From NCBI GenBank assembly GCA_905234645.1, contig CAJOIS010000004.1:1-64000 (forward strand): 64,000 nucleotides of DNA, in the 5' to 3' direction. The notes beneath the pieces were generated by a model that was not told where the DNA came from, did no database searches, and saw only the letters and a list, made by a program, of their open reading frames with translations. Of this stretch, positions 1-64,000 are shown piece after piece. Both the position numbers and the translations under genes were made by a program. The DNA comes from an uncultured Bacteroidales bacterium. Lineage in GTDB: Bacteria; Bacteroidota; Bacteroidia; Bacteroidales; F082. The stretch's first letter is position 1; every line of letters starts with the position of its first letter.

Positions 1-115
1 CCTCAAAGGCAACAAGATTATCGTTTTCAAGAAGAAGAGAAGAAAAGGATATCAGACTTCTAACGGTCACCGTCAGTATCTGAGCAAGATCCAGATTGAA
101 AACATCACTGAATAA
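1..115 (+). CDS. rplU: 50S ribosomal protein L21, C-terminal end (partial)
   Basis: The window opens inside this gene; reading from base 2 gives about 37 C-terminal residues including [14 protein letters not shown] and GHRQ, the basic rRNA-binding tail typical of bacterial L21. It ends 23 bases before rpmA, the usual rplU-rpmA ribosomal operon order. The start and N-terminal part lie outside the window. Confidence 0.9.
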
Positions 116-138
116 AAACCCGAAAAAACTAAAGAGAT

Positions 139-411
139 ATGGCACACAAAAAAGGCGTTGGTAGTTCCGAGAACGGTCGTGAGTCAGCTAGTAAGCGACT
201 CGGAGTGAAACTTTTCGGTGGACAAGCCGCTATTGCCGGCAACATCATCGTTCGTCAGCGCGGCACGAAGCACTATCCCGGCAAGAACGTCGGTATGGGC
301 AAGGATCACACTCTGTATGCATTGTGTGACGGCATCGTCGAATTCAAGAAGAAGAAAGAAGGCAAGTCCTACGTCTCCATCCTTCCCGTTGAAGCTGAAG
401 TCACCGAATAA
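139..411 (+). CDS. rpmA: 50S ribosomal protein L27
   Basis: This 90-residue protein starts [16 protein letters not shown] and contains the conserved core GVKLFGGQ and [10 protein letters not shown], which identify L27. L27 sits near the peptidyl transferase centre of the large ribosomal subunit, and its N-terminal tail reaches the tRNA acceptor ends. The N-terminus begins directly with the mature AHKK form, with no cleavable extension of the kind seen in Firmicutes. The gene follows rplU and is followed by a clear intrinsic terminator, so it closes the operon. Confidence 0.97.
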
Positions 412-434
412 ACAATTCGATACATAAAACGAAT

Positions 435-466
435 CCCGACTATCGTTATGATAGTCGGGATTTTTT
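435..466 (+). terminator. Intrinsic terminator after rpmA
   Basis: A perfect 10-bp stem (CCCGACTATC with GATAGTCGGG) around a five-base loop is followed after one base by six T. It lies 24 bases after the rpmA stop. Confidence 0.92.
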
Positions 467-498
467 ATGCCACAAAATCCAGTTTCCGCCAAAATGCG

Positions 499-506
499 TA
501 TCTTTG
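499..506 (+). promoter_or_regulatory. Bacteroidetes -7 box (TATCTTTG)
   Basis: This matches the TAnnTTTG -7 consensus of Bacteroidetes housekeeping promoters. It ends 21 bases before the ATG of the following lipoprotein gene, just after the rpmA terminator. Confidence 0.7.
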
Positions 507-527
507 CGCATCTTTCAAAACAAACCT

Positions 528-1037
528 ATGATAATAAAGACAAAAACGATATTCCTCGGAGGTTTGGTCGCCCTGGGTCTGGCATTGGGCGGTTGCCACA
601 GCACACCCAAAACCAACATCGAGAGAATCAACAGCCTGAAAAAGCAGGTGGAGGCCGACGCGAAACTCTTGAACAACCTCGAGGCCAAAGAGTTCGTGAC
701 ACTCGAAAAGGACTTTAGATTCTGCGACTCCATGCTGCAGTACCAAAACGAAGAACAACTGGAGAAATCGTTTGAGACCCTGCAACTGGTTCAGGCCTAC
801 CTCGAGCAATTCAAGATTACCAAGCCCTTGATGCAGAACGATATAGACTCCACCCTACTCCAACTCGACCGTCTTAAGGCCGATGCCGAGAGCCATTACC
901 TTTCTGACTCGTTGGTCACAGTATACATTGACGACGAAACTGCCTATGTCAACAAACTGAGCAACCAGGTGCATTATTTCCAAGACCGTTTCGGCACCTG
1001 CCAAAACGACTTGAATATAATGAAAAAGCAAAGATAA
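528..1037 (+). CDS. Lipoprotein with coiled-coil region, unknown function
   Basis: The 169-residue product starts with a lipoprotein signal (MIIKTKTIFLGGLVALGLAL followed by GGC), so the mature protein should be anchored by the cysteine of LGGC. The rest is charged and helical, with many Leu/Glu/Lys and heptad-like spacing (NSLKKQVEADAKLLNNLEAK), which suggests coiled coils; I recognise no domain. An in-frame TTG at 504 would extend it, but that codon overlaps the -7 box, so I chose the ATG at 528. The TPR-protein gene starts 8 bases after the stop, so the two are probably co-transcribed and may act together in the periplasm. Confidence 0.8.
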   Translation: MIIKTKTIFLGGLVALGLALGGCHSTPKTNIERINSLKKQVEADAKLLNNLEAKEFVTLEKDFRFCDSMLQYQNEEQLEKSFETLQLVQAYLEQFKITKPLMQNDIDSTLLQLDRLKADAESHYLSDSLVTVYIDDETAYVNKLSNQVHYFQDRFGTCQNDLNIMKKQR

Positions 1038-1045
1038 GTCGGGTC

Positions 1046-2893
1046 ATGAAACAACGCTGGTTTTTCATAGTCTTGCTAAATGTCGCCTTCATCCTCCAAA
1101 TGAGCGGCCAAGTCACAACACCGCCCAAAGGAAAGAAAACGGAGGCACGGCAAAAAGAGCAACTCCAAATTGACGAGCAACTGGCCAGCCGATACTACCG
1201 CGAACAAGACTACGAGAAAGCCCGAGACCTCTATGCACAACTCTTCGAAAAGACGGGTCAGATCTCTCATTTTCAACAATATATCGAATGCCTTATCATA
1301 CTAAAGGACTACGACAAGGCAGAACAGGAACTGAAATCTTTTGCCAAGAAACACCCGACCTACTACAAGGCCAACACCGACCTTATTTACATCTACACCT
1401 TGCAAGGCAAGAGCGACAAGGCCAAGAAGCTGTTTAATGACGTCATGAAAGACCTGCCCGACAACGCTTCAACCATCCGAAACCTCAGCTATGCCTTGCA
1501 GGCTCGAGGCTTGTACGACATGGCCATGGCCATCCTGGAAAAAGGCAACAAACTGCTTGAAGGCAAGGAAACCTTCTATATGGAGCAAGCCAACCTCAAC
1601 TTGTCAATGATCAACTATCAGGAGGCCTTCCGATACTATTTCAAGGAGATGGAAACCCATCCTGGGCAATACAACAACATCCGTAACCGACTGCAAACCT
1701 TGATGTTCTATGACGTCAACAACAGCATCGCCGACGAATTGCGCATCGCCTTGCTGCAGCAGGCCCAAGAAAAGCCAGACAACCTTGAATTCGCCCAACT
1801 CCTCGTTTGGTTTGCCCTGCAACAAGAAGACTATGACATCGCCTTGGCCCAAAGCCAAAGCATCGACCGGAAGACACACGACCAAGACGCACAAATCAAC
1901 AACCTAGCGGGCATCTGCTTGAACAACAAGCAATTCGATGTTGCTAAGGACGGCTACAACTACATCCTTGACAAAGGCAGAAGCAACCCCTTCTACGGGC
2001 AAGCTCTCATCGGCCTTATCAACGCCGACTATTTGAAGTTGCAAGCCGAAAACCGCACCGACTCAAGGGCTTACGAGAGGCTGTCGAAGCGCATCGACGA
2101 AGCTCGTGACGAAGTCAGCACCAACGACTTATCGAAGCTGACGCTCATCCAAGCGGACATCATGGCCTATCATATAGGCCAAACCGATGAAGCCATCGCC
2201 TTGCTGACCAATACGATAGAAAAGGTGAACAGCAAGCAAGGACAGGCAGAACTAAAATTAAAGCTGGCCGACATCTATCTCCGCCAAGACGAAGTCTGGG
2301 AAGCCACACTGCTCTACAGTCAAGTCGACAAAAGTCTGAAGGAAGAGCCGCTGGGACACGAAGCCCGCTTCAAGAATGCCCAACTGCGCTATTTCATTGG
2401 AGAGTACGAATGGGCACAAAGCCAACTGAAGGTGCTGAAAGCCGCTACCTCCAAACTCATCGCCAACGATGCCATGACGCTATCTCTCGTCATTAAAGAC
2501 AACCTGGAGATGGACACCACAGGCACGGAGCTCAACCGCCTGGCGCGTGCCGATTACAGAATATACCAACAACGGGAAGACGAAGCCATAGCCCTACTTG
2601 ACGAAATCATCGCCAACGGGAATGAAATCAGTGTGCCACATGCGCTGTTCCGCAAAGGCGAGCTCGCCGAAAAACGAAAGGAATTTGAACCCGCTGAGCA
2701 GTTGTACCTGCAAATCATGGAGCAGTATCCTTATAGTTATATGGCCGACGCCGCCTTGATGAATGCCGCATTAATTGAGCAAAACCAGCTGAAAAACAAG
2801 GAACTGGCCAAGCAGCATTACGAACAACTGATCGACGAATACCCGACAAGCATCTATACGGCACAAGCGAAGAAAAACTATAGAAAGTTATAG
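1046..2893 (+). CDS. Secreted tetratricopeptide-repeat protein
   Basis: This 615-residue protein has a signal peptide (about residues 1-22, MKQRWFFIVLLNVAFILQMS) followed by helical TPR-like units along nearly its whole length, for example YYREQDYEKARDLYAQLF, LIYIYTLQGKSDKAKKLF and AEQLYLQIMEQYPYSYMADA. Such proteins are periplasmic scaffolds, related in layout to YfgC/BamD-type repeat proteins, but no catalytic domain is visible. It is 8 bases downstream of a lipoprotein gene and 30 bases upstream of rsmA. Its exact partner cannot be told from sequence. Confidence 0.85.
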   Translation: MKQRWFFIVLLNVAFILQMSGQVTTPPKGKKTEARQKEQLQIDEQLASRYYREQDYEKARDLYAQLFEKTGQISHFQQYIECLIILKDYDKAEQELKSFAKKHPTYYKANTDLIYIYTLQGKSDKAKKLFNDVMKDLPDNASTIRNLSYALQARGLYDMAMAILEKGNKLLEGKETFYMEQANLNLSMINYQEAFRYYFKEMETHPGQYNNIRNRLQTLMFYDVNNSIADELRIALLQQAQEKPDNLEFAQLLVWFALQQEDYDIALAQSQSIDRKTHDQDAQINNLAGICLNNKQFDVAKDGYNYILDKGRSNPFYGQALIGLINADYLKLQAENRTDSRAYERLSKRIDEARDEVSTNDLSKLTLIQADIMAYHIGQTDEAIALLTNTIEKVNSKQGQAELKLKLADIYLRQDEVWEATLLYSQVDKSLKEEPLGHEARFKNAQLRYFIGEYEWAQSQLKVLKAATSKLIANDAMTLSLVIKDNLEMDTTGTELNRLARADYRIYQQREDEAIALLDEIIANGNEISVPHALFRKGELAEKRKEFEPAEQLYLQIMEQYPYSYMADAALMNAALIEQNQLKNKELAKQHYEQLIDEYPTSIYTAQAKKNYRKL

Positions 2894-2916
2894 TTTAGAG
2901 TTGAGTGTTTAGAGTT
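2893..2916 (+). repeat. Short direct repeat GTTTAGAGTT x2
   Basis: Two identical copies of GTTTAGAGTT lie at 2893-2902 and 2907-2916, a 14-base period, in the gap between the TPR gene and rsmA. The reverse complement of the same decamer occurs at 33275-33284, before the Mrp gene, so it is a dispersed intergenic repeat in this genome. Confidence 0.7.
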
Positions 2917-2923
2917 AAGAGAT

Positions 2924-3703
2924 ATGAATAGCGAAGTTAGACCGAAAAAGAGTTTGGGGCAGCATTTCCTGACCGACCAAAACATCGCCCAACGCATCGT
3001 GGAGCAGCTGTCGCCCGACGTGGAGACTGTCATCGAGGTGGGAGCCGGTACGGGTGTGTTGACCCAATACATGGTGCAGGACATCTTGGACAAGTTCTAT
3101 GTCATCGAGATCGACAAGGAGTCCATCGCCTATCTGCAAAAACATTTCCCCATGCTTGGCGAACGGCTGATTGAAGGCGACTTCCTCCGCACCGACCTCA
3201 GCCAATTCGGGCAACAAAATATGGCCATCATCGGCAATTTCCCTTACAATATCAGCAGCCAGATTTTCTTCCAAGTGCTGAAATACAAGGAACAAGTCGT
3301 TGAAGTGGTTGGCATGGTGCAGAAGGAGATGGCCGAACGCATGGCCGCTAAGGAAGGCAGTAAGACCTACGGCATCCTTAGTGTATTGATGCAGGCTTGG
3401 TACGACATCGAGTATCTTTTCACCGTGCACGAGAACGTCTTCAACCCACCACCGAAGGTGAAGTCCGCCGTCATCAAGATGCGGCGCAATGCCGTCACAG
3501 ATTTGGGCTGCGACGAGAAACTATTTGTGAGCATCGTCAAGCAGGCCTTCAACCAGCGCCGCAAGACCATGCGTAATTCGCTGCGTCCCATGCTCAGCCC
3601 CGACATCATCGAAAACGAGGTCTTTAACAAAAGACCAGAACAACTGTCGGTGCAGGAATTTATTGATTTGACGAACCTAATTGGAGAACATCCAATCCAT
3701 TAA
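2924..3703 (+). CDS. rsmA: 16S rRNA (adenine1518-N6/adenine1519-N6)-dimethyltransferase
   Basis: RsmA (KsgA) dimethylates two adjacent adenines in the 3'-terminal hairpin of 16S rRNA with S-adenosylmethionine during 30S maturation. The 259-residue protein has the N-terminal KKSLGQHFL signature (residues 8-16), the SAM motif EVGAGTG (38-44) and the catalytic NFPYN motif (105-109), with the family's usual length. The start is supported by the N-terminal SEVRPKKSLGQ. The stop codon shares a palindromic TTAA with the stop of the convergent permease gene. Confidence 0.97.
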   Translation: MNSEVRPKKSLGQHFLTDQNIAQRIVEQLSPDVETVIEVGAGTGVLTQYMVQDILDKFYVIEIDKESIAYLQKHFPMLGERLIEGDFLRTDLSQFGQQNMAIIGNFPYNISSQIFFQVLKYKEQVVEVVGMVQKEMAERMAAKEGSKTYGILSVLMQAWYDIEYLFTVHENVFNPPPKVKSAVIKMRRNAVTDLGCDEKLFVSIVKQAFNQRRKTMRNSLRPMLSPDIIENEVFNKRPEQLSVQEFIDLTNLIGEHPIH

Positions 3704-4935
3704 TTGGCTTTCAGCGAGGCGCTTTCTTTGCGCATGGCATGACGTACCGTGAGGAAAGCCGAGGTGCAACCCACCACCAAAATCGTGGCGAAAATCAGCA
3801 GCACATCTTTTAACTTCAACAGGACGGGATAAGCATCCACGACATAGTTGCCGCCCGTGCCGAACTTCACGAAACCGAACTGCTGCTGCAACAGCACTAA
3901 AATGATGCCTAACAACAATCCGATGAATCCGCCCACCACGGAAATCAGCAGGCCCTCATTCATAAAGATACGCTGAATCAAACGATTGTCAGCACCCATT
4001 GACTTCAGGATTTCTGTGTCCTTGCGCTTGTCGATCATCAACATGGAGAGTGAACCGACCACATTGAAAGTGGCCAAAATCAAGATAAAGGTGAGGATGA
4101 CATACACCGCCCATTTCTCGGAACGCATAATCTTATAAAGGGTCTCCTGTTGTTCCTGTTGGTTTTTCACAGTGAAATCCTCCCCTATCACAGCTTTCAC
4201 TTCCTTTTTCACCTTTTTGACATCGGCATTCGGAGCAGTAAAGAGCTCCACATTCGATGCTTTGTTCTCATATTCAAGCATCTCAGAAAGCCAATCGAAA
4301 GGCACAAGTACCAGCTTTTCGTCCTGTTCCTGCTCGGTGGAGAACACACTACGCACCATCAGCACATCGGAATTGAAGCTGTTTTCGAGGCTCATCTGTG
4401 AGGCATTGCCACGCTTTGGCACATAGACGCGCACCATCGCATAGGGGTTGTAGGCATTGATGCCGAGATACCATGCCACGCCTGCGCCAGAAACAGCAAA
4501 ATAGTGTTCATCCTCGTCGGAAAGGGATAAATCGCCACCGACCATCACCTCTTTTAGGCGGTCTATCTCCTGATACTCCAATCCCACGCCCTTCACCTGT
4601 CCTATATGCTGCTTGTCGTTGGCACGAAACAGGGCATCTTCGGTAATCGTAGGTATCACATAGTCAACACCTTGTATATCTTTGAGTTGACCCAAAGAAA
4701 ATGTCGACAAGTCAATGGTCTTGCCTTTCACGGCAGCAATCTGCAGGTCGGGGGTGAGGCTGTTGTTCATCTCCGAAATCACCTTCTCCAAGCCGTTGAA
4801 GGCACTCAGCACCACGATAAGTGCAAAGGAACCCACACTAATACCTAAAATGGAAATCCATGTGATGATATTAATGAGATTGTGGCTCTTCTTGGCGAGC
4901 AGGTAACGGTTTGCTATGAACAGCGGCAGTCTCAC
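3700..4935 (-). CDS. ABC transporter permease, LolC/LolE-like (FtsX family)
   Basis: The 411-residue membrane protein has an N-terminal MRLPLFIANRYL segment, one transmembrane helix near residues 20-43, a long periplasmic domain (about 45-265) and three C-terminal helices with the FtsX-family KDTEILKSMGA motif between the first two. This layout matches LolC/LolE, which extract lipoproteins from the inner membrane for outer-membrane delivery together with the LolD ATPase. No ATPase gene is nearby, which is common in Bacteroidetes. The start codon overlaps the rbfA stop by four bases (ATGA), so the two are translationally coupled. Confidence 0.85.
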   Translation of the reverse strand: MRLPLFIANRYLLAKKSHNLINIITWISILGISVGSFALIVVLSAFNGLEKVISEMNNSLTPDLQIAAVKGKTIDLSTFSLGQLKDIQGVDYVIPTITEDALFRANDKQHIGQVKGVGLEYQEIDRLKEVMVGGDLSLSDEDEHYFAVSGAGVAWYLGINAYNPYAMVRVYVPKRGNASQMSLENSFNSDVLMVRSVFSTEQEQDEKLVLVPFDWLSEMLEYENKASNVELFTAPNADVKKVKKEVKAVIGEDFTVKNQQEQQETLYKIMRSEKWAVYVILTFILILATFNVVGSLSMLMIDKRKDTEILKSMGADNRLIQRIFMNEGLLISVVGGFIGLLLGIILVLLQQQFGFVKFGTGGNYVVDAYPVLLKLKDVLLIFATILVVGCTSAFLTVRHAMRKESASLKAN

Positions 4936-5276
4936 TTGTCGGGGTGCAGCAAGTTGTCAATGTTTTCGATATAATCCAGCGAGTCGTCTTCGATGAAGCG
5001 CAGTTCAGGTACCACACGCATCTGATGACGTATGCGGTTGCCCAACAGGCCACGGATAGCCTTGGCATTCTGACTCACCTCCTCCACGACTTTCTTCTTC
5101 TCGTCCACGCCAAAGACGCTCAAATACACACGAGCATAAGAGAGGTCGGAAGTGACGTTGACGCGGGTCACGGTGATCATCAGCGAAGGCACCTTGGGCT
5201 TCAGCTCCTGCTGGAAGATATCACCCAGTTCCTTCAGTATCAGTTTATTAACTTTTTCTAATCTTTTGCCGTCCAT
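4932..5276 (-). CDS. rbfA: 30S ribosome-binding factor RbfA
   Basis: RbfA is a small KH-fold protein that binds the 30S subunit during late 16S processing. The 114-residue reading begins MDGKRLEKVNKLILKELG and contains the conserved VTVTRV-like strand and the SDLSYARVYLSVFG segment. A longer frame runs upstream to 5480, but it crosses the opposing promoter and CYTH gene, and family alignment plus a -7 box 28 bases upstream support the start at 5276. It forms an operon with the downstream LolC/E permease. Confidence 0.93.
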   Translation of the reverse strand: MDGKRLEKVNKLILKELGDIFQQELKPKVPSLMITVTRVNVTSDLSYARVYLSVFGVDEKKKVVEEVSQNAKAIRGLLGNRIRHQMRVVPELRFIEDDSLDYIENIDNLLHPDK

Positions 5277-5304
5277 TTGTATCAGTTGTCGGTTATTGAA
5301 AGTG

Positions 5305-5312
5305 CAAAAATA
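5305..5312 (-). promoter_or_regulatory. -7 box for rbfA (TATTTTTG)
   Basis: On the minus strand this reads TATTTTTG, a full TAnnTTTG match, ending 28 bases before the rbfA ATG. It is divergent from the CYTH-gene promoter about 40 bases away. Confidence 0.65.
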
Positions 5313-5353
5313 CGAAAAATGTAGATTTTCAGTGGGATACTGTCCATTTTTTA

Positions 5354-5361
5354 TACCTTTG
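5354..5361 (+). promoter_or_regulatory. -7 box for CYTH gene (TACCTTTG)
   Basis: This is a full TAnnTTTG match, 20 bases before the ATG at 5382. Confidence 0.68.
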
Positions 5362-5381
5362 CAAGGACAATCCACATGCTT

Positions 5382-5858
5382 ATGGCACAAGAAATCGAAA
5401 GAAAATTTCTGGTTTGCGGTGACTTCAAAACGGAGGCTTATCAGTCGACACGCATCATCCAAGGCTATCTCAGCAGTCAACCCGGACGCATAGTACGCGT
5501 CAGGGTGAAAGGCAACAAAGGCTACATCACCATCAAGGGGCGAACCAACGCCACCGGTGTCTCTCGCTTTGAATGGGAAAAGGAAATCGCCGTAGACGAA
5601 GCCTTGTCATTGTTGGAGTTAGCTGAGCCTGGAATTATCGACAAGACCCGTTACCTCGTCAAAAACACTGATGGCCGGCATGTTTGGGAAGTCGACGAGT
5701 TTCACGGCGATAACGAAGGCCTCGTCATGGCCGAAATCGAACTTGCCGCCGAAGACGAGCCTTTCGACAAGCCCGAGTGGCTAGGTAAAGAAGTCACTGG
5801 CGACCCGCGTTATTACAACTCCATGCTGAAAGAACATCCCTTCAAGCAATGGAAATGA
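5382..5858 (+). CDS. CYTH domain protein (triphosphate tunnel metalloenzyme family)
   Basis: The 158-residue protein begins MAQEIERKFLV; the EIERKFLV motif is the hallmark of CYTH proteins, which bind triphosphates and divalent metal in a beta-barrel tunnel. Alternating charged strands follow (RVRVKGNKGYITIKGR, EWEKEI, MAEIELA), matching the short bacterial CYTH form that often hydrolyses inorganic tripolyphosphate. The real substrate cannot be inferred. An in-frame ATG at 5376 would add two residues; I prefer 5382 because family members begin with M-x-E-I-E-R-K. It stands alone with its own promoter. Confidence 0.9.
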   Translation: MAQEIERKFLVCGDFKTEAYQSTRIIQGYLSSQPGRIVRVRVKGNKGYITIKGRTNATGVSRFEWEKEIAVDEALSLLELAEPGIIDKTRYLVKNTDGRHVWEVDEFHGDNEGLVMAEIELAAEDEPFDKPEWLGKEVTGDPRYYNSMLKEHPFKQWK

Positions 5859-5881
5859 TTTTTACAAAAGCCTAAAAAAAC

Positions 5882-5889
5882 TATATTTG
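5882..5889 (+). promoter_or_regulatory. -7 box (TATATTTG)
   Basis: This TAnnTTTG match ends 22 bases before the ATG of the lamin-tail-domain protein at 5912. Confidence 0.65.
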
Positions 5890-5911
5890 TACGCTCATAA
5901 ACCCCATTGCC

Positions 5912-8491
5912 ATGAAAAAGACACTGCTGTTCCTCTTTCTCCTCCCCTTTTCTCTGCTTGCACAGGTGACCGACGACTTCTCCGACGGTGATTTCACCAA
6001 CAATCCCACTTGGTCAGGAACGACGAACAGCTATGTCGTGAACGGCAACCAGCAACTTCAGTTGAATGCAGATGGAGAAGGTACGGCCTATCTTTCCCTG
6101 CCCATCACTGAATCGGAGTCGATGGAATGGCATTTCTGGATTCGGGAGGCCTTCGCACCCTCGGGTAACAACTATTCCGACGTGTGGCTCAGTGCCGACA
6201 ATGCCGATTTGGCGCAAGTTACTCAAGGCTATTTCCTCCGTTTTGGCGAAGGCGGCAGCAACGATGCCATAGAGCTTTTCCGTAAGGATGCCGACGGGCA
6301 ACAGAGCATCTGTCGGGGTACTGATGGCGCCATTGCGGCTTCATTTGCCGTCCACGTCAAGGTAAACTGCGACCGCGAAGGCAATTGGATGATCCAAACC
6401 TGTTACGACAACACTGGGATTTATATCATTGAAGCACAAGGCATTGACGACACATACAGACGAGACGGTTTCTTTGGCTTTTGGTCCAAGTTCACCTCAA
6501 GCAACGCCAAGAAGATCTATTTCGACAACGTCTATATCGGGCCATTCATCGCTGACCACGAGCCTCCACAACTCTTGACATGCGAGGTGCTTGACCTCAC
6601 CCATCTGAAACTGGCGTTTAACGAGGCTCTCGACGAAACTTCAGCGCTTAATCCATCCAATTATTCCATCGACAACGGCATGGGCTGTCCTGCTTCGGTA
6701 GTTTTTGGCGAGAACCCCGCCACCGTGGTGCTGGAATTCGAGCGTGAAATCGGCAATGGCATCAATTACACCCTCACCGTCAGCCGTGTCAAAGACATGT
6801 GGAACAACATGATGGAGACAGCGACTATGGCATTCTCGATTTACGAAGCCTCGGAGTTCGACATCGTCATCAACGAAATCATGGCCGACCCGAATCCTGT
6901 GGTGGGTCTGCCTGAATGGGAGTATGTGGAACTCTACAACACCACGGAGTTTGGCATCGACTTGAAGGACTGGCGTATCGAGATCGGCAGCAACGACAAC
7001 ACCTTTGAGAATTATGTCCTCGCCCCGCATGGCTATGTCATCCTATGTCATAGGGATGCCGTGACCGAGTTGAGAGAATACGGTGACTGCATCGGCTTCA
7101 GTTCTTTCTCTGTGGGCAACACCTCGTCGGCGATGTATCTCTATAACAAGGAAGGCATATTGATTTCGATGGTCAACTTCAGCAACACCTGGTACCACGA
7201 CCCCGACAAGGACAATGGTGGCTGGTCGGTGGAGCAAATCGACCCGCTGAATCCCTGCGCAGGAGCGTCCAATTGGACAGCCTCGATGGATGCCTCGGGT
7301 GGCACGCCGGGCCGACTCAATTCGGTGAATGGCGAGAACAACGTGGCACCACAGGTGGAGCGTGTGAGCATGTTCTCCAACTTCCTTGTACAGCTATGGT
7401 TCGATCAACAGATGGATGCAGCTAGTTTGATGGATTTACAGCATTTCCTTGTAGAAGAATTGGGCGAGCACCCACAAGATATAGAGACCAATCCTATTGA
7501 TCCTCACTATGTGGGTCTCGTCTTCGACCACGGCTTCGTGGTGGGCATGGTTTATACCTTGGTCATCGATGGCGTCACCAACTGCGTGGGAACGGCCATC
7601 GAGCCCGACACTCAAGTGCCATTCGGCATCCCGAACGAGGTAGCCGAAGGCGACATCCTGATCAATGAAATCCTCTTCGACCCCATTTCTCCTGGCGTGG
7701 ACTATGTGGAGCTTTACAACAACACCGACAAAACCTTCGACCTCAGCACGCTGATGCTTGGCGTCATCAAAGAGAGTTTTCCTAATCCTGCCGACACAAC
7801 TCTGAAGGAAATCGTCACCGAGAGCCGTTTGTTTCTGCCGAATACATACGTTTTGCTCTCCACCAACAGCGAGATTGTGGGGCAGCAGTACGAATGCCCG
7901 ACGGACAACTTCGTGCAGATGGCTTCGTTTCCGAGCTATGCCAACGCTGGCGGCACCGCTATCCTCGTGGGCAAGGACGGCACCATGGTGGACCAAATGT
8001 ATTACTCCGAGAAGATGCACTATCCACTGCTCAAGATCACCAAGGGCGTGTCGTTGGAGCGTGTGGCCTTCGACCAGCCTTCCATGGATGCCAACAACTG
8101 GCATTCTGCCGCTGAAAGGGTGCATTTCGGCACGCCGGGCTACGAAAACTCGATGTTACAAACGGCGGAGCCTTCGGAAGATGAAATCACCATCAACCCT
8201 GATGTCTTCTCACCCGACGGTGACGGCTTCGACGATGCTTGTTTCATCAACTACCATTTCGATGAGGCGGGCTATACGATGAACACCTACATCTTCAATG
8301 TGGCGGGACAGTTGATTCGTCATCTGGTGAAAGGCGAGCTGGTGGGACAGGAAGGCAGCGCCTTATGGAACGGCCTGGACGAAAACGGCAACCGCGTCCC
8401 CATTGGTGTTTATGTCGTCGTCACGGAGGTATTCAATTTTGACGGTAAAGTAAAGCAGTTTAAGAATGCTACTGTTGTTGGGACTCGCTGA
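5912..8491 (+). CDS. Secreted multidomain protein with two lamin-tail domains
   Basis: This 859-residue protein has a signal peptide ending near LLAQ (residue 18). An N-terminal jelly-roll-like segment (about 20-210) is followed by an Ig-like region with APPQL-type linkers (about 215-310), a lamin-tail domain starting DIVINEIMADPNP (about 316-450), another Ig-like region, a second lamin-tail domain starting GDILINEILFDP (about 580-730), and a C-terminal FlgD-like Ig domain (about 761-859, VFSPDGDGFDD to GVYVVVTEV). The last domain resembles C-terminal modules of Bacteroidetes surface proteins exported by the type IX system. Surface adhesion or polymer binding is plausible but unproven. It abuts the convergent phosphatase gene in a TGATCA stop palindrome. 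Confidence 0.87.
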   Translation: MKKTLLFLFLLPFSLLAQVTDDFSDGDFTNNPTWSGTTNSYVVNGNQQLQLNADGEGTAYLSLPITESESMEWHFWIREAFAPSGNNYSDVWLSADNADLAQVTQGYFLRFGEGGSNDAIELFRKDADGQQSICRGTDGAIAASFAVHVKVNCDREGNWMIQTCYDNTGIYIIEAQGIDDTYRRDGFFGFWSKFTSSNAKKIYFDNVYIGPFIADHEPPQLLTCEVLDLTHLKLAFNEALDETSALNPSNYSIDNGMGCPASVVFGENPATVVLEFEREIGNGINYTLTVSRVKDMWNNMMETATMAFSIYEASEFDIVINEIMADPNPVVGLPEWEYVELYNTTEFGIDLKDWRIEIGSNDNTFENYVLAPHGYVILCHRDAVTELREYGDCIGFSSFSVGNTSSAMYLYNKEGILISMVNFSNTWYHDPDKDNGGWSVEQIDPLNPCAGASNWTASMDASGGTPGRLNSVNGENNVAPQVERVSMFSNFLVQLWFDQQMDAASLMDLQHFLVEELGEHPQDIETNPIDPHYVGLVFDHGFVVGMVYTLVIDGVTNCVGTAIEPDTQVPFGIPNEVAEGDILINEILFDPISPGVDYVELYNNTDKTFDLSTLMLGVIKESFPNPADTTLKEIVTESRLFLPNTYVLLSTNSEIVGQQYECPTDNFVQMASFPSYANAGGTAILVGKDGTMVDQMYYSEKMHYPLLKITKGVSLERVAFDQPSMDANNWHSAAERVHFGTPGYENSMLQTAEPSEDEITINPDVFSPDGDGFDDACFINYHFDEAGYTMNTYIFNVAGQLIRHLVKGELVGQEGSALWNGLDENGNRVPIGVYVVVTEVFNFDGKVKQFKNATVVGTR

Positions 8492-9199
8492 TCAAAAATC
8501 CATATTAGATTGCGCCAGAATCTCCTTGGTATCAGGATTAAAAGCGGTGAGATTGCCCAAACCGGGCTGCTCGGTCACATAAACGCCGTTGTCCAAGACG
8601 ATGAAGTCGTGATCTTTGTTGTTTTCGATGACGTGGTTGATAAAGCTGTAGTCGACAGGGATGTGACCGTGGATGATCTTCTTGCCGTGCGACTTGTTGT
8701 AATCGACTCTGAAACGGCGCGTCCACATCATGCTGCGCTCATCCTCGAAAGGATCGTCAATGTTGAAATTCATGCCGGCATGGACGAGGATGTATTCCTC
8801 CAACTCGATGTATGGCAGGCAAGCATTCATCCAATCGATGTATTTCTGGGGTATCTCGCGCGGATGCTTCACGCCGAAACTCTCCAAGGTGGTCTTGGCT
8901 CCTACGGCTTCCCATTCCTTCTGCTCGGGATGTTTGCCGAAGAGGCGTTTCTTCTGGTCGGCCTCGAAGGCCTTCACACACATATCCTCGTGGTTACCCT
9001 TGATGAAATGCACCTCATATTCCTCCTCTTGAAGGTGCATCAGGTAATCAATGACACCCTTGCCATCGGGGCCACGGTCAATGTAATCGCCGAGGAAATA
9101 GAGTTGGTCGTGCTTCGTGACCTTGAGCATGTTTTCGAGCAACACCTTCAAAGTCTTGGCACAGCCATGTATGTCGGGGATGATCCAGCGTTGCGACAT
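8492..9199 (-). CDS. Serine/threonine protein phosphatase-like metallophosphoesterase
   Basis: The 235-residue protein carries the metallophosphoesterase signatures DIHG (residues 9-12), GDYIDRG (37-43) and GNHED (68-72) and later HAG and HGH motifs that provide the remaining metal ligands. This arrangement matches PrpA/PrpB-type and ApaH-related phosphatases. The substrate could be a phosphoprotein or a dinucleoside polyphosphate. Its ATG overlaps the stop of the upstream acyltransferase (ATGA), so the two are translated from one message. Confidence 0.9.
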   Translation of the reverse strand: MSQRWIIPDIHGCAKTLKVLLENMLKVTKHDQLYFLGDYIDRGPDGKGVIDYLMHLQEEEYEVHFIKGNHEDMCVKAFEADQKKRLFGKHPEQKEWEAVGAKTTLESFGVKHPREIPQKYIDWMNACLPYIELEEYILVHAGMNFNIDDPFEDERSMMWTRRFRVDYNKSHGKKIIHGHIPVDYSFINHVIENNKDHDFIVLDNGVYVTEQPGLGNLTAFNPDTKEILAQSNMDF

Positions 9200-10488
9200 C
9201 AGAATAGATTATTGAGGTTGAGTGATTCGTATTGTCTTCTAAGCTTGGTCTTGAATGTCCAACGCACATCGGAGATCCAGCGGCGGCACAACTCGCAGTA
9301 ATCCACAAAGACGGAGTAAGAAAAGAACAGCAGCACGGTGCCGGCCAATGCCCACATCCAAGGCAAGAAACAGAATAGCAACACGGTGCCAATAATGAAG
9401 ACAATCGGGAAAAGCACAAGCTTGACACCATAACTCACCGTGTTACTGAAGGCTTTGTCCTTTAGCTTTCCTCTGATAACCAACGTAGTAAGCCATACAG
9501 GCAAGTTCACCGCAGCCGAGGCCACAAAGTACGGCAGACCCACAAGCAGGACGATAAACTTCCATAATGAGTTGAGCAACGGGTATTTCTTCGCTGTCGA
9601 CATGACGGAGATCTTCTGACGTCTGCGCTCCTTGGCAAAGTCAAGCACACGCTCAAAGAGGTTCTTGCATTCTTCAGGCTTTTCTTCCTTGTATTTCAGC
9701 ACCTTTGTGACAGTGTCGCGGTTGCGGAGCATCTTCTTGTAAAGGCCTCCCGCACGCTTTTCGTTTTTCATCTTCACGATTTCCCAGATGGCGTCGTAGT
9801 CCTCGTCATCAGGGATAAAAGTGAATAGTTTGGAAATCTCCACGTGGAGCTGGTCTTTCAGTATATTGATGTTGACGGCCTCGTTCTCCTCGGTGCTGTT
9901 CTTTATGAACTCGGTCACGTTGATGGGCTGGCCGAAGTTGATCATCGCCGTGCTGCGAAAACGGAAATAGTCGCCGTATTCGATGGCGGTGGGGATGATA
10001 TAGACAGGGCTTTTTTCGCCAAACTGCTTGTTGGCGTCGAGAGCGATATGGAACAAACCCTTGCCCATGCGCATCAGCGAGTGCTTGGTACGATGCGTGC
10101 CTTCGGGGAAGAGGTAGAGGTCAACCTGGTCGTGAACGACATCGACGGCCTTGTTGAGTGATTCGTCGTTGTTACGCACCGCCGCCACGCCATTGCGGAT
10201 GCGGAAAATAGGCAGGATACGCAAAAATGTCAACACCTTCGCCACGGTGGGATTCTTGAAGATATCACCACGTGCGATGAAAACCTTGCGGATGTTGTTC
10301 GATGACAACAGCACCAAGGCATCCATCAACGTATTGCTGTGGTTAACGCCAAAAATCAGTCCTCCCTCTTTCGGAAGGTTTTCTTTGCCGTGCACCTCAA
10401 ACCTACGGTATGAGCGCCTAGTGTTCCAGTTGACAAACGGCAACAAAAAGGAATATAAATAGTCTGGATCTTGGATTTTCTTGGCCAT
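9199..10488 (-). CDS. 1-acylglycerol-3-phosphate acyltransferase family protein (PlsC domain)
   Basis: The 429-residue protein has the PlsC acyltransferase motifs NHSNTLMD (HX5D form, His50 and Asp56) and FPEGTH (126-131), followed by a charged middle region and hydrophobic C-terminal helices (about 310-400), so it is membrane-bound. Family members transfer acyl chains to lysophosphatidic acid or related lipids; the C-terminal extension is longer than in E. coli PlsC. A longer frame to 10536 overlaps the divergent promoter; the -7 box at 10511-10518 puts the start at 10488. It is the first gene of a two-gene operon with the phosphatase. Confidence 0.88.
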   Translation of the reverse strand: MAKKIQDPDYLYSFLLPFVNWNTRRSYRRFEVHGKENLPKEGGLIFGVNHSNTLMDALVLLSSNNIRKVFIARGDIFKNPTVAKVLTFLRILPIFRIRNGVAAVRNNDESLNKAVDVVHDQVDLYLFPEGTHRTKHSLMRMGKGLFHIALDANKQFGEKSPVYIIPTAIEYGDYFRFRSTAMINFGQPINVTEFIKNSTEENEAVNINILKDQLHVEISKLFTFIPDDEDYDAIWEIVKMKNEKRAGGLYKKMLRNRDTVTKVLKYKEEKPEECKNLFERVLDFAKERRRQKISVMSTAKKYPLLNSLWKFIVLLVGLPYFVASAAVNLPVWLTTLVIRGKLKDKAFSNTVSYGVKLVLFPIVFIIGTVLLFCFLPWMWALAGTVLLFFSYSVFVDYCELCRRWISDVRWTFKTKLRRQYESLNLNNLF

Positions 10489-10510
10489 TTCAGAGTCGAA
10501 AATAGGTGTA

Positions 10511-10518
10511 CAAAAGTA
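10511..10518 (-). promoter_or_regulatory. -7 box for the acyltransferase operon (TACTTTTG)
   Basis: The minus-strand sequence TACTTTTG is a full consensus match and ends 22 bases before the ATG at 10488. Confidence 0.65.
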
Positions 10519-10597
10519 CATATTTATCCCAAACACAACCCTGTTTTTCTGTCAAACCATAAAATTTACTATTTTTACGGCCTCAATGATGAACGAA

Positions 10598-12022
10598 ATG
10601 AAGATAAAAACACCTGTCATCCTTGGATTATTGTTCTTTTGTTGGACATTGACTTCTTGCCACAACGAGCCTCAAACACCTGACGATAACGACGCCATCG
10701 TTGATACCCTCACCATATTGCAACATGTGCAGAAAAGAGGCGTTTTGAGAGCCGTGACAAACTGCGAAATAATCAATTACAATACGGAAAAAAGCACTCC
10801 ATCCGGATTCGAATATGAGTTGTTGAGCGACTTCTGCAAAGACAATGGGCTAGAGCTGGAGATGCTGGTTAACGAAAACCTCGACTCCTGTTATATGCTG
10901 CTCGATTCCTGTAAGGTGGACATAGTGGCTGTGGGGGTCGGTTCCAACAAAGACATGAAACGGCGCTTCCTGCTGACCAACCCAATCCTCATGCAGCGGA
11001 GTGTGTTGGTGCAGCGCCTCCCAAAAGACTGGAACAAAATGTCAACAGCCAATGAAGTTGAAAACCAACTGCTTCGCTCTTCTGTTGACTTGGCAGGCAA
11101 GACCATTTACCTGCCCAAAGGCAGCCACGAGGTCAAATTGCTGGAACACCTCTCCGACCAAATTGGCGACACCATCTATATCAAGGAATGTGACAGCCTC
11201 AACAGCGTTGACTTGGTGAAAGCGGTTTCTTCGGGAGAAATCGACTACACCGTGGTGGAGGAATATATGGCACGCATGGCGTCATTGGACTTGAAAGGCC
11301 TCGACACCAAGTTGAATGTCAGTGTGGAACAGCCTCTGGGCTGGGCCATCAGCAACCATGAAGGCGACTCATCTTTGCTTTATGCCCTCAACAGCTGGAT
11401 CGATGGCTTCGAGCAACGCAACCTCAACCGCATCTTGGCGAAATATGTCAACAAAGGCAATGTCTTCTCCAAACACAAACCCGCAAGTGGAGCGCTGTCG
11501 GAGTTTGACGACATCATCAAGAAAACCGCCAAGAACATCGGTTGGGACTGGCGTCTGCTGGCATCGCTTATCTATCAGGAGTCACGTTTTAGGAAGGACC
11601 TCGAAAGCGAAAAAGGTGCTTTCGGCCTCATGCAACTCATGCCTGTTGTGATGGAACGGTACGAAATCGACTACGACGCCACGCCCGAGGAGCAACTCAA
11701 CGCTGGCGGACAACTCATCAGTTTCCTTGACGACTGCCTCAAGAACAAGGTAACCGACAGCGTCGAAAGGGTGAAGTTTGTGTTGGCTGCCTATAACTCC
11801 GGGCTCGGTCATGTGTACGACGCCCAACGACTCGCCCAGAAATACGGCAAATACCCCGACATTTGGGACAACAATGTGGACTATTTCATTCTCAACAAAT
11901 CAAAGAAACAATATTACAACGACACCTGCTGCCGTGCAGGCTACTTACGCGGCACCGAGACCTACCGTTTCGTGGAAGAAGTACTCGACCGTTTCTACCA
12001 ATACCAAGCAACATACAATTGA
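10598..12022 (+). CDS. MltF-like membrane-bound lytic murein transglycosylase
   Basis: The product (474 residues from this start) begins with a lipoprotein signal ending LTSC, so it should be membrane-anchored. An N-terminal solute-binding domain of family 3 (about 35-285, starting VQKRGVLRAVTNC) is joined to a C-terminal SLT transglycosylase domain (about 305-470) containing ASLIYQESRF, where Glu328 is the expected catalytic acid, and GAFGLMQLMP. This matches MltF, which cleaves peptidoglycan glycan strands to anhydromuropeptides. Other starts are the ATG at 10586 or 10589 and a longer frame from 10481; the signal peptide fits 10586-10598 best. A weak -7 box (TATTTTTA) sits at about 10569-10576. 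Confidence 0.9.
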   Translation: MKIKTPVILGLLFFCWTLTSCHNEPQTPDDNDAIVDTLTILQHVQKRGVLRAVTNCEIINYNTEKSTPSGFEYELLSDFCKDNGLELEMLVNENLDSCYMLLDSCKVDIVAVGVGSNKDMKRRFLLTNPILMQRSVLVQRLPKDWNKMSTANEVENQLLRSSVDLAGKTIYLPKGSHEVKLLEHLSDQIGDTIYIKECDSLNSVDLVKAVSSGEIDYTVVEEYMARMASLDLKGLDTKLNVSVEQPLGWAISNHEGDSSLLYALNSWIDGFEQRNLNRILAKYVNKGNVFSKHKPASGALSEFDDIIKKTAKNIGWDWRLLASLIYQESRFRKDLESEKGAFGLMQLMPVVMERYEIDYDATPEEQLNAGGQLISFLDDCLKNKVTDSVERVKFVLAAYNSGLGHVYDAQRLAQKYGKYPDIWDNNVDYFILNKSKKQYYNDTCCRAGYLRGTETYRFVEEVLDRFYQYQATYN

Positions 12023-12026
12023 CAAG

Positions 12027-12050
12027 GGTTCCTGAACCCGTCGAAGGACC
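12027..12050 (+). repeat. Dispersed CCTGAGCCTGTCGAAGG-type element
   Basis: The sequence GGTTCCTGAACCCGTCGAAG continues to GGACC, giving GGT/ACC ends. It belongs to the same family as 47182-47208 and as copies inside two genes (22197 and 53513). It lies 4 bases after the transglycosylase stop. Confidence 0.7.
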
Positions 12051-12069
12051 TTTATAATGATACCATCAT

Positions 12070-12708
12070 ATGAAAAAAGCATTATTCACATTAATCATAG
12101 CCCTGCCCCTCTTTTTTAACGCATCTGTTCATGCCCAAAAGTTCAACGCCGGCGTCATAGCAGGAGCTGTCTTTTCCCAAGTGGATGCCCCGGATGAAGT
12201 GTATCAAGGCTTCCACCAACTGGGATTTACAGCCGGCTTTTTCGCCAACCTGCCCTTTGACGAGTATTGGTCGGCACAAATGGAACTGAAATACTCGCTT
12301 TTCGGCGCTCATTCTTCCGACAAAGAGATAAACGAGTATGCTTACCCACCCTATAGCCTGCGCCTTCACTATGCTGAAATTCCCTTGATGCTCCGTTGCA
12401 ACCTTGGGGCTTTCCGTTTGAACTTCATCACCTTGGAAGCTGGTGCCAGCCTCGACTTCCGGCTTCGTGCCACTGAGGATGCCGACGGCGACTATCAGGT
12501 GACAACGGGGCGATGGAACTTTTTCACCGCTACAGCCAATGCTGGCGCGCATGTCGCCATCAACAAGCATTTCGGCATAGGCGCACGCTTCATGTATTCC
12601 GTGGTGCCATGCCGTTTTTCGGGTTATCCGGGATGGTTTTATAACCAATACTACAACAAGGTGGTTCAGTTTACCCTGACCTACAACATCAACTCTCCCC
12701 TGCGATAA
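12070..12708 (+). CDS. Outer-membrane beta-barrel protein (PorT-like)
   Basis: The 212-residue protein has a signal peptide (MKKALFTLIIALPLFFNASV, cleaved near HAQ) and then alternating amphipathic strands (FNAGVIAGAVFSQVD, LGFTAGFFANLPF, SAQMELKYSLFG) ending in an aromatic-rich final strand (KVVQFTLTYNI). This is the outer-membrane beta-barrel family common in Bacteroidetes and related to PorT. Its function is not predictable. Its end overlaps the convergent queG end by 20 bases. Confidence 0.85.
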   Translation: MKKALFTLIIALPLFFNASVHAQKFNAGVIAGAVFSQVDAPDEVYQGFHQLGFTAGFFANLPFDEYWSAQMELKYSLFGAHSSDKEINEYAYPPYSLRLHYAEIPLMLRCNLGAFRLNFITLEAGASLDFRLRATEDADGDYQVTTGRWNFFTATANAGAHVAINKHFGIGARFMYSVVPCRFSGYPGWFYNQYYNKVVQFTLTYNINSPLR

Positions 12709-13612
12709 AGTCGATGTTCCGTTTCAGGCCTTCGTAACCGGCACGCTGCATGGCGGAGTGCTTGAACATCGTGTCAAAATCGGCTTTGGTCAGGTTTTTC
12801 CAATCTTCTTCACGCATGGAAAGCAGCCTTTCCGAAGGCTGAAATTCGGGTTCTCTGTTGGGTAGCGAGAATTTGTTGTAGGGACACACATCCTGGCAGA
12901 TGTCGCAGCCATACATCCAGCCATTGAAAACTTTGGGGTCGAGGTGTGCAAGGTCGCCTTTGTATTCGATGGTCAGATAAGAGATGCACTTGCGGGCGTC
13001 AATATGGAATGGAGCTTCCAAGGCGCCAGTGGGACAAGCATCGATGCACTTGGTGCAACGGCCGCAACGGTTACCCAATGCTTGGCCTGTTTCTTCCAAT
13101 TCAATAGGCAAAAACAAATGCCCGATAAAGAAAAAAGAGCCCCTCTTGGGATGGATCAATGTGGTGTTTTTGCCAATGAAACCCAAGCCACAACGTACAG
13201 CCCAGGCACGGTCGAGGACAGGAGCCGAGTCAACAAAGACGCGAGTGTTTTCCAGTTTCCCTGTCTGACTCTCTATGCGTTCCAACAGGTGACGCATCTT
13301 GTTCTTCAACACCTCGTGGTAATCGGCGCCATAGGCGTATTTGGCGATTTTGAACTTGTCGCCATCGCCGATTTGTTGTTTGGGAAAGTAATTGTATAGG
13401 ACTGTGACGATGCTTTTCGTGCCTTCCACAAGCAGGCGGGGGTCATAGCGTTTTTCCTTGTTGCGCGTCAAGTAGCCCATCTCGCCCTCACGGCCGCCTT
13501 CAAGCCACTGCTCCACATGCACCGACTCAGTGTCCAACGCCGTTGCATTGGCAATGCCACAGGCATCAAAGCCCATGCGCTCGGCTTCGGCGACAATCCA
13601 CGAGGCGTCCAT
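12689..13612 (-). CDS. queG: Epoxyqueuosine reductase
   Basis: QueG reduces epoxyqueuosine in tRNA to queuosine using a cobalamin cofactor and two [4Fe-4S] clusters. The 307-residue protein has both cluster motifs: CGRCTKCIDACP (Cys183, 186, 189, 193) and CDICQDVCP (Cys236, 239, 243), with an additional Cys209, and an N-terminal cobalamin domain with VDSAPVLDR (about 128-136). It is translationally coupled to the upstream beta-barrel gene (ATGA at 13612). The dependence on cobalamin fits the adenosyltransferase gene at 38711. Confidence 0.96.
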   Translation of the reverse strand: MDASWIVAEAERMGFDACGIANATALDTESVHVEQWLEGGREGEMGYLTRNKEKRYDPRLLVEGTKSIVTVLYNYFPKQQIGDGDKFKIAKYAYGADYHEVLKNKMRHLLERIESQTGKLENTRVFVDSAPVLDRAWAVRCGLGFIGKNTTLIHPKRGSFFFIGHLFLPIELEETGQALGNRCGRCTKCIDACPTGALEAPFHIDARKCISYLTIEYKGDLAHLDPKVFNGWMYGCDICQDVCPYNKFSLPNREPEFQPSERLLSMREEDWKNLTKADFDTMFKHSAMQRAGYEGLKRNIDFIAGES

Positions 13613-14304
13613 CAGAACGGGGCAAAGGTCACACCCACCGAAAGCGGATGGAACTCAGGAGCATTGTGGCCCACCGAAAACACCGGGTTGAACTGATAGG
13701 CGGCATAAGCACTCACCCATTTCCAGCCTATGCGCAAGGTAGCGGAATAGGCCATGCGTTCTACGTTGTTGATATAGACATACTTCTCATGGATGGTGAC
13801 ACCGCTTTCATCCGTAAGGACACCGTCTTCGTCGGGACCGACATAACGGGTCTTCGTGCCAATCATCACACCCACCTTGAAGCCCGCACTGATCTTCACC
13901 TGATCCTTGATGCGGAAATTGATCAACAGCGGCACCTCGCCATAGGTAGGGTTGACTTTATAGCGCTTGAAGCCTTCCACATCGCGGTAGTTTTTCAGCA
14001 CCAAATCTCCATTCGTATATGGATTCATGATGCGGGTGTAGGAGAAATAGTTGTGCGATGACACGCCCAAGCCAATGGAAACCGTATGCTTCGAGCTTTC
14101 ACCTAAAGGGAAATTATAAGTAAGCGCACAACCCACACCTTGATTGACCATACGTGGGTCCCAATTGTCGCTGGGGGCAAGTTGGAAGTCGTTGAACAGG
14201 TCTAAGCTAAAGGTGACTCTGTTGTCGGTTTTATTGGCAATGAGTTGGGCGAAACTTGTCGCCGAAATGACCAATGCGATGAGGGTGAAAAGTGCTTTCT
14301 TCAT
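13612..14304 (-). CDS. Outer-membrane beta-barrel protein
   Basis: The 230-residue protein has a signal peptide (MKKALFTLIALVISATSFAQ) and amphipathic strands (VTFSLDLFNDF, HTVSIGLGVSSH, VKISAGFKVGVMIG), ending in a strand closing with Phe (LSVGVTFAPF), the usual beta-barrel C-terminal signature. It is unlike the barrel at 12070 outside the shared fold, although both begin with nearly the same signal peptide. It lies in a three-gene operon between a small acidic protein and queG. Confidence 0.85.
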   Translation of the reverse strand: MKKALFTLIALVISATSFAQLIANKTDNRVTFSLDLFNDFQLAPSDNWDPRMVNQGVGCALTYNFPLGESSKHTVSIGLGVSSHNYFSYTRIMNPYTNGDLVLKNYRDVEGFKRYKVNPTYGEVPLLINFRIKDQVKISAGFKVGVMIGTKTRYVGPDEDGVLTDESGVTIHEKYVYINNVERMAYSATLRIGWKWVSAYAAYQFNPVFSVGHNAPEFHPLSVGVTFAPF

Positions 14305-14330
14305 TTGATTATCGTTGTTTTGTTATTCGC

Positions 14331-14777
14331 TTAATGATTCTCTGTAATCTCAGAGCGTTCGTCCAATAGGCGGTTGATCTCATCCTCTGTGAGCTCCGGG
14401 TTACGCAATTGCTTGTCGATGGCAGCCAATTGGGCTTCCAGATTCTCCGTGGTACCAGGGATATCTGTCAGTTGTTTCTCTTTATTGACAGGAGGCTCTT
14501 GAGGAGTAACGGTTTGATTGTCGGCAATCTGTCCACCACCGAAGTTCTTCAACTGACCCATGACCATGTTCACCATCTGCTTGGAGAAAGGATCAAGCTT
14601 GTAGATTTCGACTTTCATGTCGTCCTTCAGCTCATCGAAATCCTCCAAAAACATCTTCAGCTGTTCCTTCTGTTCCTCGTTGATGCCAGGAATGGCGTCG
14701 AGGTCCTGGTTTTCCATCATCTTCTTGAACATGTTCAAGAGGTCGTCGAGTCCGTTATTTAAGTTGTTGTCGTCCAT
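14331..14777 (-). CDS. Small acidic hypothetical protein
   Basis: The 148-residue product starts MDDNNLNNGLDDLLNMFKKM and is mostly helical and acidic, with a Gln-Thr-Pro-rich linker (about 95-115) and a C-terminal coiled-coil segment (LEAQLAAIDKQLRNPELTED). There is no signal peptide or domain I recognise. The longer frame to 14936 runs into the divergent crotonase promoter region, so I use the ATG at 14777. It is the first gene of the operon with the beta-barrel protein and queG. Confidence 0.7.
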   Translation of the reverse strand: MDDNNLNNGLDDLLNMFKKMMENQDLDAIPGINEEQKEQLKMFLEDFDELKDDMKVEIYKLDPFSKQMVNMVMGQLKNFGGGQIADNQTVTPQEPPVNKEKQLTDIPGTTENLEAQLAAIDKQLRNPELTEDEINRLLDERSEITENH

Positions 14778-14909
14778 CTTTGTAATTGGAATTAGGTAGT
14801 TGACATCATCAAAAACCATTCCGCCTGCAAAGAAACGCTTTTTTTGCGTAAGGATTGCGCCAAATTGACATTTTTTTGCGATTATTGCAGTTTCAAACAT
14901 AAGACGACC

Positions 14910-15698
14910 ATGGAATTCAACACGATAAAGGTACAACTAGGTGAAAGCATGGCTTGGATCAACCTCGACCGTCCCGAAGTGCGCAACGCCTTGAATGCCG
15001 AATTGATACGCGAGCTTACCGAGGTCTTCGACTGGCTCAACAGCCGCGACGACATCCGTGTCATCATCCTGAAAGGTAACGGCAAGGCTTTTTGTGCCGG
15101 CGCCGACCTAGATTACATGAAAGCGATGGCCAAATATAGCTATCCCCAGAATCTCGACGATGCACAAAGACTCTCCAAGTTGTTTCAGACCGTCTATTTC
15201 TGTAACAAGGCCGTCATCGTCGACGTGCACGGCGCCTGTATCGGTGGAGCCAACGGCATCATCGCTGCCGCCGACATTGTGATCGCCGAGAAGGAAACGA
15301 AATTCGCCTTTTCGGAGGTGCGTCTCGGCATCACGCCAGCCACCATCTCGCCTTTTGTGTTGGCCAAAATCGGCAACACCGCCGCCAAGGAGTTGATGCT
15401 CACGGGACGTCGTTTCACCGCCGATGAAGCCAAAGACTTCCGTCTGGTGAACGCTGTCGTCGACGAAACTGAGATGATCGACACCGAGCGCCAATACATT
15501 GAACATTTCCTGCATGCCTCGCCCGGTGCCATCGCCGAGTGCAAGAACCTGCTCCGCGTGGTAAGCGGCACCGGCGACCCCTTCAACCCTGTTTTCATGC
15601 AGACTTCAATGGCCATCGCCAACCAACGCATCTCCAAGGCCGGGCAGGAAGGCATGGCAGCGTTTTTCGAAAAGCGTAAACCCGAATGGGACAAATAA
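14910..15698 (+). CDS. Enoyl-CoA hydratase/isomerase family protein (methylglutaconyl-CoA hydratase-like)
   Basis: The 262-residue protein shows the crotonase oxyanion-hole motifs CAGADL (residues 62-67) and GACIGGANG (108-116), and the catalytic Glu136 in SEVRLG. The first of the two classic crotonase glutamates is replaced by Gly116. This pattern, with the ISPFVLAKIG stretch, resembles LiuC-type methylglutaconyl-CoA hydratases of leucine catabolism. A general enoyl-CoA hydratase role is the alternative. An upstream in-frame TTG at 14844 overlaps the opposite promoter region and is unlikely. It is probably co-transcribed with elbB, 16 bases downstream. Confidence 0.87.
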   Translation: MEFNTIKVQLGESMAWINLDRPEVRNALNAELIRELTEVFDWLNSRDDIRVIILKGNGKAFCAGADLDYMKAMAKYSYPQNLDDAQRLSKLFQTVYFCNKAVIVDVHGACIGGANGIIAAADIVIAEKETKFAFSEVRLGITPATISPFVLAKIGNTAAKELMLTGRRFTADEAKDFRLVNAVVDETEMIDTERQYIEHFLHASPGAIAECKNLLRVVSGTGDPFNPVFMQTSMAIANQRISKAGQEGMAAFFEKRKPEWDK

Positions 15699-15714
15699 TC
15701 AAAACAACTATACT

Positions 15715-16386
15715 ATGAAGAAATTTGCAGTAATCCTGGCCGGCTGCGGTCGTAAGGATGGCAGTGAAATCAACGAAGCCATAACACTTTTGCTCTCCAT
15801 TGAGCAGCACCATTGCGAATACCAATGCTTCGCCCCCGACCGCCCGCAGACAGAGGTCATTGACCACCTGACAGAAAAGAAGGTCACCAACGCCAAACGC
15901 AACATCCTTACCGAGGCTGCGCGACTTGCTCGCAGTAAAATCCTTCCCATCGAAGAATACAAAGCTGCCGACTATGACGGTTTGCTCTTCAGCGGCGGCT
16001 ATGGTGTGGCTAAAAACCTGTGCGACTACGCCTACAAAGGTGCCGACATGGAGGTGGAACCCGACGTGGCCCGTGCCATTGTCGAAACACGTGAAGCCAA
16101 CAAACCCATTGGTGGTATGTGTATCGCGCCCGTAATGTTCGCCAAGCTGTTGCCTGGCGTATGCGTCACCTTGGGCAACGAAGGCACGCCCGATGCCGAC
16201 AACATCCGCAAGATGGGAGCTTACCATGTACAAACCGAACATGGCGACGTATGTGCCGACAATGAACTATTGGTGTTCTCCACACCTGCCTACATGCTTG
16301 ACGCTACATTAAAAGATGTCTATGACGGTGCCTATAACCTTATTGAGGCCATCGTTGAAACCTTGGAGGATAAAACACACAAATAA
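15715..16386 (+). CDS. elbB: Isoprenoid biosynthesis glyoxalase ElbB (DJ-1/PfpI fold)
   Basis: The 223-residue protein begins KKFAVILAGCGRKDGSEINE and has FSGGYGVAKNLCDYA and the nucleophile-elbow sequence GGMCIAPVMFAK with Cys136. These identify the ElbB subgroup of the DJ-1/PfpI superfamily, which has weak glyoxalase activity. The link to isoprenoid production was reported from E. coli overexpression work, so the name overstates what is known. It follows a crotonase gene and ends two bases before the convergent upp stop. Confidence 0.92.
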   Translation: MKKFAVILAGCGRKDGSEINEAITLLLSIEQHHCEYQCFAPDRPQTEVIDHLTEKKVTNAKRNILTEAARLARSKILPIEEYKAADYDGLLFSGGYGVAKNLCDYAYKGADMEVEPDVARAIVETREANKPIGGMCIAPVMFAKLLPGVCVTLGNEGTPDADNIRKMGAYHVQTEHGDVCADNELLVFSTPAYMLDATLKDVYDGAYNLIEAIVETLEDKTHK

Positions 16387-16388
16387 GA

Positions 16389-17051
16389 TCAGATCTTGTC
16401 GCCATATGCCAAATCCCCTGCATCACCGAGGCCGGGGACGATATACTTGTGTTCGTTCAAGACGGGATCGATGGCGGCACACCACAACGTGACATTGTCC
16501 AATGGCCTGAAGAGTTTCATCAGGTTGTCAATACCGGCTTGGGCGGCAATGACACAGCACAGATGCAATTGCTTCGGAATGCCTTTGGTGCATAGGGCTT
16601 GGTAGGCTAGTTCAAGGCTACCACCTGTGGCCAGCATCGGGTCGGCGATGATAAGGGTTTTGTCCGTCAAATCAGGCGCAGCGAGGTATTCCACCTTGAT
16701 GCCCACGTTTTCATGCTTTTCGTCCAAATAATAACGGTAAGCCGACACGAAGGCATTGCCTGCATGGTCGAATATGTCCAGGAAGCCTTGGTGGAAGGGC
16801 AAGCCCGCGCGAAAAACGGTGGCGAGCACCACCTCATCATCGGGAGTATTTGCTTTAGCTTCGGCCAGCGGCGTTTGGATGCTTTTTTCTGAGTAATGCA
16901 AAGTCTTGCTGACTTCATAGGCCATCATCTGTCCGATGCGCTGCAGGTTATGGCGAAAAGTGTTGCGGTCGGCTTGTACCTTGATGTCTCTCAACTCAGC
17001 CACATATTGGTTGACGATGCTGTTGCTTGCTGCGAAATTGATGATGTTCAT
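16389..17051 (-). CDS. upp: Uracil phosphoribosyltransferase
   Basis: This enzyme converts uracil and PRPP to UMP in pyrimidine salvage. The 220-residue protein has the PRPP-binding loop IIADPMLATGGS (residues 134-145) and the C-terminal uracil-binding region PGLGDAGDLAYG typical of Upp. The start at 17051 is supported by a -7 box 19 bases upstream; an extended frame to 17108 would read through the promoter and the neighbouring terminator. Confidence 0.95.
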   Translation of the reverse strand: MNIINFAASNSIVNQYVAELRDIKVQADRNTFRHNLQRIGQMMAYEVSKTLHYSEKSIQTPLAEAKANTPDDEVVLATVFRAGLPFHQGFLDIFDHAGNAFVSAYRYYLDEKHENVGIKVEYLAAPDLTDKTLIIADPMLATGGSLELAYQALCTKGIPKQLHLCCVIAAQAGIDNLMKLFRPLDNVTLWCAAIDPVLNEHKYIVPGLGDAGDLAYGDKI

Positions 17052-17070
17052 GACGCGAAAAAGATTTCTG

Positions 17071-17078
17071 CAAAGGTA
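17071..17078 (-). promoter_or_regulatory. -7 box for upp (TACCTTTG)
   Basis: The minus strand reads TACCTTTG, a full consensus match, 19 bases before the upp ATG and just after the terminator of the upstream gene. Confidence 0.7.
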
Positions 17079-17081
17079 TAA

Positions 17082-17119
17082 AAAAATCGGGGGTGACCCG
17101 AAAGTCACCCTCGATTTTT
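17082..17119 (-). terminator. Intrinsic terminator of the serine-rich protein gene
   Basis: A 16-bp stem (AAAAATCGGGGGTGAC with GTCACCCTCGATTTTT, one G-T pair) around the loop CCGAAA is followed on the minus strand by a T run. It separates the serine-rich gene from the upp promoter. Confidence 0.88.
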
Positions 17120-17135
17120 CATATATGGCTTGGTG

Positions 17136-18320
17136 TTATCTGCGTCCGGTGTTGGCGCTGCCACGGCTGCTGCTAGAACTTGCACTTCTCGAGCTGCTGC
17201 TAGAACTTGCGCTGCTGGAGGTGCGGTTCGAGGCGCTGCTGCTGGAGCTGCTAGGGCGGCTGACATTGTTGCTGGAGCTTGCGCTTCTGCTGGTGCTGCT
17301 GGTGCTGCTCGGGCGTGCGGTGCTGCTAGAGCTGGTGGAGGGGCGGCTGACGTTGCTGCTGGAGCTTGCGCTGCCGGAGGGACGAGTCGTGGCGCTGCTG
17401 CTGGCACTGCTCGGACGGCTGACATTGCTGCTAGTGCTGCTGGAAGGACGGCTGGCGCTGCTGCTCGAGCTTGCACTGCTGGAGGGGCGAGTCGTGGCGC
17501 TGGTGCTAGCAGAGGGGCGTGAAGCGCTGCTGGGGCGGGTGCTGCTGCTCGAGTTGACGCTGTTGGAAGCAGACGAGGTGCTGTTGCCGCTGGAGCTGCT
17601 GGCGCTCATGCTGCCCGTGTTAGCGTTCGGCCTCACCGAAGCGTTAGGAGCCTCGTTGTTGTTGCTGGCAGCAGGGACAGGCGGAGTCGTGCCTTCATTG
17701 AAGTGGTTGCCATGACTTTCGTTGAAGTGGTTGGCAGGATAGCCGCCGTTGTTGTGATGATAACCATAGGTGTGGTGCATCGGATCCATCGGACGGGGTT
17801 CGTGGCCGGCGGGAGGCATCGGCGGACGGAAGCCGTCATAGTAGTAGCGGTAGCTGCCGGGGCGGTGGTAGTAGCGGATGCGAGGCGGCACCGTAATGAC
17901 TACCCAGTGGTCGGAACGCGGCCCGTCCCAGTAGAAGCGAATGGGGTCGAAGTACTCGAAAGTGGTGAAGCTGTAGAGCTCATCGCCCAACTCGTAGTAA
18001 GGCATGATGGTGAAAGTGTATCTTCTGTCGATAAGGCGAAGCGGGATGTTCATCGCGATTCTCTTGATGCGACCAGGACGAACTTTCACGTATTTTTCGG
18101 CGTAGCTGTAGCCGTAATCAGGGTCGAGGAAGAGAGAGACATAACCCCTATAGGTGTAGTCTCCGATATTCTCCACGTCGTAGTAGACCGTGATTGAGCT
18201 GTGGTTGTACACCATCACCGGCTGTGATACCAAGGCGAGTTCAGGTGGAAAACCACTTGCTTTTGCTGCGATGGCTCCTACTGCCAGCAGGAGGGTCATC
18301 AGGATGTTCTTGGCTTTCAT
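17136..18320 (-). CDS. Secreted protein with long serine-rich low-complexity tail
   Basis: The 394-residue product has a signal peptide (about 1-21) and a folded-looking beta-rich domain (about 25-150, VYYDVENIGDYTYRGYVSLF) resembling a small immunoglobulin-like module. A Pro/Tyr/His-rich linker (about 155-220) leads to about 170 residues of mainly Ser with Ala, Arg, Thr, Pro and Asn (for example SSSSNVSRPSTSSSSTARPS). The tail's repeated SRPSS/TRPSS units look like slippage-expanded sequence. I recognise no family. Many Ser/Thr codons make it a candidate for O-glycosylation, an inference only. It ends in a strong terminator. Confidence 0.85.
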   Translation of the reverse strand: MKAKNILMTLLLAVGAIAAKASGFPPELALVSQPVMVYNHSSITVYYDVENIGDYTYRGYVSLFLDPDYGYSYAEKYVKVRPGRIKRIAMNIPLRLIDRRYTFTIMPYYELGDELYSFTTFEYFDPIRFYWDGPRSDHWVVITVPPRIRYYHRPGSYRYYYDGFRPPMPPAGHEPRPMDPMHHTYGYHHNNGGYPANHFNESHGNHFNEGTTPPVPAASNNNEAPNASVRPNANTGSMSASSSSGNSTSSASNSVNSSSSTRPSSASRPSASTSATTRPSSSASSSSSASRPSSSTSSNVSRPSSASSSATTRPSGSASSSSNVSRPSTSSSSTARPSSTSSTSRSASSSNNVSRPSSSSSSASNRTSSSASSSSSSRSASSSSSRGSANTGRR

Positions 18321-18401
18321 AGTTGCGATTGTTTTAAGGGTTTGACTTCTGTTTGCTTTTAGCGTTCAACCCTCATAACTACCAAAACCGTGCCAAAACA
18401 A

Positions 18402-18435
18402 TTGTAGGGCCGCCAAATGTATGGCAGCCCTACAA
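18402..18435 (+). repeat. Palindromic element, GTAGGG family
   Basis: Arms of 14 bases (TTGTAGGGCCGCCA and TGGCAGCCCTACAA) pair except for one C-A mismatch around a six-base loop. The element at 34343-34368 has the same GTAGGG start, loop size and C-A mismatch, so they look like one family. It lies between the serine-rich gene and the 5'-nucleotidase and might also stop transcription. Confidence 0.7.
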
Positions 18436-18458
18436 ATCTGTACCCAAAAGGGGATGGG

Positions 18459-19901
18459 TTATTTCTCCGTCAAACGGGAAACTTTACCATAGTCGATCTC
18501 AGGATGCTGAGACAGAAATTCCATCATCAAGTCATTGGAACTGCGGAAAGTGGATTGACCATCATCCTCATGCTCGAAATCGAACACCGAGGACATGTAG
18601 CTGTTCATCACGACATCATATTTGGCTTTCATATCCAGAGGTTTACCGTTATCCAATGTCACCTGGATATCCGACACATGTTTGTCGTCCACTTTTTTGT
18701 AAGTATATGTGCAGCCTGAGCAGTAGATGGGGCCTTTGTCGACGATGGGACTGAGCTCCATCAAGCGAATAATCTCCTCTCCCGTCAACGTGTAGCGGAC
18801 AATCTCGTTGTCGAAAGGATCGAGGGCAAAGATGTCCTTGATGGTCACAGGACGCGCCGAAAGCGTGTCAAAGCGCACACCACCTGGGTTTTGGAAAGCC
18901 AAATCAGCACCCAAAGGTATACGGATAGCATCCGTCATCAGGCAGCCCAAAGCCTCATTGCGGTCAATAGGCGTCATGTTGGTGCACACGACTGTGTTGA
19001 AATAGTCGTTGTTGTTGAAATTATTCACCATGGCTTGCACTTTCTCATCACGCTTGGGGAAGTCCTTCACCGAAAGCAGCTGCATGTCTTTGCCAGTGAG
19101 CTTACCATCAACAAAAGTGAAGGTACTGAGAGTCACATAAGTGGCACGGCTATCGGCTTGGGTGACCATGACGTCACCGACGAGTTGTTTCTCGGCCACG
19201 AGGGTGTGGGAATGTCCGCCGAAGATAGCGGCCACCTGCGGGAACTTTGCAGCAGTCTCGAGGTCTTCCTCATAACCGCAGTGTGTGAGCAGGAAAATGG
19301 CATTGCAGTCGCTGAGCTCTTCGATATATTTTGGCAGCACCTCGTAAAGGTTGACGAAGTGAGAACCGTTAGAGTGTTTGGGGTGGAAATCGGGAAGGCC
19401 GTTCTCGCCCACTTGGATACCGCCAATCACGCCAATCTTCAATCCGTCACGTTCAAAGACGATGTAAGGTGAAACATTGGGCATTTGAAGTGTGTCGTCA
19501 AATTGGACATTGGCGCACACAAAGGGGAAGTTGGCCCAACCGAGCGCGCTGCGCAAGGCGAGGGGACCGTTGTCCCACTCGTGGTTGCCGAAGGTGGAAA
19601 GGTCGAATTTGACGGCGTTCATCAACTCGTACATGGGCTTGGCAGGCTCGGCGCAACGGTCGTTGATGGGGTTGCCTGAGCGGTTGTCACCCGCACTGAA
19701 GAGCAACAGATCGGGATGGACGCTACGCAAGCTGTCTATTAACGCAGCTAGCTTCGGGAAGTTGTCGATGTTGGCGTGCATGTCATTGGTGCTAACGATG
19801 TACACCTTTTGTTCTTTAGGTTTCGTCTCACAGGCCGTGAGAAAAAGCATGACAACAAAAGTTGCCATCATGATTGTACTAAATCTTTTCATGGTATTCA
19901 T
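18459..19901 (-). CDS. 5'-nucleotidase/UshA-like metallophosphatase lipoprotein
   Basis: The 480-residue protein begins with a lipoprotein signal ending LTAC (Cys24). The metallophosphatase domain (about 33-285) has STNDMHAN, FGNHEWDNG and GGHSHT, the dimetal-ligand motifs; a 5'-nucleotidase C-terminal domain (about 310-470) contains FQNPGGVRFDT and FDNEIVRYTLTGEEI. UshA-like enzymes release nucleosides or hydrolyse UDP-sugars outside the cytoplasm. Its start overlaps the stop of the 64-residue gene (ATGA), so translation is coupled; the next Met at 19892 is an alternative. Confidence 0.92.
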   Translation of the reverse strand: MNTMKRFSTIMMATFVVMLFLTACETKPKEQKVYIVSTNDMHANIDNFPKLAALIDSLRSVHPDLLLFSAGDNRSGNPINDRCAEPAKPMYELMNAVKFDLSTFGNHEWDNGPLALRSALGWANFPFVCANVQFDDTLQMPNVSPYIVFERDGLKIGVIGGIQVGENGLPDFHPKHSNGSHFVNLYEVLPKYIEELSDCNAIFLLTHCGYEEDLETAAKFPQVAAIFGGHSHTLVAEKQLVGDVMVTQADSRATYVTLSTFTFVDGKLTGKDMQLLSVKDFPKRDEKVQAMVNNFNNNDYFNTVVCTNMTPIDRNEALGCLMTDAIRIPLGADLAFQNPGGVRFDTLSARPVTIKDIFALDPFDNEIVRYTLTGEEIIRLMELSPIVDKGPIYCSGCTYTYKKVDDKHVSDIQVTLDNGKPLDMKAKYDVVMNSYMSSVFDFEHEDDGQSTFRSSNDLMMEFLSQHPEIDYGKVSRLTEK

Positions 19902-20092
19902 AGTTTGATATAGATTCTCGAATTGGCGCGCAACGAGCCATCAAGGCCGACGATATTGCCGTAAGCGTCTCTTACTTCTATGCCTTCCAGATTGAGAGGC
20001 AGGTTGTTGGCTCTGCAATAGGCGAGCACTACCGATTTCACTTTTGCGCCATAGTAGGTGCGCACTTCTGTGTCATTGACAAATGCTTTCAT
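19898..20092 (-). CDS. Small 64-residue protein coupled to 5'-nucleotidase, unknown
   Basis: The product MKAFVNDTEVRTYYGAKVKS continues to 64 residues ending RANSRIYIKL. The pattern of strands around VLAYC, GIEVRDAYGNIVGLDG and a terminal beta strand resembles the ubiquitin-like/beta-grasp fold, but it lacks the C-terminal GG of sulfur carriers. It has no signal peptide, so it is likely cytoplasmic. It has its own -7 box and leads a two-gene operon with the nucleotidase lipoprotein. The function is unknown. Confidence 0.72.
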   Translation of the reverse strand: MKAFVNDTEVRTYYGAKVKSVVLAYCRANNLPLNLEGIEVRDAYGNIVGLDGSLRANSRIYIKL

Positions 20093-20122
20093 AATATTGA
20101 TATTACTGATTTAATTTGAGGG

Positions 20123-20130
20123 CAAAATTA
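20123..20130 (-). promoter_or_regulatory. -7 box (TAATTTTG)
   Basis: The minus strand reads TAATTTTG, 30 bases before the ATG at 20092. It is back to back with the promoter at 20172. Confidence 0.62.
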
Positions 20131-20171
20131 CTGTTTTTTCCATTAATTGGATTCACTTTTCACTTTTTCAT

Positions 20172-20179
20172 TATTTTTG
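20172..20179 (+). promoter_or_regulatory. -7 box (TATTTTTG)
   Basis: This full TAnnTTTG match ends 30 bases before the metallopeptidase ATG at 20210. Confidence 0.68.
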
Positions 20180-20209
20180 CATCAATTTAATCCTAAAAAC
20201 GAAACTATT

Positions 20210-21076
20210 ATGAAATTAGAAGGAAGAAGAGAAAGTACCAATGTGGAGGACCGCAGAGGGAAGAAAACAGTAGCTGCTGCCGGAGGCCTTGGTATCGGCG
20301 GTATTATTATTGCCTTGATTATTATGTTAATGGGAGGCGACCCTAGCCAATTGACGGAACAATTGCAGCAGGGCAACACCACCGAGTACGTCGACGAAGA
20401 CACAGATTACAGCCAAGTTGATGTTGAACTCATGACGTTCTGCAAGCGCATCCTTGCCGGCACTGAGGACGTGTGGGACAAGGAATTCAAGAAATTGGGA
20501 CGTACCTATCAGCCTCCCAAGATGGTCATCTTCAGTGATGCTGTCAATTCGGGTTGCGGTAATGCCACATCGGCCAGCGGACCATTCTATTGCTCTGCTG
20601 ATGAAACCGTCTATCTCGACCTGGAGTTCTTCAAGAACATGAAAAAGGAAATCGGCGCCGATGGCGACTTCGCCTATGCCTACGTCATCGCCCACGAGGT
20701 GGGGCACCATGTGCAGAACCAACTCGGCATCCTCAGCCAAGCCCACGAAAAGATGGCACGCGCGGGCAAAAACTCGACAGAATACAACCAGACCAGCGTG
20801 CGTCTTGAGTTGCAAGCCGACTTCTTCGCCGGCGTATGGGCTTACAACGACAACAAGATGTTTGGATCGCTCGAAGACGGCGACATCGAAGAAGCCCTCA
20901 ACGCAGCTGCAAAGATCGGCGACGACTACTTGCAGAAGCAAGCCTACGGCCGCACCATGCCTGAGACCTTCAACCATGGCACTTCCGCACAACGTTCACG
21001 TTGGCTGAAGAAAGGCCTCACCACTGGCGACATCAACCTCGGCGACACCTTCTCACCTGCATACAGCTCGCTGTAA
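20210..21076 (+). CDS. Neutral zinc metallopeptidase (YpfJ family)
   Basis: The 288-residue protein begins MKLEGRRESTNVEDRRGKK, has one transmembrane helix (about 22-45, Gly/Ile-rich) and the zinc-binding motif HEVGHH (His162-Glu163-His166). The second half carries LQADFFAGVW and ALNAAAKIGDDYLQKQ, all typical of the YpfJ/putative neutral zinc metallopeptidase family. The active domain probably faces the periplasm. The start at 20210 fits family alignments and the promoter; an in-frame start at 20147 lies upstream of the -7 box. Confidence 0.93.
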   Translation: MKLEGRRESTNVEDRRGKKTVAAAGGLGIGGIIIALIIMLMGGDPSQLTEQLQQGNTTEYVDEDTDYSQVDVELMTFCKRILAGTEDVWDKEFKKLGRTYQPPKMVIFSDAVNSGCGNATSASGPFYCSADETVYLDLEFFKNMKKEIGADGDFAYAYVIAHEVGHHVQNQLGILSQAHEKMARAGKNSTEYNQTSVRLELQADFFAGVWAYNDNKMFGSLEDGDIEEALNAAAKIGDDYLQKQAYGRTMPETFNHGTSAQRSRWLKKGLTTGDINLGDTFSPAYSSL

Positions 21077-21082
21077 TTGATT

Positions 21083-21164
21083 GACGCAGGACCTAGGACT
21101 AAGGACGAGGGACTTCCAGTCTCCCGTCCTTTGTTTTTAGTCCTCCGTCATTAGTCCTCCGTCC
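21083..21164. repeat. Palindromic repeat built from 14-mers, overlapping the BASS gene end
   Basis: The region contains CTAGGACTAAGGACGAGG and its near-complement around a short centre near 21115, and a 14-base direct repeat TTAGTCCTCCGTCA at 21137-21150 and TTAGTCCTCCGTCC at 21151-21164. It lies just after the metallopeptidase stop and encodes the last 21 residues of the transporter on the other strand. Confidence 0.8.
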
Positions 21165-22043
21165 TTGATACCAAATCTGCCAGCTGTTGAACACATTCTG
21201 GAAAACCGAATAGAAAGCCAAATAAACCGAGGCCAACGGCAAAAGATAATGGTTGGCCATCCAGATGCCCATGGCGGAGTTCTTTTGTCCCAACAGCTGC
21301 CCACCGGCAATGGTATCACCGTATTTATGTCCAACCCATTTACCCAATCCAAACTGGATGATGCAAAACAGCAAGGCCGAAACGCCCAACCAGATGATGC
21401 TGCTCCAGTTGCCTTTGCCATTGAGGAAGATGAAATGTATGGTCTGACCTAAAGTGAGAAATAAGGCGACAGCCCATAAATAAAAAGCCAGGCCTTTATA
21501 GCGGCTAATGGCTTTATTGGCTTTAGGCCACCAAATTTGCAGGGCAAAGGCCACAAGAAAAGGCAGCCCGATGATGGTGCCGATGCGCCTCAAAATCAGC
21601 AAAAACGAATCAAGGAAAGGCATAGCCTGGTTAACACCAATGAACGAGAAATAGATCGGTGCCACAAAGGAAACAACCAAATTGCCGATGATGGAATAGG
21701 AGGTCACAGTGTTGCGGTCGGCACCCAACATAGTGCTAACCACGGCCACCGACGCCGCCACGGGACACAACACTCCAACAAGTACACCTTCAGCGATGAT
21801 TTCGTTGACATTCAAAAGTTTAAGCAAGGCATAACCACCCAGACTTACCCCTACTTGAAAGAGAATGATCCAGATAAACATAGGCTTGAAACGCAGTTTT
21901 CGGATATCGACGGCGGTGAAGGTCAGCAAGAGTATGGTAAAGATGATATAGGGCACCACCACACTGAAAGCTGCACAATAGTCGTGCAGCAATAGTCCTA
22001 GCACGATGGCTATGGGCAGGACATAACTCTTGATTTTTTGCAT
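21099..22043 (-). CDS. Bile acid:sodium symporter family (BASS) transporter
   Basis: The 314-residue membrane protein shows about nine hydrophobic helices and BASS-like sequence (GVLCPVAASVAVVSTMLGADR, with Pro in the conserved crossing helix, and GQLLGQKNSAMGIW). Family members take up bile acids or other organic anions with sodium; the substrate is unknown. The last 21 residues (from about 294, GRRTNDGGLKTKDGRLE) are encoded by the palindromic repeat at 21083-21164, so the native protein probably ended near SWQIWYQ. Confidence 0.85.
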   Translation of the reverse strand: MQKIKSYVLPIAIVLGLLLHDYCAAFSVVVPYIIFTILLLTFTAVDIRKLRFKPMFIWIILFQVGVSLGGYALLKLLNVNEIIAEGVLVGVLCPVAASVAVVSTMLGADRNTVTSYSIIGNLVVSFVAPIYFSFIGVNQAMPFLDSFLLILRRIGTIIGLPFLVAFALQIWWPKANKAISRYKGLAFYLWAVALFLTLGQTIHFIFLNGKGNWSSIIWLGVSALLFCIIQFGLGKWVGHKYGDTIAGGQLLGQKNSAMGIWMANHYLLPLASVYLAFYSVFQNVFNSWQIWYQGRRTNDGGLKTKDGRLEVPRP

Positions 22044-22105
22044 TATTTCGAGAAGCTCAACAGCCTAATTCTTCAAATTGGCTGCAAAATTGCGAAATTT
22101 ATCCG

Positions 22106-22113
22106 TATCTTTG
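22106..22113 (+). promoter_or_regulatory. -7 box (TATCTTTG)
   Basis: This is a full consensus match ending 20 bases before the nitroreductase ATG. Confidence 0.7.
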
Positions 22114-22133
22114 CCGCCCAAAACAAATAATCT

Positions 22134-22784
22134 ATGAAGAAATACGCTTTATTTGTCATCGCTCTCGCCCTGCTTGTCAGCGGCTGCTGTAACAAAGATG
22201 CTTCGACAAGCTCAGCATCCACTAACGAAAACAAGACAGAAGAAACAACCATGAATACTACTATGAACGACTTACTGACGCGCCGCAGCATCCGCAGCTA
22301 CACCGACGAAGTGCCTCCGCACGAAGTCATCGAAGAAATCTGTGAGGCGGGCACTTACGCCCCAACGGGCATGAACCGTCAATCCCCCATCATCATCGCC
22401 GTCACCAACCGCGAGGTGCGCGACCAACTTAGCCGCCTCAACGCCGCAGTGTTCGGAAAAGACAATGACATGGATCCTTTCTATGGTGCCCCCGTGGTAC
22501 TTGTGGTCTTGGCCGATACCACTGCTGCCATGACCTGGCAAGAAGACGGCTCGCTCGTTATGGGTAACCTGCTTAACGCCGCCCATGCCAAAGGCCTTGG
22601 CTCCTGCTGGATCCATCGTGCCAAAGAGGTCTTTGAGACCGAAGAAGGCAAGGCTATCCTCGCCGGTCTCGGTATCGATACGGACAAGTATGTCGGCATT
22701 GGCAATTGCATCCTCGGCTATGTGAACGGCGACTATCCTGAAGCCAAGCCGCGCAAGGACAATTACGTTTATTGGATTGAATAA
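22134..22784 (+). CDS. Nitroreductase-family lipoprotein
   Basis: The 216-residue protein has a lipoprotein signal (MKKYALFVIALALLVSGC, Cys18), a short linker and a nitroreductase domain (about 45-210) starting LLTRRSIRSYTDEVPP, with the FMN-contact motifs GMNRQSP and GLGSCWIHRA. Nitroreductases use FMN and NAD(P)H, so an exported lipid-anchored member is odd; the lipobox may lead to outer- or inner-membrane display. The linker at residues 22-29 (DASTSSAS) is encoded by a palindromic repeat. The next gene starts 8 bases before its stop. Confidence 0.88.
   Translation: MKKYALFVIALALLVSGCCNKDASTSSASTNENKTEETTMNTTMNDLLTRRSIRSYTDEVPPHEVIEEICEAGTYAPTGMNRQSPIIIAVTNREVRDQLSRLNAAVFGKDNDMDPFYGAPVVLVVLADTTAAMTWQEDGSLVMGNLLNAAHAKGLGSCWIHRAKEVFETEEGKAILAGLGIDTDKYVGIGNCILGYVNGDYPEAKPRKDNYVYWIE
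22197..22219 (+). repeat. Palindromic element inside nitroreductase gene
   Basis: Arms GATGCT and AGCATC flank TCGACAAGCTC. This is the reverse complement of the CTGAGCTTGTCGAAG core also seen at 12027, 47182 and 53513. It is read in frame as residues 22-29 of the lipoprotein linker. Confidence 0.7.
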
Positions 22785-23679
22785 GTCTTCCACACTTATC
22801 GGGCATTTGGCGTGCTTTGGCGCCTATTGCATCTTTGGGTTCAACATCGTCTGCTGCAAGAACATCTCCAATGCACAGGTGTTGACACCCATGGATTTGT
22901 TTTGTTTGCGGGCGACAGGAGCCACAGCCTTGTTTTGGCTGTTGTCTCTCTTCATGCCCAAGGAGAAGGTGGCATTGAAGGATTTGCCGAAAATCTTCGT
23001 GGCTTCCATGCTGGGCTTGTATCTCACGCAAATCAGTTTCCTGAAGGCCATCACCATGACGACCTCCATCGACACGAGCATTACCAACACCTGCACGCCT
23101 ATTTTGACCATGCTGGTGGCTGCTGTGGCCTTGAAAGAGCCCATTACCCTCAAGAAAATCGCTGGCGTATTGGTAAGTCTGGCGGGCGTATTATTCTTGA
23201 TTTTCAATTCGGTGGGACTAGGTGGTGGCGCGTCTGAAACGAAACCCTTGGGCATCGTTTTAGTGGTCATCAACGGCCTGACTTTTGCCCTTTATCTCGG
23301 CATCTTCCGCCCGCTGATCACGAAATACAATGTGGTCACCTTCATGAAATGGATGTTCCTGTTTTCGATGTTGATGGCCCTACCGTTCAACATCAGACAT
23401 CTTGTTCATGTCCCCTTTGGACAGATGGAAAGTAAAGTTTTGTGGCAAGTGGCCTTCGTTGTGTTTTTCGCCACTTTTGTCGCTTATTTCCTCATCCCCG
23501 TCGGACAGAAACGGCTGCGCCCCACCTTGGTCAGCATGTACAATTATGTGCAGCCTATTATCGCGACACTCATCAGTATCATCATCGGATTGGACCACCT
23601 TACGTGGAAAAAAATTGTGGCCATGGTACTGGTCTTCACTGGCGTTTGGATTGTCAACCAAAGCCGGGCTGCAGCATGA
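22777..23679 (+). CDS. EamA/DMT-family transporter
   Basis: The 300-residue protein has ten hydrophobic helices in two EamA repeats (about 8-140 and 150-295), with the typical FLKAITMTTSIDTSITNTCTP and YNYVQPIIATLISIIIG segments. The family exports small metabolites. No ATG fits before the first helix, so the start is the TTG at 22777, eight bases inside the preceding nitroreductase stop; translation is probably coupled. A strong bidirectional terminator follows. Confidence 0.88.
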   Translation: MNKSSTLIGHLACFGAYCIFGFNIVCCKNISNAQVLTPMDLFCLRATGATALFWLLSLFMPKEKVALKDLPKIFVASMLGLYLTQISFLKAITMTTSIDTSITNTCTPILTMLVAAVALKEPITLKKIAGVLVSLAGVLFLIFNSVGLGGGASETKPLGIVLVVINGLTFALYLGIFRPLITKYNVVTFMKWMFLFSMLMALPFNIRHLVHVPFGQMESKVLWQVAFVVFFATFVAYFLIPVGQKRLRPTLVSMYNYVQPIIATLISIIIGLDHLTWKKIVAMVLVFTGVWIVNQSRAAA

Positions 23680-23680
23680 A

Positions 23681-23720
23681 AAAAAGGGGGAGTTGCACTG
23701 CGTGCGTCTCCCCCTATTTT
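23681..23720. terminator. Bidirectional intrinsic terminator
   Basis: The stem GGGGGAG/CTCCCCC, with an inner GCAC/GTGC pairing, is flanked by A and T runs, so it can stop both the EamA gene and the gingipain-like gene that converge on it. Confidence 0.82.
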
Positions 23721-23721
23721 C

Positions 23722-26700
23722 TTACTTTTTCACGAACCTTCTAACTTCTGTGGCGCTTTGCGTCGTCATACGGATGACGTAAGTGCCAACGGGCAGGTCA
23801 GTCATATTGATTTCAACCTTGTCGGCGCAGTTCTTCTGGCTGAAGACCAGAGCTCCAGCGATGTTGAAGATCTCGATTTGGTCGATGGTTTCGACGGCCT
23901 CGACGGTCAACTTGTCGCTGACAGGATTGGGATAGAGGACGAAGTCGTTCTTTGCATTTTCGTCCATGCCTTCAACGTACTGGAGGTTGGCGACGAGGGT
24001 GCGGTCGCCCGTCACGGTGAAGGTGTACCGCTCAGACTCCGAGACAACTGTACCGTTTTCAGTCCAGTTCACGAAGATGTAGCCCTCATTGGGAACGGCC
24101 TTCAGAGTCGCTTGTGCGCCATACTCGTAGGTGCCTGCACCGATGATTTCGCCGCCATTTGCCGGGTTGACTGTGGCATCGATTGTATAGGTTTCAGCTT
24201 TGAAGTTGGCGACAAGGGTGCGGTTACCCGTAACCGTGAAGGTATAGCGGGGGTTGCTAGAAACAGTGTTGCCGTTCTCCGTCCAACCAATGAAGGAATA
24301 GCCGGTAGCAGGTGTAGCGTTCACGGTGCAGCTCTGACCATAAGTGCATGTGCCACCACCCGATACGGTGCCGCCATTGGTCGGGCTAGCCGACACAGAG
24401 ATGGTATAGGTATTGGCGGTAAAGTGGGCCACCAAGGTGCGGTTAGTGGTGACACTGAAGGTATAGCTGGCGTTGGACGAGACCACATTGCCATTCTCTG
24501 TCCAGTTCGTGAAAGTGTAGCCCGTAGCAGCCGTGGCGTTCACGGTGCAGCTTTGACCATAAGTGAATGCGCCGCCACCTGATACGGTACCGCCATTGGT
24601 CGGATTGGCTGACACAGTGACGTTGTAAGAGGTCTGCGTGAAGTGGGCCACCAAAGTACGGTTGGCAGTAACACTAAAGGTGTAACTGGCATTGGTGGAA
24701 ACCACATTGCCGTTCTCTGTCCAGTTCGTGAAGGTGTAGCCTGTAGCAGCCGTGGCGTTCACGGTGCAGCTCTGACCATAAGTGAATGTGCCGCTACCTG
24801 ATACGGTACCGCCATTGGTCGGGCTAGCCGAAACAGAAACGGTATAGGTATTGGCGGTGAAGTGGGCTACCAAGGTGCGGTTAGTGGTGACACTAAAGGT
24901 GTAACTGGCATTGGTGGAAACCACATTGCCATTCTCTGTCCAGTTCGTGAAGGTATAGCCTATAGCAGCCGTGGCGTTCACGGTGCAGCTCTGACCATAA
25001 GTGAATGTGCCGCCACCTGATACGGTACCGCCGTTGGACGGGTTGGCCGAAACGGAAACGGTATAAGTATTGGCGGTAAAGTGGGCCACCAAAGTACGGT
25101 TGGCAGTAACACTAAAGGTGTAACTGGCATTGGTGGAAACCACATTGCCATCCTCTGTCCAGTTCGTGAAGGTATAGCCTGTAGCAGCCGTGGCGTTCAC
25201 GGTGCAGCTCTGACCATAAGTGAATGTGCCGCCACCTGATACGGTACCGCCATTGGTCGGGTTGGCCGACACATTAATAGAATAGGTGTTGGCGGTGAAG
25301 TTGGCCACAAGAGTATGGTTCGCATCCACAGTGAAGGTGTAGTTGGCATTGGTGGAAACCACTATGCCATTCTCTGTCCAATTCGTAAAAGTGAAACCTG
25401 CGTTAGCCGAGGCCGAAACCGTGCAAGATTGTCCTTCAGTGAAAGTTCCACCACCAGTGACGTTGCCACCATTGGTCGGGTTGGCTGACACACTGATGTT
25501 GAATTCCTGCGGCTGTGCGGTGAAATTGGCCACCAAAGTGCGGTTGCCCGTAACTGTGAAGGTATAGTTGGCTTGGGTCGAGACCACATTACCGGCTTCC
25601 GTCCAGTTGGTGAAGTCATAACCACTGTTGGCTGTGGCAACAACTGTGCAGCTTGCACCCTGGGTGAAGGTTCCACCGCCCGTGGCAGTGCCACCGTTGG
25701 TCGGATCTGCCGACACGCTAATGGTATAACTCTGCGGAGCGCCTCCTACTTCAATGTCTTGGATATAAGGCTGGCGTTGCGGCTTGGTCACCACGATATG
25801 CACCGTACCCGAATTGACAGCCTGAGAGAGAGTAACCGTCACCGTACCTGAAGCAGGCACCAAGGCCACGCCCAGCAGTACGTTGTTCTGGGAAATGGCT
25901 ACATACGAACCCGGTTGGGCGCTCACTTGGAAGGTGGTGGCTCCAGCAGGGAAGGTGGAGGCATGGCTCACGTTGTTGGGACTGGGATTCACGCGGAAAG
26001 GCATGATGGAAGCGTCACCGAGAACATGATAAGCTTGCCAATAGTAAAGATCGCTGACACTGCTTTGATAATTGCCGACATGGGCATAACAAACAGCCAA
26101 ATTGCCAAGGAAAACGATGGAAGAAACGGTGTTGTAAGTGTCGTCCATCCAAATGCCGTCGTAAACACCTGTAGCCGTGTTGTTGATGTTGGGCATGCTT
26201 CCAAAGGTGTTGGTGGCACCAACGCCAAAATAATAGTCCTCATACCAATAGGTGTATGGGCAAGAGCCAATGTAGCTATAGGCCGCCTTGTTCTCGGCAC
26301 GAATCATGGCCTCGCCAAAACACGTGGAAGAGTATCCATAGTTGCCCGAGAGACAGCAATTGCCCATAGCCAAAAAATACTTGTTGGTATTGGTCATAGC
26401 GTTGACATTAGAAACAGTGAAAGAAGGATCAGACCAAGAGGTTTCACTGCCGTGGGCAGTGTAGTTGACAAAACCAGTACCCGAACTCAACGAGGCATAG
26501 CAGTTCGTATAGGGATTGCCTAACCAATTGTAAACATTGGTGAAACCGTGTGCGGCGTTGTAGTAATACTGCATCGCATATTGAATGGTGGGCTTGCCGA
26601 CGTAATTGGTCCAATAGCTGTCCCAACCGGCGATGAGGGTCACGTTGTTCAGATAGGTCGGGTCTGGCATGGTGTATTGCTCGTATTGCAAGATCTTGTT

Positions 26701-27789
26701 GACGATAGCAGTGACCTGGTTGGTGTTCTCTGCCGACATACGGCTGTAGAACATATCCGGGAAGTAGTCATTGTCGACGGAGCCATAATACAGGTCTGTC
26801 ACTTTTTGAGTGGTAGTACCGCTGGTTTTTCCCGGGATTTGTCCCGTGTCGCCCACCAGTACGAGGAAGGTAGGTGTGGCGCCTTGGTTGACACCCGTGT
26901 TGTAGAGATTCTGTACATAACTTTGGATGGCATTATAAGTGGAACCCGTCTGCGAAGTGGTGTACACATCCACGTAGAAGCCCTTCTGGGTCTTCCAGTT
27001 AAGCCAAGGTTCAAGGGCAGTGAGATAGTTCTGAGGCGCAATCACGATCATGTGGACAGGATAGGCCATCAGGTCGGGGTGGTCGGTGTAGACGTCCATG
27101 ATTTGGCGGTAGTTGAACATCTGCTTGTAGACGATGTCGAAATACGGGCTGTAGGTATTCAACAACATACGTTCCGTTTCGGCGCGGTCGGCACCGTCGA
27201 AGCTGACTTCCACCTCAATGTCGTTGAACACACGCAGGGTGTTGGAGGCGGGGTTGTAGCTGACGGGGTTGATGACCAACGAGCCGACGCGGATGCCGCG
27301 CATCGTGCCCTGCACCTCGATGCTGGCTTCGGGAGCCGTAGCGAGACTGCGGGTCTGATAGGCGGCTGCGTTGTAGACAAACTCAACTTCCTCAATGCTC
27401 TGGTCCTTGCGGACAGAAGGCTGGTGAGGAACGAGCGTGCCGATGCCGTAGTCGGAGAGACGGTAGTCGGTGGTGGAATAGCTAAGCACGTTGACGCGCG
27501 GCGTAGCCCCGAAAGGCACTGCCAGCAGTTCGTGTGTGGCAGGCAGTTCGGGCGTACCGATTTCGCCCGAAGCGTAAGTGCCTTCTATGGCAATTTCGGA
27601 GAAGATGCCACGGGAGGTGTTCACTTCGATGCTCTCGATGGAGCCATAGCTAAAGGTGGCACGAAGCGATGTGAAATCGCTATGGGTGATTTCAGCGCTC
27701 GTCGTGCTGCGCAAGTTGATGCGGCCGTTTTGGGCCATAGCGAACATCACGCTCATGACCAAAACAAAGAGTAAGGATAGTTTTTTCAT
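23722..27789 (-). CDS. Gingipain-like C25 cysteine protease with eight InlB-type repeats and T9SS tail
   Basis: This 1355-residue protein has a signal peptide (about 1-19), a gingipain propeptide-like region, a C25 peptidase domain (about 235-600) and an Ig-like domain (about 605-680). Eight InlB-type repeats of about 72 residues (about 684-1270, each with NGGTVSGGGTF, TFTNWTE and LVANF/LVAHF) follow, and the protein ends in a YPNP type IX secretion domain (about 1275-1355). The likely catalytic pair is His446 in AHG and Cys479 in GNCC, 33 residues apart as in RgpB. It should be exported and attached to the cell surface. Confidence 0.93.
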   Translation of the reverse strand: MKKLSLLFVLVMSVMFAMAQNGRINLRSTTSAEITHSDFTSLRATFSYGSIESIEVNTSRGIFSEIAIEGTYASGEIGTPELPATHELLAVPFGATPRVNVLSYSTTDYRLSDYGIGTLVPHQPSVRKDQSIEEVEFVYNAAAYQTRSLATAPEASIEVQGTMRGIRVGSLVINPVSYNPASNTLRVFNDIEVEVSFDGADRAETERMLLNTYSPYFDIVYKQMFNYRQIMDVYTDHPDLMAYPVHMIVIAPQNYLTALEPWLNWKTQKGFYVDVYTTSQTGSTYNAIQSYVQNLYNTGVNQGATPTFLVLVGDTGQIPGKTSGTTTQKVTDLYYGSVDNDYFPDMFYSRMSAENTNQVTAIVNKILQYEQYTMPDPTYLNNVTLIAGWDSYWTNYVGKPTIQYAMQYYYNAAHGFTNVYNWLGNPYTNCYASLSSGTGFVNYTAHGSETSWSDPSFTVSNVNAMTNTNKYFLAMGNCCLSGNYGYSSTCFGEAMIRAENKAAYSYIGSCPYTYWYEDYYFGVGATNTFGSMPNINNTATGVYDGIWMDDTYNTVSSIVFLGNLAVCYAHVGNYQSSVSDLYYWQAYHVLGDASIMPFRVNPSPNNVSHASTFPAGATTFQVSAQPGSYVAISQNNVLLGVALVPASGTVTVTLSQAVNSGTVHIVVTKPQRQPYIQDIEVGGAPQSYTISVSADPTNGGTATGGGTFTQGASCTVVATANSGYDFTNWTEAGNVVSTQANYTFTVTGNRTLVANFTAQPQEFNISVSANPTNGGNVTGGGTFTEGQSCTVSASANAGFTFTNWTENGIVVSTNANYTFTVDANHTLVANFTANTYSINVSANPTNGGTVSGGGTFTYGQSCTVNATAATGYTFTNWTEDGNVVSTNASYTFSVTANRTLVAHFTANTYTVSVSANPSNGGTVSGGGTFTYGQSCTVNATAAIGYTFTNWTENGNVVSTNASYTFSVTTNRTLVAHFTANTYTVSVSASPTNGGTVSGSGTFTYGQSCTVNATAATGYTFTNWTENGNVVSTNASYTFSVTANRTLVAHFTQTSYNVTVSANPTNGGTVSGGGAFTYGQSCTVNATAATGYTFTNWTENGNVVSSNASYTFSVTTNRTLVAHFTANTYTISVSASPTNGGTVSGGGTCTYGQSCTVNATPATGYSFIGWTENGNTVSSNPRYTFTVTGNRTLVANFKAETYTIDATVNPANGGEIIGAGTYEYGAQATLKAVPNEGYIFVNWTENGTVVSESERYTFTVTGDRTLVANLQYVEGMDENAKNDFVLYPNPVSDKLTVEAVETIDQIEIFNIAGALVFSQKNCADKVEINMTDLPVGTYVIRMTTQSATEVRRFVKK
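24000..25745 (-). repeat. Eight tandem 216-bp coding repeats
   Basis: The region encodes eight InlB-type units of about 72 residues. The middle units (about 24400-25280) are nearly identical at DNA level, including silent positions, while the outer units are diverged, which suggests recent expansion or gene conversion. Confidence 0.88.
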
Positions 27790-27815
27790 TTTACAAATGA
27801 TTGATAATGTTGGCG

Positions 27816-27823
27816 CAAAAGTA
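27816..27823 (-). promoter_or_regulatory. -7 box for the C25 protease gene (TACTTTTG)
   Basis: The minus-strand TACTTTTG ends 26 bases before the ATG at 27789. Confidence 0.68.
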
Positions 27824-27910
27824 ATAAAAATGTGAGAGTTTCGGTGTTTTGCACCAGAAATGCAGAAAATTTTCTCAAAAAAAAGTATCCATCATTCAAA
27901 ATACTTTTCA

Positions 27911-27918
27911 TACTTTTG
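27911..27918 (+). promoter_or_regulatory. -7 box for the AbrB operon (TACTTTTG)
   Basis: This is a full consensus match ending 44 bases before the ATG at 27963. The sequence CATACTTTT precedes it and may be part of a control site. Confidence 0.65.
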
Positions 27919-27962
27919 CAACGAAATATGAAAATTCATACAAATCATAAAAATCAATTATT

Positions 27963-28166
27963 ATGGAAGCAGAAAAAGGAAAGTACATCTTTGGTGTAGT
28001 GAAAGTGGGCGACCGGGGACAGGTCGTTATTCCGAAGGAAGCGCGAGAGGTTTACGGCATTAAAGCCGGCGACAGCTTGCTCGTGCTTGGTGACTCAAAA
28101 GGTATGGCTGTTCTGAAGACAGAGGTATTTCAGGACAAGATCGATGAAATGTTGGGGGAGGGCTGA
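27963..28166 (+). CDS. AbrB/MazE/SpoVT-family DNA-binding protein
   Basis: The 67-residue protein shows the AbrB swapped-hairpin fold pattern: VVKVGDRGQVVIPKEAREVY and GIKAGDSLLVLGD (about 12-45). Dimers of such domains bind DNA as transcription factors or antitoxins. No toxin gene follows; the next gene starts two bases after its stop and encodes an acyltransferase-like membrane protein. It may regulate its own four-gene operon, but that is an inference. Confidence 0.88.
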   Translation: MEAEKGKYIFGVVKVGDRGQVVIPKEAREVYGIKAGDSLLVLGDSKGMAVLKTEVFQDKIDEMLGEG

Positions 28167-28168
28167 TC

Positions 28169-29284
28169 ATGGAACGCAAACATTGGATGGATAACCTGCG
28201 TTGGGTGACGGTGCTGCTGGTGCTGTTCTACCACGTGATCTATTTCTATAATAACAAAGGAGTTTTCGGCGGCATCGGCGGGTTCGGCGAGTATCCTGAG
28301 TGTCCGCAGTATCAAGATATCGTAATGTACATTCTTTATCCTTGGTTCATGCCGATTCTCTTTTTGCTAGCCGGCATCGGCTCGCGTTATGCCCTACAGA
28401 AGCAGTCGGCCAAGGAATGGTTCAAGGCACGTACGCGGAAATTGTTGGTACCTGGTACGATAGGACTTTTTGTATTCCACTGGATGGTGGGTTATTTCAA
28501 CACTGCTGTGGCCGCAAGGACAGGGGTGTTTGACGGTATGCCTCTTATTGCCAAGTATTTGATGATGGCCGTCAGCGGTACGGGGCCGCTATGGTTCATC
28601 CAGCTATTGTGGCTGCTGTGTCTCGTGCTGCTTTTGGTGCGTGAAATTGACAAAAACGACCGGTTCTGGAACTGGTGCGGAAAAGCCAACTTGGTGGTCA
28701 TCATATTGTTAGGGGTGCTGTTTTGGGCTGGGGAGCAGACGTTGGTCAAGCATCCTCGCCCAGAGTCCTTGGACGGCCTCTGGAACTTGTACAAGCCTCT
28801 CTTCTACGTCGTTCCCTTCCTGATGGGTTATTTCGTGTTCTCGCACGATGCGGTGCAGGAGAAGCTGGAGAAAGCCTGGATTCCGCTGCTAGCCTGTGCC
28901 GCTGTTGCTGGCACGGTGCTGATTGTCACCACTTTTGGTGAGGATAACACCTCGGCAAAGTATATGGGCAGTCCGCTTAACTGCCTCTACGGCTGGCTGA
29001 TGTGTCTCGCGATGATGGCCTGGTTCAAGGCCCGCTTCAACCGTACGGGAGCTTTCGCCGGCTATATGACCCGCAACAGCTTCGGTGTTTACATACTGCA
29101 TTACTTGGTGATTGGCGCGTTGGGCTACATGATGAAACAATACACCTCGTTGGCTCCGTGGATGATGTACGTCATCCTCACCATTGCGGTGATGACCATT
29201 CCTTTCGCCCTGAATGAGCTCATCAAGAGGATACCGTTCATCCGTTGGTGCGTGTTGGGCATTAAAAAGGAGAAAAAGTCATGA
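28169..29284 (+). CDS. Acyltransferase 3 family membrane protein
   Basis: The 371-residue protein starts MERKHWMDNLRWVTVLLVLF and has about ten hydrophobic helices, with the conserved His in FYHVIYF and Arg in GSRYALQK. This is the acyltransferase 3 family, which adds acyl groups to cell-surface sugars or lipids. The acceptor is unknown. It is translationally coupled to the AlkD gene (ATGA overlap). Confidence 0.88.
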   Translation: MERKHWMDNLRWVTVLLVLFYHVIYFYNNKGVFGGIGGFGEYPECPQYQDIVMYILYPWFMPILFLLAGIGSRYALQKQSAKEWFKARTRKLLVPGTIGLFVFHWMVGYFNTAVAARTGVFDGMPLIAKYLMMAVSGTGPLWFIQLLWLLCLVLLLVREIDKNDRFWNWCGKANLVVIILLGVLFWAGEQTLVKHPRPESLDGLWNLYKPLFYVVPFLMGYFVFSHDAVQEKLEKAWIPLLACAAVAGTVLIVTTFGEDNTSAKYMGSPLNCLYGWLMCLAMMAWFKARFNRTGAFAGYMTRNSFGVYILHYLVIGALGYMMKQYTSLAPWMMYVILTIAVMTIPFALNELIKRIPFIRWCVLGIKKEKKS

Positions 29285-29988
29285 ACACCTTATATGATGC
29301 TATTCTTGCCAAGCAAGACCCCACACAGGTCGAAGGCCTATCCCGCTTCTTCAAGACGGGGAAGGGACAATACGGCGAAGGCGACAGGTTCTTGGGCATC
29401 AAGGTGCCCGTCACAAGGGAAGTGGTGAAGCAATGCTGGCAGGAGACCTCGTTCGACGACCTGGAGACCTGCATCGCCTCCGAATACCACGAGATCCGCC
29501 TGGCCGCCCTGCTCACCTTGGTGCAGATCTTCAAGCATGCCAAGAAGGACAAGGCCTTGCAGCAGCGATGCATCGACTTCTATCTTGCCTACACCCCCTA
29601 CATCAACAACTGGGACCTGGTCGACCTCTCATGCTACGAACTGCTCGGCACTTGGCTCTTGGACAAGGACCGCAACCTGCTTTACGACCTCGCCCGCGAC
29701 GGCCATACGATTTGGGAACAGCGCATCGGGATGGTGAGTACGATGCAGTTCCTGCGTCACGATGAGTTGGATGACACCTATGCCATCGCAGACATCTTCT
29801 TGGCCAAGCCCAAGCCGCTCCACGACCTGCTGCAGAAGGCCGTAGGCTGGCTCCTGCGTGAGGCGGGCAAACGCGACGAGCAACGTCTGAAAGACTGGCT
29901 GGCAACGCGATATACAACGATGCCGCGCACCATGCTGCGCTATGCGATTGAGAAGTTCCCCGAAGAGGACAGGAAAAGGTTTATGTAA
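29281..29988 (+). CDS. DNA alkylation repair protein (AlkD-like)
   Basis: The 235-residue all-helical protein has the AlkD-family pattern: FFKTGKGQYGEGDRFLGIKV at the N-terminus and NNWDLVDLSCYELLG and ILLGKAVGWLLREAGK-like (LLQKAVGWLLREAGK) in the HEAT-like repeats. AlkD enzymes excise N3- and N7-alkylpurines without flipping the base. It lies in an operon with AbrB, acyltransferase 3 and a hydrolase, which does not explain the repair role. Confidence 0.92.
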   Translation: MNTLYDAILAKQDPTQVEGLSRFFKTGKGQYGEGDRFLGIKVPVTREVVKQCWQETSFDDLETCIASEYHEIRLAALLTLVQIFKHAKKDKALQQRCIDFYLAYTPYINNWDLVDLSCYELLGTWLLDKDRNLLYDLARDGHTIWEQRIGMVSTMQFLRHDELDDTYAIADIFLAKPKPLHDLLQKAVGWLLREAGKRDEQRLKDWLATRYTTMPRTMLRYAIEKFPEEDRKRFM

Positions 29989-29990
29989 TT

Positions 29991-30671
29991 ATGGATATCC
30001 AACTCCACTATATCGAACAAGGCCAAGGCCTGCCCCTCATTCTCCTGCACGGCAACGGCGAAGACCACACCTATTTCGTGCATCAGATCGACAGATTCTC
30101 AAAGGCGTATCGCGTCATTGCCCTCGACACGCGCGGACACGGGCAGTCGCCTCGGGGCGAGAAGCCCTTCACCATCAAGCAGTTTGCTGAGGACCTGCAC
30201 GACTTCATGGACGCGAAAGGCATAGCCCAAGCCACCTTGCTCGGTTTCTCCGACGGAGGCAACATCGCGCTGACCTTTGCCCTGAAGTATCCCGAGAGGG
30301 TGGAAAGACTCGTCCTCAATGGTGCCAACCTCTTCCCAGGCGGCGTGAAGCCCCGCTACCAATGGCCCATCGAACTCGGCTACCGCATCGCCATGCTGTT
30401 TGCAAAGAAAGACGAGAAAGCCAAGCACAACGCCGAACTCCTCGGCCTGATGGTCAACGAGCCACATATTGCCCCCTCTGAACTTGCCGTCTTGACCATG
30501 CCAGTTTTGGTCATCGCAGGCACAAAAGACATGATCAAGGAATCACACACGAGACTTATTTACAAGAGTTTGCCAAATGCGCAGTTGGAGCTTGTCAAAG
30601 GAGACCATTTTGTGGCAAATAAAAACCCGTTGGAGTTTAATCAAGTAGTGGCAGCGTTTTTTGAAAAATAA
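29991..30671 (+). CDS. Alpha/beta-fold hydrolase
   Basis: The 226-residue protein has the nucleophile elbow GFSDGG with Ser87, the oxyanion region LLHGNGEDH, and the predicted acid Asp180 (AGTKDM) and His206 (KGDHF). The catalytic triad is complete. It resembles esterases or C-C hydrolases of the BioH/carboxylesterase type; the substrate cannot be told. It is the last gene of the AbrB-led operon, starting two bases after alkD. Confidence 0.9.
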   Translation: MDIQLHYIEQGQGLPLILLHGNGEDHTYFVHQIDRFSKAYRVIALDTRGHGQSPRGEKPFTIKQFAEDLHDFMDAKGIAQATLLGFSDGGNIALTFALKYPERVERLVLNGANLFPGGVKPRYQWPIELGYRIAMLFAKKDEKAKHNAELLGLMVNEPHIAPSELAVLTMPVLVIAGTKDMIKESHTRLIYKSLPNAQLELVKGDHFVANKNPLEFNQVVAAFFEK

Positions 30672-30674
30672 TAC

Positions 30675-30682
30675 TACATTTG
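30675..30682 (+). promoter_or_regulatory. -7 box for the C10 protease gene (TACATTTG)
   Basis: This full TAnnTTTG match ends 25 bases before the ATG at 30708. Confidence 0.7.
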
Positions 30683-30707
30683 CAGGCAAATAATAATCCT
30701 TCTGCAA

Positions 30708-33248
30708 ATGAAAAAGTATTTATTCCTTTTGTCGTTGGCTCTGTGTACCATCACCCTGCAAGCCAATCCCATCAACACTTCCATCGCCCAAGCTGCTGCA
30801 CAAAAATTCGCCACCACGCAGCTGGCCATGGAACGCGCCACACTTGATTTGGCCTACACCGGCCAAAACGAGGCCTTCTTTGTCTATAACATCGGCGACC
30901 ACGGTTTCGTCATCATCGCTGGCGACGACGCCTATCGTCCCATCATTGGCTATTCCAACGAGTCCGCGTTCGATGCGAACAATATCCCCCCTGCATTGCA
31001 GGATTATCTTGAGGGTATCGCCGAGCGTATCGTGCGATTGCGCGCAAAAGGCAACTCTATAGCTTCCCCCATGGTGGCGGCAGAATGGAATTCCGTGCTG
31101 AGCCATGGCAGGCTCATCTCTCACAACGGTGGTCGGGGCACAGGCTATTTCTGCCAAACCAAATGGAACCAAGATTATCCCTATAACTACTGCTGCCCCG
31201 AAGACCCTGCGGGCTCGGGTGGACACACCTATGTAGGCTGCCTCGCCACGGCGATGTCGCAGCTGATGCGTTTCTGGGCCTATCCTGCACAAGGCATCGG
31301 CGACCATTGCTACTATCATGACGACTACGGCCAAATTTGTGCTGACTTCGGCAATACCACCTACGATTGGGACAACATGCCCAATGTGCTAGACAACAAC
31401 TCTTCTGAAGCCGAAAAACTCGCCACAGGCACCTTGTGCTTCCATTGCGGCGTCACCATCGACATGGGCTATGGCCCTGATGGCAGTGGTGGTGCTTCAG
31501 GCCCCATTCCGGGAGTCATGCACGACTATTTCAACTATAGCGAGGCAAACATCCAACTTAGGCGCAACGATTATGGTTTGGAAGAATGGAAAACCATGGT
31601 GCGCGAACAGTTCGACATGGGCTGGCCTATGTATTATGGTGGCTGCGATGATGGCTGTCATGCTTTCATTTGCGATGGCTATGACGACCACGACATGTTC
31701 CACTTCAACCTTGGCTGGGGCGGCGGCTCCGATGGCTGGTATATCATCGACGATGCTCCTTATACGAATCCCGCCGATGCTATGTTCAACTTTGTTCCGG
31801 CTCCCGTATACAACGCCACGCCTATGGCTCCTACCGATTTCACAGCGGTTGCGGTTTCCGAAACAGACTTGAAGACAACCCTGCATTGGACCAATCCCAC
31901 CACAACTCTTGACGGCACACCTTTGGCAACAATTGAACAAGTCATAGTATTGCGCGACAACGAAACCATCCAAACCTTGACCGATGTTACTCCCGGCACT
32001 ACCATGGAAGTCGTGGATGCCAATGTGCCGCGTTATGACATGTATCATTATTCGGTGTATGTCGTATCCGGCGGTCGCGTAGGCAAGCACGCCAATGTGA
32101 TGAATGTGCTTATTGGGCCATCGTGTGAATGGAGAATCATCATGACTTCCAACTCCTTCTTTGGATGGCGTGGAGGCTATATCACCGTTTACAACAACTC
32201 AGGACACGAAATGGGACGTTACACCATGACATCGGCAGCAGCCACATCTGCAGAGTTCGCCTTGCCGCTCGGCCAGGTGTCTTTCGGTTGGACCGCCCCG
32301 GAAGAAGCCGTCAACCAAATGTCTTTCGTTATCAAAGATTCCGAAAACCAGACCATTTACTCCTTCTCGGGTTCCTCCAACGATGTACAAGAAGGTGTTT
32401 TCTTCCATGCCAACAACACTTGTGGCGGCGACCTCTCATGCGACACACCCACCAACCTTCTGGCAACCCTTGAGGACGAAGGCGTTTTCCTTAGTTGGGA
32501 TACCTCCGAGCATACAACCTATGGTTACAACCTCTACCGTGACGGCCTGCTGTATCGCCTCATTCAAGAAGGCACGACCTTCCTGGACGATAACGTAGCC
32601 ATGGGCGGACACTGTTACCGTGTAGCCGTGCTTTGCGAAGGCGGTGAGAACGGCGAATATTCCAATGAGTCCTGTGCCACTTTCGGGCCTTGTTACCCAC
32701 CTCGTAACTTGGACTACGAGTTGACCAACAGCTACAAAATCAAATTGACATGGGAGACTCCTGAGCCTCACGATGGCTTTACTGGCTATTACATTTTCCG
32801 CAAGGAGGGTGATGGCGAATACCACCGCATTAAGGTACTGGGAGCCAATGCTGTCACTTATACCGACAACTCCGCAACGACAGAAGGAGACTATTACTAC
32901 CGCCTTTATGCCTATTACCGTGACTTGGACTGCACCTCGGCACCCGCCAACAGGAAATACCATCCCAACGAATTTGAGCTTCATGCCTATTATTCACCCA
33001 CTGGAGTGCAAGATAATAACGCCCAGGCGAAGATCTACCCCAACCCCACAAAAGGTGTGGTGACAGTAGAAGCCGAAGACTTGGCATCTGTCTCAGTATA
33101 CAACACCTTGGGACAGTGTATCTTGCAAAAAGAAGTTTCCAATAACCAAACAACGATTGACCTGCAGGATGCCGCATCCGGGTTATACCTTCTGCATATC
33201 ACGACAGCACATGGAACCTTCACCAAACACCTTACCATCGAACGCTAA
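30708..33248 (+). CDS. Streptopain-like C10 cysteine protease with type IX secretion tail
   Basis: The 846-residue protein has a signal peptide (about 1-19), a Spi-type propeptide (about 20-120) and a C10 peptidase domain (about 125-370) with the nucleophile Cys178 in YVGCLATAM and His318 in GCHAFICDG. Fn3-like domains follow (about 380-760), and a YPNP type IX secretion domain (about 775-846) ends it. The mature protease should be exported across the outer membrane. It has its own promoter. Confidence 0.95.
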   Translation: MKKYLFLLSLALCTITLQANPINTSIAQAAAQKFATTQLAMERATLDLAYTGQNEAFFVYNIGDHGFVIIAGDDAYRPIIGYSNESAFDANNIPPALQDYLEGIAERIVRLRAKGNSIASPMVAAEWNSVLSHGRLISHNGGRGTGYFCQTKWNQDYPYNYCCPEDPAGSGGHTYVGCLATAMSQLMRFWAYPAQGIGDHCYYHDDYGQICADFGNTTYDWDNMPNVLDNNSSEAEKLATGTLCFHCGVTIDMGYGPDGSGGASGPIPGVMHDYFNYSEANIQLRRNDYGLEEWKTMVREQFDMGWPMYYGGCDDGCHAFICDGYDDHDMFHFNLGWGGGSDGWYIIDDAPYTNPADAMFNFVPAPVYNATPMAPTDFTAVAVSETDLKTTLHWTNPTTTLDGTPLATIEQVIVLRDNETIQTLTDVTPGTTMEVVDANVPRYDMYHYSVYVVSGGRVGKHANVMNVLIGPSCEWRIIMTSNSFFGWRGGYITVYNNSGHEMGRYTMTSAAATSAEFALPLGQVSFGWTAPEEAVNQMSFVIKDSENQTIYSFSGSSNDVQEGVFFHANNTCGGDLSCDTPTNLLATLEDEGVFLSWDTSEHTTYGYNLYRDGLLYRLIQEGTTFLDDNVAMGGHCYRVAVLCEGGENGEYSNESCATFGPCYPPRNLDYELTNSYKIKLTWETPEPHDGFTGYYIFRKEGDGEYHRIKVLGANAVTYTDNSATTEGDYYYRLYAYYRDLDCTSAPANRKYHPNEFELHAYYSPTGVQDNNAQAKIYPNPTKGVVTVEAEDLASVSVYNTLGQCILQKEVSNNQTTIDLQDAASGLYLLHITTAHGTFTKHLTIER

Positions 33249-33269
33249 GAAAAAACTTTAATCTACAAA

Positions 33270-33285
33270 CCCTAAACTCTAAACT
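33270..33285 (+). repeat. Inverted copy of the GTTTAGAGTT repeat
   Basis: The sequence CCCTAAACTCTAAACT contains AACTCTAAAC, the exact reverse complement of the decamer repeated at 2893-2916. It sits just upstream of the -7 box of the Mrp gene. Confidence 0.6.
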
Positions 33286-33291
33286 ATTTCT

Positions 33292-33299
33292 TACCTTTG
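33292..33299 (+). promoter_or_regulatory. -7 box for the Mrp gene (TACCTTTG)
   Basis: This is a full consensus match ending 20 bases before the ATG at 33320. Confidence 0.7.
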
Positions 33300-33319
33300 C
33301 AGCGTAATTATTTAAAATC

Positions 33320-34339
33320 ATGCTAAATAAAGAAAACGTCATAGAAGTCCTTAAGGACGTCATCTATTTCCCTAAAGGCGACAATATCGTTGCCTTGAAC
33401 ATGGTTGAAAACCTTATGGTCAAGGATAATGCCATTCGATTCGACCTCGTCATGGAACATGCCAACGACCCGAAAAACGACATCGTGGTGAACGGTGCCA
33501 AGCGCACGTTGACCGAGGTTTTTGGTGATATCGATATAGAAATCAAGGTGGTGGAAGAAAAAACGGCTCTTTCGAAGGTGAAGCACATCATCGCTGTGGC
33601 TTCAGGTAAAGGTGGCGTCGGCAAGTCGACGGTGGCAGCCAACCTCGCCATCGCCTTGGCGCGCGCCAACCAGCGCGTGGGCTTGATCGATGCCGACATC
33701 TACGGCCCTTCCGTTCCGATGATGTTTGGCACGGGCAACGAACAGCCTGCTGCCTTCGAAAAGGACGGCAAAACCGTTATGGTGCCTCTGGAACGCTATA
33801 GCATCAAGTTGATGAGTATTGGCAATTTCGTTGACGCCGACCGTCCTCTCATTTGGCGTGGTCCTATGGCCACCAGCGCCTTGAACCAGCTGATGAACGA
33901 CACCCTTTGGGGCGAGTTGGACTGGATGGTGGTCGACATGCCTCCTGGAACAGGAGACATCCAACTGACTTTAGCACAACAATACAACGTGTCGGGTGCT
34001 CTCATTGTGACGACTCCACAAAAGGTGGCTTTCGCCGACGTGCTTCGCGCTGCGATGATGTTCAAGGAAGAAGCCCTGCAAATTCCGATTTACGGCTTGG
34101 TGGAAAACATGGCCTATTTCACGCCCTCCGACATGCCCGAGAAGAAATACTACATCTTCGGCAAGGAAACTGGGAAACAGTTTGCCGACCAACTCGGCGT
34201 GCCGCTCTTGGGACAAATCCCGATTACGGAAAAGATTGCCGAATGTGGCGATGCAGGAACACCCCTCGCCTTGGATGCCGATTCACCCGTGACGAAGGCT
34301 TTCGACAAAATCGCGCAAGCCATCATTAATAAAGGATAA
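33320..34339 (+). CDS. Mrp/NBP35 family Fe-S cluster carrier ATPase
   Basis: The 339-residue protein joins an N-terminal MIP18/DUF59-like domain (about 5-80) to a P-loop ATPase with the deviant Walker A GKGGVGKST (96-104), DADIYGPSVP and MPPGTGDIQLT. Mrp proteins deliver Fe-S clusters. The CxxC usual near the C-terminus of enterobacterial Mrp is absent here (MAYFTPSDMP region). A NifU-like gene follows after a small palindrome. Confidence 0.93.
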   Translation: MLNKENVIEVLKDVIYFPKGDNIVALNMVENLMVKDNAIRFDLVMEHANDPKNDIVVNGAKRTLTEVFGDIDIEIKVVEEKTALSKVKHIIAVASGKGGVGKSTVAANLAIALARANQRVGLIDADIYGPSVPMMFGTGNEQPAAFEKDGKTVMVPLERYSIKLMSIGNFVDADRPLIWRGPMATSALNQLMNDTLWGELDWMVVDMPPGTGDIQLTLAQQYNVSGALIVTTPQKVAFADVLRAAMMFKEEALQIPIYGLVENMAYFTPSDMPEKKYYIFGKETGKQFADQLGVPLLGQIPITEKIAECGDAGTPLALDADSPVTKAFDKIAQAIINKG

Positions 34340-34342
34340 TCC

Positions 34343-34368
34343 GTAGGGGCGGACCTATGTGTCCACCC
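34343..34368 (+). repeat. Palindromic element, GTAGGGG family
   Basis: Arms GGGCGGAC (34347-34354) and GTCCACCC (34361-34368) pair with one C-A mismatch around CTATGT. It shares the GTAGGG start and mismatch with the element at 18402. Confidence 0.68.
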
Positions 34369-34386
34369 AATAAAATACATTGAAAA

Positions 34387-34638
34387 ATGGACAAGGAAAC
34401 GATATTACGCAAAGTCAAAAACGTTCTCGAGCAGGTGCGTCCCTACCTCCAGCAGGATGGTGGTGACGTCAACTTCGTTGAGTTCACCGACGATAACGTC
34501 GTGATTGTGGAACTGACAGGTGCCTGTGGAAACTGTCCTCACAGCAGGTCGACCCTTAAAAACGGCATTGAAGCCGTGATGAAAAAAGTCATCCCCGAAA
34601 TCAAGGCGGTGGAACAGGCCGAAACATTGGAATTATAA
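34387..34638 (+). CDS. NifU-like Fe-S scaffold protein (Nfu C-terminal domain)
   Basis: The 83-residue protein contains VRPYLQQDGGDVNFVEF and the cluster-binding motif CGNC (Cys47, Cys50) of NifU C-terminal/Nfu proteins, which assemble or carry [4Fe-4S] clusters. It follows the Mrp carrier, a natural partner in Fe-S cluster delivery. Confidence 0.93.
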   Translation: MDKETILRKVKNVLEQVRPYLQQDGGDVNFVEFTDDNVVIVELTGACGNCPHSRSTLKNGIEAVMKKVIPEIKAVEQAETLEL

Positions 34639-34670
34639 TCAACTCAATGTCAAACATAAAACACAACAAA

Positions 34671-36356
34671 ATGAAAAAAGCTTTATTCTCATTGATGGCT
34701 ATGCTGCTCCTTTCGTTCAGCGGCGTTGCCCAAACCACTTACACCATGGTCACCTCGACCTCGGATCTCGAGGCGGGTGCTACGTACCTGTTGGTTGGCT
34801 ACGATGACGACGGCAATGCCTACGCCATGAGCTACCAGAAACCCAACAACCGTCACGCCATTAGCATCAATGAAGCAAACGGCGTTATCACTGCTACCGT
34901 GGCCACCGATGCATCGTCACAGACGGAGCCTTTCGAAATCACCCTCGACGGTGCCGCTGGTGCTTGGACACTCTACGACGGCCTCAACGAAGGTTACCTC
35001 TATGCTCCAGGCGGTGGCAACTATCTGAAGACGCAGTCCTCTCTGACCGACAATGGCTATTGGACCATCACTGAAGGCGACAATGGCGCTTTCATTCCCA
35101 AGAGCAATGGTGCTATTGAACAATGCTATATGCGTTTCAACATCAACAATTCCGGCACTGGCACACCTTTATTCGGTTGCTACAAGGAATCGTCGAGCGT
35201 CATCGCTCAGGTCTATTTCTTCAAGTCCGGCAGCGTCACGCCTCCCACTCCCGACCCGGAGCCGAGCAACTATCCCACCAACTTCTCCGCTACGGTGAAC
35301 GAAGTGGATGTCACTCTCACTTGGACCGATGCCACGGGCGAGCAACTGCCTGCTAAGTATTTGGTGATGGCCACGACGGGTGAGATCACCCTTCCTGTCG
35401 ACGGCACTCCTGTCGCCAACAGCGAAATATTCATGAACGTGAACTATGGCGTTGAAACCGCGACCTTCAGCGGCTTGGAGGGCGGCACAACCTATAGGTT
35501 CGCCATCTTCCCTTACACCAACAGCGGTTCCAACATCGACTACTTGACTAGTGGCAACTATCCTGTCATTGAAGTTACAACTGAAAGCATCAATTATCTG
35601 CTCTTCGAAGACTTTAACGAAAGCGAGAGCCTTGGCGTATTCACGGCTTATGACGCCTACGGCGACCAAAGCTGGCACCAAGGCGCCTACCAAGGCACGA
35701 CCTATGCCAACATGAACGGATTTGCTGCCGGTGCCGCCCATCAAAACGAAGACTGGCTGATTGGTGAAGTGCCCGGAGTAACCGATGTTCAGTTCACGGA
35801 TATTTTCCTGGAATTCCGCACGGCCATGAAGTTCGATGGCGACCCGCTCCGCGTTTCGGTTTCTGGCGACTATGACGGCCAAAGCGATCCCAGCGACTTT
35901 ACTTGGACCGACATCACCGATGCCTTCGATTACTCATCGGGCGACTACGATTGGGTTGAATCCGGCAAGGTCAACATCATCGATATAGTCGGCGAATTTG
36001 CCAACAGCGGTAATAGTTGGTATGTTGCTTTCATCTATGGTAGCAGTGACGAGGCCGCTTCCTCATGGGAAATCGATTATGTGAAGGTGTCTGGCCTGTT
36101 TACTGCTTCAGCCAATGAGAACAACACTGTGGCTGTCAGCCTCTATCCCAATCCCGCCAGCGATCAGGTTTCGTTCGTACTCGACAACGATGCCGAAGTC
36201 AGCATTTTTGACATGACGGGCCGCAAGGTCAACACGATGAATGTTGCCGCCGGCAACACCCAACTCAACGTGAGCGAACTCGAAAGTGGCGTTTACTTCG
36301 TCAACTTCCGCTATGCCAACGGCAGCACGGCAATTTCGAAGTTCGTGAAGTTCTAA
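34671..36356 (+). CDS. Secreted protein with choice-of-anchor J domain and type IX tail
   Basis: The product (561 residues from this start) has a signal peptide (MKKALFSLMAMLLLSFSGVA), an N-terminal beta domain (about 20-190), an Fn3-like domain (about 200-310) and a choice-of-anchor J-type domain (about 315-475, LLFEDFNESESLGVFTAYD). A YPNP type IX secretion domain (about 485-561) ends it. A frame upstream starts at 34647, but the signal peptide begins at 34671. It is 32 bases after the NifU gene and shows no separate -7 box. Confidence 0.88.
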   Translation: MKKALFSLMAMLLLSFSGVAQTTYTMVTSTSDLEAGATYLLVGYDDDGNAYAMSYQKPNNRHAISINEANGVITATVATDASSQTEPFEITLDGAAGAWTLYDGLNEGYLYAPGGGNYLKTQSSLTDNGYWTITEGDNGAFIPKSNGAIEQCYMRFNINNSGTGTPLFGCYKESSSVIAQVYFFKSGSVTPPTPDPEPSNYPTNFSATVNEVDVTLTWTDATGEQLPAKYLVMATTGEITLPVDGTPVANSEIFMNVNYGVETATFSGLEGGTTYRFAIFPYTNSGSNIDYLTSGNYPVIEVTTESINYLLFEDFNESESLGVFTAYDAYGDQSWHQGAYQGTTYANMNGFAAGAAHQNEDWLIGEVPGVTDVQFTDIFLEFRTAMKFDGDPLRVSVSGDYDGQSDPSDFTWTDITDAFDYSSGDYDWVESGKVNIIDIVGEFANSGNSWYVAFIYGSSDEAASSWEIDYVKVSGLFTASANENNTVAVSLYPNPASDQVSFVLDNDAEVSIFDMTGRKVNTMNVAAGNTQLNVSELESGVYFVNFRYANGSTAISKFVKF

Positions 36357-36361
36357 TTTAC

Positions 36362-36453
36362 TCCCCCTACCCCCCCCTCATGAGGGGGAACTGGCTCATA
36401 CTTTTAGGTGTAGCCAGTTCCCCCTTTTAAGGGGGTGCCCGAAGGGCAGGGGA
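36362..36453 (+). repeat. Large palindromic element (CCCCT / AGGGG family)
   Basis: A 13-bp perfect stem GGGGGAACTGGCT (36384-36396) pairs with AGCCAGTTCCCCC (36412-36424). Outer pairs CCCCCT with AGGGGG and TCCCC with GGGGA extend it, with a small side hairpin GCCC-GAA-GGGC. It separates the type IX cargo gene from the gene at 36474. Confidence 0.85.
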
Positions 36454-36473
36454 TTCAAAACACACTCAATTCA

Positions 36474-38033
36474 TTGAGAAACATTTTTCTCATAGCGTTA
36501 CTATTCCTTGCTTGCGCGGCATCGGCCCAGCAGGTGGAACCGGTACGCTATGAGGTGGACCGTTGGAACAAGGATCAGGACTGCCATTTCCTGTCGTTTG
36601 GCGTGAATGGCGGTCTTATTGTTTCCGAAACCGAACGGGCCGACAAGGAGAAACATCGGCTATGGAGCTTTGCCTGCGTCGACAGCAGCCTCTACGAAAA
36701 CCGATGCGACCTTATCCCGCTGCCCGAAAAGCTCAAGTTTTTCGACTCGGATAGCGACGAGCACTATGCCGCTTTCCTCTTCGTCAACGACGGTAACAAA
36801 AAAGCCGCCGACACATTGGATTATTTTGTGGTGAGCTTCAATCGGGAAGAGAACTCCTATAGGACCTTCTGGAACAAATGGCCTGACAAGGCTGTACCCC
36901 TTTCAATTGAAGTCGCCGATGGCACAATGCTGCTGGCCCTCAACAACAAGAGTGGCAATGGAGCCTTGTATTTCTACGACTTGACCTCCAATGCTTGTCG
37001 GACAGTGACACCCGCATCATCGAGCAGCTTCGTCCTGTTTCAAACCGAAGCCTTCCCGAAACAGCACTGCTTTGTGGTGGCTGCCAAAGAATATGAGAAC
37101 AAGCATTTTATGTCGACCTCTTTTTTGGTTTATTCCACAACAGGTGTCCTGCAAGATAGCTACCGATACGAAAACATCCCCAACGCCGCTTTGGGTAGGA
37201 TGGGCTTCCGTTTCGGCGAAAGCAACGACCTTGTAGTCATCGGCACCTTGGAACGTGAAACGGGTAGAAAGGTTAACTTACAAGGAGTGACTGAGGACTT
37301 CGACAAGGAAAGCGTCGGTGTGGTGTGGATGCGTTTCGTTTCAAGCACCCCCGACAGCAAGGTATTCCTATTTAAGGACATGCCTGAGATTGAACACGCC
37401 TTGACCGCCTCCGACCGCGTTCGTGTACGTGAAGAGCGGCTGAGAAACCAAAAAAAGGACGATCCAAAAAAAGGCGAAATCGCTTTTCAGTTCTTGTCGC
37501 CTCGCATCACCGATTTTGGTGACCTCACGATATTTGCCGTCGAGGCCTTTATGCCTTATTACCACACAGAGACCCGTATGAACTACGGCTATTACGGCTA
37601 CTATGGCGGTTATCCCTACACCTACACCGTGTTTGACGGTTACGACTTCTTTAGCGAAGTGCTATTGGCCTTCGACGCCGATGGCAACCTGAAGTGGCAA
37701 CAGTCGGTAAAGTTTGACAACGAACTCACTTACGACCTCTTCCCCCATGCCTCCGAAGGCGTTTGCTTCGATGAGCTTGTTGTTGCCTCTCCTTACCACA
37801 ATAATTTGAGATACACCGCTTTTGATGCCGAAGGCCAAGTCTTGATGGGCCAACAAAACGAGAAATTGGCTCCCATCCATGGCGCGGACTATGTGGAGGA
37901 CGAATATTTCGCGCAGATGGCCCCGTGGTATGGCAACCGTTTTCTCGTCTATGGTTCGCAAATCATCCAAAACGGCACCCAACCCAAGCCAAGGCGAACG
38001 GTGTATTACCTGCAAAAGGTTCAATATGATTGA
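36474..38033 (+). CDS. Secreted protein of unknown function
   Basis: Starting at the TTG (MRNIFLIALLFLACAASAQ), this 519-residue protein has a signal peptide and then repeated strand-rich segments with motifs such as YFVVSFNRE, LLALNNKSGNG and EVLLAFDADGNLKWQQSVKF, suggestive of a beta-propeller, and a Tyr-rich patch (YYGYYGGYPYTYTV, about residue 390). A longer frame from a GTG at 36435 begins inside a palindromic repeat, so I reject it. I recognise no family. The methyltransferase-like gene starts three bases after its stop. Confidence 0.75.
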   Translation: MRNIFLIALLFLACAASAQQVEPVRYEVDRWNKDQDCHFLSFGVNGGLIVSETERADKEKHRLWSFACVDSSLYENRCDLIPLPEKLKFFDSDSDEHYAAFLFVNDGNKKAADTLDYFVVSFNREENSYRTFWNKWPDKAVPLSIEVADGTMLLALNNKSGNGALYFYDLTSNACRTVTPASSSSFVLFQTEAFPKQHCFVVAAKEYENKHFMSTSFLVYSTTGVLQDSYRYENIPNAALGRMGFRFGESNDLVVIGTLERETGRKVNLQGVTEDFDKESVGVVWMRFVSSTPDSKVFLFKDMPEIEHALTASDRVRVREERLRNQKKDDPKKGEIAFQFLSPRITDFGDLTIFAVEAFMPYYHTETRMNYGYYGYYGGYPYTYTVFDGYDFFSEVLLAFDADGNLKWQQSVKFDNELTYDLFPHASEGVCFDELVVASPYHNNLRYTAFDAEGQVLMGQQNEKLAPIHGADYVEDEYFAQMAPWYGNRFLVYGSQIIQNGTQPKPRRTVYYLQKVQYD

Positions 38034-38036
38034 GTT

Positions 38037-38705
38037 ATGATTGGAAGCTATCTAAAATACTTATGGCGACGTAAGAGCGAATACGGCATCCATTCGCCTT
38101 TTGTGTATGAGTTCATGCGCAAGGTGCTGAACGACAGTGGCTCCAACCGCGACTACGACACCATCTACCGCATCGCACGCCTCATTGATAAGCGAAAGCA
38201 CATCAATTACAGCTTGCGTAAACAGAGCCGCCTGCTCTACCGTATGGTGCGATATTTTGAGCCCGACTCGGTAGTGTCGTTTGGGCACATGAGTGCCTTG
38301 AATGCCACCTCAATGGCCTTGGGGCACATGCAGACCAAGGTTTATCTGGAACAATCGGAGAACTTCCTGGAAGTGCTCAACTCGATGGGTGTCGTCAATG
38401 TCAACCTGATTCAACCCGAGGAATTCGATTCGGGGCGTTTCAGACGCCTCAACACAGGCTTCATCTTCTTCAGCCGAAGCTCATTTGAGGATGACACTTG
38501 GGACTATCTCGCCGACTGCCTGAACTACAAGACCGCCGACTCGGTGTTTGTTTTTGAGGGCATCCATCATAACAAAGCCATGGAGGACGCATGGGAAGAG
38601 ATCAAAGGCAACGAAGACGTTTCTGTCACCTTCGACTTGTATTGCATTGGCATGGTCTTTTTCCGTGAAGGCATAGAAAAACAGGATTTTGTATTGAAAT
38701 ACTAA
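38037..38705 (+). CDS. SAM-dependent methyltransferase-like protein, degenerate
   Basis: The 222-residue protein opens IGSYLKYLWRRKSEYGIHSPFVYEF, a start typical of a Bacteroidetes family annotated as class I methyltransferase. The usual glycine-rich SAM loop is replaced by SFGHMSALNATSMA (about residue 80), and the last residues (FREGIEKQDFVLKY) are conserved in the family. It is placed between a secreted protein and a cobalamin adenosyltransferase gene; whether it still binds SAM is open. Confidence 0.7.
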   Translation: MIGSYLKYLWRRKSEYGIHSPFVYEFMRKVLNDSGSNRDYDTIYRIARLIDKRKHINYSLRKQSRLLYRMVRYFEPDSVVSFGHMSALNATSMALGHMQTKVYLEQSENFLEVLNSMGVVNVNLIQPEEFDSGRFRRLNTGFIFFSRSSFEDDTWDYLADCLNYKTADSVFVFEGIHHNKAMEDAWEEIKGNEDVSVTFDLYCIGMVFFREGIEKQDFVLKY

Positions 38706-38710
38706 TTGCT

Positions 38711-39271
38711 ATGAAAAACATCACTTATACCCGAACCGGCGATGAAGGCAAAACCTCACTGATTGGTGGATTGCGCGTCGCGAAATACGACGACCGGGTG
38801 GAAGCCTATGGCACCGTAGATGAATTGAGCGCTTTCATTGGCGTTTTATATGACCAAGAAGGTGTTACCGCCGAGATGCGGACAGTGTTGGACGCCGTTC
38901 AGAACAAACTATTCACCATTGAATCGCACTTCGCCCTGGACGAGAACTCGGAGGTGAAGAAAATGATTCCCGTTTTGACCGCCGAAGACGTGGCTTATTT
39001 GGAGCACGAAATCGACGTGATGAACGCCCAACTGCCTGAGTTGAAGAGTTTCGTCATCCCAGGAGGCAACCTGAAGGCAAGTCACGCCCATGTGTGCCGC
39101 ACGGTATGCCGTCGTGCCGAGCGCCAGGGTTGGCGTTTGGCGTCACAGCATCCCATTGATTCGCTAGATTTGAAATACCTCAATCGTCTTTCCGACTACT
39201 TCTTCGTCTTGGCGAGATTCTTTGTCTATTTAGATAATAATAGTGAAACAAGCTGGGAATCAACAAAATAA
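38711..39271 (+). CDS. Cob(I)alamin adenosyltransferase, PduO type
   Basis: The 186-residue protein has TRTGDEGKTSLIGG (residues 6-19) and the conserved EAYGTVDELSAFIG (about 31-44) plus the HVCRTVCRRAER motif, which identify PduO-type ATP:corrinoid adenosyltransferases. They make adenosylcobalamin, linking to cobalamin-dependent QueG elsewhere in the window. It ends the operon begun at 36474. Confidence 0.94.
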   Translation: MKNITYTRTGDEGKTSLIGGLRVAKYDDRVEAYGTVDELSAFIGVLYDQEGVTAEMRTVLDAVQNKLFTIESHFALDENSEVKKMIPVLTAEDVAYLEHEIDVMNAQLPELKSFVIPGGNLKASHAHVCRTVCRRAERQGWRLASQHPIDSLDLKYLNRLSDYFFVLARFFVYLDNNSETSWESTK

Positions 39272-39322
39272 TAATTTATTTATTTTTACAAAAATACCGC
39301 TTGTCAGTTCAAAAATAACTTG

Positions 39323-39330
39323 TACTTTTG
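39323..39330 (+). promoter_or_regulatory. -7 box (TACTTTTG) with upstream TTG
   Basis: The box ends 29 bases before the DUF2795 gene, and TTG at 39301-39303 lies about 19 bases upstream, the spacing expected for the -33 element. Confidence 0.72.
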
Positions 39331-39359
39331 CGCCCTCAAAAATAAACTGAAAAAAGACT

Positions 39360-39581
39360 ATGTATTGGACACTTGAATTAGCCTCAAAATTGGAAGACGC
39401 TCCATGGCCTGCCACTCGCGACGAGCTATTGGATTGGGCCTTGCGTACGGGCGCACAGGAAGAAATCATTGAGAACCTTCAGGAAATCGAGGACGAAGGC
39501 GAAATATACGAACGCATCGAAGACCTTTGGCCGGATTATCCTACGAAGGACGATTTCTTTTTCCACGAGGACGAGTATTAA
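39360..39581 (+). CDS. DUF2795 domain protein
   Basis: The 73-residue acidic protein begins MYWTLELASKLEDAPWPATR and has the DUF2795 pattern DELLDWALRTGAQEEIIENL and EDLWPDYPTKDDFF. The family is common in Bacteroidetes and has no known function. It has a clear promoter and an intrinsic terminator, so it is transcribed alone. Confidence 0.9.
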   Translation: MYWTLELASKLEDAPWPATRDELLDWALRTGAQEEIIENLQEIEDEGEIYERIEDLWPDYPTKDDFFFHEDEY

Positions 39582-39606
39582 TAAACTGATAATCAGTTTA
39601 ATAAAA

Positions 39607-39638
39607 GGCTTCCAGATGCTTTTCTGGGAGTCTTTTTT
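39607..39638 (+). terminator. Intrinsic terminator after the DUF2795 gene
   Basis: GGCTTCCAG pairs with CTGGGAGTC (two G-T pairs) and a T run follows. Confidence 0.8.
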
Positions 39639-39652
39639 AATAACCCCATCAG

Positions 39653-40207
39653 ATGCACCTCTCTTTTTTACATAGGCTACAACTTGCCGCCCAAATCACC
39701 CGAGGCCTCTTCTTGACAGACACCAAACGGACATTCTTGGGCCGCGTGTGGCAACTGTTCTCAAGATTCACCTGGGAATTGCCGCAAACGTTGGTGGGAT
39801 GGCTTTATTCGGTGGGACGCGCCATGACCGGACAGATTGACCGTGTTGAGACCTTAGGTGGCATCACCTTCGCGACGAAATCAGGATGCGAATATGGCAT
39901 GGGGGTGTCGCTGGGTACTTTTGTCGACTTATGGGCTGCACCTTGGATGCGCGGCGAAAAGGAAGGCTTCATCCTCGGCAACCAAATCTGTATGCATGAA
40001 TTCGGACACACCGCAGACAGCCAGCGCTTCGGATGGGCCTATCTTCCTGTCATCGGGCTGTCCAGCCTGATAAGCGCCCTCGGCAAAGGCGACCATAGCG
40101 TTTTTTGGACCGAAATCCGTGCCAACCGCCACGCAAAGCGATACTTCTCAAAGCATTACGCATTGGCTTGGAACGAGTCAGGATACCCTTCGGAAAATAT
40201 CGCTTAA
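39653..40207 (+). CDS. HEFGH-motif protein, possible metallopeptidase
   Basis: The 184-residue protein has an N-terminal helical part and, at about 119-130, a zinc-peptidase-like HEFGHTADSQRFG motif (His-Glu-x-x-His), followed by PVIGLSSLISAL and a C-terminal EIRANRHAKRYF. No signal peptide is present, and the sequence around HEFGH looks conserved, but the rest is unlike families I know, so activity is an inference. It converges on the pseudouridine synthase in a TTAA stop palindrome. Confidence 0.75.
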   Translation: MHLSFLHRLQLAAQITRGLFLTDTKRTFLGRVWQLFSRFTWELPQTLVGWLYSVGRAMTGQIDRVETLGGITFATKSGCEYGMGVSLGTFVDLWAAPWMRGEKEGFILGNQICMHEFGHTADSQRFGWAYLPVIGLSSLISALGKGDHSVFWTEIRANRHAKRYFSKHYALAWNESGYPSENIA

Positions 40208-40749
40208 ATCACTCGCTCGTTGACTACCCTCCATTCGCCTGGCTGTAATCCCCCGAGTGAGATGTTGCCAATCTTCACACGAATAAGTCGCAGCGTGGGA
40301 AAACCCACGGCAGCAGTCATATGGCGCACTTGTCGGTTCTTGCCTTCGATGAGGGTAAGACGAATCCAACTGGTCGGGATGTTGGCACGATAACGGATGG
40401 GCGGCACACGCTCCCAAAGGTTATCGGGCGCATCTACAATCTCGGCCTGGCAGGGTTTTGTGCGGTAGCCTTTGATGGTGACGCCTTTCATCAGCTGGTC
40501 GACGGCCTCTTGCGTTACCTGCCCGTCAACTTGTGCGAGATAGGTGCGCGGATGCTCAAACTTCGGATCAAGTAGTTTCTTGATCAGCCTCCCATCGTCA
40601 GTGAGCAACAAGGCTCCTTCGCTGTCGTGGTCAAGACGACCCGCAGCATACACACCTGCAGGAAAACCGAATTCATCAAGCGCCCGATGACCGGCTTCGG
40701 GAGTAAACTGGCTAAGGACGCCGAAAGGCTTATTGAAAAGTATCACCAT
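40204..40749 (-). CDS. 23S rRNA pseudouridine synthase (RluE-like)
   Basis: The 181-residue protein lacks an S4 domain and starts with the catalytic-domain sequence MVILFNKPFGVLSQF. It carries the catalytic motif GRLDHDSEGALLLTDDG with Asp40, and EGKNRQVRHM near the C-terminus. The short length and lack of S4 match RluE, which modifies U2457 of 23S rRNA in E. coli. A -7 box sits 27 bases upstream of the ATG. Confidence 0.92.
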   Translation of the reverse strand: MVILFNKPFGVLSQFTPEAGHRALDEFGFPAGVYAAGRLDHDSEGALLLTDDGRLIKKLLDPKFEHPRTYLAQVDGQVTQEAVDQLMKGVTIKGYRTKPCQAEIVDAPDNLWERVPPIRYRANIPTSWIRLTLIEGKNRQVRHMTAAVGFPTLRLIRVKIGNISLGGLQPGEWRVVNERVI

Positions 40750-40776
40750 AGTTCAATCACTTGGTCAAATCACAGG

Positions 40777-40784
40777 CAAAAATA
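40777..40784 (-). promoter_or_regulatory. -7 box for the pseudouridine synthase gene (TATTTTTG)
   Basis: The minus-strand TATTTTTG ends 27 bases before the ATG at 40749. Confidence 0.62.
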
Positions 40785-40846
40785 CGCTTTTACATGTCAA
40801 AGGGGCTATTTTTGCGTCCAAAACCCTCGCTTTTTTGAAAAATCCT

Positions 40847-40854
40847 TATCTTTG
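40847..40854 (+). promoter_or_regulatory. -7 box close to start codon (TATCTTTG)
   Basis: This full consensus match ends only nine bases before the ATG at 40864, so the message would have little or no leader. Confidence 0.65.
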
Positions 40855-40863
40855 CCGTTTGAA

Positions 40864-42654
40864 ATGCGAAAAGTAGTTACCAATAAGGATATCAAGCAAG
40901 CCTTAGGATTGAAAGGCTTCTTCGGCACTTGTGTGTCGGGAATGGCTTATGGTGCGCTTCGTTTGGGTAAGATCAACCGCTTGTTTGACGGTGCCGCCGA
41001 CTACCAAGGCCGTGAGTTTGCCGACCACTTGCTGGAAAACATGAACATCACCATCGACATTGCTCCCGAGCAGCTGGAGAACATCCCAAAGGAAGGCGGC
41101 TTTGTCGTGGTCAGCAACCATCCCTTTGGTGGCATCGAAGGTGTGATGCTCTTGAGCGCCATCGCCAAGGTTCGCCCCGATTTCAAAATCATGGCCAACT
41201 TCATCCTTTCGCATATCCCTAACCTCAAGGAAAGCTTTTTCGCCGTCAACCCCTTCGAGAAAAACCCCGAATGGAAGAGTAGCGTGGGAGGCATCAAAGG
41301 GGCCATGCTTCATATTGAGGCAGGCAACGGCCTGGGCGTTTTCCCCGCCGGAGAGGTTTCTCGTTATCATGGACACGATTATCCTGAAGACTTGCCATGG
41401 AGCACTTCCATAGCACGCATTATCAAAAACGCGAAAGTGCCCGTCATTCCTGTGTTCTGGAAAGGCAACAACTCGAGACTGTTCTATGCCGAAGACAGAA
41501 TCCATACCATGCTTGGCACGGCACGCCTGACCAAGGAACTGATCAACAAACATGACACTTGCTTCAACCTGCAAATCGGCAGGCCCATACTGCCTTCCGA
41601 GATAGCTGTGTATGAAAAGCCCAAGGAATTGGCAGCCTATCTGCGCAGCCGCTCCTACGCCCTCGAAGCCAACATTCCGGCAAAAACCATGGAAAAGGAG
41701 GAAACAAAGATGGAAGAAATCGACGCCCCGACTGAGCTGTCGCTCATGTTGGCCGAGTTGGAAGCCATTCGAGAAAAGTCGTTCCTTTATTCTTCCTCCG
41801 ACTTCGACTGCTATCTGGCAGACTATGAAGATATTCCCAACTTGATGCACGAGATTGCCCGCTTGCGTGAAGAAACGTTCCGCGCCATTGGCGAGGGCAC
41901 AGGCAAGAACCTCGACCAAGACGAGTTTGACCCACATTTCAAACAGTTAATCCTTTGGGATACTGTGAAGCAAAAGATTGCGGGCTGCTATCGCCTAGGC
42001 ATCGGCAGCGAGATTATCCCAAAACTTGGCATCAAAGGTTTCTATGTCAGCACCTTGGTGAACATCGACGAGTCTTTTTCCGACAGACTGAGCCATACCA
42101 TCGAATTGGGACGTTCGTTTGTCGCCCTTGACTATCAGAAGGAAGTGCTTCCGTTGATCTTGCTGCTGAGAGGCTTGTCGGATGTGGTGGTGCGTTATCC
42201 CGAAATCCGCCATTTCATCGGCCCAGTGAGCATCAGTTCATGGTATCCCAAGTTCTATATGAGCCTGATTGCCCGTTTTGTTTCGGAAAACCATGCCATC
42301 GAAGACGAGCTGAAAGGCAAGGTGACACCCAAGACACCTTTTATCCCCGACTACCTCAAAGTGGATCCCGACGTGTTGTTGGAACACAACATGAATGGCG
42401 GTGTGGACAAGTTCGACAAGTTCCTGTTCCGCATCAGCAACGGCGAATACCGTTTGCCCACCTTGTTCAAAAAATACCTTAAACTAAATGCCAAGTTCCT
42501 CTGTTTCAATGTCGATCCCAACTTCAACGACACCTTGGACAGCCTGCTGTTCCTCACCTTCACCGACTTTCCAGAGGACGAAGTGATGCCGCTCTTCCGC
42601 GACAGCAGCGACGAAGAAAAGGAAATCGTCAGAAAACGTTTCGGGTATATCTAA
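40864..42654 (+). CDS. PlsC-GNAT fusion acyltransferase, probable glycine- or ornithine-lipid synthase
   Basis: The 596-residue protein has an N-terminal PlsC-like O-acyltransferase domain (about 60-290) with NHPFGGIEG (His86) and FPAGEVSR (160-167), and a C-terminal GNAT/hemolysin-like N-acyltransferase domain (about 310-490). In Bacteroides, separate GlsB and GlsA proteins make glycine lipids by successive N- and O-acylation; OlsF fuses the same two activities for ornithine lipids, so this fusion likely does both steps. Which amino acid is used cannot be told. I chose 40864 because the longer frame runs over the divergent gene. Confidence 0.85.
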   Translation: MRKVVTNKDIKQALGLKGFFGTCVSGMAYGALRLGKINRLFDGAADYQGREFADHLLENMNITIDIAPEQLENIPKEGGFVVVSNHPFGGIEGVMLLSAIAKVRPDFKIMANFILSHIPNLKESFFAVNPFEKNPEWKSSVGGIKGAMLHIEAGNGLGVFPAGEVSRYHGHDYPEDLPWSTSIARIIKNAKVPVIPVFWKGNNSRLFYAEDRIHTMLGTARLTKELINKHDTCFNLQIGRPILPSEIAVYEKPKELAAYLRSRSYALEANIPAKTMEKEETKMEEIDAPTELSLMLAELEAIREKSFLYSSSDFDCYLADYEDIPNLMHEIARLREETFRAIGEGTGKNLDQDEFDPHFKQLILWDTVKQKIAGCYRLGIGSEIIPKLGIKGFYVSTLVNIDESFSDRLSHTIELGRSFVALDYQKEVLPLILLLRGLSDVVVRYPEIRHFIGPVSISSWYPKFYMSLIARFVSENHAIEDELKGKVTPKTPFIPDYLKVDPDVLLEHNMNGGVDKFDKFLFRISNGEYRLPTLFKKYLKLNAKFLCFNVDPNFNDTLDSLLFLTFTDFPEDEVMPLFRDSSDEEKEIVRKRFGYI

Positions 42655-42671
42655 TAATATAATATAAGGTA

Positions 42672-43229
42672 TTATTCCTCCGACTCTTCTTCAATGGTCT
42701 GTGCGAAGAAGGTGAAGTTCACTTTGCCATAATGGCGCTGTTCCATGAAATGCGGGTGTTCCTCAAAGTTTTGGTATTTGTCGTGCTCCAAAACGAACAT
42801 ACCGCCTTCTCGAAGCAAGTTGTTATCGAAGATGAGCTGCACCAAGGTGTCATAATGTTCGCAATCGTAGGGCGGATCGGCAAAGATGAGGTCATATTGC
42901 ATCTTGTGGCTACCCAAGAAACGGTACACATCGGATCGGACGACAAGCAACTCTTTCATGTCAAGTTTGTTTGCGGTCTCACGGATGAACTTCACGCAGC
43001 CGAAATCCTGGTCGACGGAAACAACCTTAGGGCAACCTCTTGAGACGAGTTCGTATGAGATGTTGCCTGTTCCGGCAAACAAATCCAGCGCTTCGGTCTC
43101 ATCAAAGTCGAAGTGGTTCTCTATGATATTGAACAGACTCTCCTTGGCCATGTCGGTGGTGGGCCGCACGGGCAGGTTGTTCGGCGCAACGATTTGCCGG
43201 CGTTGGTATCTTCCCCTAATGATTCTCAT
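42672..43229 (-). CDS. rsmD: 16S rRNA (guanine966-N2)-methyltransferase
   Basis: The 185-residue protein starts MRIIRGRYQRRQI, has RPTTDMAKESLFNII, the SAM motif ALDLFAGTGNISYE and the catalytic FADPPYDCEHY, all signatures of RsmD. The gene overlaps the end of the DUF3822 gene by four bases (ATGA), the standard pair in Bacteroidetes. Confidence 0.96.
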   Translation of the reverse strand: MRIIRGRYQRRQIVAPNNLPVRPTTDMAKESLFNIIENHFDFDETEALDLFAGTGNISYELVSRGCPKVVSVDQDFGCVKFIRETANKLDMKELLVVRSDVYRFLGSHKMQYDLIFADPPYDCEHYDTLVQLIFDNNLLREGGMFVLEHDKYQNFEEHPHFMEQRHYGKVNFTFFAQTIEEESEE

Positions 43230-44077
43230 CTTAATGCCTGATAATGGATGAAATAATACTGGAACGGAACCTCCTCCAAAGCCTTACTGACCTTCAGTGC
43301 ATGCGGGTCTCCTACAAAGCGGATGTCTTTCACATAACGACCACAAAGATCGATGATTTCGGAGGCGGGACGAATGAGTCCAGAGAAACAAATGGGCGTA
43401 TCATGCCCAGAAACCCCATTCTGTTCCATCGCAAACAGGAGGAAATATGCGAAATCCTCTTTGGTGTTGAACCTAAAATTATTGAAGAAGGACAAGGCGC
43501 CTCCTTTTTTGATCATCACGTCAAAATCGCGGTTGCGGACGTGGACAAAGACGCCTGTCTCGACGTCGCTTTCCATCGCGCTGTTGATAAAGACAGTGCT
43601 TGAATGAGAGGTTTTGACATCCTTCCATTTTGACGCCATTTTGTCCTGAAAAGCCTTGGTTGGGGCAAAGACATTGATGGAAGGCATTTTTGCCAATGGC
43701 TCGGAGGTAATGGCGTAATCCTCTGGTACTTGGAAGGCGAAATCAAGGTATTTGGCTTGGTCGGCTTCGTTGAACAAGGGCTTGGGAACGAGAGAACAGA
43801 TGCGGTTGTCGACAAGGCATGTTACCGACTGGAAGGCTTTGTTGTTCAGCCCTCTGGATTCCAAGGCCCTTTCCAAGGTACGGAAGAGGTCGTCGCTGGA
43901 AGCCAGCAGATTGGATTGGTAACATTCCAAAGCAACAAGCGTATATGTCTCGGTGTCGAGAAAGGCATAAGAAAGACCACCCAATGCATATTGGATGGCC
44001 ATTCTGTACTGCGATGACTTCTCGGCATCAAACTCCTCGCCGAATTGCGAGATATAAGGATTCAACGATGCCGTCAT
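43226..44077 (-). CDS. DUF3822 family protein
   Basis: The 283-residue protein begins MTASLNPYISQFGEEFDAEK and ends with YYFIHYQALR; its pattern and location directly before rsmD match DUF3822, a Bacteroidetes-specific family with a predicted actin-like ATPase fold. Its function is unknown; the constant pairing with rsmD suggests a link to ribosome assembly or the methyltransferase. Confidence 0.85.
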   Translation of the reverse strand: MTASLNPYISQFGEEFDAEKSSQYRMAIQYALGGLSYAFLDTETYTLVALECYQSNLLASSDDLFRTLERALESRGLNNKAFQSVTCLVDNRICSLVPKPLFNEADQAKYLDFAFQVPEDYAITSEPLAKMPSINVFAPTKAFQDKMASKWKDVKTSHSSTVFINSAMESDVETGVFVHVRNRDFDVMIKKGGALSFFNNFRFNTKEDFAYFLLFAMEQNGVSGHDTPICFSGLIRPASEIIDLCGRYVKDIRFVGDPHALKVSKALEEVPFQYYFIHYQALR

Positions 44078-44090
44078 TCATCCTAACGGT

Positions 44091-44732
44091 TTAGAGTTTC
44101 TCCCAGTTACCGTCGGTGGAGGCTTCCTCCATCGAACCGACCTTCAGACCGGCGTAACGGTTGATGCTTTCCTTCTCAGCCTTGGCGTTGTCGCGGCGTT
44201 GGTTCCATTCCTTCTCGCTGAAAGCGTTGCCAGGAGTGGCCAAGTAGACTTCGTAAGGCGTGCGGGCCTCGAAGACAGGAATTTCGATACCGTTACGGCT
44301 GATGGTACCAGCTTCAAGTTCAAATTGCTCGTGGTTGGCTCCGAAAGGCACGAACTTGAGGTCGTTGATGTTGAAATCTCCTCTTGCACCTTGAATTGAG
44401 TCCATCACCTTAACGAAACCGAGAGTGTCGTTGATTGTGCGGGTGAAGGTGGTGTCGGTCGGGTCGGGAACAATCTTCACGATCGGGATTTCTGCGGTCT
44501 GGCAGAAGGCGATCAGGGAATCAAAGCTGTTCGTGTACTTGTTCGTGGCATTCTTGTAAAGCACCTCGGCGTTACGGATGTCGATGAGGCGCTCCACGAC
44601 TTTGGTCTCACGGGCTTTCTGTTCATGGTTGAACTTGATGGGAGCCTGAATGCTCTTTACGACTTGCCATGCTAAGAATACAATAACTGCAAACAGCAGG
44701 ATGTTGATGAGAATTGATAATCCTTTTTTCAT
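44091..44732 (-). CDS. Membrane-anchored hypothetical protein
   Basis: The 213-residue product has one N-terminal transmembrane helix (MKKGLSILINILLFAVIVFL, about 5-27) and a periplasmic part starting KARETKVVERLIDIRNAEVL, reminiscent of a pseudopilin layout, with strands around VKIVPDPTDTTFTRTIND. No domain is certain. It has its own -7 box and leads the operon with DUF3822 and rsmD (13 bases downstream). Confidence 0.75.
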   Translation of the reverse strand: MKKGLSILINILLFAVIVFLAWQVVKSIQAPIKFNHEQKARETKVVERLIDIRNAEVLYKNATNKYTNSFDSLIAFCQTAEIPIVKIVPDPTDTTFTRTINDTLGFVKVMDSIQGARGDFNINDLKFVPFGANHEQFELEAGTISRNGIEIPVFEARTPYEVYLATPGNAFSEKEWNQRRDNAKAEKESINRYAGLKVGSMEEASTDGNWEKL

Positions 44733-44773
44733 TGTAGTATGATTTTCTAATTATTTCTATATCGGATTGGCGG

Positions 44774-44781
44774 CAAAGTTA
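44774..44781 (-). promoter_or_regulatory. -7 box (TAACTTTG)
   Basis: The minus-strand TAACTTTG ends 41 bases before the ATG at 44732. Confidence 0.62.
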
Positions 44782-44822
44782 GGATTTTTTCTCTTATGTC
44801 GGACAAAAAAAAACGTTTCAAT

Positions 44823-45224
44823 TTAAAAATGGATTTTATGGAAGTTTAAGTATTTGTCATCCAGATATTTGCGTATTTTATCAGCAATGACTATGAAAAT
44901 CTGGAGGTCGTGTTTTTCCAGCCAAAGCGAGGCGTCATCGTCACGATTGATAGCTTTGGCAAAGGCCAGATCAACCTCAAAATGGTTTTTGACGAGCCAT
45001 TCCTCGGCTTTCTCTTCCTTGTCGATGACACTGTCGATGGCGGCAAGATGGGGAAATCCATGCTCCATAAGCCAGTCCTTGGCCTTGATGTCGCCTTGTA
45101 TGGTTTGGCTCAAAGCGCATAATTCCGGAAAGCCGTTGCGCATCAGCCAGTCGGAAAACTCATCACCCCTCGGCTCGAAAGTACAGCCAAATGCCATTAG
45201 TATTTTTACAGGATAGCGTGTCAT
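44823..45224 (-). CDS. Small protein with four about 30-residue repeats, unknown
   Basis: The 133-residue protein contains four similar units, each with a WL-x-(3-4)-aromatic core: FSDWLMRNGFPELCALSQTI, AKDWLMEHGFPHLAAIDSVI, AEEWLVKNHFEVDLAFAKAI and ASLWLEKHDLQIFIVIADKI. The units suggest helical hairpins packed as a short solenoid. There is no signal peptide and I recognise no family. It has a -7 box 18 bases upstream, divergent from the AMP nucleosidase promoter. Confidence 0.72.
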   Translation of the reverse strand: MTRYPVKILMAFGCTFEPRGDEFSDWLMRNGFPELCALSQTIQGDIKAKDWLMEHGFPHLAAIDSVIDKEEKAEEWLVKNHFEVDLAFAKAINRDDDASLWLEKHDLQIFIVIADKIRKYLDDKYLNFHKIHF

Positions 45225-45242
45225 TTAACTCCTATTTCGCTG

Positions 45243-45250
45243 CAAAAATA
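45243..45250 (-). promoter_or_regulatory. -7 box (TATTTTTG)
   Basis: The minus-strand match ends 18 bases before the ATG at 45224. Confidence 0.62.
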
Positions 45251-45272
45251 CACACAATTGCAATACTTTTCC

Positions 45273-45280
45273 TATCTTTG
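45273..45280 (+). promoter_or_regulatory. -7 box for AMP nucleosidase (TATCTTTG)
   Basis: This full match ends 17 bases before the ATG at 45298. Confidence 0.7.
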
Positions 45281-45297
45281 CAAAAATATTCATCGAA

Positions 45298-46068
45298 ATG
45301 AAAACCAAGCAAGAAATCATAGAAAACTGGCTGCCACGCTATACGGGCCTGCCTTTGGAGAAGTTCGGGAAATACATCCTTTTGACCAATTTCCAGAATT
45401 ATGTCGACCGTTTTGCCGAATGGCAAGGCGTGGAGGTCGTCGGGCGCGACCGCTCGATGCCCTGTGCCACCGACGGTGAAATTACCATCATTAATTTTAG
45501 CATGGGCAGCGCCAATGCCGCCACCATTATGGACCTGTTGGGTGCCATAAAACCCAAAGCCGTGCTGTTTTTAGGCAAATGTGGCGGTGTGAAGAAAATT
45601 AACAAAGTCGGTGACCTCATCCTGCCCATCGCCGCCATCCGTGGCGAAGGTACATCGAACGACTACTTCCCGCCTGAGGTGCCTGCACTACCGGCATTCA
45701 GCCTTGAGAAAGCCATCTCCACCACCATCCGTGACTATGGACGCGACTATTGGACGGGTACGGTCTACACCACCAACCGCCGCGTTTGGGAACACGACGA
45801 CGAGTTCAAGGACTACCTACGCAAGATCCGCTGCATGGCCGTCGACATGGAGACTGCCACGATCTTCTCGGTCGGCTTCCACAATGAAATCCCCACGGGC
45901 GCATTGCTGCTCGTGTCCGACAACCCCATGGTGCCCGAAGGCGTCAAGACAGAGGAGAGCGACAAGCAAGTCAGCAAAAACTACGTTGGCGAGCATTTGC
46001 GCATCGGCATCGACTCATTGCGTCAACTCATCAATAACGGCATCACTGTCAAGCACCTAAAATTTTGA
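45298..46068 (+). CDS. amn: AMP nucleosidase
   Basis: The 256-residue protein is a nucleoside phosphorylase-fold enzyme with INFSMGSANAATIMDLLGA, FLGKCGGV and VDMETATIFSVG, matching the short Bacteroidetes AMP nucleosidase that cleaves AMP to adenine and ribose 5-phosphate. The enterobacterial enzyme is longer because it has an N-terminal regulatory domain, absent here. A palindromic element begins at its stop codon. Confidence 0.93.
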   Translation: MKTKQEIIENWLPRYTGLPLEKFGKYILLTNFQNYVDRFAEWQGVEVVGRDRSMPCATDGEITIINFSMGSANAATIMDLLGAIKPKAVLFLGKCGGVKKINKVGDLILPIAAIRGEGTSNDYFPPEVPALPAFSLEKAISTTIRDYGRDYWTGTVYTTNRRVWEHDDEFKDYLRKIRCMAVDMETATIFSVGFHNEIPTGALLLVSDNPMVPEGVKTEESDKQVSKNYVGEHLRIGIDSLRQLINNGITVKHLKF

Positions 46069-46141
46069 CACGAGACTTCGGGACGAAAGACACGAGACAA
46101 TGGACACCTCCCCGCGTCTCGCAGTCCCGTGTCCCGCGTCA
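46067..46141. repeat. Palindromic element, GACACGAGAC family (copy 1)
   Basis: The left part (GACACGAGACTTCGGGACG) and right part (GCGTCTCGCAGTCCCGTG, then TCCCGCGTC) are imperfect inverted copies built from short GAGAC/GGGAC units. Related copies lie at 60207-60270 and 62549-62611. Confidence 0.82.
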
Positions 46142-46172
46142 ATAACAAATAACTCTAATCAAGTACAATGAT

Positions 46173-47177
46173 ATGGCGATGACCTACGAACAGATCCTTT
46201 CCGAGATCCACAAGAAAAACTTCGCGCCCATCTATTTCCTGACGGGTGACGAGCCTTATTTCATCGACATGATTTCGGACACCATCGAGAACGAGGCCTT
46301 GGACGAAGCCGACCGCGCCTTCAACCAGATCGTGGTCTATGGCCGTGACGTGGACGTGGAAACCATCGCCAACCACGCCCGCAGTTTCCCGATGATGGGC
46401 GACCGCATGGTGGTCATCGTCAAAGAGGCGCAAGACGTGAAAAACTTGGAGAATTTCGAGCCTTACATCGATACCATACCCGATACTACGCTCCTCGTCT
46501 TCGCATATAAATACAAAAAGTTCGACAAGCGTAAGGCCTTGGCCAAAAAAATCGACAAGAAAGGCGTTTGGTTTGAATCGAAAGCCCTGCGCGATTACAA
46601 TATTCCTGGTTGGATTCAGGGTTACCTGAAAGACGAAGGCTATTCCATCACACCTAAAGCCACACAGATGCTGGCCGACTATCTCGGAACGGACTTGCAC
46701 AAGATCGCCAATGAAATCAAAAAGCTCACCATCACCCAGCCTAAAAACAAGAGCATCGATGATGCGGATGTGGAGCGTAACATTGGCATCTCAAAGGATT
46801 ACAACGTCTTCGAACTGCAAAACGCCATTGGCAGCCGCAATGTGCTGAAAGCCAACCGCATCGTCAACTATTTCGGCGACAACGGCAAGGACAACCCATT
46901 GTTGGTCACGGCCATCAACTTATACGGTTTCTTCACCAAGGTCATGAAACTGCACTGCACCCAGGACAAATCACAGAGCAACCTGGCAAGCGTGTTAGGG
47001 GTGAATCCCTTTTTCGTGAAAGACTATCAACTGGCAGCCCGCAATTATCCTCCGGCAACCTGCATACGCAACATCTCCATCCTCCGCGAGTACGACCTGA
47101 AATCCAAGGGTTATGAGAGCGGCGATGTGAGTGAGAAGGACTTGTACAGAGAGATGATTTTCAAACTAATGCATTAA
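46173..47177 (+). CDS. holA: DNA polymerase III, delta subunit
   Basis: HolA is the clamp-loader subunit that opens the sliding clamp. The 334-residue protein has the AAA+-like N-terminus APIYFLTGDEPYFIDMISDT and the middle IPGWIQGYLKDEGYSITPKA and LGTDLHKIANEIKKL, matching the HolA profile. The length is as expected. An in-frame ATG at 46179 would shorten it by two residues. Confidence 0.93.
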   Translation: MAMTYEQILSEIHKKNFAPIYFLTGDEPYFIDMISDTIENEALDEADRAFNQIVVYGRDVDVETIANHARSFPMMGDRMVVIVKEAQDVKNLENFEPYIDTIPDTTLLVFAYKYKKFDKRKALAKKIDKKGVWFESKALRDYNIPGWIQGYLKDEGYSITPKATQMLADYLGTDLHKIANEIKKLTITQPKNKSIDDADVERNIGISKDYNVFELQNAIGSRNVLKANRIVNYFGDNGKDNPLLVTAINLYGFFTKVMKLHCTQDKSQSNLASVLGVNPFFVKDYQLAARNYPPATCIRNISILREYDLKSKGYESGDVSEKDLYREMIFKLMH

Positions 47178-47181
47178 CCTT

Positions 47182-47208
47182 AGGGCCTCTGAGCCTGTCG
47201 AAGGGCCC
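47182..47208 (+). repeat. Dispersed CTGAGCCTGTCGAAGGG element
   Basis: AGGGCC (47182-47187) and GGGCCC (47203-47208) bracket TCTGAGCCTGTCGAA. It is the same family as 12027-12050, 22197-22219 and 53513-53537. Confidence 0.75.
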
Positions 47209-47223
47209 GAATACATAATAACT

Positions 47224-47676
47224 ATGCGCATTGTAGCACAACGAGTAACGCACGCTTCCGTCACCATCGGTGGCAAGGTGAAATCTGAGATTGGCCTCGG
47301 TATGCTGATTCTTCTCGGCATCGAGGAAGCCGACACCGAAGAGGACATCGAATGGCTTTGCGCCAAACTGTCAAAGCTCCGCATCTTCAGCGATGAAAAT
47401 GATGCCATGAACCTCGACATCACTCAAGTGGAAGGCGCTTTCCTCGTGGTGAGTCAATTCACGCTCCACGCCTTGACCAAAAAAGGCAACCGTCCGAGTT
47501 TCATCAAAGCCGCCCGTCCTGAGGTGGCCATTCCACTCTATGAGTTGTTTTTGAAACGCATCGCCGAAGTGTCATGTCGCCCCGTGCAAAGTGGCGAGTT
47601 TGGCGCCATGATGGAGGTGAAACTGCTCAACGACGGACCCGTGACAATAATAATGGACTCGAAACGGCGCGAATAG
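47224..47676 (+). CDS. dtd: D-aminoacyl-tRNA deacylase
   Basis: Dtd removes D-amino acids from mischarged tRNA. The 150-residue protein starts MRIVAQRVTHASVTIGGKV and carries the motifs VVSQFTLHA and LLNDGPVTIIMDS that define the family (SQxTL and NxGPVT). The length is standard. Confidence 0.96.
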   Translation: MRIVAQRVTHASVTIGGKVKSEIGLGMLILLGIEEADTEEDIEWLCAKLSKLRIFSDENDAMNLDITQVEGAFLVVSQFTLHALTKKGNRPSFIKAARPEVAIPLYELFLKRIAEVSCRPVQSGEFGAMMEVKLLNDGPVTIIMDSKRRE

Positions 47677-47687
47677 AGAAAAATCCC

Positions 47688-47695
47688 TATTTTTG
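47688..47695 (+). promoter_or_regulatory. -7 box (TATTTTTG)
   Basis: This full consensus match lies 64 bases before the asd ATG at 47760, a longer leader than for most genes here. Confidence 0.6.
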
Positions 47696-47759
47696 CACTT
47701 GCATTCCAGTCCCGCTCTAAGGCCGTGGTTTGCACACAAACAAGCAAAAAGACAAAGCA

Positions 47760-48800
47760 ATGAAAATCGCAGTGGTGGGAGCCACCGGACTGGTCGGCTC
47801 AAAGATGCTTCAAGTGCTTGACGAACAGCACGTTCATATCAACGAATTGATTGTCGCCGCTTCGGAACGCTCCGTGGGCAAGGAAATCATCTTCCAAGGC
47901 AAACCCTATAAAGTCGTCAGCGTGGACGAGGCTATCGAAAAAAGACCCGACATCGCCATCTTCTCGGCAGGGGCATCGGCATCGAAACAGTATGCGCCAA
48001 AGTTTGCTGCCAATGGCACCTTCGTCGTCGACAACAGTTCGGCTTGGCGCATGGAGAAGGATGTGCCTCTCGTCGTCCCCGAAATCAACGCCGACACCAT
48101 CACACCCAAGACCCACATCATCGCCAACCCCAACTGTTCCACCATCCAGATGGTGATGGCCCTGGCACCCATCCATAAGGCATATGGCATCAAACGTTTG
48201 GTTATCAGCACTTACCAAAGCGTGACCGGTAGCGGCGTGAAGGGCGCTTATCAGCTCAATCGAGAAGAAGACGCTCGGCGCTCAGCATATAGCAATATGC
48301 CAGGTGCGCTTCCTGGTGCTGGCTTTCAATTCCCCCCTGCCTATCCCCATCAAATTTACTACAATGTTATTCCGCAGGCAGGCGACTTCGTTGACAACGG
48401 ATACACCACCGAGGAGGAAAAGTTGGTGAACGAAACCCGTAAGATCCTGCGCGACGACCATATCGCCATCACTGCCACGGCTACGCGCGTTCCTGTCACA
48501 GGAGGCCATAGCGAATCTGTCAACGTGGAAACAGAAAAGCCTTTTGAGATCGATGACGTCCGCAAACTATTGGAGGCCATGCCTGGCGTTATCATACAAG
48601 ACGACCCGAGTGCCAGCCTCTACCCTATGGCCATCACTTCGTATGACAAGGACGAGGTCTTTGTGGGTCGCATCCGTCGTGACTTCAGCATCGAAAACGG
48701 CATGAACCTTTGGATTGTCAGCGACAACATTCGCAAGGGTGCCGCCACCAATGCCGTGCAGATTGCACAGTATCTTATTCGTCAGCATTTTGTCAAATGA
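47760..48800 (+). CDS. asd: Aspartate-semialdehyde dehydrogenase
   Basis: Asd reduces aspartyl phosphate to the semialdehyde in the lysine/threonine/methionine and peptidoglycan pathways. The 346-residue protein starts MKIAVVGATGLVGSKML (NADP-binding), has the catalytic NPNCSTIQM with Cys126 and the later GGHSESVNVE region, the usual family set. The start is clear from the Rossmann motif. The ribF ATG overlaps its stop (ATGA). Confidence 0.97.
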   Translation: MKIAVVGATGLVGSKMLQVLDEQHVHINELIVAASERSVGKEIIFQGKPYKVVSVDEAIEKRPDIAIFSAGASASKQYAPKFAANGTFVVDNSSAWRMEKDVPLVVPEINADTITPKTHIIANPNCSTIQMVMALAPIHKAYGIKRLVISTYQSVTGSGVKGAYQLNREEDARRSAYSNMPGALPGAGFQFPPAYPHQIYYNVIPQAGDFVDNGYTTEEEKLVNETRKILRDDHIAITATATRVPVTGGHSESVNVETEKPFEIDDVRKLLEAMPGVIIQDDPSASLYPMAITSYDKDEVFVGRIRRDFSIENGMNLWIVSDNIRKGAATNAVQIAQYLIRQHFVK

Positions 48801-49732
48801 AAGTCTTTCATAACATCATAGAGGCCCGCAACATCCCTCACGCCGTGGTCACCATAGGCACCTTTGATGGTGTCCACCTTGGCCATCAAGCCATCTTCAA
48901 CAAGATGAAGGATCTGGCACAAGGTATTGGCGGAGAGACTGTTGTGGTCACTTTCAACCCCCATCCGCGACAGGTGCTCAACATCGACAGTTCTAACCTG
49001 CGTTTCCTTTGCACCCCTGAAGAGAAACTTCAGAAATTTGATGAACTGGGCATAGACAATGTGGTCATCATCAACTTCACAAAAGAGTTTTCGCGTACAC
49101 CCTCGGAGGTGTTCATCAAGGACTATATCATCGACAACATTCATCCCGCCTATATCGTGGTGGGCTACGACCATCACTTCGGCAAGAACCGCATGGGCGA
49201 CTTTGACCTGCTCAACGATTTGATGAAGAAGTACAACTTCAAAGTGGAACGGGTTGAAGCACAAGATGTCGAGAATATCGCCATCAGTTCCACGAAGATA
49301 CGCAACGCCCTTGCGGTTGGCAATGTGAAAAGCGCCAACCGACTCTTGGGCTACACCTATTCTGTCACCGCAGAGGTCGTTGAAGGCAATAAGATTGGGA
49401 GGACCTTAGGCTTCCCTACCGCCAACCTCGAGTTGCCGAAGGAATATATGCTCATCAACAACCGTGGCGTTTATGCCTGTCTCGTGGACTACGACGGCAA
49501 GACCTACAAGGCCATGGCCAACATCGGGCACCGCCCCACCATCGGCGACCGCAGCGAGGACAACCCCATCATCGAGGTCAACCTGTTCGACTTTGACGGC
49601 GACCTTTATGGCAAGCAAATCCATGTGCGCTTCATCGACCGCATCCGCGATGAGGAGAAATACAACAGCTTGGATGCTCTGAAAGCCCAGTTGAAACAAG
49701 ACCGCGATAAAGCCAAGCAAATCCTAGCATGA
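48797..49732 (+). CDS. ribF: Bifunctional riboflavin kinase/FAD synthetase
   Basis: The 311-residue protein has an N-terminal adenylyltransferase domain with TIGTFDGVHLGHQ and VGYDHHFGKNR, and a C-terminal flavokinase domain with GRTLGFPTANL. RibF makes FMN and FAD. It overlaps asd upstream and rlmH downstream by four bases each, forming a compact operon; a long upstream frame from 48710 is not needed. Confidence 0.97.
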   Translation: MKVFHNIIEARNIPHAVVTIGTFDGVHLGHQAIFNKMKDLAQGIGGETVVVTFNPHPRQVLNIDSSNLRFLCTPEEKLQKFDELGIDNVVIINFTKEFSRTPSEVFIKDYIIDNIHPAYIVVGYDHHFGKNRMGDFDLLNDLMKKYNFKVERVEAQDVENIAISSTKIRNALAVGNVKSANRLLGYTYSVTAEVVEGNKIGRTLGFPTANLELPKEYMLINNRGVYACLVDYDGKTYKAMANIGHRPTIGDRSEDNPIIEVNLFDFDGDLYGKQIHVRFIDRIRDEEKYNSLDALKAQLKQDRDKAKQILA

Positions 49733-50202
49733 AGATTCTCTTGCTTGTCATCGGCAAAACGGATGAAGACTACCTCATCACAGGTATCAAGAAATACGTA
49801 GGCCGTATTGGACATTATGCCTCGTTTGAGACGAAGGAAATCCCGGATCCACGCAACCGCAAGACCCTCAGCGAAGACCAGCAGAAGAAAGCCGAGAGTT
49901 TTCTGCTTCTGCAACAGCTACAACCAGGTGACCAAGTCATACTTTTGGACGAAAACGGCAAGCAATACACCTCGGTTGAATTTGCCGAAAGCCTGGAAAA
50001 ACAGATGGCATCAGGTGCCAAACGGCTGGTGTTCATCATCGGCGGACCTTATGGTTTTGCACAAGAAGTCTACGACCGCGCCAACGCCAAGATGTCGCTC
50101 TCGCCTATGACTTTCAGCCACCAGATGGTGCGCCTCATCTTCGTCGAGCAACTCTACCGCGCTTTTACGATTTTGAAGGGCGAGCCATATCATCACCAAT
50201 AA
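49729..50202 (+). CDS. rlmH: 23S rRNA (pseudouridine1915-N3)-methyltransferase
   Basis: The 157-residue protein starts MKILLLVIGKTDEDYL, has VILLDENGKQYTSVEFAESL and the C-terminal IGGPYGF and LSPMTFSHQMVRLIFVEQLY, which identify RlmH (SPOUT class). It methylates pseudouridine 1915 of 23S rRNA. The ATG overlaps the ribF stop. Confidence 0.97.
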   Translation: MKILLLVIGKTDEDYLITGIKKYVGRIGHYASFETKEIPDPRNRKTLSEDQQKKAESFLLLQQLQPGDQVILLDENGKQYTSVEFAESLEKQMASGAKRLVFIIGGPYGFAQEVYDRANAKMSLSPMTFSHQMVRLIFVEQLYRAFTILKGEPYHHQ

Positions 50203-50244
50203 TAAAAACGGATCACTTTTCGTTTACGATTCAAACAAAACCCT

Positions 50245-51078
50245 ATGAAAACAATAAAAACCATCCTGATGCTTTGCGTGGCACTTTGTCTCGCCACTTC
50301 CTGCAAGAAAGACGTCGACATGACCCTTGTGCAGAAGACCGTCTTTGAAAACACCGACATCCGACAAGTCGAAATCGAAGATGCATGGCAAGTTACGGTT
50401 GTGGCTGACAGCAACACATATGTCGAATTAGAGTATTCAGCCTATTTGGAGAACAACTTGAAAGTTACAACGGAAGGCAATACGCTCAAAATCGGCTTCA
50501 CAGGGTCGACTTACCCTGTCATCAATTCCGTCTTCAGCGCCACAGTCCACACGCCACAAATCGATGAATTGGACATTGACGAGGCCGCACAAGTGCAATG
50601 CAATGGAACGTTTTCTGGACAACAAATCAAGGTTTCATTGAATGATGCTTCAAAATGCAATGGCCTCGTCTTTTCCGGTGAAAGTTGCAAAATCAATATG
50701 GAAAGCGCCTCTGTGATGACCGGTTTCCAATTCGCGGGAAACAGTTGCACGGTCGTTTTGGAGGATGCCTCACAATGCAATAGCGAAATTGCAGCCTCGG
50801 AAACCGCAGAAATCTATCTGGCCGATGCCTCGCGCTTCATCAACAAAGGCGGTATGACCAACCAAGTCAGCATTCATCTTGACGATGCAAGTTTGTTGAA
50901 CATGGTCGAAACCGAGGTCAAAACCATGGAAGTGGATCTCTCTGGCGCATCGGAAGCAACAGTTCATGTCACCGACTATTTAAACGGTACTTTAAAAGAG
51001 GCCTCCACTTTATATTATAAGGGCCATCCGCAAAAAGACGTCGATTGCTCCATAGGCTCGCAGCTCATCCCCTTTTGA
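50245..51078 (+). CDS. GIN-domain (DUF2807) lipoprotein
   Basis: The 277-residue protein begins with a lipoprotein signal ending ATSC and continues with the strand-repeat pattern of GIN/DUF2807 proteins: DAWQVTVVADSNTYVELEY, LKVTTEGNTLKIGF, DELDIDEAAQVQCNG and a ladder of DASxxN-like turns. Such proteins are predicted beta-helical envelope proteins of Bacteroidetes with unknown function. It lies after rlmH with no clear promoter. Confidence 0.85.
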   Translation: MKTIKTILMLCVALCLATSCKKDVDMTLVQKTVFENTDIRQVEIEDAWQVTVVADSNTYVELEYSAYLENNLKVTTEGNTLKIGFTGSTYPVINSVFSATVHTPQIDELDIDEAAQVQCNGTFSGQQIKVSLNDASKCNGLVFSGESCKINMESASVMTGFQFAGNSCTVVLEDASQCNSEIAASETAEIYLADASRFINKGGMTNQVSIHLDDASLLNMVETEVKTMEVDLSGASEATVHVTDYLNGTLKEASTLYYKGHPQKDVDCSIGSQLIPF

Positions 51079-51136
51079 TTTTGGCCTGGTATTTGATATT
51101 TTCCGCCCCGTTGCGCAGAAGCAACAGAATTATTAC

Positions 51137-51144
51137 TAATTTTG
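51137..51144 (+). promoter_or_regulatory. -7 box (TAATTTTG)
   Basis: This full match ends 18 bases before the ATG at 51163. Confidence 0.65.
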
Positions 51145-51162
51145 TCACAAAATTCAAGCACA

Positions 51163-51699
51163 ATGAAAAGAATTGCATTGTTATTTGTCGCTGTATTGTT
51201 TGCGACCGTCACTTTTGCCCAATCTGAAGAACAAACCAAATTGCCCATTGACCCGAAGACGGAGCAAATCACCTTCCGCAAGGTCATCCAAACCGTAGGC
51301 TCACAAGATGATGTGTTCAACCGCATATACAGCCAGTTTATGAACACGTATTACAAAAGCCCTTCCACCATCCTTCAGCAGAATGACGGACGCACCCTTA
51401 AAGGCAAGCATCAGTTCCAGCTCGACAACGGCGATGCGGTGAAATCGAAATGGCCTTGGGTCACCTATTATTTCACCATCGAAGTGCGCGAAGGCCGTGT
51501 GCGCTACACCCTCACCGATTTCATGCAAAAGACACAATCGAACCATCCTTGCGAAGAATGGTTGAACAAGGAAGACCCTTTGTATAACCCCATCTGGGGA
51601 AGTTACCTCGACCAAATCGCTGCTTTTGCTGAGGACTGGGGACAACAATTTGAGAAAGCCCTCGTTCCCGAAAAAGTCTTTGAAGAAGAGGAATGGTAA
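51163..51699 (+). CDS. DUF4468 domain protein, exported
   Basis: The product (178 residues from this start) has a signal peptide (MKRIALLFVAVLFATVTFAQ) and a TBP-like DUF4468 domain with ITFRKVIQTVG and VTYYFTIEVREGRVRYTLTD. The family is Bacteroidetes-specific with unknown role. It is followed after six bases by the HMG-CoA reductase gene, so it may share that operon's message although its function appears unrelated. Confidence 0.85.
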   Translation: MKRIALLFVAVLFATVTFAQSEEQTKLPIDPKTEQITFRKVIQTVGSQDDVFNRIYSQFMNTYYKSPSTILQQNDGRTLKGKHQFQLDNGDAVKSKWPWVTYYFTIEVREGRVRYTLTDFMQKTQSNHPCEEWLNKEDPLYNPIWGSYLDQIAAFAEDWGQQFEKALVPEKVFEEEEW

Positions 51700-51705
51700 A
51701 ACTCT

Positions 51706-53031
51706 ATGGCCACTCGCGAACGCATAAAAAAAGGCTTTTCCAAGCTTCTCAAGGAAGAGAAGCTGAAGCTTATTGCCAACTACTTTGAGAACCCAGGCGA
51801 GGTCATCAGCCTGCTGAAAAGCTATTGGCACCCCGATTCGAAGCAACAGCAGCTCTTTGACGAGTTCAGCGAGAACACCATCACCAATTTCTTTATCCCT
51901 TACGGCATCTCACCCAACGTGACCATCAACGGCAAGGACTATGTCGTGCCCATGGTCATCGAAGAGAGCTCCGTTGTGGCGGCAGCCTCAGCGGCAGCCA
52001 AGTTCTGGGGCGATCGCGGCGGCTTCCATGCCGAGGTCATCGATACCCGCAAGGTCGGACAGGTGCATTTCGGCTGGAACGGCGACAAGGAACAACTCTT
52101 TGCCCTATTCCCGAAAATCGAGAAGCGCATGCTTGCCGACACCGATGAAATGACCGCCAAGATGCGAAAACGCGGCGGCGGCATCCTTGGGATGAAACTT
52201 ATTGATTACACCGCGCAAATTCCCGACTACTACCAAATCCGTGTCGAATTTGCTACTGGTGATGCTATGGGTGCCAACTTCATCAACTCCGTCTTGGAGC
52301 AGTTCGGCCATAGCCTTCAGGACTACTTCGCTGAACAGCAAGACCTGCCAGAAGAGCTCCGCAAGGTGGAGATCATCATGACCATCCTGTCGAACAACAC
52401 ACCCGACTGTCGCGTGAAGGTGTGGGTGGAGTGCCCTGTGGAACAGCTTGACGGCATCGACGAGCACCTCTCTGGTGCCGAATACGCCAAGAAATTCAAG
52501 AAGGCCGTCGACATCGCCCACATCGACACCGACCGCGCCACCACGCACAACAAAGGTATCTACAACGGCATCGACGCCGTGGTCCTAGCCACGGGCAACG
52601 ATTTCCGTGCAGTAGAGGCGGCTGGGCACACCTTCGCCTCGCGCAACGGGCATTATGAAAGCCTGTCGTCAGTGACGATAGAAAATGGCATCTTCCATTT
52701 CGAGTTGGAGGTACCGATGGCATTAGGTACGGTTGGTGGCCTAACCAGCCTGCACCCGCTGGCCAAAAAGACCTTGGAACTCTTGGGTAACCCCACCGCT
52801 CCCGAGCTGATGATGGTGGCCGCCACCATGGGTTTGGCCAACAACTTCTCTGCCGTGCGTTCCTTGACCACCAAAGGCATCCAAGCCGGTCACATGAAGA
52901 TGCATTTGAACAACATCCTCAATCAGCTGAATGCCAACGAGGAAGACAAGAAAAAGGCACGCGAATACTTCAAGGACAAGACCGTATCGTATGCAGCGGT
53001 AGAACAATTCTTAGACTCACTAAAAAAATGA
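51706..53031 (+). CDS. Hydroxymethylglutaryl-CoA reductase, class II
   Basis: The 441-residue protein has the class II HMG-CoA reductase core: MVIEESSVVAAASAAAKFW with the catalytic Glu, GDAMGANFINSVLEQ (the DAMGAN motif) and the catalytic His in GHMKMHLNN. It interconverts HMG-CoA and mevalonate; with mevalonate-pathway genes following, the biosynthetic direction is likely. It overlaps the GYDIA kinase by four bases. It opens the isoprenoid operon. Confidence 0.96.
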   Translation: MATRERIKKGFSKLLKEEKLKLIANYFENPGEVISLLKSYWHPDSKQQQLFDEFSENTITNFFIPYGISPNVTINGKDYVVPMVIEESSVVAAASAAAKFWGDRGGFHAEVIDTRKVGQVHFGWNGDKEQLFALFPKIEKRMLADTDEMTAKMRKRGGGILGMKLIDYTAQIPDYYQIRVEFATGDAMGANFINSVLEQFGHSLQDYFAEQQDLPEELRKVEIIMTILSNNTPDCRVKVWVECPVEQLDGIDEHLSGAEYAKKFKKAVDIAHIDTDRATTHNKGIYNGIDAVVLATGNDFRAVEAAGHTFASRNGHYESLSSVTIENGIFHFELEVPMALGTVGGLTSLHPLAKKTLELLGNPTAPELMMVAATMGLANNFSAVRSLTTKGIQAGHMKMHLNNILNQLNANEEDKKKAREYFKDKTVSYAAVEQFLDSLKK

Positions 53032-53960
53032 GCCGCTATTCTTCCCATGGCAAATTTCTTTTGACTGGCGAATACCTCGTCCTAAAAGGGGCGTTGGCTT
53101 TAGCATTGCCATTGAAATATGGGCAAACATTGTCGGTAGAGACGTGCCATGGCGCGTCTCTACAATGGAATGCATACCAACCCGACGGTCTTTGGTTTTC
53201 CGTTACCTTGAATCCAGAAAAACTAGAAATCATTGATTGCAACGATCCATCCAAGGCCGAAAAACTGGCCCAAATTCTGAAGGCTGTCAAACAACTGAAT
53301 CCCACTGCGTTTAAAAACGGCCTACATTTTGAGACCCGTTTGGATTTTGACCCCAACTGGGGCCTCGGCAGTAGCTCCACCCTGATTGCCAACCTTGCAC
53401 AATGGGCGAATGTCAATCCTTACGAATTGTTGAGACTGACCTTCGGCGGCTCTGGTTACGACATCGCCAGCGCCACAGCGGAAGGACCGATTTATTATCA
53501 AGTAAAAACCGAGGTCCCTGAGCCTGTCGAAGAGCCGACCCCGATAGTTCGACCTATCGATTTCCATCCCTCTTTCGCTGACCACCTTTTCTTCATCTAC
53601 CAAGGCAAGAAGCAAAGCTCTTCCAAAGAAATCAAGGCTTTTTTGGAAAAAGCTAATCCTATTGATCTACAAAAAGACATAGAAGCCGTTTCGGAAATCA
53701 GCCGTGCCGTGCCGAAATGTGAAAGTCTGGACGAGTTCGGCCTCTTGATGCAATGCCATGAGCGCATCATTGCCCGTTGCATTGGGCAGGAGCCAGTTCA
53801 AAAACGCTTCCCCAACTTTGAGGGCGTCTTGAAGTCTTTGGGGGCATGGGGCGGTGATTTCATTTTGGCCGCGACGGAGTGGCCAAAGAATCAAGTGAGA
53901 GAATACTTCAAAGAAAAAGGTTTGGAGGTGATTTTCGGGTTTAAAGAATTGGTATTGTGA
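53028..53960 (+). CDS. GYDIA-family GHMP kinase, probable phosphomevalonate kinase
   Basis: The 310-residue protein carries the GHMP motifs HGKFLLTGEYLV, WGLGSSSTLIANLA and the family tag GSGYDIASATA. In Bacteroidetes this family sits beside mevalonate genes and may supply the phosphomevalonate kinase step missing from the cluster; this is an inference. Its DNA contains two dispersed repeats read in frame, at residues 37-45 (VETCHGASL) and 162-170 (EVPEPVEEP), so both loops probably come from insertions. It overlaps HMG-CoA reductase. Confidence 0.88.
   Translation: MSRYSSHGKFLLTGEYLVLKGALALALPLKYGQTLSVETCHGASLQWNAYQPDGLWFSVTLNPEKLEIIDCNDPSKAEKLAQILKAVKQLNPTAFKNGLHFETRLDFDPNWGLGSSSTLIANLAQWANVNPYELLRLTFGGSGYDIASATAEGPIYYQVKTEVPEPVEEPTPIVRPIDFHPSFADHLFFIYQGKKQSSSKEIKAFLEKANPIDLQKDIEAVSEISRAVPKCESLDEFGLLMQCHERIIARCIGQEPVQKRFPNFEGVLKSLGAWGGDFILAATEWPKNQVREYFKEKGLEVIFGFKELVL
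53136..53163 (+). repeat. Palindromic element GTAGAGACG inside kinase gene
   Basis: GTAGAGACG and CGTCTCTAC flank TGCCATGGCG, making a 28-base palindrome with one mismatch. It is translated in frame as residues 37-45 of the GYDIA kinase. Confidence 0.78.
53513..53537 (+). repeat. CCTGAGCCTGTCGAAG element inside kinase gene
   Basis: GGTCCCTGAGCCTGTCGAAG then AGCC shares the core with the intergenic copy at 47182. It is translated as PEPVEE within the GYDIA kinase. Confidence 0.78.
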
Positions 53961-53970
53961 AAAGATTCAC

Positions 53971-53978
53971 TACCTTCG
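53971..53978 (+). promoter_or_regulatory. Possible -7 box at the mvaD start (TACCTTCG)
   Basis: This differs by one base from TAnnTTTG and ends four bases before the mvaD ATG. If used it would give a leaderless message. Confidence 0.4.
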
Positions 53979-53982
53979 CAGC

Positions 53983-55062
53983 ATGAAAGATTTGGAAAAC
54001 CTTTACAAAAGCGAAGCCTATAGAGGTGAGGTACCGAACGACTATCAAGGCAAAGTGGGCTGGCAGAGCCCATCGAATATCGCTTTGGTGAAATATTGGG
54101 GCAAAAAAGGCAAACAGATTCCTCAGAATCCGTCGATTAGCTTTACCTTGTCGAAATGTCGCTCCGAGACATTCATCGGCTTTGAAAAAGCCGACAGCTT
54201 TGGCTTTAGGTTCTTTTTTGAAGGCAAGGAAAACCCCGCTTTTGGAGCCAAGATTGAGAAATTTTTGCTTGACTATCAAGCGTTTTTCCCATTTATCAAC
54301 CAACTGAGTTTGAATGTGGAAAGCCGCAACACCTTCCCTCATTCATCGGGCATTGCTTCCTCAGCTTCATCGATGAGTGCTTTTGTGATGTGTTTGTTGG
54401 ATATTGAAAATCAAATTGTTATAAAACAATTTGATTTTCAAAAAGCATCTTACTTCTCTCGTTTGGCCTCGGGCAGTGCCTCACGTTCAGTATATCCCAA
54501 GATGGCATTATGGGGTGCGACGGAGGCATACGAAGGCAGTTCCGATGAATACGCTGTCCCATTGGAAAACGACATCCATCCGATCTTCAAGACCTATCGC
54601 GACAGCATTCTGATTGTCAGTGGTGAAAAAAAAACCGTTTCCAGTCGTGCAGGTCATGGACTGATGGAAGGGAATCCTTATGCCCCAGCGCGTTATGCGC
54701 AAGCCAACCAGAATATCAATAAACTGCTTGCTGCATTGAAATCCGGCGACTTGGACACCTTTATTAATATCACCGAATCGGAGGCTCTGCAACTTCATGC
54801 TTTGATGTTGTGCTCCAATCCGTCGTTTATCTTGATGAAACCTAATACTTTGCGTATTATCGAAGAAGTTAGGAATTTCAGGAATGAAACTAAAATCCCA
54901 CTTTGTTTCACTTTGGATGCAGGTCCCAATGTGCACCTGCTCTATCCCGAGAAAGAAGCCGAAAAAGTAGATGACTTCATCAAGAATACGTTGGCGACCT
55001 ATTGTAACGAAGGCCGTTGGATTGCCGACCATGTGGGCGACGGACCAAAACCATTGCTGTAA
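53983..55062 (+). CDS. mvaD: Diphosphomevalonate decarboxylase
   Basis: MvaD converts mevalonate diphosphate to isopentenyl diphosphate. The 359-residue protein has SPSNIALVKYWGKKG, HSSGIASSASSMSAF and SGSASRSVYPKMALWG, the standard set. A perfect 17-bp inverted repeat at 54404-54441 encodes residues about 141-153 in a loop that varies in the family. The next gene starts in a TAATG overlap with its stop. Confidence 0.95.
   Translation: MKDLENLYKSEAYRGEVPNDYQGKVGWQSPSNIALVKYWGKKGKQIPQNPSISFTLSKCRSETFIGFEKADSFGFRFFFEGKENPAFGAKIEKFLLDYQAFFPFINQLSLNVESRNTFPHSSGIASSASSMSAFVMCLLDIENQIVIKQFDFQKASYFSRLASGSASRSVYPKMALWGATEAYEGSSDEYAVPLENDIHPIFKTYRDSILIVSGEKKTVSSRAGHGLMEGNPYAPARYAQANQNINKLLAALKSGDLDTFINITESEALQLHALMLCSNPSFILMKPNTLRIIEEVRNFRNETKIPLCFTLDAGPNVHLLYPEKEAEKVDDFIKNTLATYCNEGRWIADHVGDGPKPLL
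54404..54441 (+). repeat. Perfect 17-bp inverted repeat inside mvaD
   Basis: TTGAAAATCAAATTGTT (54404-54420) and AACAATTTGATTTTCAA (54425-54441) are exact reverse complements around a four-base loop. It is translated as part of mvaD. Confidence 0.85.
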
Positions 55063-56021
55063 TGAAAGAGCGTTACTATAGCAAAGTTATCCTTTTCGGC
55101 GAGTATTCGATGATTTTCGACAGCACTGCCTTAATGGTGCCTTTGAAGCAGTTCTCGGCGCAATGGCGGTTTGCCTCGTCGTTGGCAATACAAGGTGTGG
55201 CCGCTTCCAATGCTAGTTTACAACGTTTTTCGGACTATCTTTCCACTTTGGATATCATAAACCTTTTTGATTTGCAGCGGTTTGACCACGATTTGCAGCA
55301 CAATCTCTTTTTGGATTCCAATGTGCCTTCGGGCTACGGATTGGGAAGCTCGGGCACCTTGGTGGCTGCTGTTTATGATGCCTATACCAAGCAGAAAACC
55401 GATGATTATTTGAAGCTTAAGGAAATCTTTGGCAAGATGGAGAGCTATTTCCATGGCAGCAGTTCGGGCATAGACCCCCTGCAATGCTACATGGGTCAGC
55501 CTTTCAAAATCACGCCAAAGGGATTGGAAATCCTAAATGATGAGTTTTTAAACAAGGATATCCATATCTGTCTAATCGACACGAAAATCAAAAGCAACAC
55601 CAAGCCGTTGGTCAACCATTTCAAGCAGCAGAGAGAGAATCCCGACTTCTTGAACCGCTTCCAAACGGAATACTTACCTTGTGTCAAGACTTGTATTGAT
55701 ACGATGATTTCTGGTGATAATGATTTGTTTTTCAATTCATTGAAGCAGCTTACCAAAGGTCAATTGGAATTCCTTCGCCTGATGATTACCGACAACACTT
55801 TGGCCTTATTTACGACCGATTTCGACTTTAATTTCGGCGTAAAAATCTCGGGCTCGGGCGGTGGCGGTTATGTTTTGGGCTTCACGGACGATATGGAAAA
55901 GGCCAATGAATTATTAAGCCTCCCATGTCATTCCAGCGTGGGCACACAGGGATGGCGGGAAATGCCCAGCATTCGACGTAGTCAATCTATGGGAGGCGGT
56001 TTTGATGTTATTTGGCTCTAA
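55062..56021 (+). CDS. Mevalonate kinase-like GHMP kinase
   Basis: The 319-residue protein begins MKERYYSKVILFGEYSMIFD and has PSGYGLGSSGTLVAAVYDAY (ATP loop) and VKISGSGGGGYVLGF. With the GYDIA kinase and MvaD it completes the mevalonate steps in the operon; mevalonate kinase is the likely role, with phosphomevalonate kinase the alternative. The start overlaps the mvaD stop by one base. Confidence 0.85.
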   Translation: MKERYYSKVILFGEYSMIFDSTALMVPLKQFSAQWRFASSLAIQGVAASNASLQRFSDYLSTLDIINLFDLQRFDHDLQHNLFLDSNVPSGYGLGSSGTLVAAVYDAYTKQKTDDYLKLKEIFGKMESYFHGSSSGIDPLQCYMGQPFKITPKGLEILNDEFLNKDIHICLIDTKIKSNTKPLVNHFKQQRENPDFLNRFQTEYLPCVKTCIDTMISGDNDLFFNSLKQLTKGQLEFLRLMITDNTLALFTTDFDFNFGVKISGSGGGGYVLGFTDDMEKANELLSLPCHSSVGTQGWREMPSIRRSQSMGGGFDVIWL

Positions 56022-56026
56022 AATGC

Positions 56027-56034
56027 TATTTTTG
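56027..56034 (+). promoter_or_regulatory. -7 box close to start codon (TATTTTTG)
   Basis: This full match ends seven bases before the ATG at 56042, just after the kinase stop. Confidence 0.62.
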
Positions 56035-56041
56035 CAGCCCG

Positions 56042-56554
56042 ATGTCAGCCCTCCGCAACATAGAATCCTGGATAGAACGCACCTTGACCACGGTCATCGA
56101 CTTCTTCTATCCGCCTTTCCGCAAGGTGATGAGCCTTGAGTTGTTCCGTTATGGCGCCTGCGGTGGCTTGAACCTCATGTTGGAATGGGTGCTTTACTAT
56201 GTTTTCTACCATTTTGTCTTTCATGCGCAGGTGTTTGACCTCGGTTTCATCGCCTTCACGCCCCATATTGCAGCTTTTGTGTTCAAGTTCCCCATCACTT
56301 TCCTCACGGGTTTCTGGATGGCGAGGCATATCAGTTTCTCGGGTTCCACCTTGCGTGGCAGGACGCAGATTGTCAGGTATTTCCTTGTGACCATCGGTAA
56401 CATCCTCATCAATTATTTCGGCCTGAAACTCTTCGTTGAGGTGTTCCAATGGTGGCCGACCATCTCCTATGTCATCATCTCCATCATCTGCGTGACATTC
56501 AGTTACTTGACGAATAAGTTTTATTCGTTTAGGAAAGAAAAGAAAGCGGAATAA
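56042..56554 (+). CDS. GtrA family membrane protein
   Basis: The product (170 residues from this start) has four hydrophobic helices in the GtrA pattern: LFRYGACGGLNLMLEWVLYY, AAFVFKFPITFLTGFWMARH, FLVTIGNILINYFGLKLFV and ISIICVTFSYLTNKFYSF. GtrA proteins move lipid-linked sugars or modify surface polysaccharides. A frame from 56012 would begin before the -7 box. Confidence 0.85.
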   Translation: MSALRNIESWIERTLTTVIDFFYPPFRKVMSLELFRYGACGGLNLMLEWVLYYVFYHFVFHAQVFDLGFIAFTPHIAAFVFKFPITFLTGFWMARHISFSGSTLRGRTQIVRYFLVTIGNILINYFGLKLFVEVFQWWPTISYVIISIICVTFSYLTNKFYSFRKEKKAE

Positions 56555-58660
56555 TTACCCAATCTGACTCCAATCAAACGTCTGCGCAAACAATTCCTTG
56601 TAATGTTCGCGAAGCATTCTATTTTCGGGCTTGATGAGCTTCGGGTCGTCGGCCAAGAGCTTGATGGCAGCCTCGCGGACTTGAGGTATCAGTGCGCCGT
56701 CTTTTTGCAAATCGCCGATGAGCATTTCGATTTGTCCAGATTGCCGCGTGCCGCCCGTTTCGCCCGGACCGCGCAGTTCAAGGTCGACTTCGGCAATCTC
56801 GAAGCCATCATTGGTGCTACACATGGTCTTCATGCGGGTCTTACCATCGGCGGTTAGTTTGTGGTCGGTGACGAGGATGCAATACGACTGGTCAGCGCCA
56901 CGACCCACACGACCTCTTAACTGATGCAGCTGCGACAATCCAAAGCGGTTGGCATTCTCGATGATCATCACCGTGGCGTTAGGGATGTTGACACCCACCT
57001 CGATGACGGTTGTGGCCACCATGATTTGCGCATTCTTATTGATAAAGCGTTGCATCTCGAAATCCTTGTCCTCGGCTGTCAACCGACCGTGGCAGACACA
57101 AAGCTTGTACTGCGGCTCTGGGAAGTCGTGCAGCAAGGCCTCATAACCCTCCTGAAGCGCAATCATATCCGTGTTTTCCGACTCCTTGATGCAGGGATAG
57201 ACCACATAAATTTGCCGTCCGAGCGCAATCTGCTGCTTCATGAACATCATGATGCGGTAGCGGTCGTCGCTGTAAACATGATAGGTCAGCACGGGCTTTC
57301 TCCCAGGCGGCAGCTCATCGATTTTGGAGACATCGAGGTCGCCGTATTGTGTCATAGCGAGGGTGCGCGGGATGGGCGTGGCGGTCATCACGAGGGTGTG
57401 TGGCGGAATCTCTGTTTTTTCGTAGAATTTCGCCCTTTGCTCCACCCCGAAGCGGTGCTGTTCGTCAATGATGGCCAAACCCAAGTTCTTGAACACAACT
57501 TTGCTCTCAATCAGCGCATGGGTGCCCACCACGATTTGCATGGTGCCGTCGGCAAGACCTGCATAAATCTTTCTTCGTTCCGCGATTTTGGTGGAACCCG
57601 TCAGCAGGGCGAAGTTCACGTCCATGTCTTTCAACTGTTCCTGCAAGGTGGCGAAATGCTGTGTGGCCAGGATTTCCGTGGGTGCCATCAGGCAGGCCTG
57701 GAAACCGTTGTCCAAGGCCAAAAGCATCACCATCAATGCCACGATGGTCTTGCCGCTACCCACATCACCTTGCAGCAGGCGGTTCATCTGGTGGCCCGAG
57801 CCCAAGTCCTTACGGATTTCCTTAATGACGCGCTTTTGGGCGTTGGTCAATGGGAAGGGCAAGTGGTCTCTGTAGAAGCCGTTGAAATAGTCACCCACCA
57901 CATCAAAGACATGGCCTTTGATGGTTTGCTCGCGGTGCATCTTGTTGCGCAGCATTTTCAGTTGGAAGAAGAAATGCTCCTCGTATTTCAGTCGGCGTGT
58001 GGCCTGCTGGATTTCGATGTTGTTGGAGGGCAGGTGTATCTCGTAATAGGCGTAGCGGCGCGGTATCAATTGGTTTTCCTCGATGAGCGCCTTGGGCAGT
58101 GTCTCGGGAATGTATTCATAGACCTGTTGCAAAATCTGTTTCTGCATTTTGGCGATGGCACGCGTGCCGAGACCGTGGTCTTTCATCTTCTCGGTGGTGT
58201 TATACACGCCTTGCAATCCCTCACCGATGAGCGGGTCCTTGGGGTCATACTCCTCGATTTCGGGGTGGACGAAGTTAAAGTTGTGGTTGAACTCGGAGGC
58301 CTTACCGAACAAGACATATTTCACGCCTGGCTTAAAGCGGTCCTTGATCCATTTCAGTCCACGGAACCACACCACCTCGATGCTGCCCGACTCATCACTA
58401 AAGAGACCTATGGCACGAGTGGCCCTAGGTGCGCCGATGAGCTTGATATGGGAGATGGTGCCGACAAGCTGGTAATACACTGTATCGTCGTTGATGTTGG
58501 CCACCTTTTGGATCTGGCTGCGGTCGATGTAACGGAACGGAAACTGGTTGAGCATATCCTGATACGTGAACACGTTCAGTTCCTTCTTCAGGATTTCGGC
58601 TTTTTTCGGACCGACTCCCTTCAGGTACGCGATGTTCGTTTGCAGCAGGTTCTGTTCCAT
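56555..58660 (-). CDS. recG: ATP-dependent DNA helicase RecG
   Basis: RecG drives branch migration and rescue of stalled forks. The 701-residue protein has the N-terminal wedge region with VGPKKAEILKKEL, the Walker A GDVGSGKT, the Walker B IIDEQHRFG and the helicase motifs ATPIPRTLAM and QLHQLRGRVGRG. Length and order match RecG. The -7 box lies four bases before the ATG. Confidence 0.97.
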   Translation of the reverse strand: MEQNLLQTNIAYLKGVGPKKAEILKKELNVFTYQDMLNQFPFRYIDRSQIQKVANINDDTVYYQLVGTISHIKLIGAPRATRAIGLFSDESGSIEVVWFRGLKWIKDRFKPGVKYVLFGKASEFNHNFNFVHPEIEEYDPKDPLIGEGLQGVYNTTEKMKDHGLGTRAIAKMQKQILQQVYEYIPETLPKALIEENQLIPRRYAYYEIHLPSNNIEIQQATRRLKYEEHFFFQLKMLRNKMHREQTIKGHVFDVVGDYFNGFYRDHLPFPLTNAQKRVIKEIRKDLGSGHQMNRLLQGDVGSGKTIVALMVMLLALDNGFQACLMAPTEILATQHFATLQEQLKDMDVNFALLTGSTKIAERRKIYAGLADGTMQIVVGTHALIESKVVFKNLGLAIIDEQHRFGVEQRAKFYEKTEIPPHTLVMTATPIPRTLAMTQYGDLDVSKIDELPPGRKPVLTYHVYSDDRYRIMMFMKQQIALGRQIYVVYPCIKESENTDMIALQEGYEALLHDFPEPQYKLCVCHGRLTAEDKDFEMQRFINKNAQIMVATTVIEVGVNIPNATVMIIENANRFGLSQLHQLRGRVGRGADQSYCILVTDHKLTADGKTRMKTMCSTNDGFEIAEVDLELRGPGETGGTRQSGQIEMLIGDLQKDGALIPQVREAAIKLLADDPKLIKPENRMLREHYKELFAQTFDWSQIG

Positions 58661-58664
58661 GCGA

Positions 58665-58672
58665 CAAAGATA
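58665..58672 (-). promoter_or_regulatory. -7 box for recG, near-leaderless (TATCTTTG)
   Basis: The minus-strand match ends four bases before the recG ATG. Confidence 0.62.
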
Positions 58673-58682
58673 GGAATTTTTC

Positions 58683-58690
58683 TATTTTTG
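58683..58690 (+). promoter_or_regulatory. -7 box for tatD, near-leaderless (TATTTTTG)
   Basis: This full match ends five bases before the tatD ATG at 58696. Confidence 0.62.
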
Positions 58691-58695
58691 CAGCC

Positions 58696-59466
58696 ATGAA
58701 CAGCCCTTTCGTCGACATACACACACATACACCAAGGTCTGACTGCAATCTCATTCAAATCGTCAATTTGAACTTGGGCCAGCCCTGTCCCGAGCAAGGC
58801 TTATATAGTTACGGCATTCATCCATGGGCGATGGATAAAGCTAGTTTTCAACTGGAAGAAGCGTTAGAATTATTGGAAGAAAGACTGCAATTGCAGAATG
58901 TCCTTGCCCTCGGTGAAACGGGTTTGGATAGAATGCACAAGGACACTTTCGAGAAGCAAATTGTCGTTTTCGAGCGACAAATCGAGCTTTCGGAAGTCTT
59001 ACAAAAGCCGATGATTCTTCATGATGTGAAAAGCCATAATGAAATCCTTGCTTTGCGAAAAAAACACAAGGCAAAGCAACCTTGGATTCTGCACGGCTTC
59101 AACGGAACGGAGCAGGACATCCAACAGTTGACCGGTCAAGGACTGTATCTTTCGGTTGGGGAAAGCCTATTGTATTCGGAAAGAAAAATTACCAAATCAC
59201 TGAAAAAAACACCGTTGGACATGCTTTTCTTGGAGACCGATATGACGAAAATCGGCATTGAAAAAATCTATGAAGCAGCAGCAAAACTGCTGGAAGTGGA
59301 TTTATCGACTTTGCAAACGAGAATCTTTTCTAATTTTGTGCGAATAATCGAACACGCTTCGCGTCATTGCGAGGAGGTACGACGAAGCAATCCAGAGAAC
59401 CGACTTCATCCCTGGACTGCTTCGTTCCTCGCAGTGACGCAAAGCGACGACAAGAAACCTATATAA
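58696..59466 (+). CDS. TatD-family metal-dependent hydrolase
   Basis: The 256-residue protein has the TatD metal motifs FVDIHTHTP, the Glu in ALGETGLD, the His in ILHDVKS and ILHGFNG, and the Asp in FLETDM. The last 26 residues or so (about 223-248, ASRHCEEVRRSNPENR) are encoded by a large palindromic element, so the ancestral protein probably ended near IIEHA. TatD proteins are nucleases or aminohydrolases. The tcdA gene starts six bases after its stop. Confidence 0.92.
   Translation: MNSPFVDIHTHTPRSDCNLIQIVNLNLGQPCPEQGLYSYGIHPWAMDKASFQLEEALELLEERLQLQNVLALGETGLDRMHKDTFEKQIVVFERQIELSEVLQKPMILHDVKSHNEILALRKKHKAKQPWILHGFNGTEQDIQQLTGQGLYLSVGESLLYSERKITKSLKKTPLDMLFLETDMTKIGIEKIYEAAAKLLEVDLSTLQTRIFSNFVRIIEHASRHCEEVRRSNPENRLHPWTASFLAVTQSDDKKPI
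59362..59439 (+). repeat. Palindromic element encoding the TatD C-terminus
   Basis: CGTCATTGCGAGGA and later GACGAAGCAATCCAG pair with CTGGACTGCTTCGT and CCTCGCAGTGACG across an inner spacer, giving a 78-base imperfect palindrome. It matches the widely seen CGTCATTGCGAGGA-type palindrome of other bacteria. Confidence 0.85.
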
Positions 59467-59471
59467 GCCCT

Positions 59472-60191
59472 ATGGAACACTGGCAAGACAGAACCCGCTT
59501 ATTAATCGGTGAAGAAGGCATCAACACCTTGAAATCCAAGCACGTGCTTGTGGTGGGTCTGGGTGGCGTGGGCGCCTATGCCGCCGAGCAGCTGGCCCGC
59601 GCGGGTATTGGCCGTATGACTATTGTAGATGGCGATGTGGTGAACGTCACCAACCGCAACCGTCAGCTTTTGGCTTTGGAGAGCACCGTCGGCAGACCGA
59701 AGGCCGAGGTGATGGCGGAGCGCCTCCGCGACATCAATCCCGAAATCGAGTTGACCGTCCTTCACCAATACCTGAAAGACCAAGCCATCATCGACCTGAT
59801 GGCGCAGCCCTTTGACTATGTGGTGGATGCCATCGACACGGTGGCGCCCAAGGTATTTCTGCTCTATTATGCCAAGACGAACAACCAGCGCATCGTCAGC
59901 AGCATGGGTGCGGGTGGCAAGTTCCACCCCGAGAAGATCGAGATTTGTGACATCTCCAAATCCAACCACTGCCGCTTGGCGTTCTATATTCGCAAACGCC
60001 TGCACCGCCTTGGCGTCTTCGACGGCATCAAGGCCGTCTATTCGCCCGAGCCTGTCGACGCCTCGGCCATCATCACGGACGGCGTTGATGAACAAAACAA
60101 AGTCTCCAACGTGGGCACCATCTCCTATCTCCCCGCCGCCTTCGGCATCTTCTGCGCCTCGGTGGTGATAAATGATTTACTAAACAAATAA
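59472..60191 (+). CDS. tcdA: tRNA threonylcarbamoyladenosine dehydratase (TcdA)
   Basis: TcdA forms cyclic t6A in tRNA using an E1-like ATP reaction. The 239-residue protein starts MEHWQDRTRLLIGEEGINTL and has the nucleotide motif VVGLGGVGAYAAEQLARAGI and DGDVVNVTNRNRQ, typical of the TcdA subgroup of ThiF/MoeB proteins. A frame from 59367 would begin inside the palindrome, so the ATG at 59472 is preferred. Confidence 0.92.
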   Translation: MEHWQDRTRLLIGEEGINTLKSKHVLVVGLGGVGAYAAEQLARAGIGRMTIVDGDVVNVTNRNRQLLALESTVGRPKAEVMAERLRDINPEIELTVLHQYLKDQAIIDLMAQPFDYVVDAIDTVAPKVFLLYYAKTNNQRIVSSMGAGGKFHPEKIEICDISKSNHCRLAFYIRKRLHRLGVFDGIKAVYSPEPVDASAIITDGVDEQNKVSNVGTISYLPAAFGIFCASVVINDLLNK

Positions 60192-60206
60192 ATAGAATAA
60201 TGATAG

Positions 60207-60270
60207 GACACGAGACTGCGTGACACGAGACACGGGACGGAAAAAGTCCCGCGTCCCGAAGTCCCGCGTC
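60207..60270. repeat. Palindromic element, GACACGAGAC family (copy 2)
   Basis: GACACGAGACTGCGTGACAC (60207-60226) continues with GAGACACGGGACGG and pairs with GTCCCGCGTCCCGAAG and TCCCGCGTC (60246-60270). It has the same building blocks as 46067-46141 and 62549-62611. Confidence 0.85.
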
Positions 60271-60287
60271 AATTAACAACATACAAC

Positions 60288-60746
60288 ATGAAAAAAATCC
60301 TCTTCATCTGTCACGGCAACATCTGCCGCAGTCCCATGGCAGAGTTTGTGATGAAACGCCTCGTCGCAGAGGCTGGTCTTGCCGAGCAATACGAGATACA
60401 ATCTGCGGCGACTTCAACGGAAGAATTGGGCAATCCCGTCTACCCGCCGGCGCGGCGCAAGCTGGCCGAGCACGGCATCGGCTGCGAGGGCAAGACCGCC
60501 CGTCAGATGACGCGTGACGACTATCACTATTACAACTACATCATCGCCATGGACCGCAACAACCTGCGTAACCTGAGACGGATGTTCGGCGAGGATACCG
60601 ACCACAAAATCAGTCTTTTGATGGACTATACCCATCGACCTGGTGACGTCGCCGACCCGTGGTATACGGGCGATTTTGAAGCCACTTGGGTGGATGTGTT
60701 GGAGGGGTGTGAGGGGCTGTTGGAATACCTCAAAAAGCAAGCTTAA
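60288..60746 (+). CDS. Low-molecular-weight protein tyrosine phosphatase
   Basis: The 152-residue protein starts MKKILFICHGNICRSPMAEF with the catalytic loop CHGNICR (Cys8, Arg14) and the acid region DPWYTGDF. The active-site set is complete. It follows the tcdA gene and repeat copy 2, and its stop shares a TTAA with the hydF stop. Confidence 0.94.
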   Translation: MKKILFICHGNICRSPMAEFVMKRLVAEAGLAEQYEIQSAATSTEELGNPVYPPARRKLAEHGIGCEGKTARQMTRDDYHYYNYIIAMDRNNLRNLRRMFGEDTDHKISLLMDYTHRPGDVADPWYTGDFEATWVDVLEGCEGLLEYLKKQA

Positions 60747-61930
60747 CGGAACGGCTCCATCACCCGATCGAAAACCCCATTCATATAAGCCAATGCCATC
60801 CCGTAGTTGCTAATCGGGATACCTTGATTGACAAACAAATTGGTACGGTTGAAGAGTTGTTTGCGTGTGCTCATGCAGCCACCACACTGGATGGCCATGG
60901 CATATTTCTCGGGGTGTTCGATGGGGGCAAGACCCGCAACGTATTCGAAATGGATGTCCTTGCACGTGTATTTCAAGATCATCCGAGGCAGTTTCACTCT
61001 TCCGATGTCCTCACAGGTGCTATGATGGGTGCAAGACTCAAGTAACAATACCGTGTCGTCATCCTTCAATTGTGAGAGGTACGGCGTGCCCTTCACATAG
61101 TTGTCGAAATCGCCACGCAGGCGCGCCATGACGATGCTGAAACTGGTGAGCGGGATCTCGGGCGGGACGATTTTACTGACATAACCAAACACCTGACTGT
61201 CGGTGACAACCAAGGCAGGAGCGGGCATGGTTTCAAGGTATTGCTGCAGGTTGGTTTCCTTCAGCACCACGCAGATGCACTCATTATCCAACACGTCGCG
61301 AATGGCCATCACCTGGGGCAGGATGAGGCGACCTTCGGGCGCCTCGGAGTCGACAGGGCAGACCAGTACCACCACCTCGTTCGGCTTGATGATGCCGCCC
61401 AACAACGACACTTTCTGATAAGCACTCTCAGGAATGGCCTTTTTCAGCATCTCAACCATGGGAGTGATGTCGTCGTTTCTTGAAACGCTGAAATCTAAAA
61501 CCTTAACGTCATATTTCTGCTCAATCACAGCCTTCATGACAGCAAGAAGCGGCTCCTCGTCGGCCTTATTGTGGACGATAAAAAACGGCACCGCCAATTC
61601 TTTCATGCGGCTGACAAGCTGTTTTTCTGTCTCGTCAAATTGGTTGCCCGTGATGACCAAAATGGCACAATCAATTTCCTCCAACACTTTCATGGTCTTC
61701 TCCACACGCTGCTGTCCCAGCTCCCCCACATCATCAGTGCCGGCCGTGTCGATGAGCACGCAAGGCCCGACACCGAAAATCTCGATGCTTTTCTTGACGG
61801 GGTCGGTGGTGGTGCCCGCGGTGTCGCTCACGATGGCGATATTTTGTCCCGTCAGGAGATTAATGAGGCTACTTTTGCCACTGTTTCGGCGACCGAAAAT
61901 GCCGATATGAGGTTTCAAATCCTTTGCCAT
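60743..61930 (-). CDS. hydF: [FeFe]-hydrogenase H-cluster maturation GTPase HydF
   Basis: The 395-residue protein has an N-terminal GTPase domain with GRRNSGKSS (G1), SDTAGTTTD, IDTAGTDD and HNKADEE (G4). A dimerization region and a C-terminal cluster-binding domain with CTHHSTCEDIG and QCGGCMS supply the [4Fe-4S] ligands. HydF carries the diiron precursor to hydrogenase. No hydE or hydG is in the window. Confidence 0.94.
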   Translation of the reverse strand: MAKDLKPHIGIFGRRNSGKSSLINLLTGQNIAIVSDTAGTTTDPVKKSIEIFGVGPCVLIDTAGTDDVGELGQQRVEKTMKVLEEIDCAILVITGNQFDETEKQLVSRMKELAVPFFIVHNKADEEPLLAVMKAVIEQKYDVKVLDFSVSRNDDITPMVEMLKKAIPESAYQKVSLLGGIIKPNEVVVLVCPVDSEAPEGRLILPQVMAIRDVLDNECICVVLKETNLQQYLETMPAPALVVTDSQVFGYVSKIVPPEIPLTSFSIVMARLRGDFDNYVKGTPYLSQLKDDDTVLLLESCTHHSTCEDIGRVKLPRMILKYTCKDIHFEYVAGLAPIEHPEKYAMAIQCGGCMSTRKQLFNRTNLFVNQGIPISNYGMALAYMNGVFDRVMEPFR

Positions 61931-61955
61931 TTCCCGATGATTTCAATTATTTTCG

Positions 61956-61963
61956 CAAAAATA
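61956..61963 (-). promoter_or_regulatory. -7 box for hydF (TATTTTTG)
   Basis: The minus-strand match ends 25 bases before the hydF ATG. Confidence 0.62.
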
Positions 61964-62020
61964 GTAAAAAGTTGCTTTCTATTGGCTAAAAATTAACTAA
62001 TTGATAATTAACAATATATC

Positions 62021-62065
62021 CGACAGCAAACGACAACAAACGATTACAGTCGACTACAAACGTTT
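62021..62065 (+). repeat. Four and a half 10-base direct repeats before ssb
   Basis: Units CGACAGCAAA, CGACAACAAA, CGATTACAGT and CGACTACAAA, then CGTTT, are phased at exactly 10 bases. The region lies between hydF and the first ssb gene. A possible TTGACA-like box and TACTTTG follow at 62083-62102. Confidence 0.72.
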
Positions 62066-62192
62066 ATTCAACGGCTTAGTCTTGACAAGTGTTGTTACTT
62101 TGCATCGTCAAACCGATTGGAACGGTCAACAGCCATCCTCGGAGCGACAAAACAAATAAAACTTATTTATTAATTCTTAAACACACACAACT

Positions 62193-62540
62193 ATGAGTAC
62201 AATGAGAAATTCGGTCATGCTGATTGGCCGCCCGGGTGCAGAACCTGAAACGAGAACCTTCAACGACAACCGCATCGTCACGCGCTTCAACCTCGCCGTG
62301 AACGACACGCGCCACACCGCCAACAACCAACAAGTGAAAGACACGCAGTGGTTCACTGTGGTGGCTTGGGACAAGACCGCCGAACGCGTCGCACAGGTGG
62401 TGAAGAAAGGAAAAAGAATCGCCGTCGACGGCGCACTGCGCAACAACGAATGGACCGACAAGAACGGCCAACGTCACCTGACAACCGAGATCCACATGAA
62501 CAACTTCATCCTCCTCGACTGGGGAAAAGAAAACAACTAA
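62193..62540 (+). CDS. Single-stranded DNA-binding protein, copy 1
   Basis: The 115-residue protein has an OB fold starting STMRNSVMLIGRPGAEPE and the pattern DTQWFTVVAWDKTAERVAQV, KKGKRIAVDGALRNNEW. SSB tails normally end in an acidic DDDIPF-like tip that recruits partner proteins; this one ends LDWGKENN, so it lacks the usual tip. Its first 57 bases are identical to those of copy 2. Confidence 0.92.
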   Translation: MSTMRNSVMLIGRPGAEPETRTFNDNRIVTRFNLAVNDTRHTANNQQVKDTQWFTVVAWDKTAERVAQVVKKGKRIAVDGALRNNEWTDKNGQRHLTTEIHMNNFILLDWGKENN

Positions 62541-62548
62541 AATAGTCT

Positions 62549-62611
62549 GACACGAGACTGCGAGACGCGAGACACGGGACAAAAAAGTCTCGAGTCCCGT
62601 GTCCCGAAGTC
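62549..62611. repeat. Palindromic element, GACACGAGAC family (copy 3)
   Basis: GACACGAGACTGCGAGACGC (62549-62568) continues with GAGACACGGGAC and pairs with GTCTCGAGTCCCGTG and TCCCGAAGTC (62587-62611). It lies between the two ssb genes. Confidence 0.85.
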
Positions 62612-62650
62612 AAAAACAACACAATTATTAACCACAAAACACACAAAACC

Positions 62651-62989
62651 ATGAGTACAATGAGAAATTCGGTCATGCTGATTGGCCGCCCGGGTGCAGA
62701 ACCTGAAGTGAAGAATTTTAACGACAACAAGAAAGCACGTTTCAGCCTTGCCGTTACGGAAAGCAAGAAGAACGCCAACGGAGAATGGGTCAACGACACC
62801 CAATGGTTCCCCATCGTGGCTTGGGGCCCCGTTGCCGACCGCGTCGAAAAGAACGTGAAAAAAGGCAAGCGGATTGCCATCGACGGCAGCCTCCGCAACA
62901 ACGAATGGACCGACGACAAAGGCCAGCGCCATAGCGTCACCGAAGTCTTGGTCAAGGACTTGTTCCTGATCGACTTTGAAAAAGATTGA
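62651..62989 (+). CDS. Single-stranded DNA-binding protein, copy 2
   Basis: The 112-residue protein shares MSTMRNSVMLIGRPGAEPE with copy 1, then diverges while keeping DTQWFPIVAW and GKRIAIDGSLRNNEWTD. It ends LFLIDFEKD, again without the acidic DDDIPF-type tip. The two are about 110 bases apart, separated by repeat copy 3. The gene is followed by a strong terminator. Confidence 0.92.
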   Translation: MSTMRNSVMLIGRPGAEPEVKNFNDNKKARFSLAVTESKKNANGEWVNDTQWFPIVAWGPVADRVEKNVKKGKRIAIDGSLRNNEWTDDKGQRHSVTEVLVKDLFLIDFEKD

Positions 62990-63010
62990 TTCGAAGTTAT
63001 TCGTAAACGA

Positions 63011-63038
63011 AAGGGACGGCTTTGCCGTCCTTTTTTTT
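63011..63038 (+). terminator. Intrinsic terminator after the second ssb
   Basis: GGACGGC and GCCGTCC pair around TTT and are followed by eight T. It converges with the next minus-strand gene. Confidence 0.92.
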
Positions 63039-63777
63039 ATCCTGATACCATAAACACCCTGGCATCTTTCCACTTGGAATGGCGCAGCATCTCGTTGGTG
63101 AAATGGGTGCGGCTACCCGCTTGTTCGAGCAGTTCCTTCGCCTTGTCGAACTGTCGCAACTCACGGTAAATCTCGGGTAATTCAAGGTCGATTTGCTCTT
63201 CGGGATGCTTCTCAAGCAACGCCAACAGACGCTGTAAATTGTCCGTAAAATCCTTATAGTTCTTGAGGAACAGTTTCTCCCCCTCAAGGATCATCTTGCG
63301 ATTGCAGTGCCACACACCGAAACTCATAAAGCCATTGAGCAAGTACTTGAGCCTCACATGTTGGTGGTTGCGGTGCAAATCGTTATAGGCCCACCAAAGG
63401 AAACGGCGCAGATAAATCTCTTTCTTCGGCTCGTAATGACTCTTCTTCAAGAAGGTTTTGTAGTGGTTGACCAAAGCCATCTTCCCCTTGTTGTCGGAAA
63501 AACTAATACCGAAGAAACGCCATGTGTTCCAGGAATAGATTTCAGCATCAGGCTTGTCGAAGGTAATCAAAGGCTCCACGGGATTCTCAATCCAAAAGGC
63601 ATGGCCGCACGAGGGGCACATGATCATCTTTTGTGGAGTGGTTATATAGTTGTCGTTCAATACCTTGCCATCGGAATACAAGATAGCCTGATTCACCATC
63701 TCGGCTTTCAGGTGACGACCTTCGAGCCAAGCTTGGCAATGGGGGCATTGGAAATAAAACGAATCGTATTTCAGCAT
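63037..63777 (-). CDS. Hypothetical protein with two CxxC zinc-binding pairs
   Basis: The 246-residue protein has two CxxC pairs, CPHC (about residues 11-14) and CPSC (about 54-57), forming a likely zinc ribbon, followed by helical segments with YEPKKEIYLRRFLWWAYND and AKELLEQAGSRTHFTNEML. I recognise no family. A weak -7 box (TACTTTTA) lies about 46 bases upstream of the ATG. Confidence 0.78.
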   Translation of the reverse strand: MLKYDSFYFQCPHCQAWLEGRHLKAEMVNQAILYSDGKVLNDNYITTPQKMIMCPSCGHAFWIENPVEPLITFDKPDAEIYSWNTWRFFGISFSDNKGKMALVNHYKTFLKKSHYEPKKEIYLRRFLWWAYNDLHRNHQHVRLKYLLNGFMSFGVWHCNRKMILEGEKLFLKNYKDFTDNLQRLLALLEKHPEEQIDLELPEIYRELRQFDKAKELLEQAGSRTHFTNEMLRHSKWKDARVFMVSG

Positions 63778-63840
63778 TCTTGTATTGAGCTTGACGAACT
63801 AATATATCTTGTATTTGGAGCGGTAAAAGTAGACAATTTT

Positions 63841-64000
63841 TCATTTACGACCAAAATCAGCGGGGATTTCTCCCCAAATTTCGGTCTTCCACTTCAACAC
63901 GGGTACCTCTATGGCATTCTCATTGAGCCATTTCTCGGCTCGGGCGATGAATTCGAAGAGATAGGCGTTCTTTTCGTTGGGCTGCAGCTTGGTCTTGCAT
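63841..64000 (-). CDS. C-terminal end of a hypothetical protein (partial)
   Basis: A minus-strand frame runs from the window end to a stop at 63841-63843 and encodes about 52 residues (LQPNEKNAYLFEFIARAEKW and later EIWGEIPADFGRK). The start is outside the window and the family is not recognisable from this piece. Confidence 0.65.
   Translation of the reverse strand, partial: CKTKLQPNEKNAYLFEFIARAEKWLNENAIEVPVLKWKTEIWGEIPADFGRK

Follow-up and report, generated by a model that had tools for sequence, protein, structure and literature searches.

A translated double-foot REP palindrome of a Bacteroidales RAYT subfamily, with cores that differ between species as if overwritten in place

A palindrome read as protein

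The window that we analysed is a stretch of 64,000 nucleotides from the draft genome of an uncultured, gut-type Bacteroidales bacterium. It contains a gene for a GHMP kinase of the GYDIA family, and within the reading frame of that gene lies a 28-nt palindrome, GTAGAGACG-TGCCATGGCG-CGTCTCTAC, at 53136-53163 of the plus strand. The features of the locus are as follows.

51706..53031, plus strand: HMG-CoA reductase-like gene, overlapping the start of the kinase gene (TIGR00532, 244.3 bits, below the cut-off of 259.95)
53028..53960, plus strand: GYDIA-family GHMP kinase of 310 aa, the host gene of the palindrome (NCBIfam GHMP_GYDIA, 336.7 bits, cut-off 225)
53136..53163, plus strand: 28-nt double-foot palindrome (REP) with arms GTAGAGACG and CGTCTCTAC and core TGCCATGGCG, codons 37-46 (VETCHGASL and the first base of Gln)
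53136..53144, plus strand: left arm with the GTAG foot (V E T)
53145..53154, plus strand: 10-nt exchangeable core (C H G and the first base of the Ala codon), with other self-complementary cores in other species
53155..53163, plus strand: right arm ending in CTAC (the rest of the Ala codon, S L, and the first base of Gln)
53517..53533, plus strand: second dispersed repeat in the kinase gene, CCTGAGCCTGTCGAAGA (CCTGAGCCTGTCGAAG), in frame at site B; absent from L071 and L086, with a different repeat-like stretch in L092 and L093
53983..55062, plus strand: diphosphomevalonate decarboxylase-like gene (TIGR01240, 169.7 bits, below the cut-off of 171.35)
55065..56021, plus strand: mevalonate kinase-like gene (TIGR00549, 99.4 bits, below the cut-off of 163.05)

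All three neighbours of the kinase gene score under their NCBIfam cut-offs, two of them narrowly so, and the draft genome to which the window belongs (2.59 Mb in 77 contigs, 83.7% complete) gave one match to the kinase. An earlier note on this DNA had reported the palindrome inside the kinase gene, and we confirm it: 13 of its 14 base pairs are complementary, the single T.G mismatch lying in the core, and its start coincides exactly with codon 37 of the open reading frame 53028-53960, which reads V E T C H G A S L (Q) from that point. The sequence GTAGAGACG occurs twice in the 64,000-nt window, once for each arm; 100 shuffles gave a mean of 0.14 occurrences, with two of them reaching 2. The repeat at site B belongs to a family with 63 matches in the same genome at one mismatch or fewer and none for its control. 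Two more near-copies of this CCTGAGCC-GTCGAAGG repeat lie in the window, at 12031-12047 and 47188-47204, and other repeat motifs have single matches there at 22203 and 59363.

The palindrome is one of many. Exact arm pairs at a spacing of 4-20 nt number 40 in the genome of the window and none in the reversed-pattern control; at the exact spacing, with up to three mismatches allowed, the figures are 74 and 1. The inner 9-11 nt vary among the copies, and among the matches listed the cores are mostly fully or nearly self-complementary. We found the family in 94 of 99 genomes of the genus and in 41 of 296 genomes across the phylum, the genome of the window included.

Eleven of the 40 exact copies are translated in frame, in nine ORFs that are backed by Pfam, NCBIfam or conservation. 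Four of these hosts carry a T9SS C-terminal sorting domain (a subtilase, a 427-aa protein and two BspA-type proteins); the others are the kinase, a protein that barely passes the threshold for a sorting domain, an EamA-type transporter and, with two copies each, a U32 peptidase and a 421-aa isomerase-like protein. The reading is VET....SL. in nine copies and xRD....VST in two, and the third frame has a TAG stop. This count leaves aside ORFs in L051 and L063, which have no Pfam match and look by eye like spurious antisense frames, together with short ORFs in L003, L011 and elsewhere; the other 29 of the 40 copies have no gene assigned. The earlier view of the palindrome as a type normally seen between genes is incomplete, since it does not describe the copies in the nine probable genes. 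The exact 28-mer of the kinase also occurs outside ORFs (L067). The genes flanked by clustered palindromes in L062 and L064 of the same genome look ordinary by eye.

In the four sorting domains the palindrome starts 11 residues past the first matched residue. The domains (L049, L054 and L065, all in the genome of the window) have it at the same relative place with two different cores. The U32 peptidase gene (L060:1912-3912) holds three family palindromes in a single open frame, one of them with one arm mismatch, and the same frame has two stretches that resemble two other repeat families.

Arms and cores at orthologous sites

The isomerase-like gene has two palindrome sites, which we compared in 37 sequences, two rows at contig ends (L155 and L157) having been dropped and refetched as L182 and L181. 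A site was counted as filled when its palindrome was in phase and had no more than four arm mismatches, and palindromes outside those limits were dropped from the site comparison. Of the 37 rows, 21 have a filled site 1 and 26 a filled site 2, and in L169, L171, L172, L174 and L175 site 1 is cleanly empty. A filled site 1 consists of the 28-mer and a filler of 5 nt (L167), 8 nt (15 main-clade rows) or 11 nt (L147 and L148), a net insert of 33, 36 or 39 nt from which a target-site duplication, as expected of a MITE of a classical insertion sequence, could not be read off. Copies were picked by their arms, at up to four or five mismatches, and the conservation of arms and codons is to that extent partly by construction; a single clade is the best judge. 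In the clade of L147-L165 with L181 and L182 (support 98/96), 17 of the 19 rows carry the palindrome at site 1, and L163 and L165 have lost it. The arms are exact in 14 of these 17 rows and have one or two mismatches in the other three, and the codons that flank them vary.

When the rows are compared in pairs at site 1, the upstream flank differs on average by 0.25, the arms by 0.06 and the core by 0.69, and 96 of 105 core pairs are complementary (shuffles: mean 35.2, maximum 61). The corresponding differences at site 2 are 0.28, 0.15 and 0.64, with 110 of 130 core pairs complementary and a shuffle maximum of 70. The arms use codons that these genes otherwise seldom choose among synonyms: GTA supplies 53 of 55 Val codons inside palindromes and 133 of 1519 outside, CTA supplies 61 of 69 Leu codons inside and 146 of 2926 outside, and the counts for TCT are 65 of 68 inside and 143 of 1613 outside, the inside counts being in each case partly by construction.

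The extent of change in the core is illustrated by L159 and L161, which differ outside their palindromes at 101 of 1152 bases (8.8%). At three palindromes 10, 10 and 4 of the 10 core bases differ between them, and 1 of 54 arm bases is changed. With cores grouped into classes at two differences or fewer, 31 of the 47 copies at both sites of the isomerase gene have a core class unlike that of their nearest relative. On the gene tree, in which several forks are weak, the core class changes 14 times at site 1 and 16 times at site 2, where shuffled labels give means of 14.9 and 16.6. A core thus does not stay with its gene for long, although the site does; in the two pairs of genes that are less than 5% apart the core class is common to each pair.

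The two sites of the same isomerase gene have similar cores in 4 of 19 genes, which is not significant against a shuffled mean of 2.56. Arm mismatches average 1.31 in copies with a core like that of the nearest relative and 0.97 in those with an unlike core (p 0.43), and because the two groups are alike in this respect, replacement of the whole palindrome and replacement of the core only are not separated. Among the matches listed (50 of 67 in the case of G110), five of the six isomerase-gene cores of genomes G101 and G110 are found elsewhere in the same genome as well. Two similar genes of G110, L218 and L219, are 73% identical over 1069 nt; the cores of their first palindromes differ (CGCCATGGCA vs CGGCGCGCCA) and that of the second is common to both. 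Different cores are also seen at similar places of the U32 gene, mostly in the other frame, in a comparison that is not a site-by-site alignment.

For the kinase we compared 43 sequences (38 of 49 loci and five others), the distant or partial homologues L106-L116 having been dropped before counting. A palindrome with no more than four arm mismatches occupies residues 37-46, which we call site A, in 19 of the 43, and its cores are TGCCATGGCG, GTKTGCACAC, TTTCCTGAAA, TTTCAGGAAA and CACCATGGCA. The mean pairwise difference here is 0.25 in the flank, 0.17 in the arms and 0.62 in the core, and 72 of 95 core pairs are complementary (shuffle maximum 61). On a tree of two locus genes, the columns of a third having been removed as too gappy, and with several weak forks, the presence of the palindrome accounts for four changes and the state of the site for 15. 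Site A holds two palindromes and a short spacer in L083, L084 and L091, where relatives have one, and the collapse of such a double palindrome could be a route to a new core.

A mobile element captured by the kinase, as the earlier note had it, was expected to show as a gap at residues 37-45 in the homologues. There is no such gap. In species without the palindrome the position is taken by loops such as VEKLESDNHQLHW, which exceed VETCHGASLQW by two codons, and the loop from V to W is typically 13 residues long in relatives without the palindrome and 11 in those with it. With alternative loops in that position and no gap, the palindrome has taken the place of a longer loop and simple insertion into the kinase is ruled out; of the captured element there remains a repeat that is dispersed and translated, and that replaces an existing loop. 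Nor do the homologues that lack the palindrome encode the same residues by unrelated DNA: they differ there, though several share the initial V-E. At site A of L022 (genome G072) there is a different repeat-like stretch, RHCEEHSDKAI. A family palindrome lies near kinase residue 100 of L022 in the third frame, with its TAG changed.

What the earlier note overlooked is the main feature of these sites, namely that orthologous in-frame positions keep their arms and swap a self-complementary core between species. Resident copies differ from one species to another as if they had been overwritten: arms, frame and the length of 28 nt stay and the core changes.

The RAYT subfamily associated with the palindrome

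The Pfam Y1_Tnp model found 33 RAYT loci, and in the 107 kb that they cover there is one palindrome, about 1.3 kb from the gene, a result that is unchanged at up to three mismatches. These Pfam-found RAYTs are flanked by other short repeats. In many of them (L046 and L047 of the genome of the window; L186-L215) short repeats such as CCCCTACGGGG, GGCCGTTAGGCC and GACGCAGTCGGCG are common to both flanks. Several REP-like systems probably coexist in the genus.

The RAYT subfamily that accompanies the palindrome was located by reading between clustered palindromes in G110, followed by a search with the protein found there. The G110 cluster contains a short gene for a Y1-type transposase that falls below the Pfam cut-off; one palindrome starts 46 nt upstream of it, another is in frame inside it, just past the NHLH motif, and two more, with 3 and 1 arm mismatches, lie downstream. 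The Y1_Tnp model gives 19.1 bits to L217 and between 16.4 and 24.9 bits to five other members of the subfamily, one of which is above the cut-off of 23. The protein search yielded matches in 71 of 98 genomes of the genus.

Among 30 loci of the subfamily that were fetched, 26 have a palindrome with up to three arm mismatches inside the RAYT gene or within 300 nt of it, and 15 have one with exact arms; the reversed control gave two matches in the same loci. By an equal rule the other, Pfam-found RAYT loci gave 0 of 33, whether exact arms or up to three mismatches were asked for. At up to three arm mismatches, palindromes lie upstream within 300 nt in 25 of the 30 loci, inside the gene in open frame in 22 and downstream in 16. 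Those inside the genes amount to 30 copies in 22 genes, in phase 0 or 1 and never in phase 2; L222 has a stop elsewhere. Added to the presence of the same 28-mer elsewhere in the genome and to the exact or near-exact arms at the isomerase site, the flanking of RAYT genes by the family bears out the proposal of a repeated, mobile-type palindrome that is read as protein.

Within a RAYT locus the cores largely agree, 102 of 123 pairs having two differences or fewer (shuffles: mean 13.8, maximum 24); the other 21 pairs have more than two, and the downstream copies of L220, L221 and L226 differ. On the RAYT tree, with core classes labelled by hand (one class joining two cores) and several weak forks, the core class makes 12 changes for 13 classes in 26 rows, which is the minimum possible; the shuffled minimum is 17. 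The core looks like a lasting property of the RAYT lineage and a passing property of the genomic site. The RAYT locus L243 of the genome of the window, one of three matches in a draft that is 83.7% complete, has the core CAATGCTTTG, unlike the kinase core TGCCATGGCG, and most of the 40 copies in that genome have cores other than that of L243.

Explanations and precedents

The palindrome is dispersed, is tied to a RAYT subfamily and is read in frame at constant positions of several proteins. We think it probable that it is a double-foot REP of this RAYT (TnpA-REP) subfamily and that resident copies are overwritten in place by other REP classes, a process that RAYTs probably drive; the overwriting of REP by REP is something that we infer between species, on draft metagenome assemblies. 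The most likely route by which one copy replaces another would be for the RAYT to cleave the DNA and transfer the strand at the GTAG/CTAC feet. A palindrome with two feet would offer a foot to the RAYT at either end, and a hairpin released or copied by one RAYT might be joined into a resident palindrome that has been opened at its feet, the resident being replaced and its flanks left untouched. Each RAYT lineage would in this way stamp its own core onto resident palindromes. Such a replacement of hairpins fits the data in that arms, length and frame are constant, the core is changed and the flanks are unchanged. The unlike cores of L243 and the kinase, and the cores that disagree within some RAYT loci, count against it. 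The TnpA-REP enzymes that have been studied are described as cutting and joining single-stranded DNA, using GTAG and recognising features of the REP loop or stem (PMC8266576). The subfamily RAYT would be expected to bind and cleave the palindrome.

The main rival is gene conversion, or template switching in replication, between dispersed palindromes, with the 9-nt arms as the homology and no part played by the RAYT. A role for gene conversion in REP evolution was raised as a question in 1988 (Higgins et al.). The in-frame cores occur for the most part elsewhere in the same genome (five of six in the two genomes already mentioned, among the matches listed), and neighbouring flanks were not exchanged along with the core. 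Arms of 9 nt are very short for RecA recombination. Conversion alone also does not account for two observations, that the core class follows the lineage of the RAYT and that most copies in a RAYT locus agree in it, and we regard it as unlikely. We rate somewhat lower the view that each lineage lost its earlier copies and then independently received different REPs at shared hot spots. Empty sites in some species and the loss of site 1 in L163 and L165 agree with it, and Di Nocera et al. (2013, PMC3733652) describe two Xanthomonas species whose recB genes hold different REPs at roughly the same position. Against it, 15 of the 17 filled main-clade rows have an 8-nt filler on the right-hand side of the palindrome at isomerase site 1; this filler looks homologous, while the cores beside it differ, and from this we conclude that the site was probably filled once and then rewritten.

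Point mutation in the core with hairpin-templated correction of the other half would leave cores with one or more unpaired positions, and such cores exist, but jumps of 10 bases in 10 between genes that differ by 8.8% elsewhere, and the recurrence of the same cores in unrelated genes, make this very improbable. An assembly artefact, in which metagenome assemblers joined or blended copies of the repeat, is less credible still: the close relatives with named records are indeed metagenome-assembled or uncultured genomes, but an ordinary sequencing read is longer than the repeat, the sequence on either side remains that of the gene, the frames are open in nearly all rows and the records of several projects agree. 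Convergence of the protein, with selection on the V-E-T...S-L-Q residues and palindromic DNA as a by-product, would suit the shared peptide frame at one place in four sorting domains, but we give it virtually no credence in view of the exact 28-mer outside ORFs, the second frame (RD...VST) used in other genes and the rare synonymous codons, such as CTA, of the arms.

Returning to the overwriting of resident REPs, we expect the peptide V-E-T-x4-S-L-Q to be tolerated as a strand-turn-strand in exposed beta-hairpins, a placement that is based on the sequence pattern and on a distant alignment with 1vis, a mevalonate kinase entry, and the peptide is probably neutral for the enzyme. More tentatively, and as a possibility that we would not yet call probable, resident in-frame REPs may serve as docking sites at which RAYTs catalyse cassette exchange at shared feet, competing lineages overwriting the cores in ordinary enzymes. 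If this were so, hairpin turns would be drawn from a small vocabulary of interchangeable tetrapeptides and would evolve much more rapidly than the remainder of the protein. Where its flanks are conserved, a coding site can act as a recorder of events in which the whole palindromic core is replaced and the arms, frame and flanks stay, and such sites make replacement testable in vitro and in culture. These comparisons suggest that selfish DNA can exchange an enzyme loop over and over and be tolerated, apparently also in an enzyme of the mevalonate pathway.

The spread of REPs has been called poorly understood (PMC8266576). In-frame REPs and REPs inside RAYT genes have already been published; exchange of the core in place at orthologous in-frame sites of ordinary genes is new here, in that we found no description of it in the openly accessible article text that was covered. 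A literature search for the arm sequence itself gave unrelated papers among the 20 of 313 matches listed. The palindromic elements of Rickettsia are likewise repeats in frame in unrelated proteins, but they are about 105-150 bp long, unlike the 28 nt found here, and a RAYT partner of such a kind is not reported in the available text of the sources (PMC10969869, PMC2229807, PMC3733652). The intragenic GTAG/CGTC REPs of Di Nocera et al. (PMC3733652) are also short palindromes inside functional ORFs, with Bacteroidetes named as hosts of CGTC repeats. The GTAG REPs described there have an unpaired foot at one end, whereas here GTAG pairs with CTAC and both ends are footed. The REP orthoswitch of Pseudomonas and Stenotrophomonas, in which orthologous RAYTs have different classes of flanking REP and the classes of RAYT and REP correspond, resembles our finding, but it concerns REPs that flank RAYTs and here the switch is at fixed sites inside ordinary genes; its mechanism was called speculative (PMC3686654).

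Another close precedent is TnpA-REP subclass 2.4, for which double-foot REPs have been described, as have REPs that lie inside the transposase gene and preserve its frame, with Bacteroidetes among the hosts (PMC6006769). As in that subclass, there are many dispersed copies, copies flank the tnpA-REP gene and an in-frame REP lies within it after the HuH motif. The available text of the account mentions REPs in unrelated genes, and it does not mention exchange of the core in place at orthologous in-frame sites. The subclass is defined by a 5' GT[AG]G and a 3' C[TC]AC on one hairpin, which the GTAG and complementary CTAC ends of our palindrome match, and by the motifs NH[IFV]H, WQ and YIxNNP. In the subfamily described here the motifs judged by eye to be common are NH[LVI]H, WQ and YIxNN; the HuH motif often has L, and a final P is usually missing.
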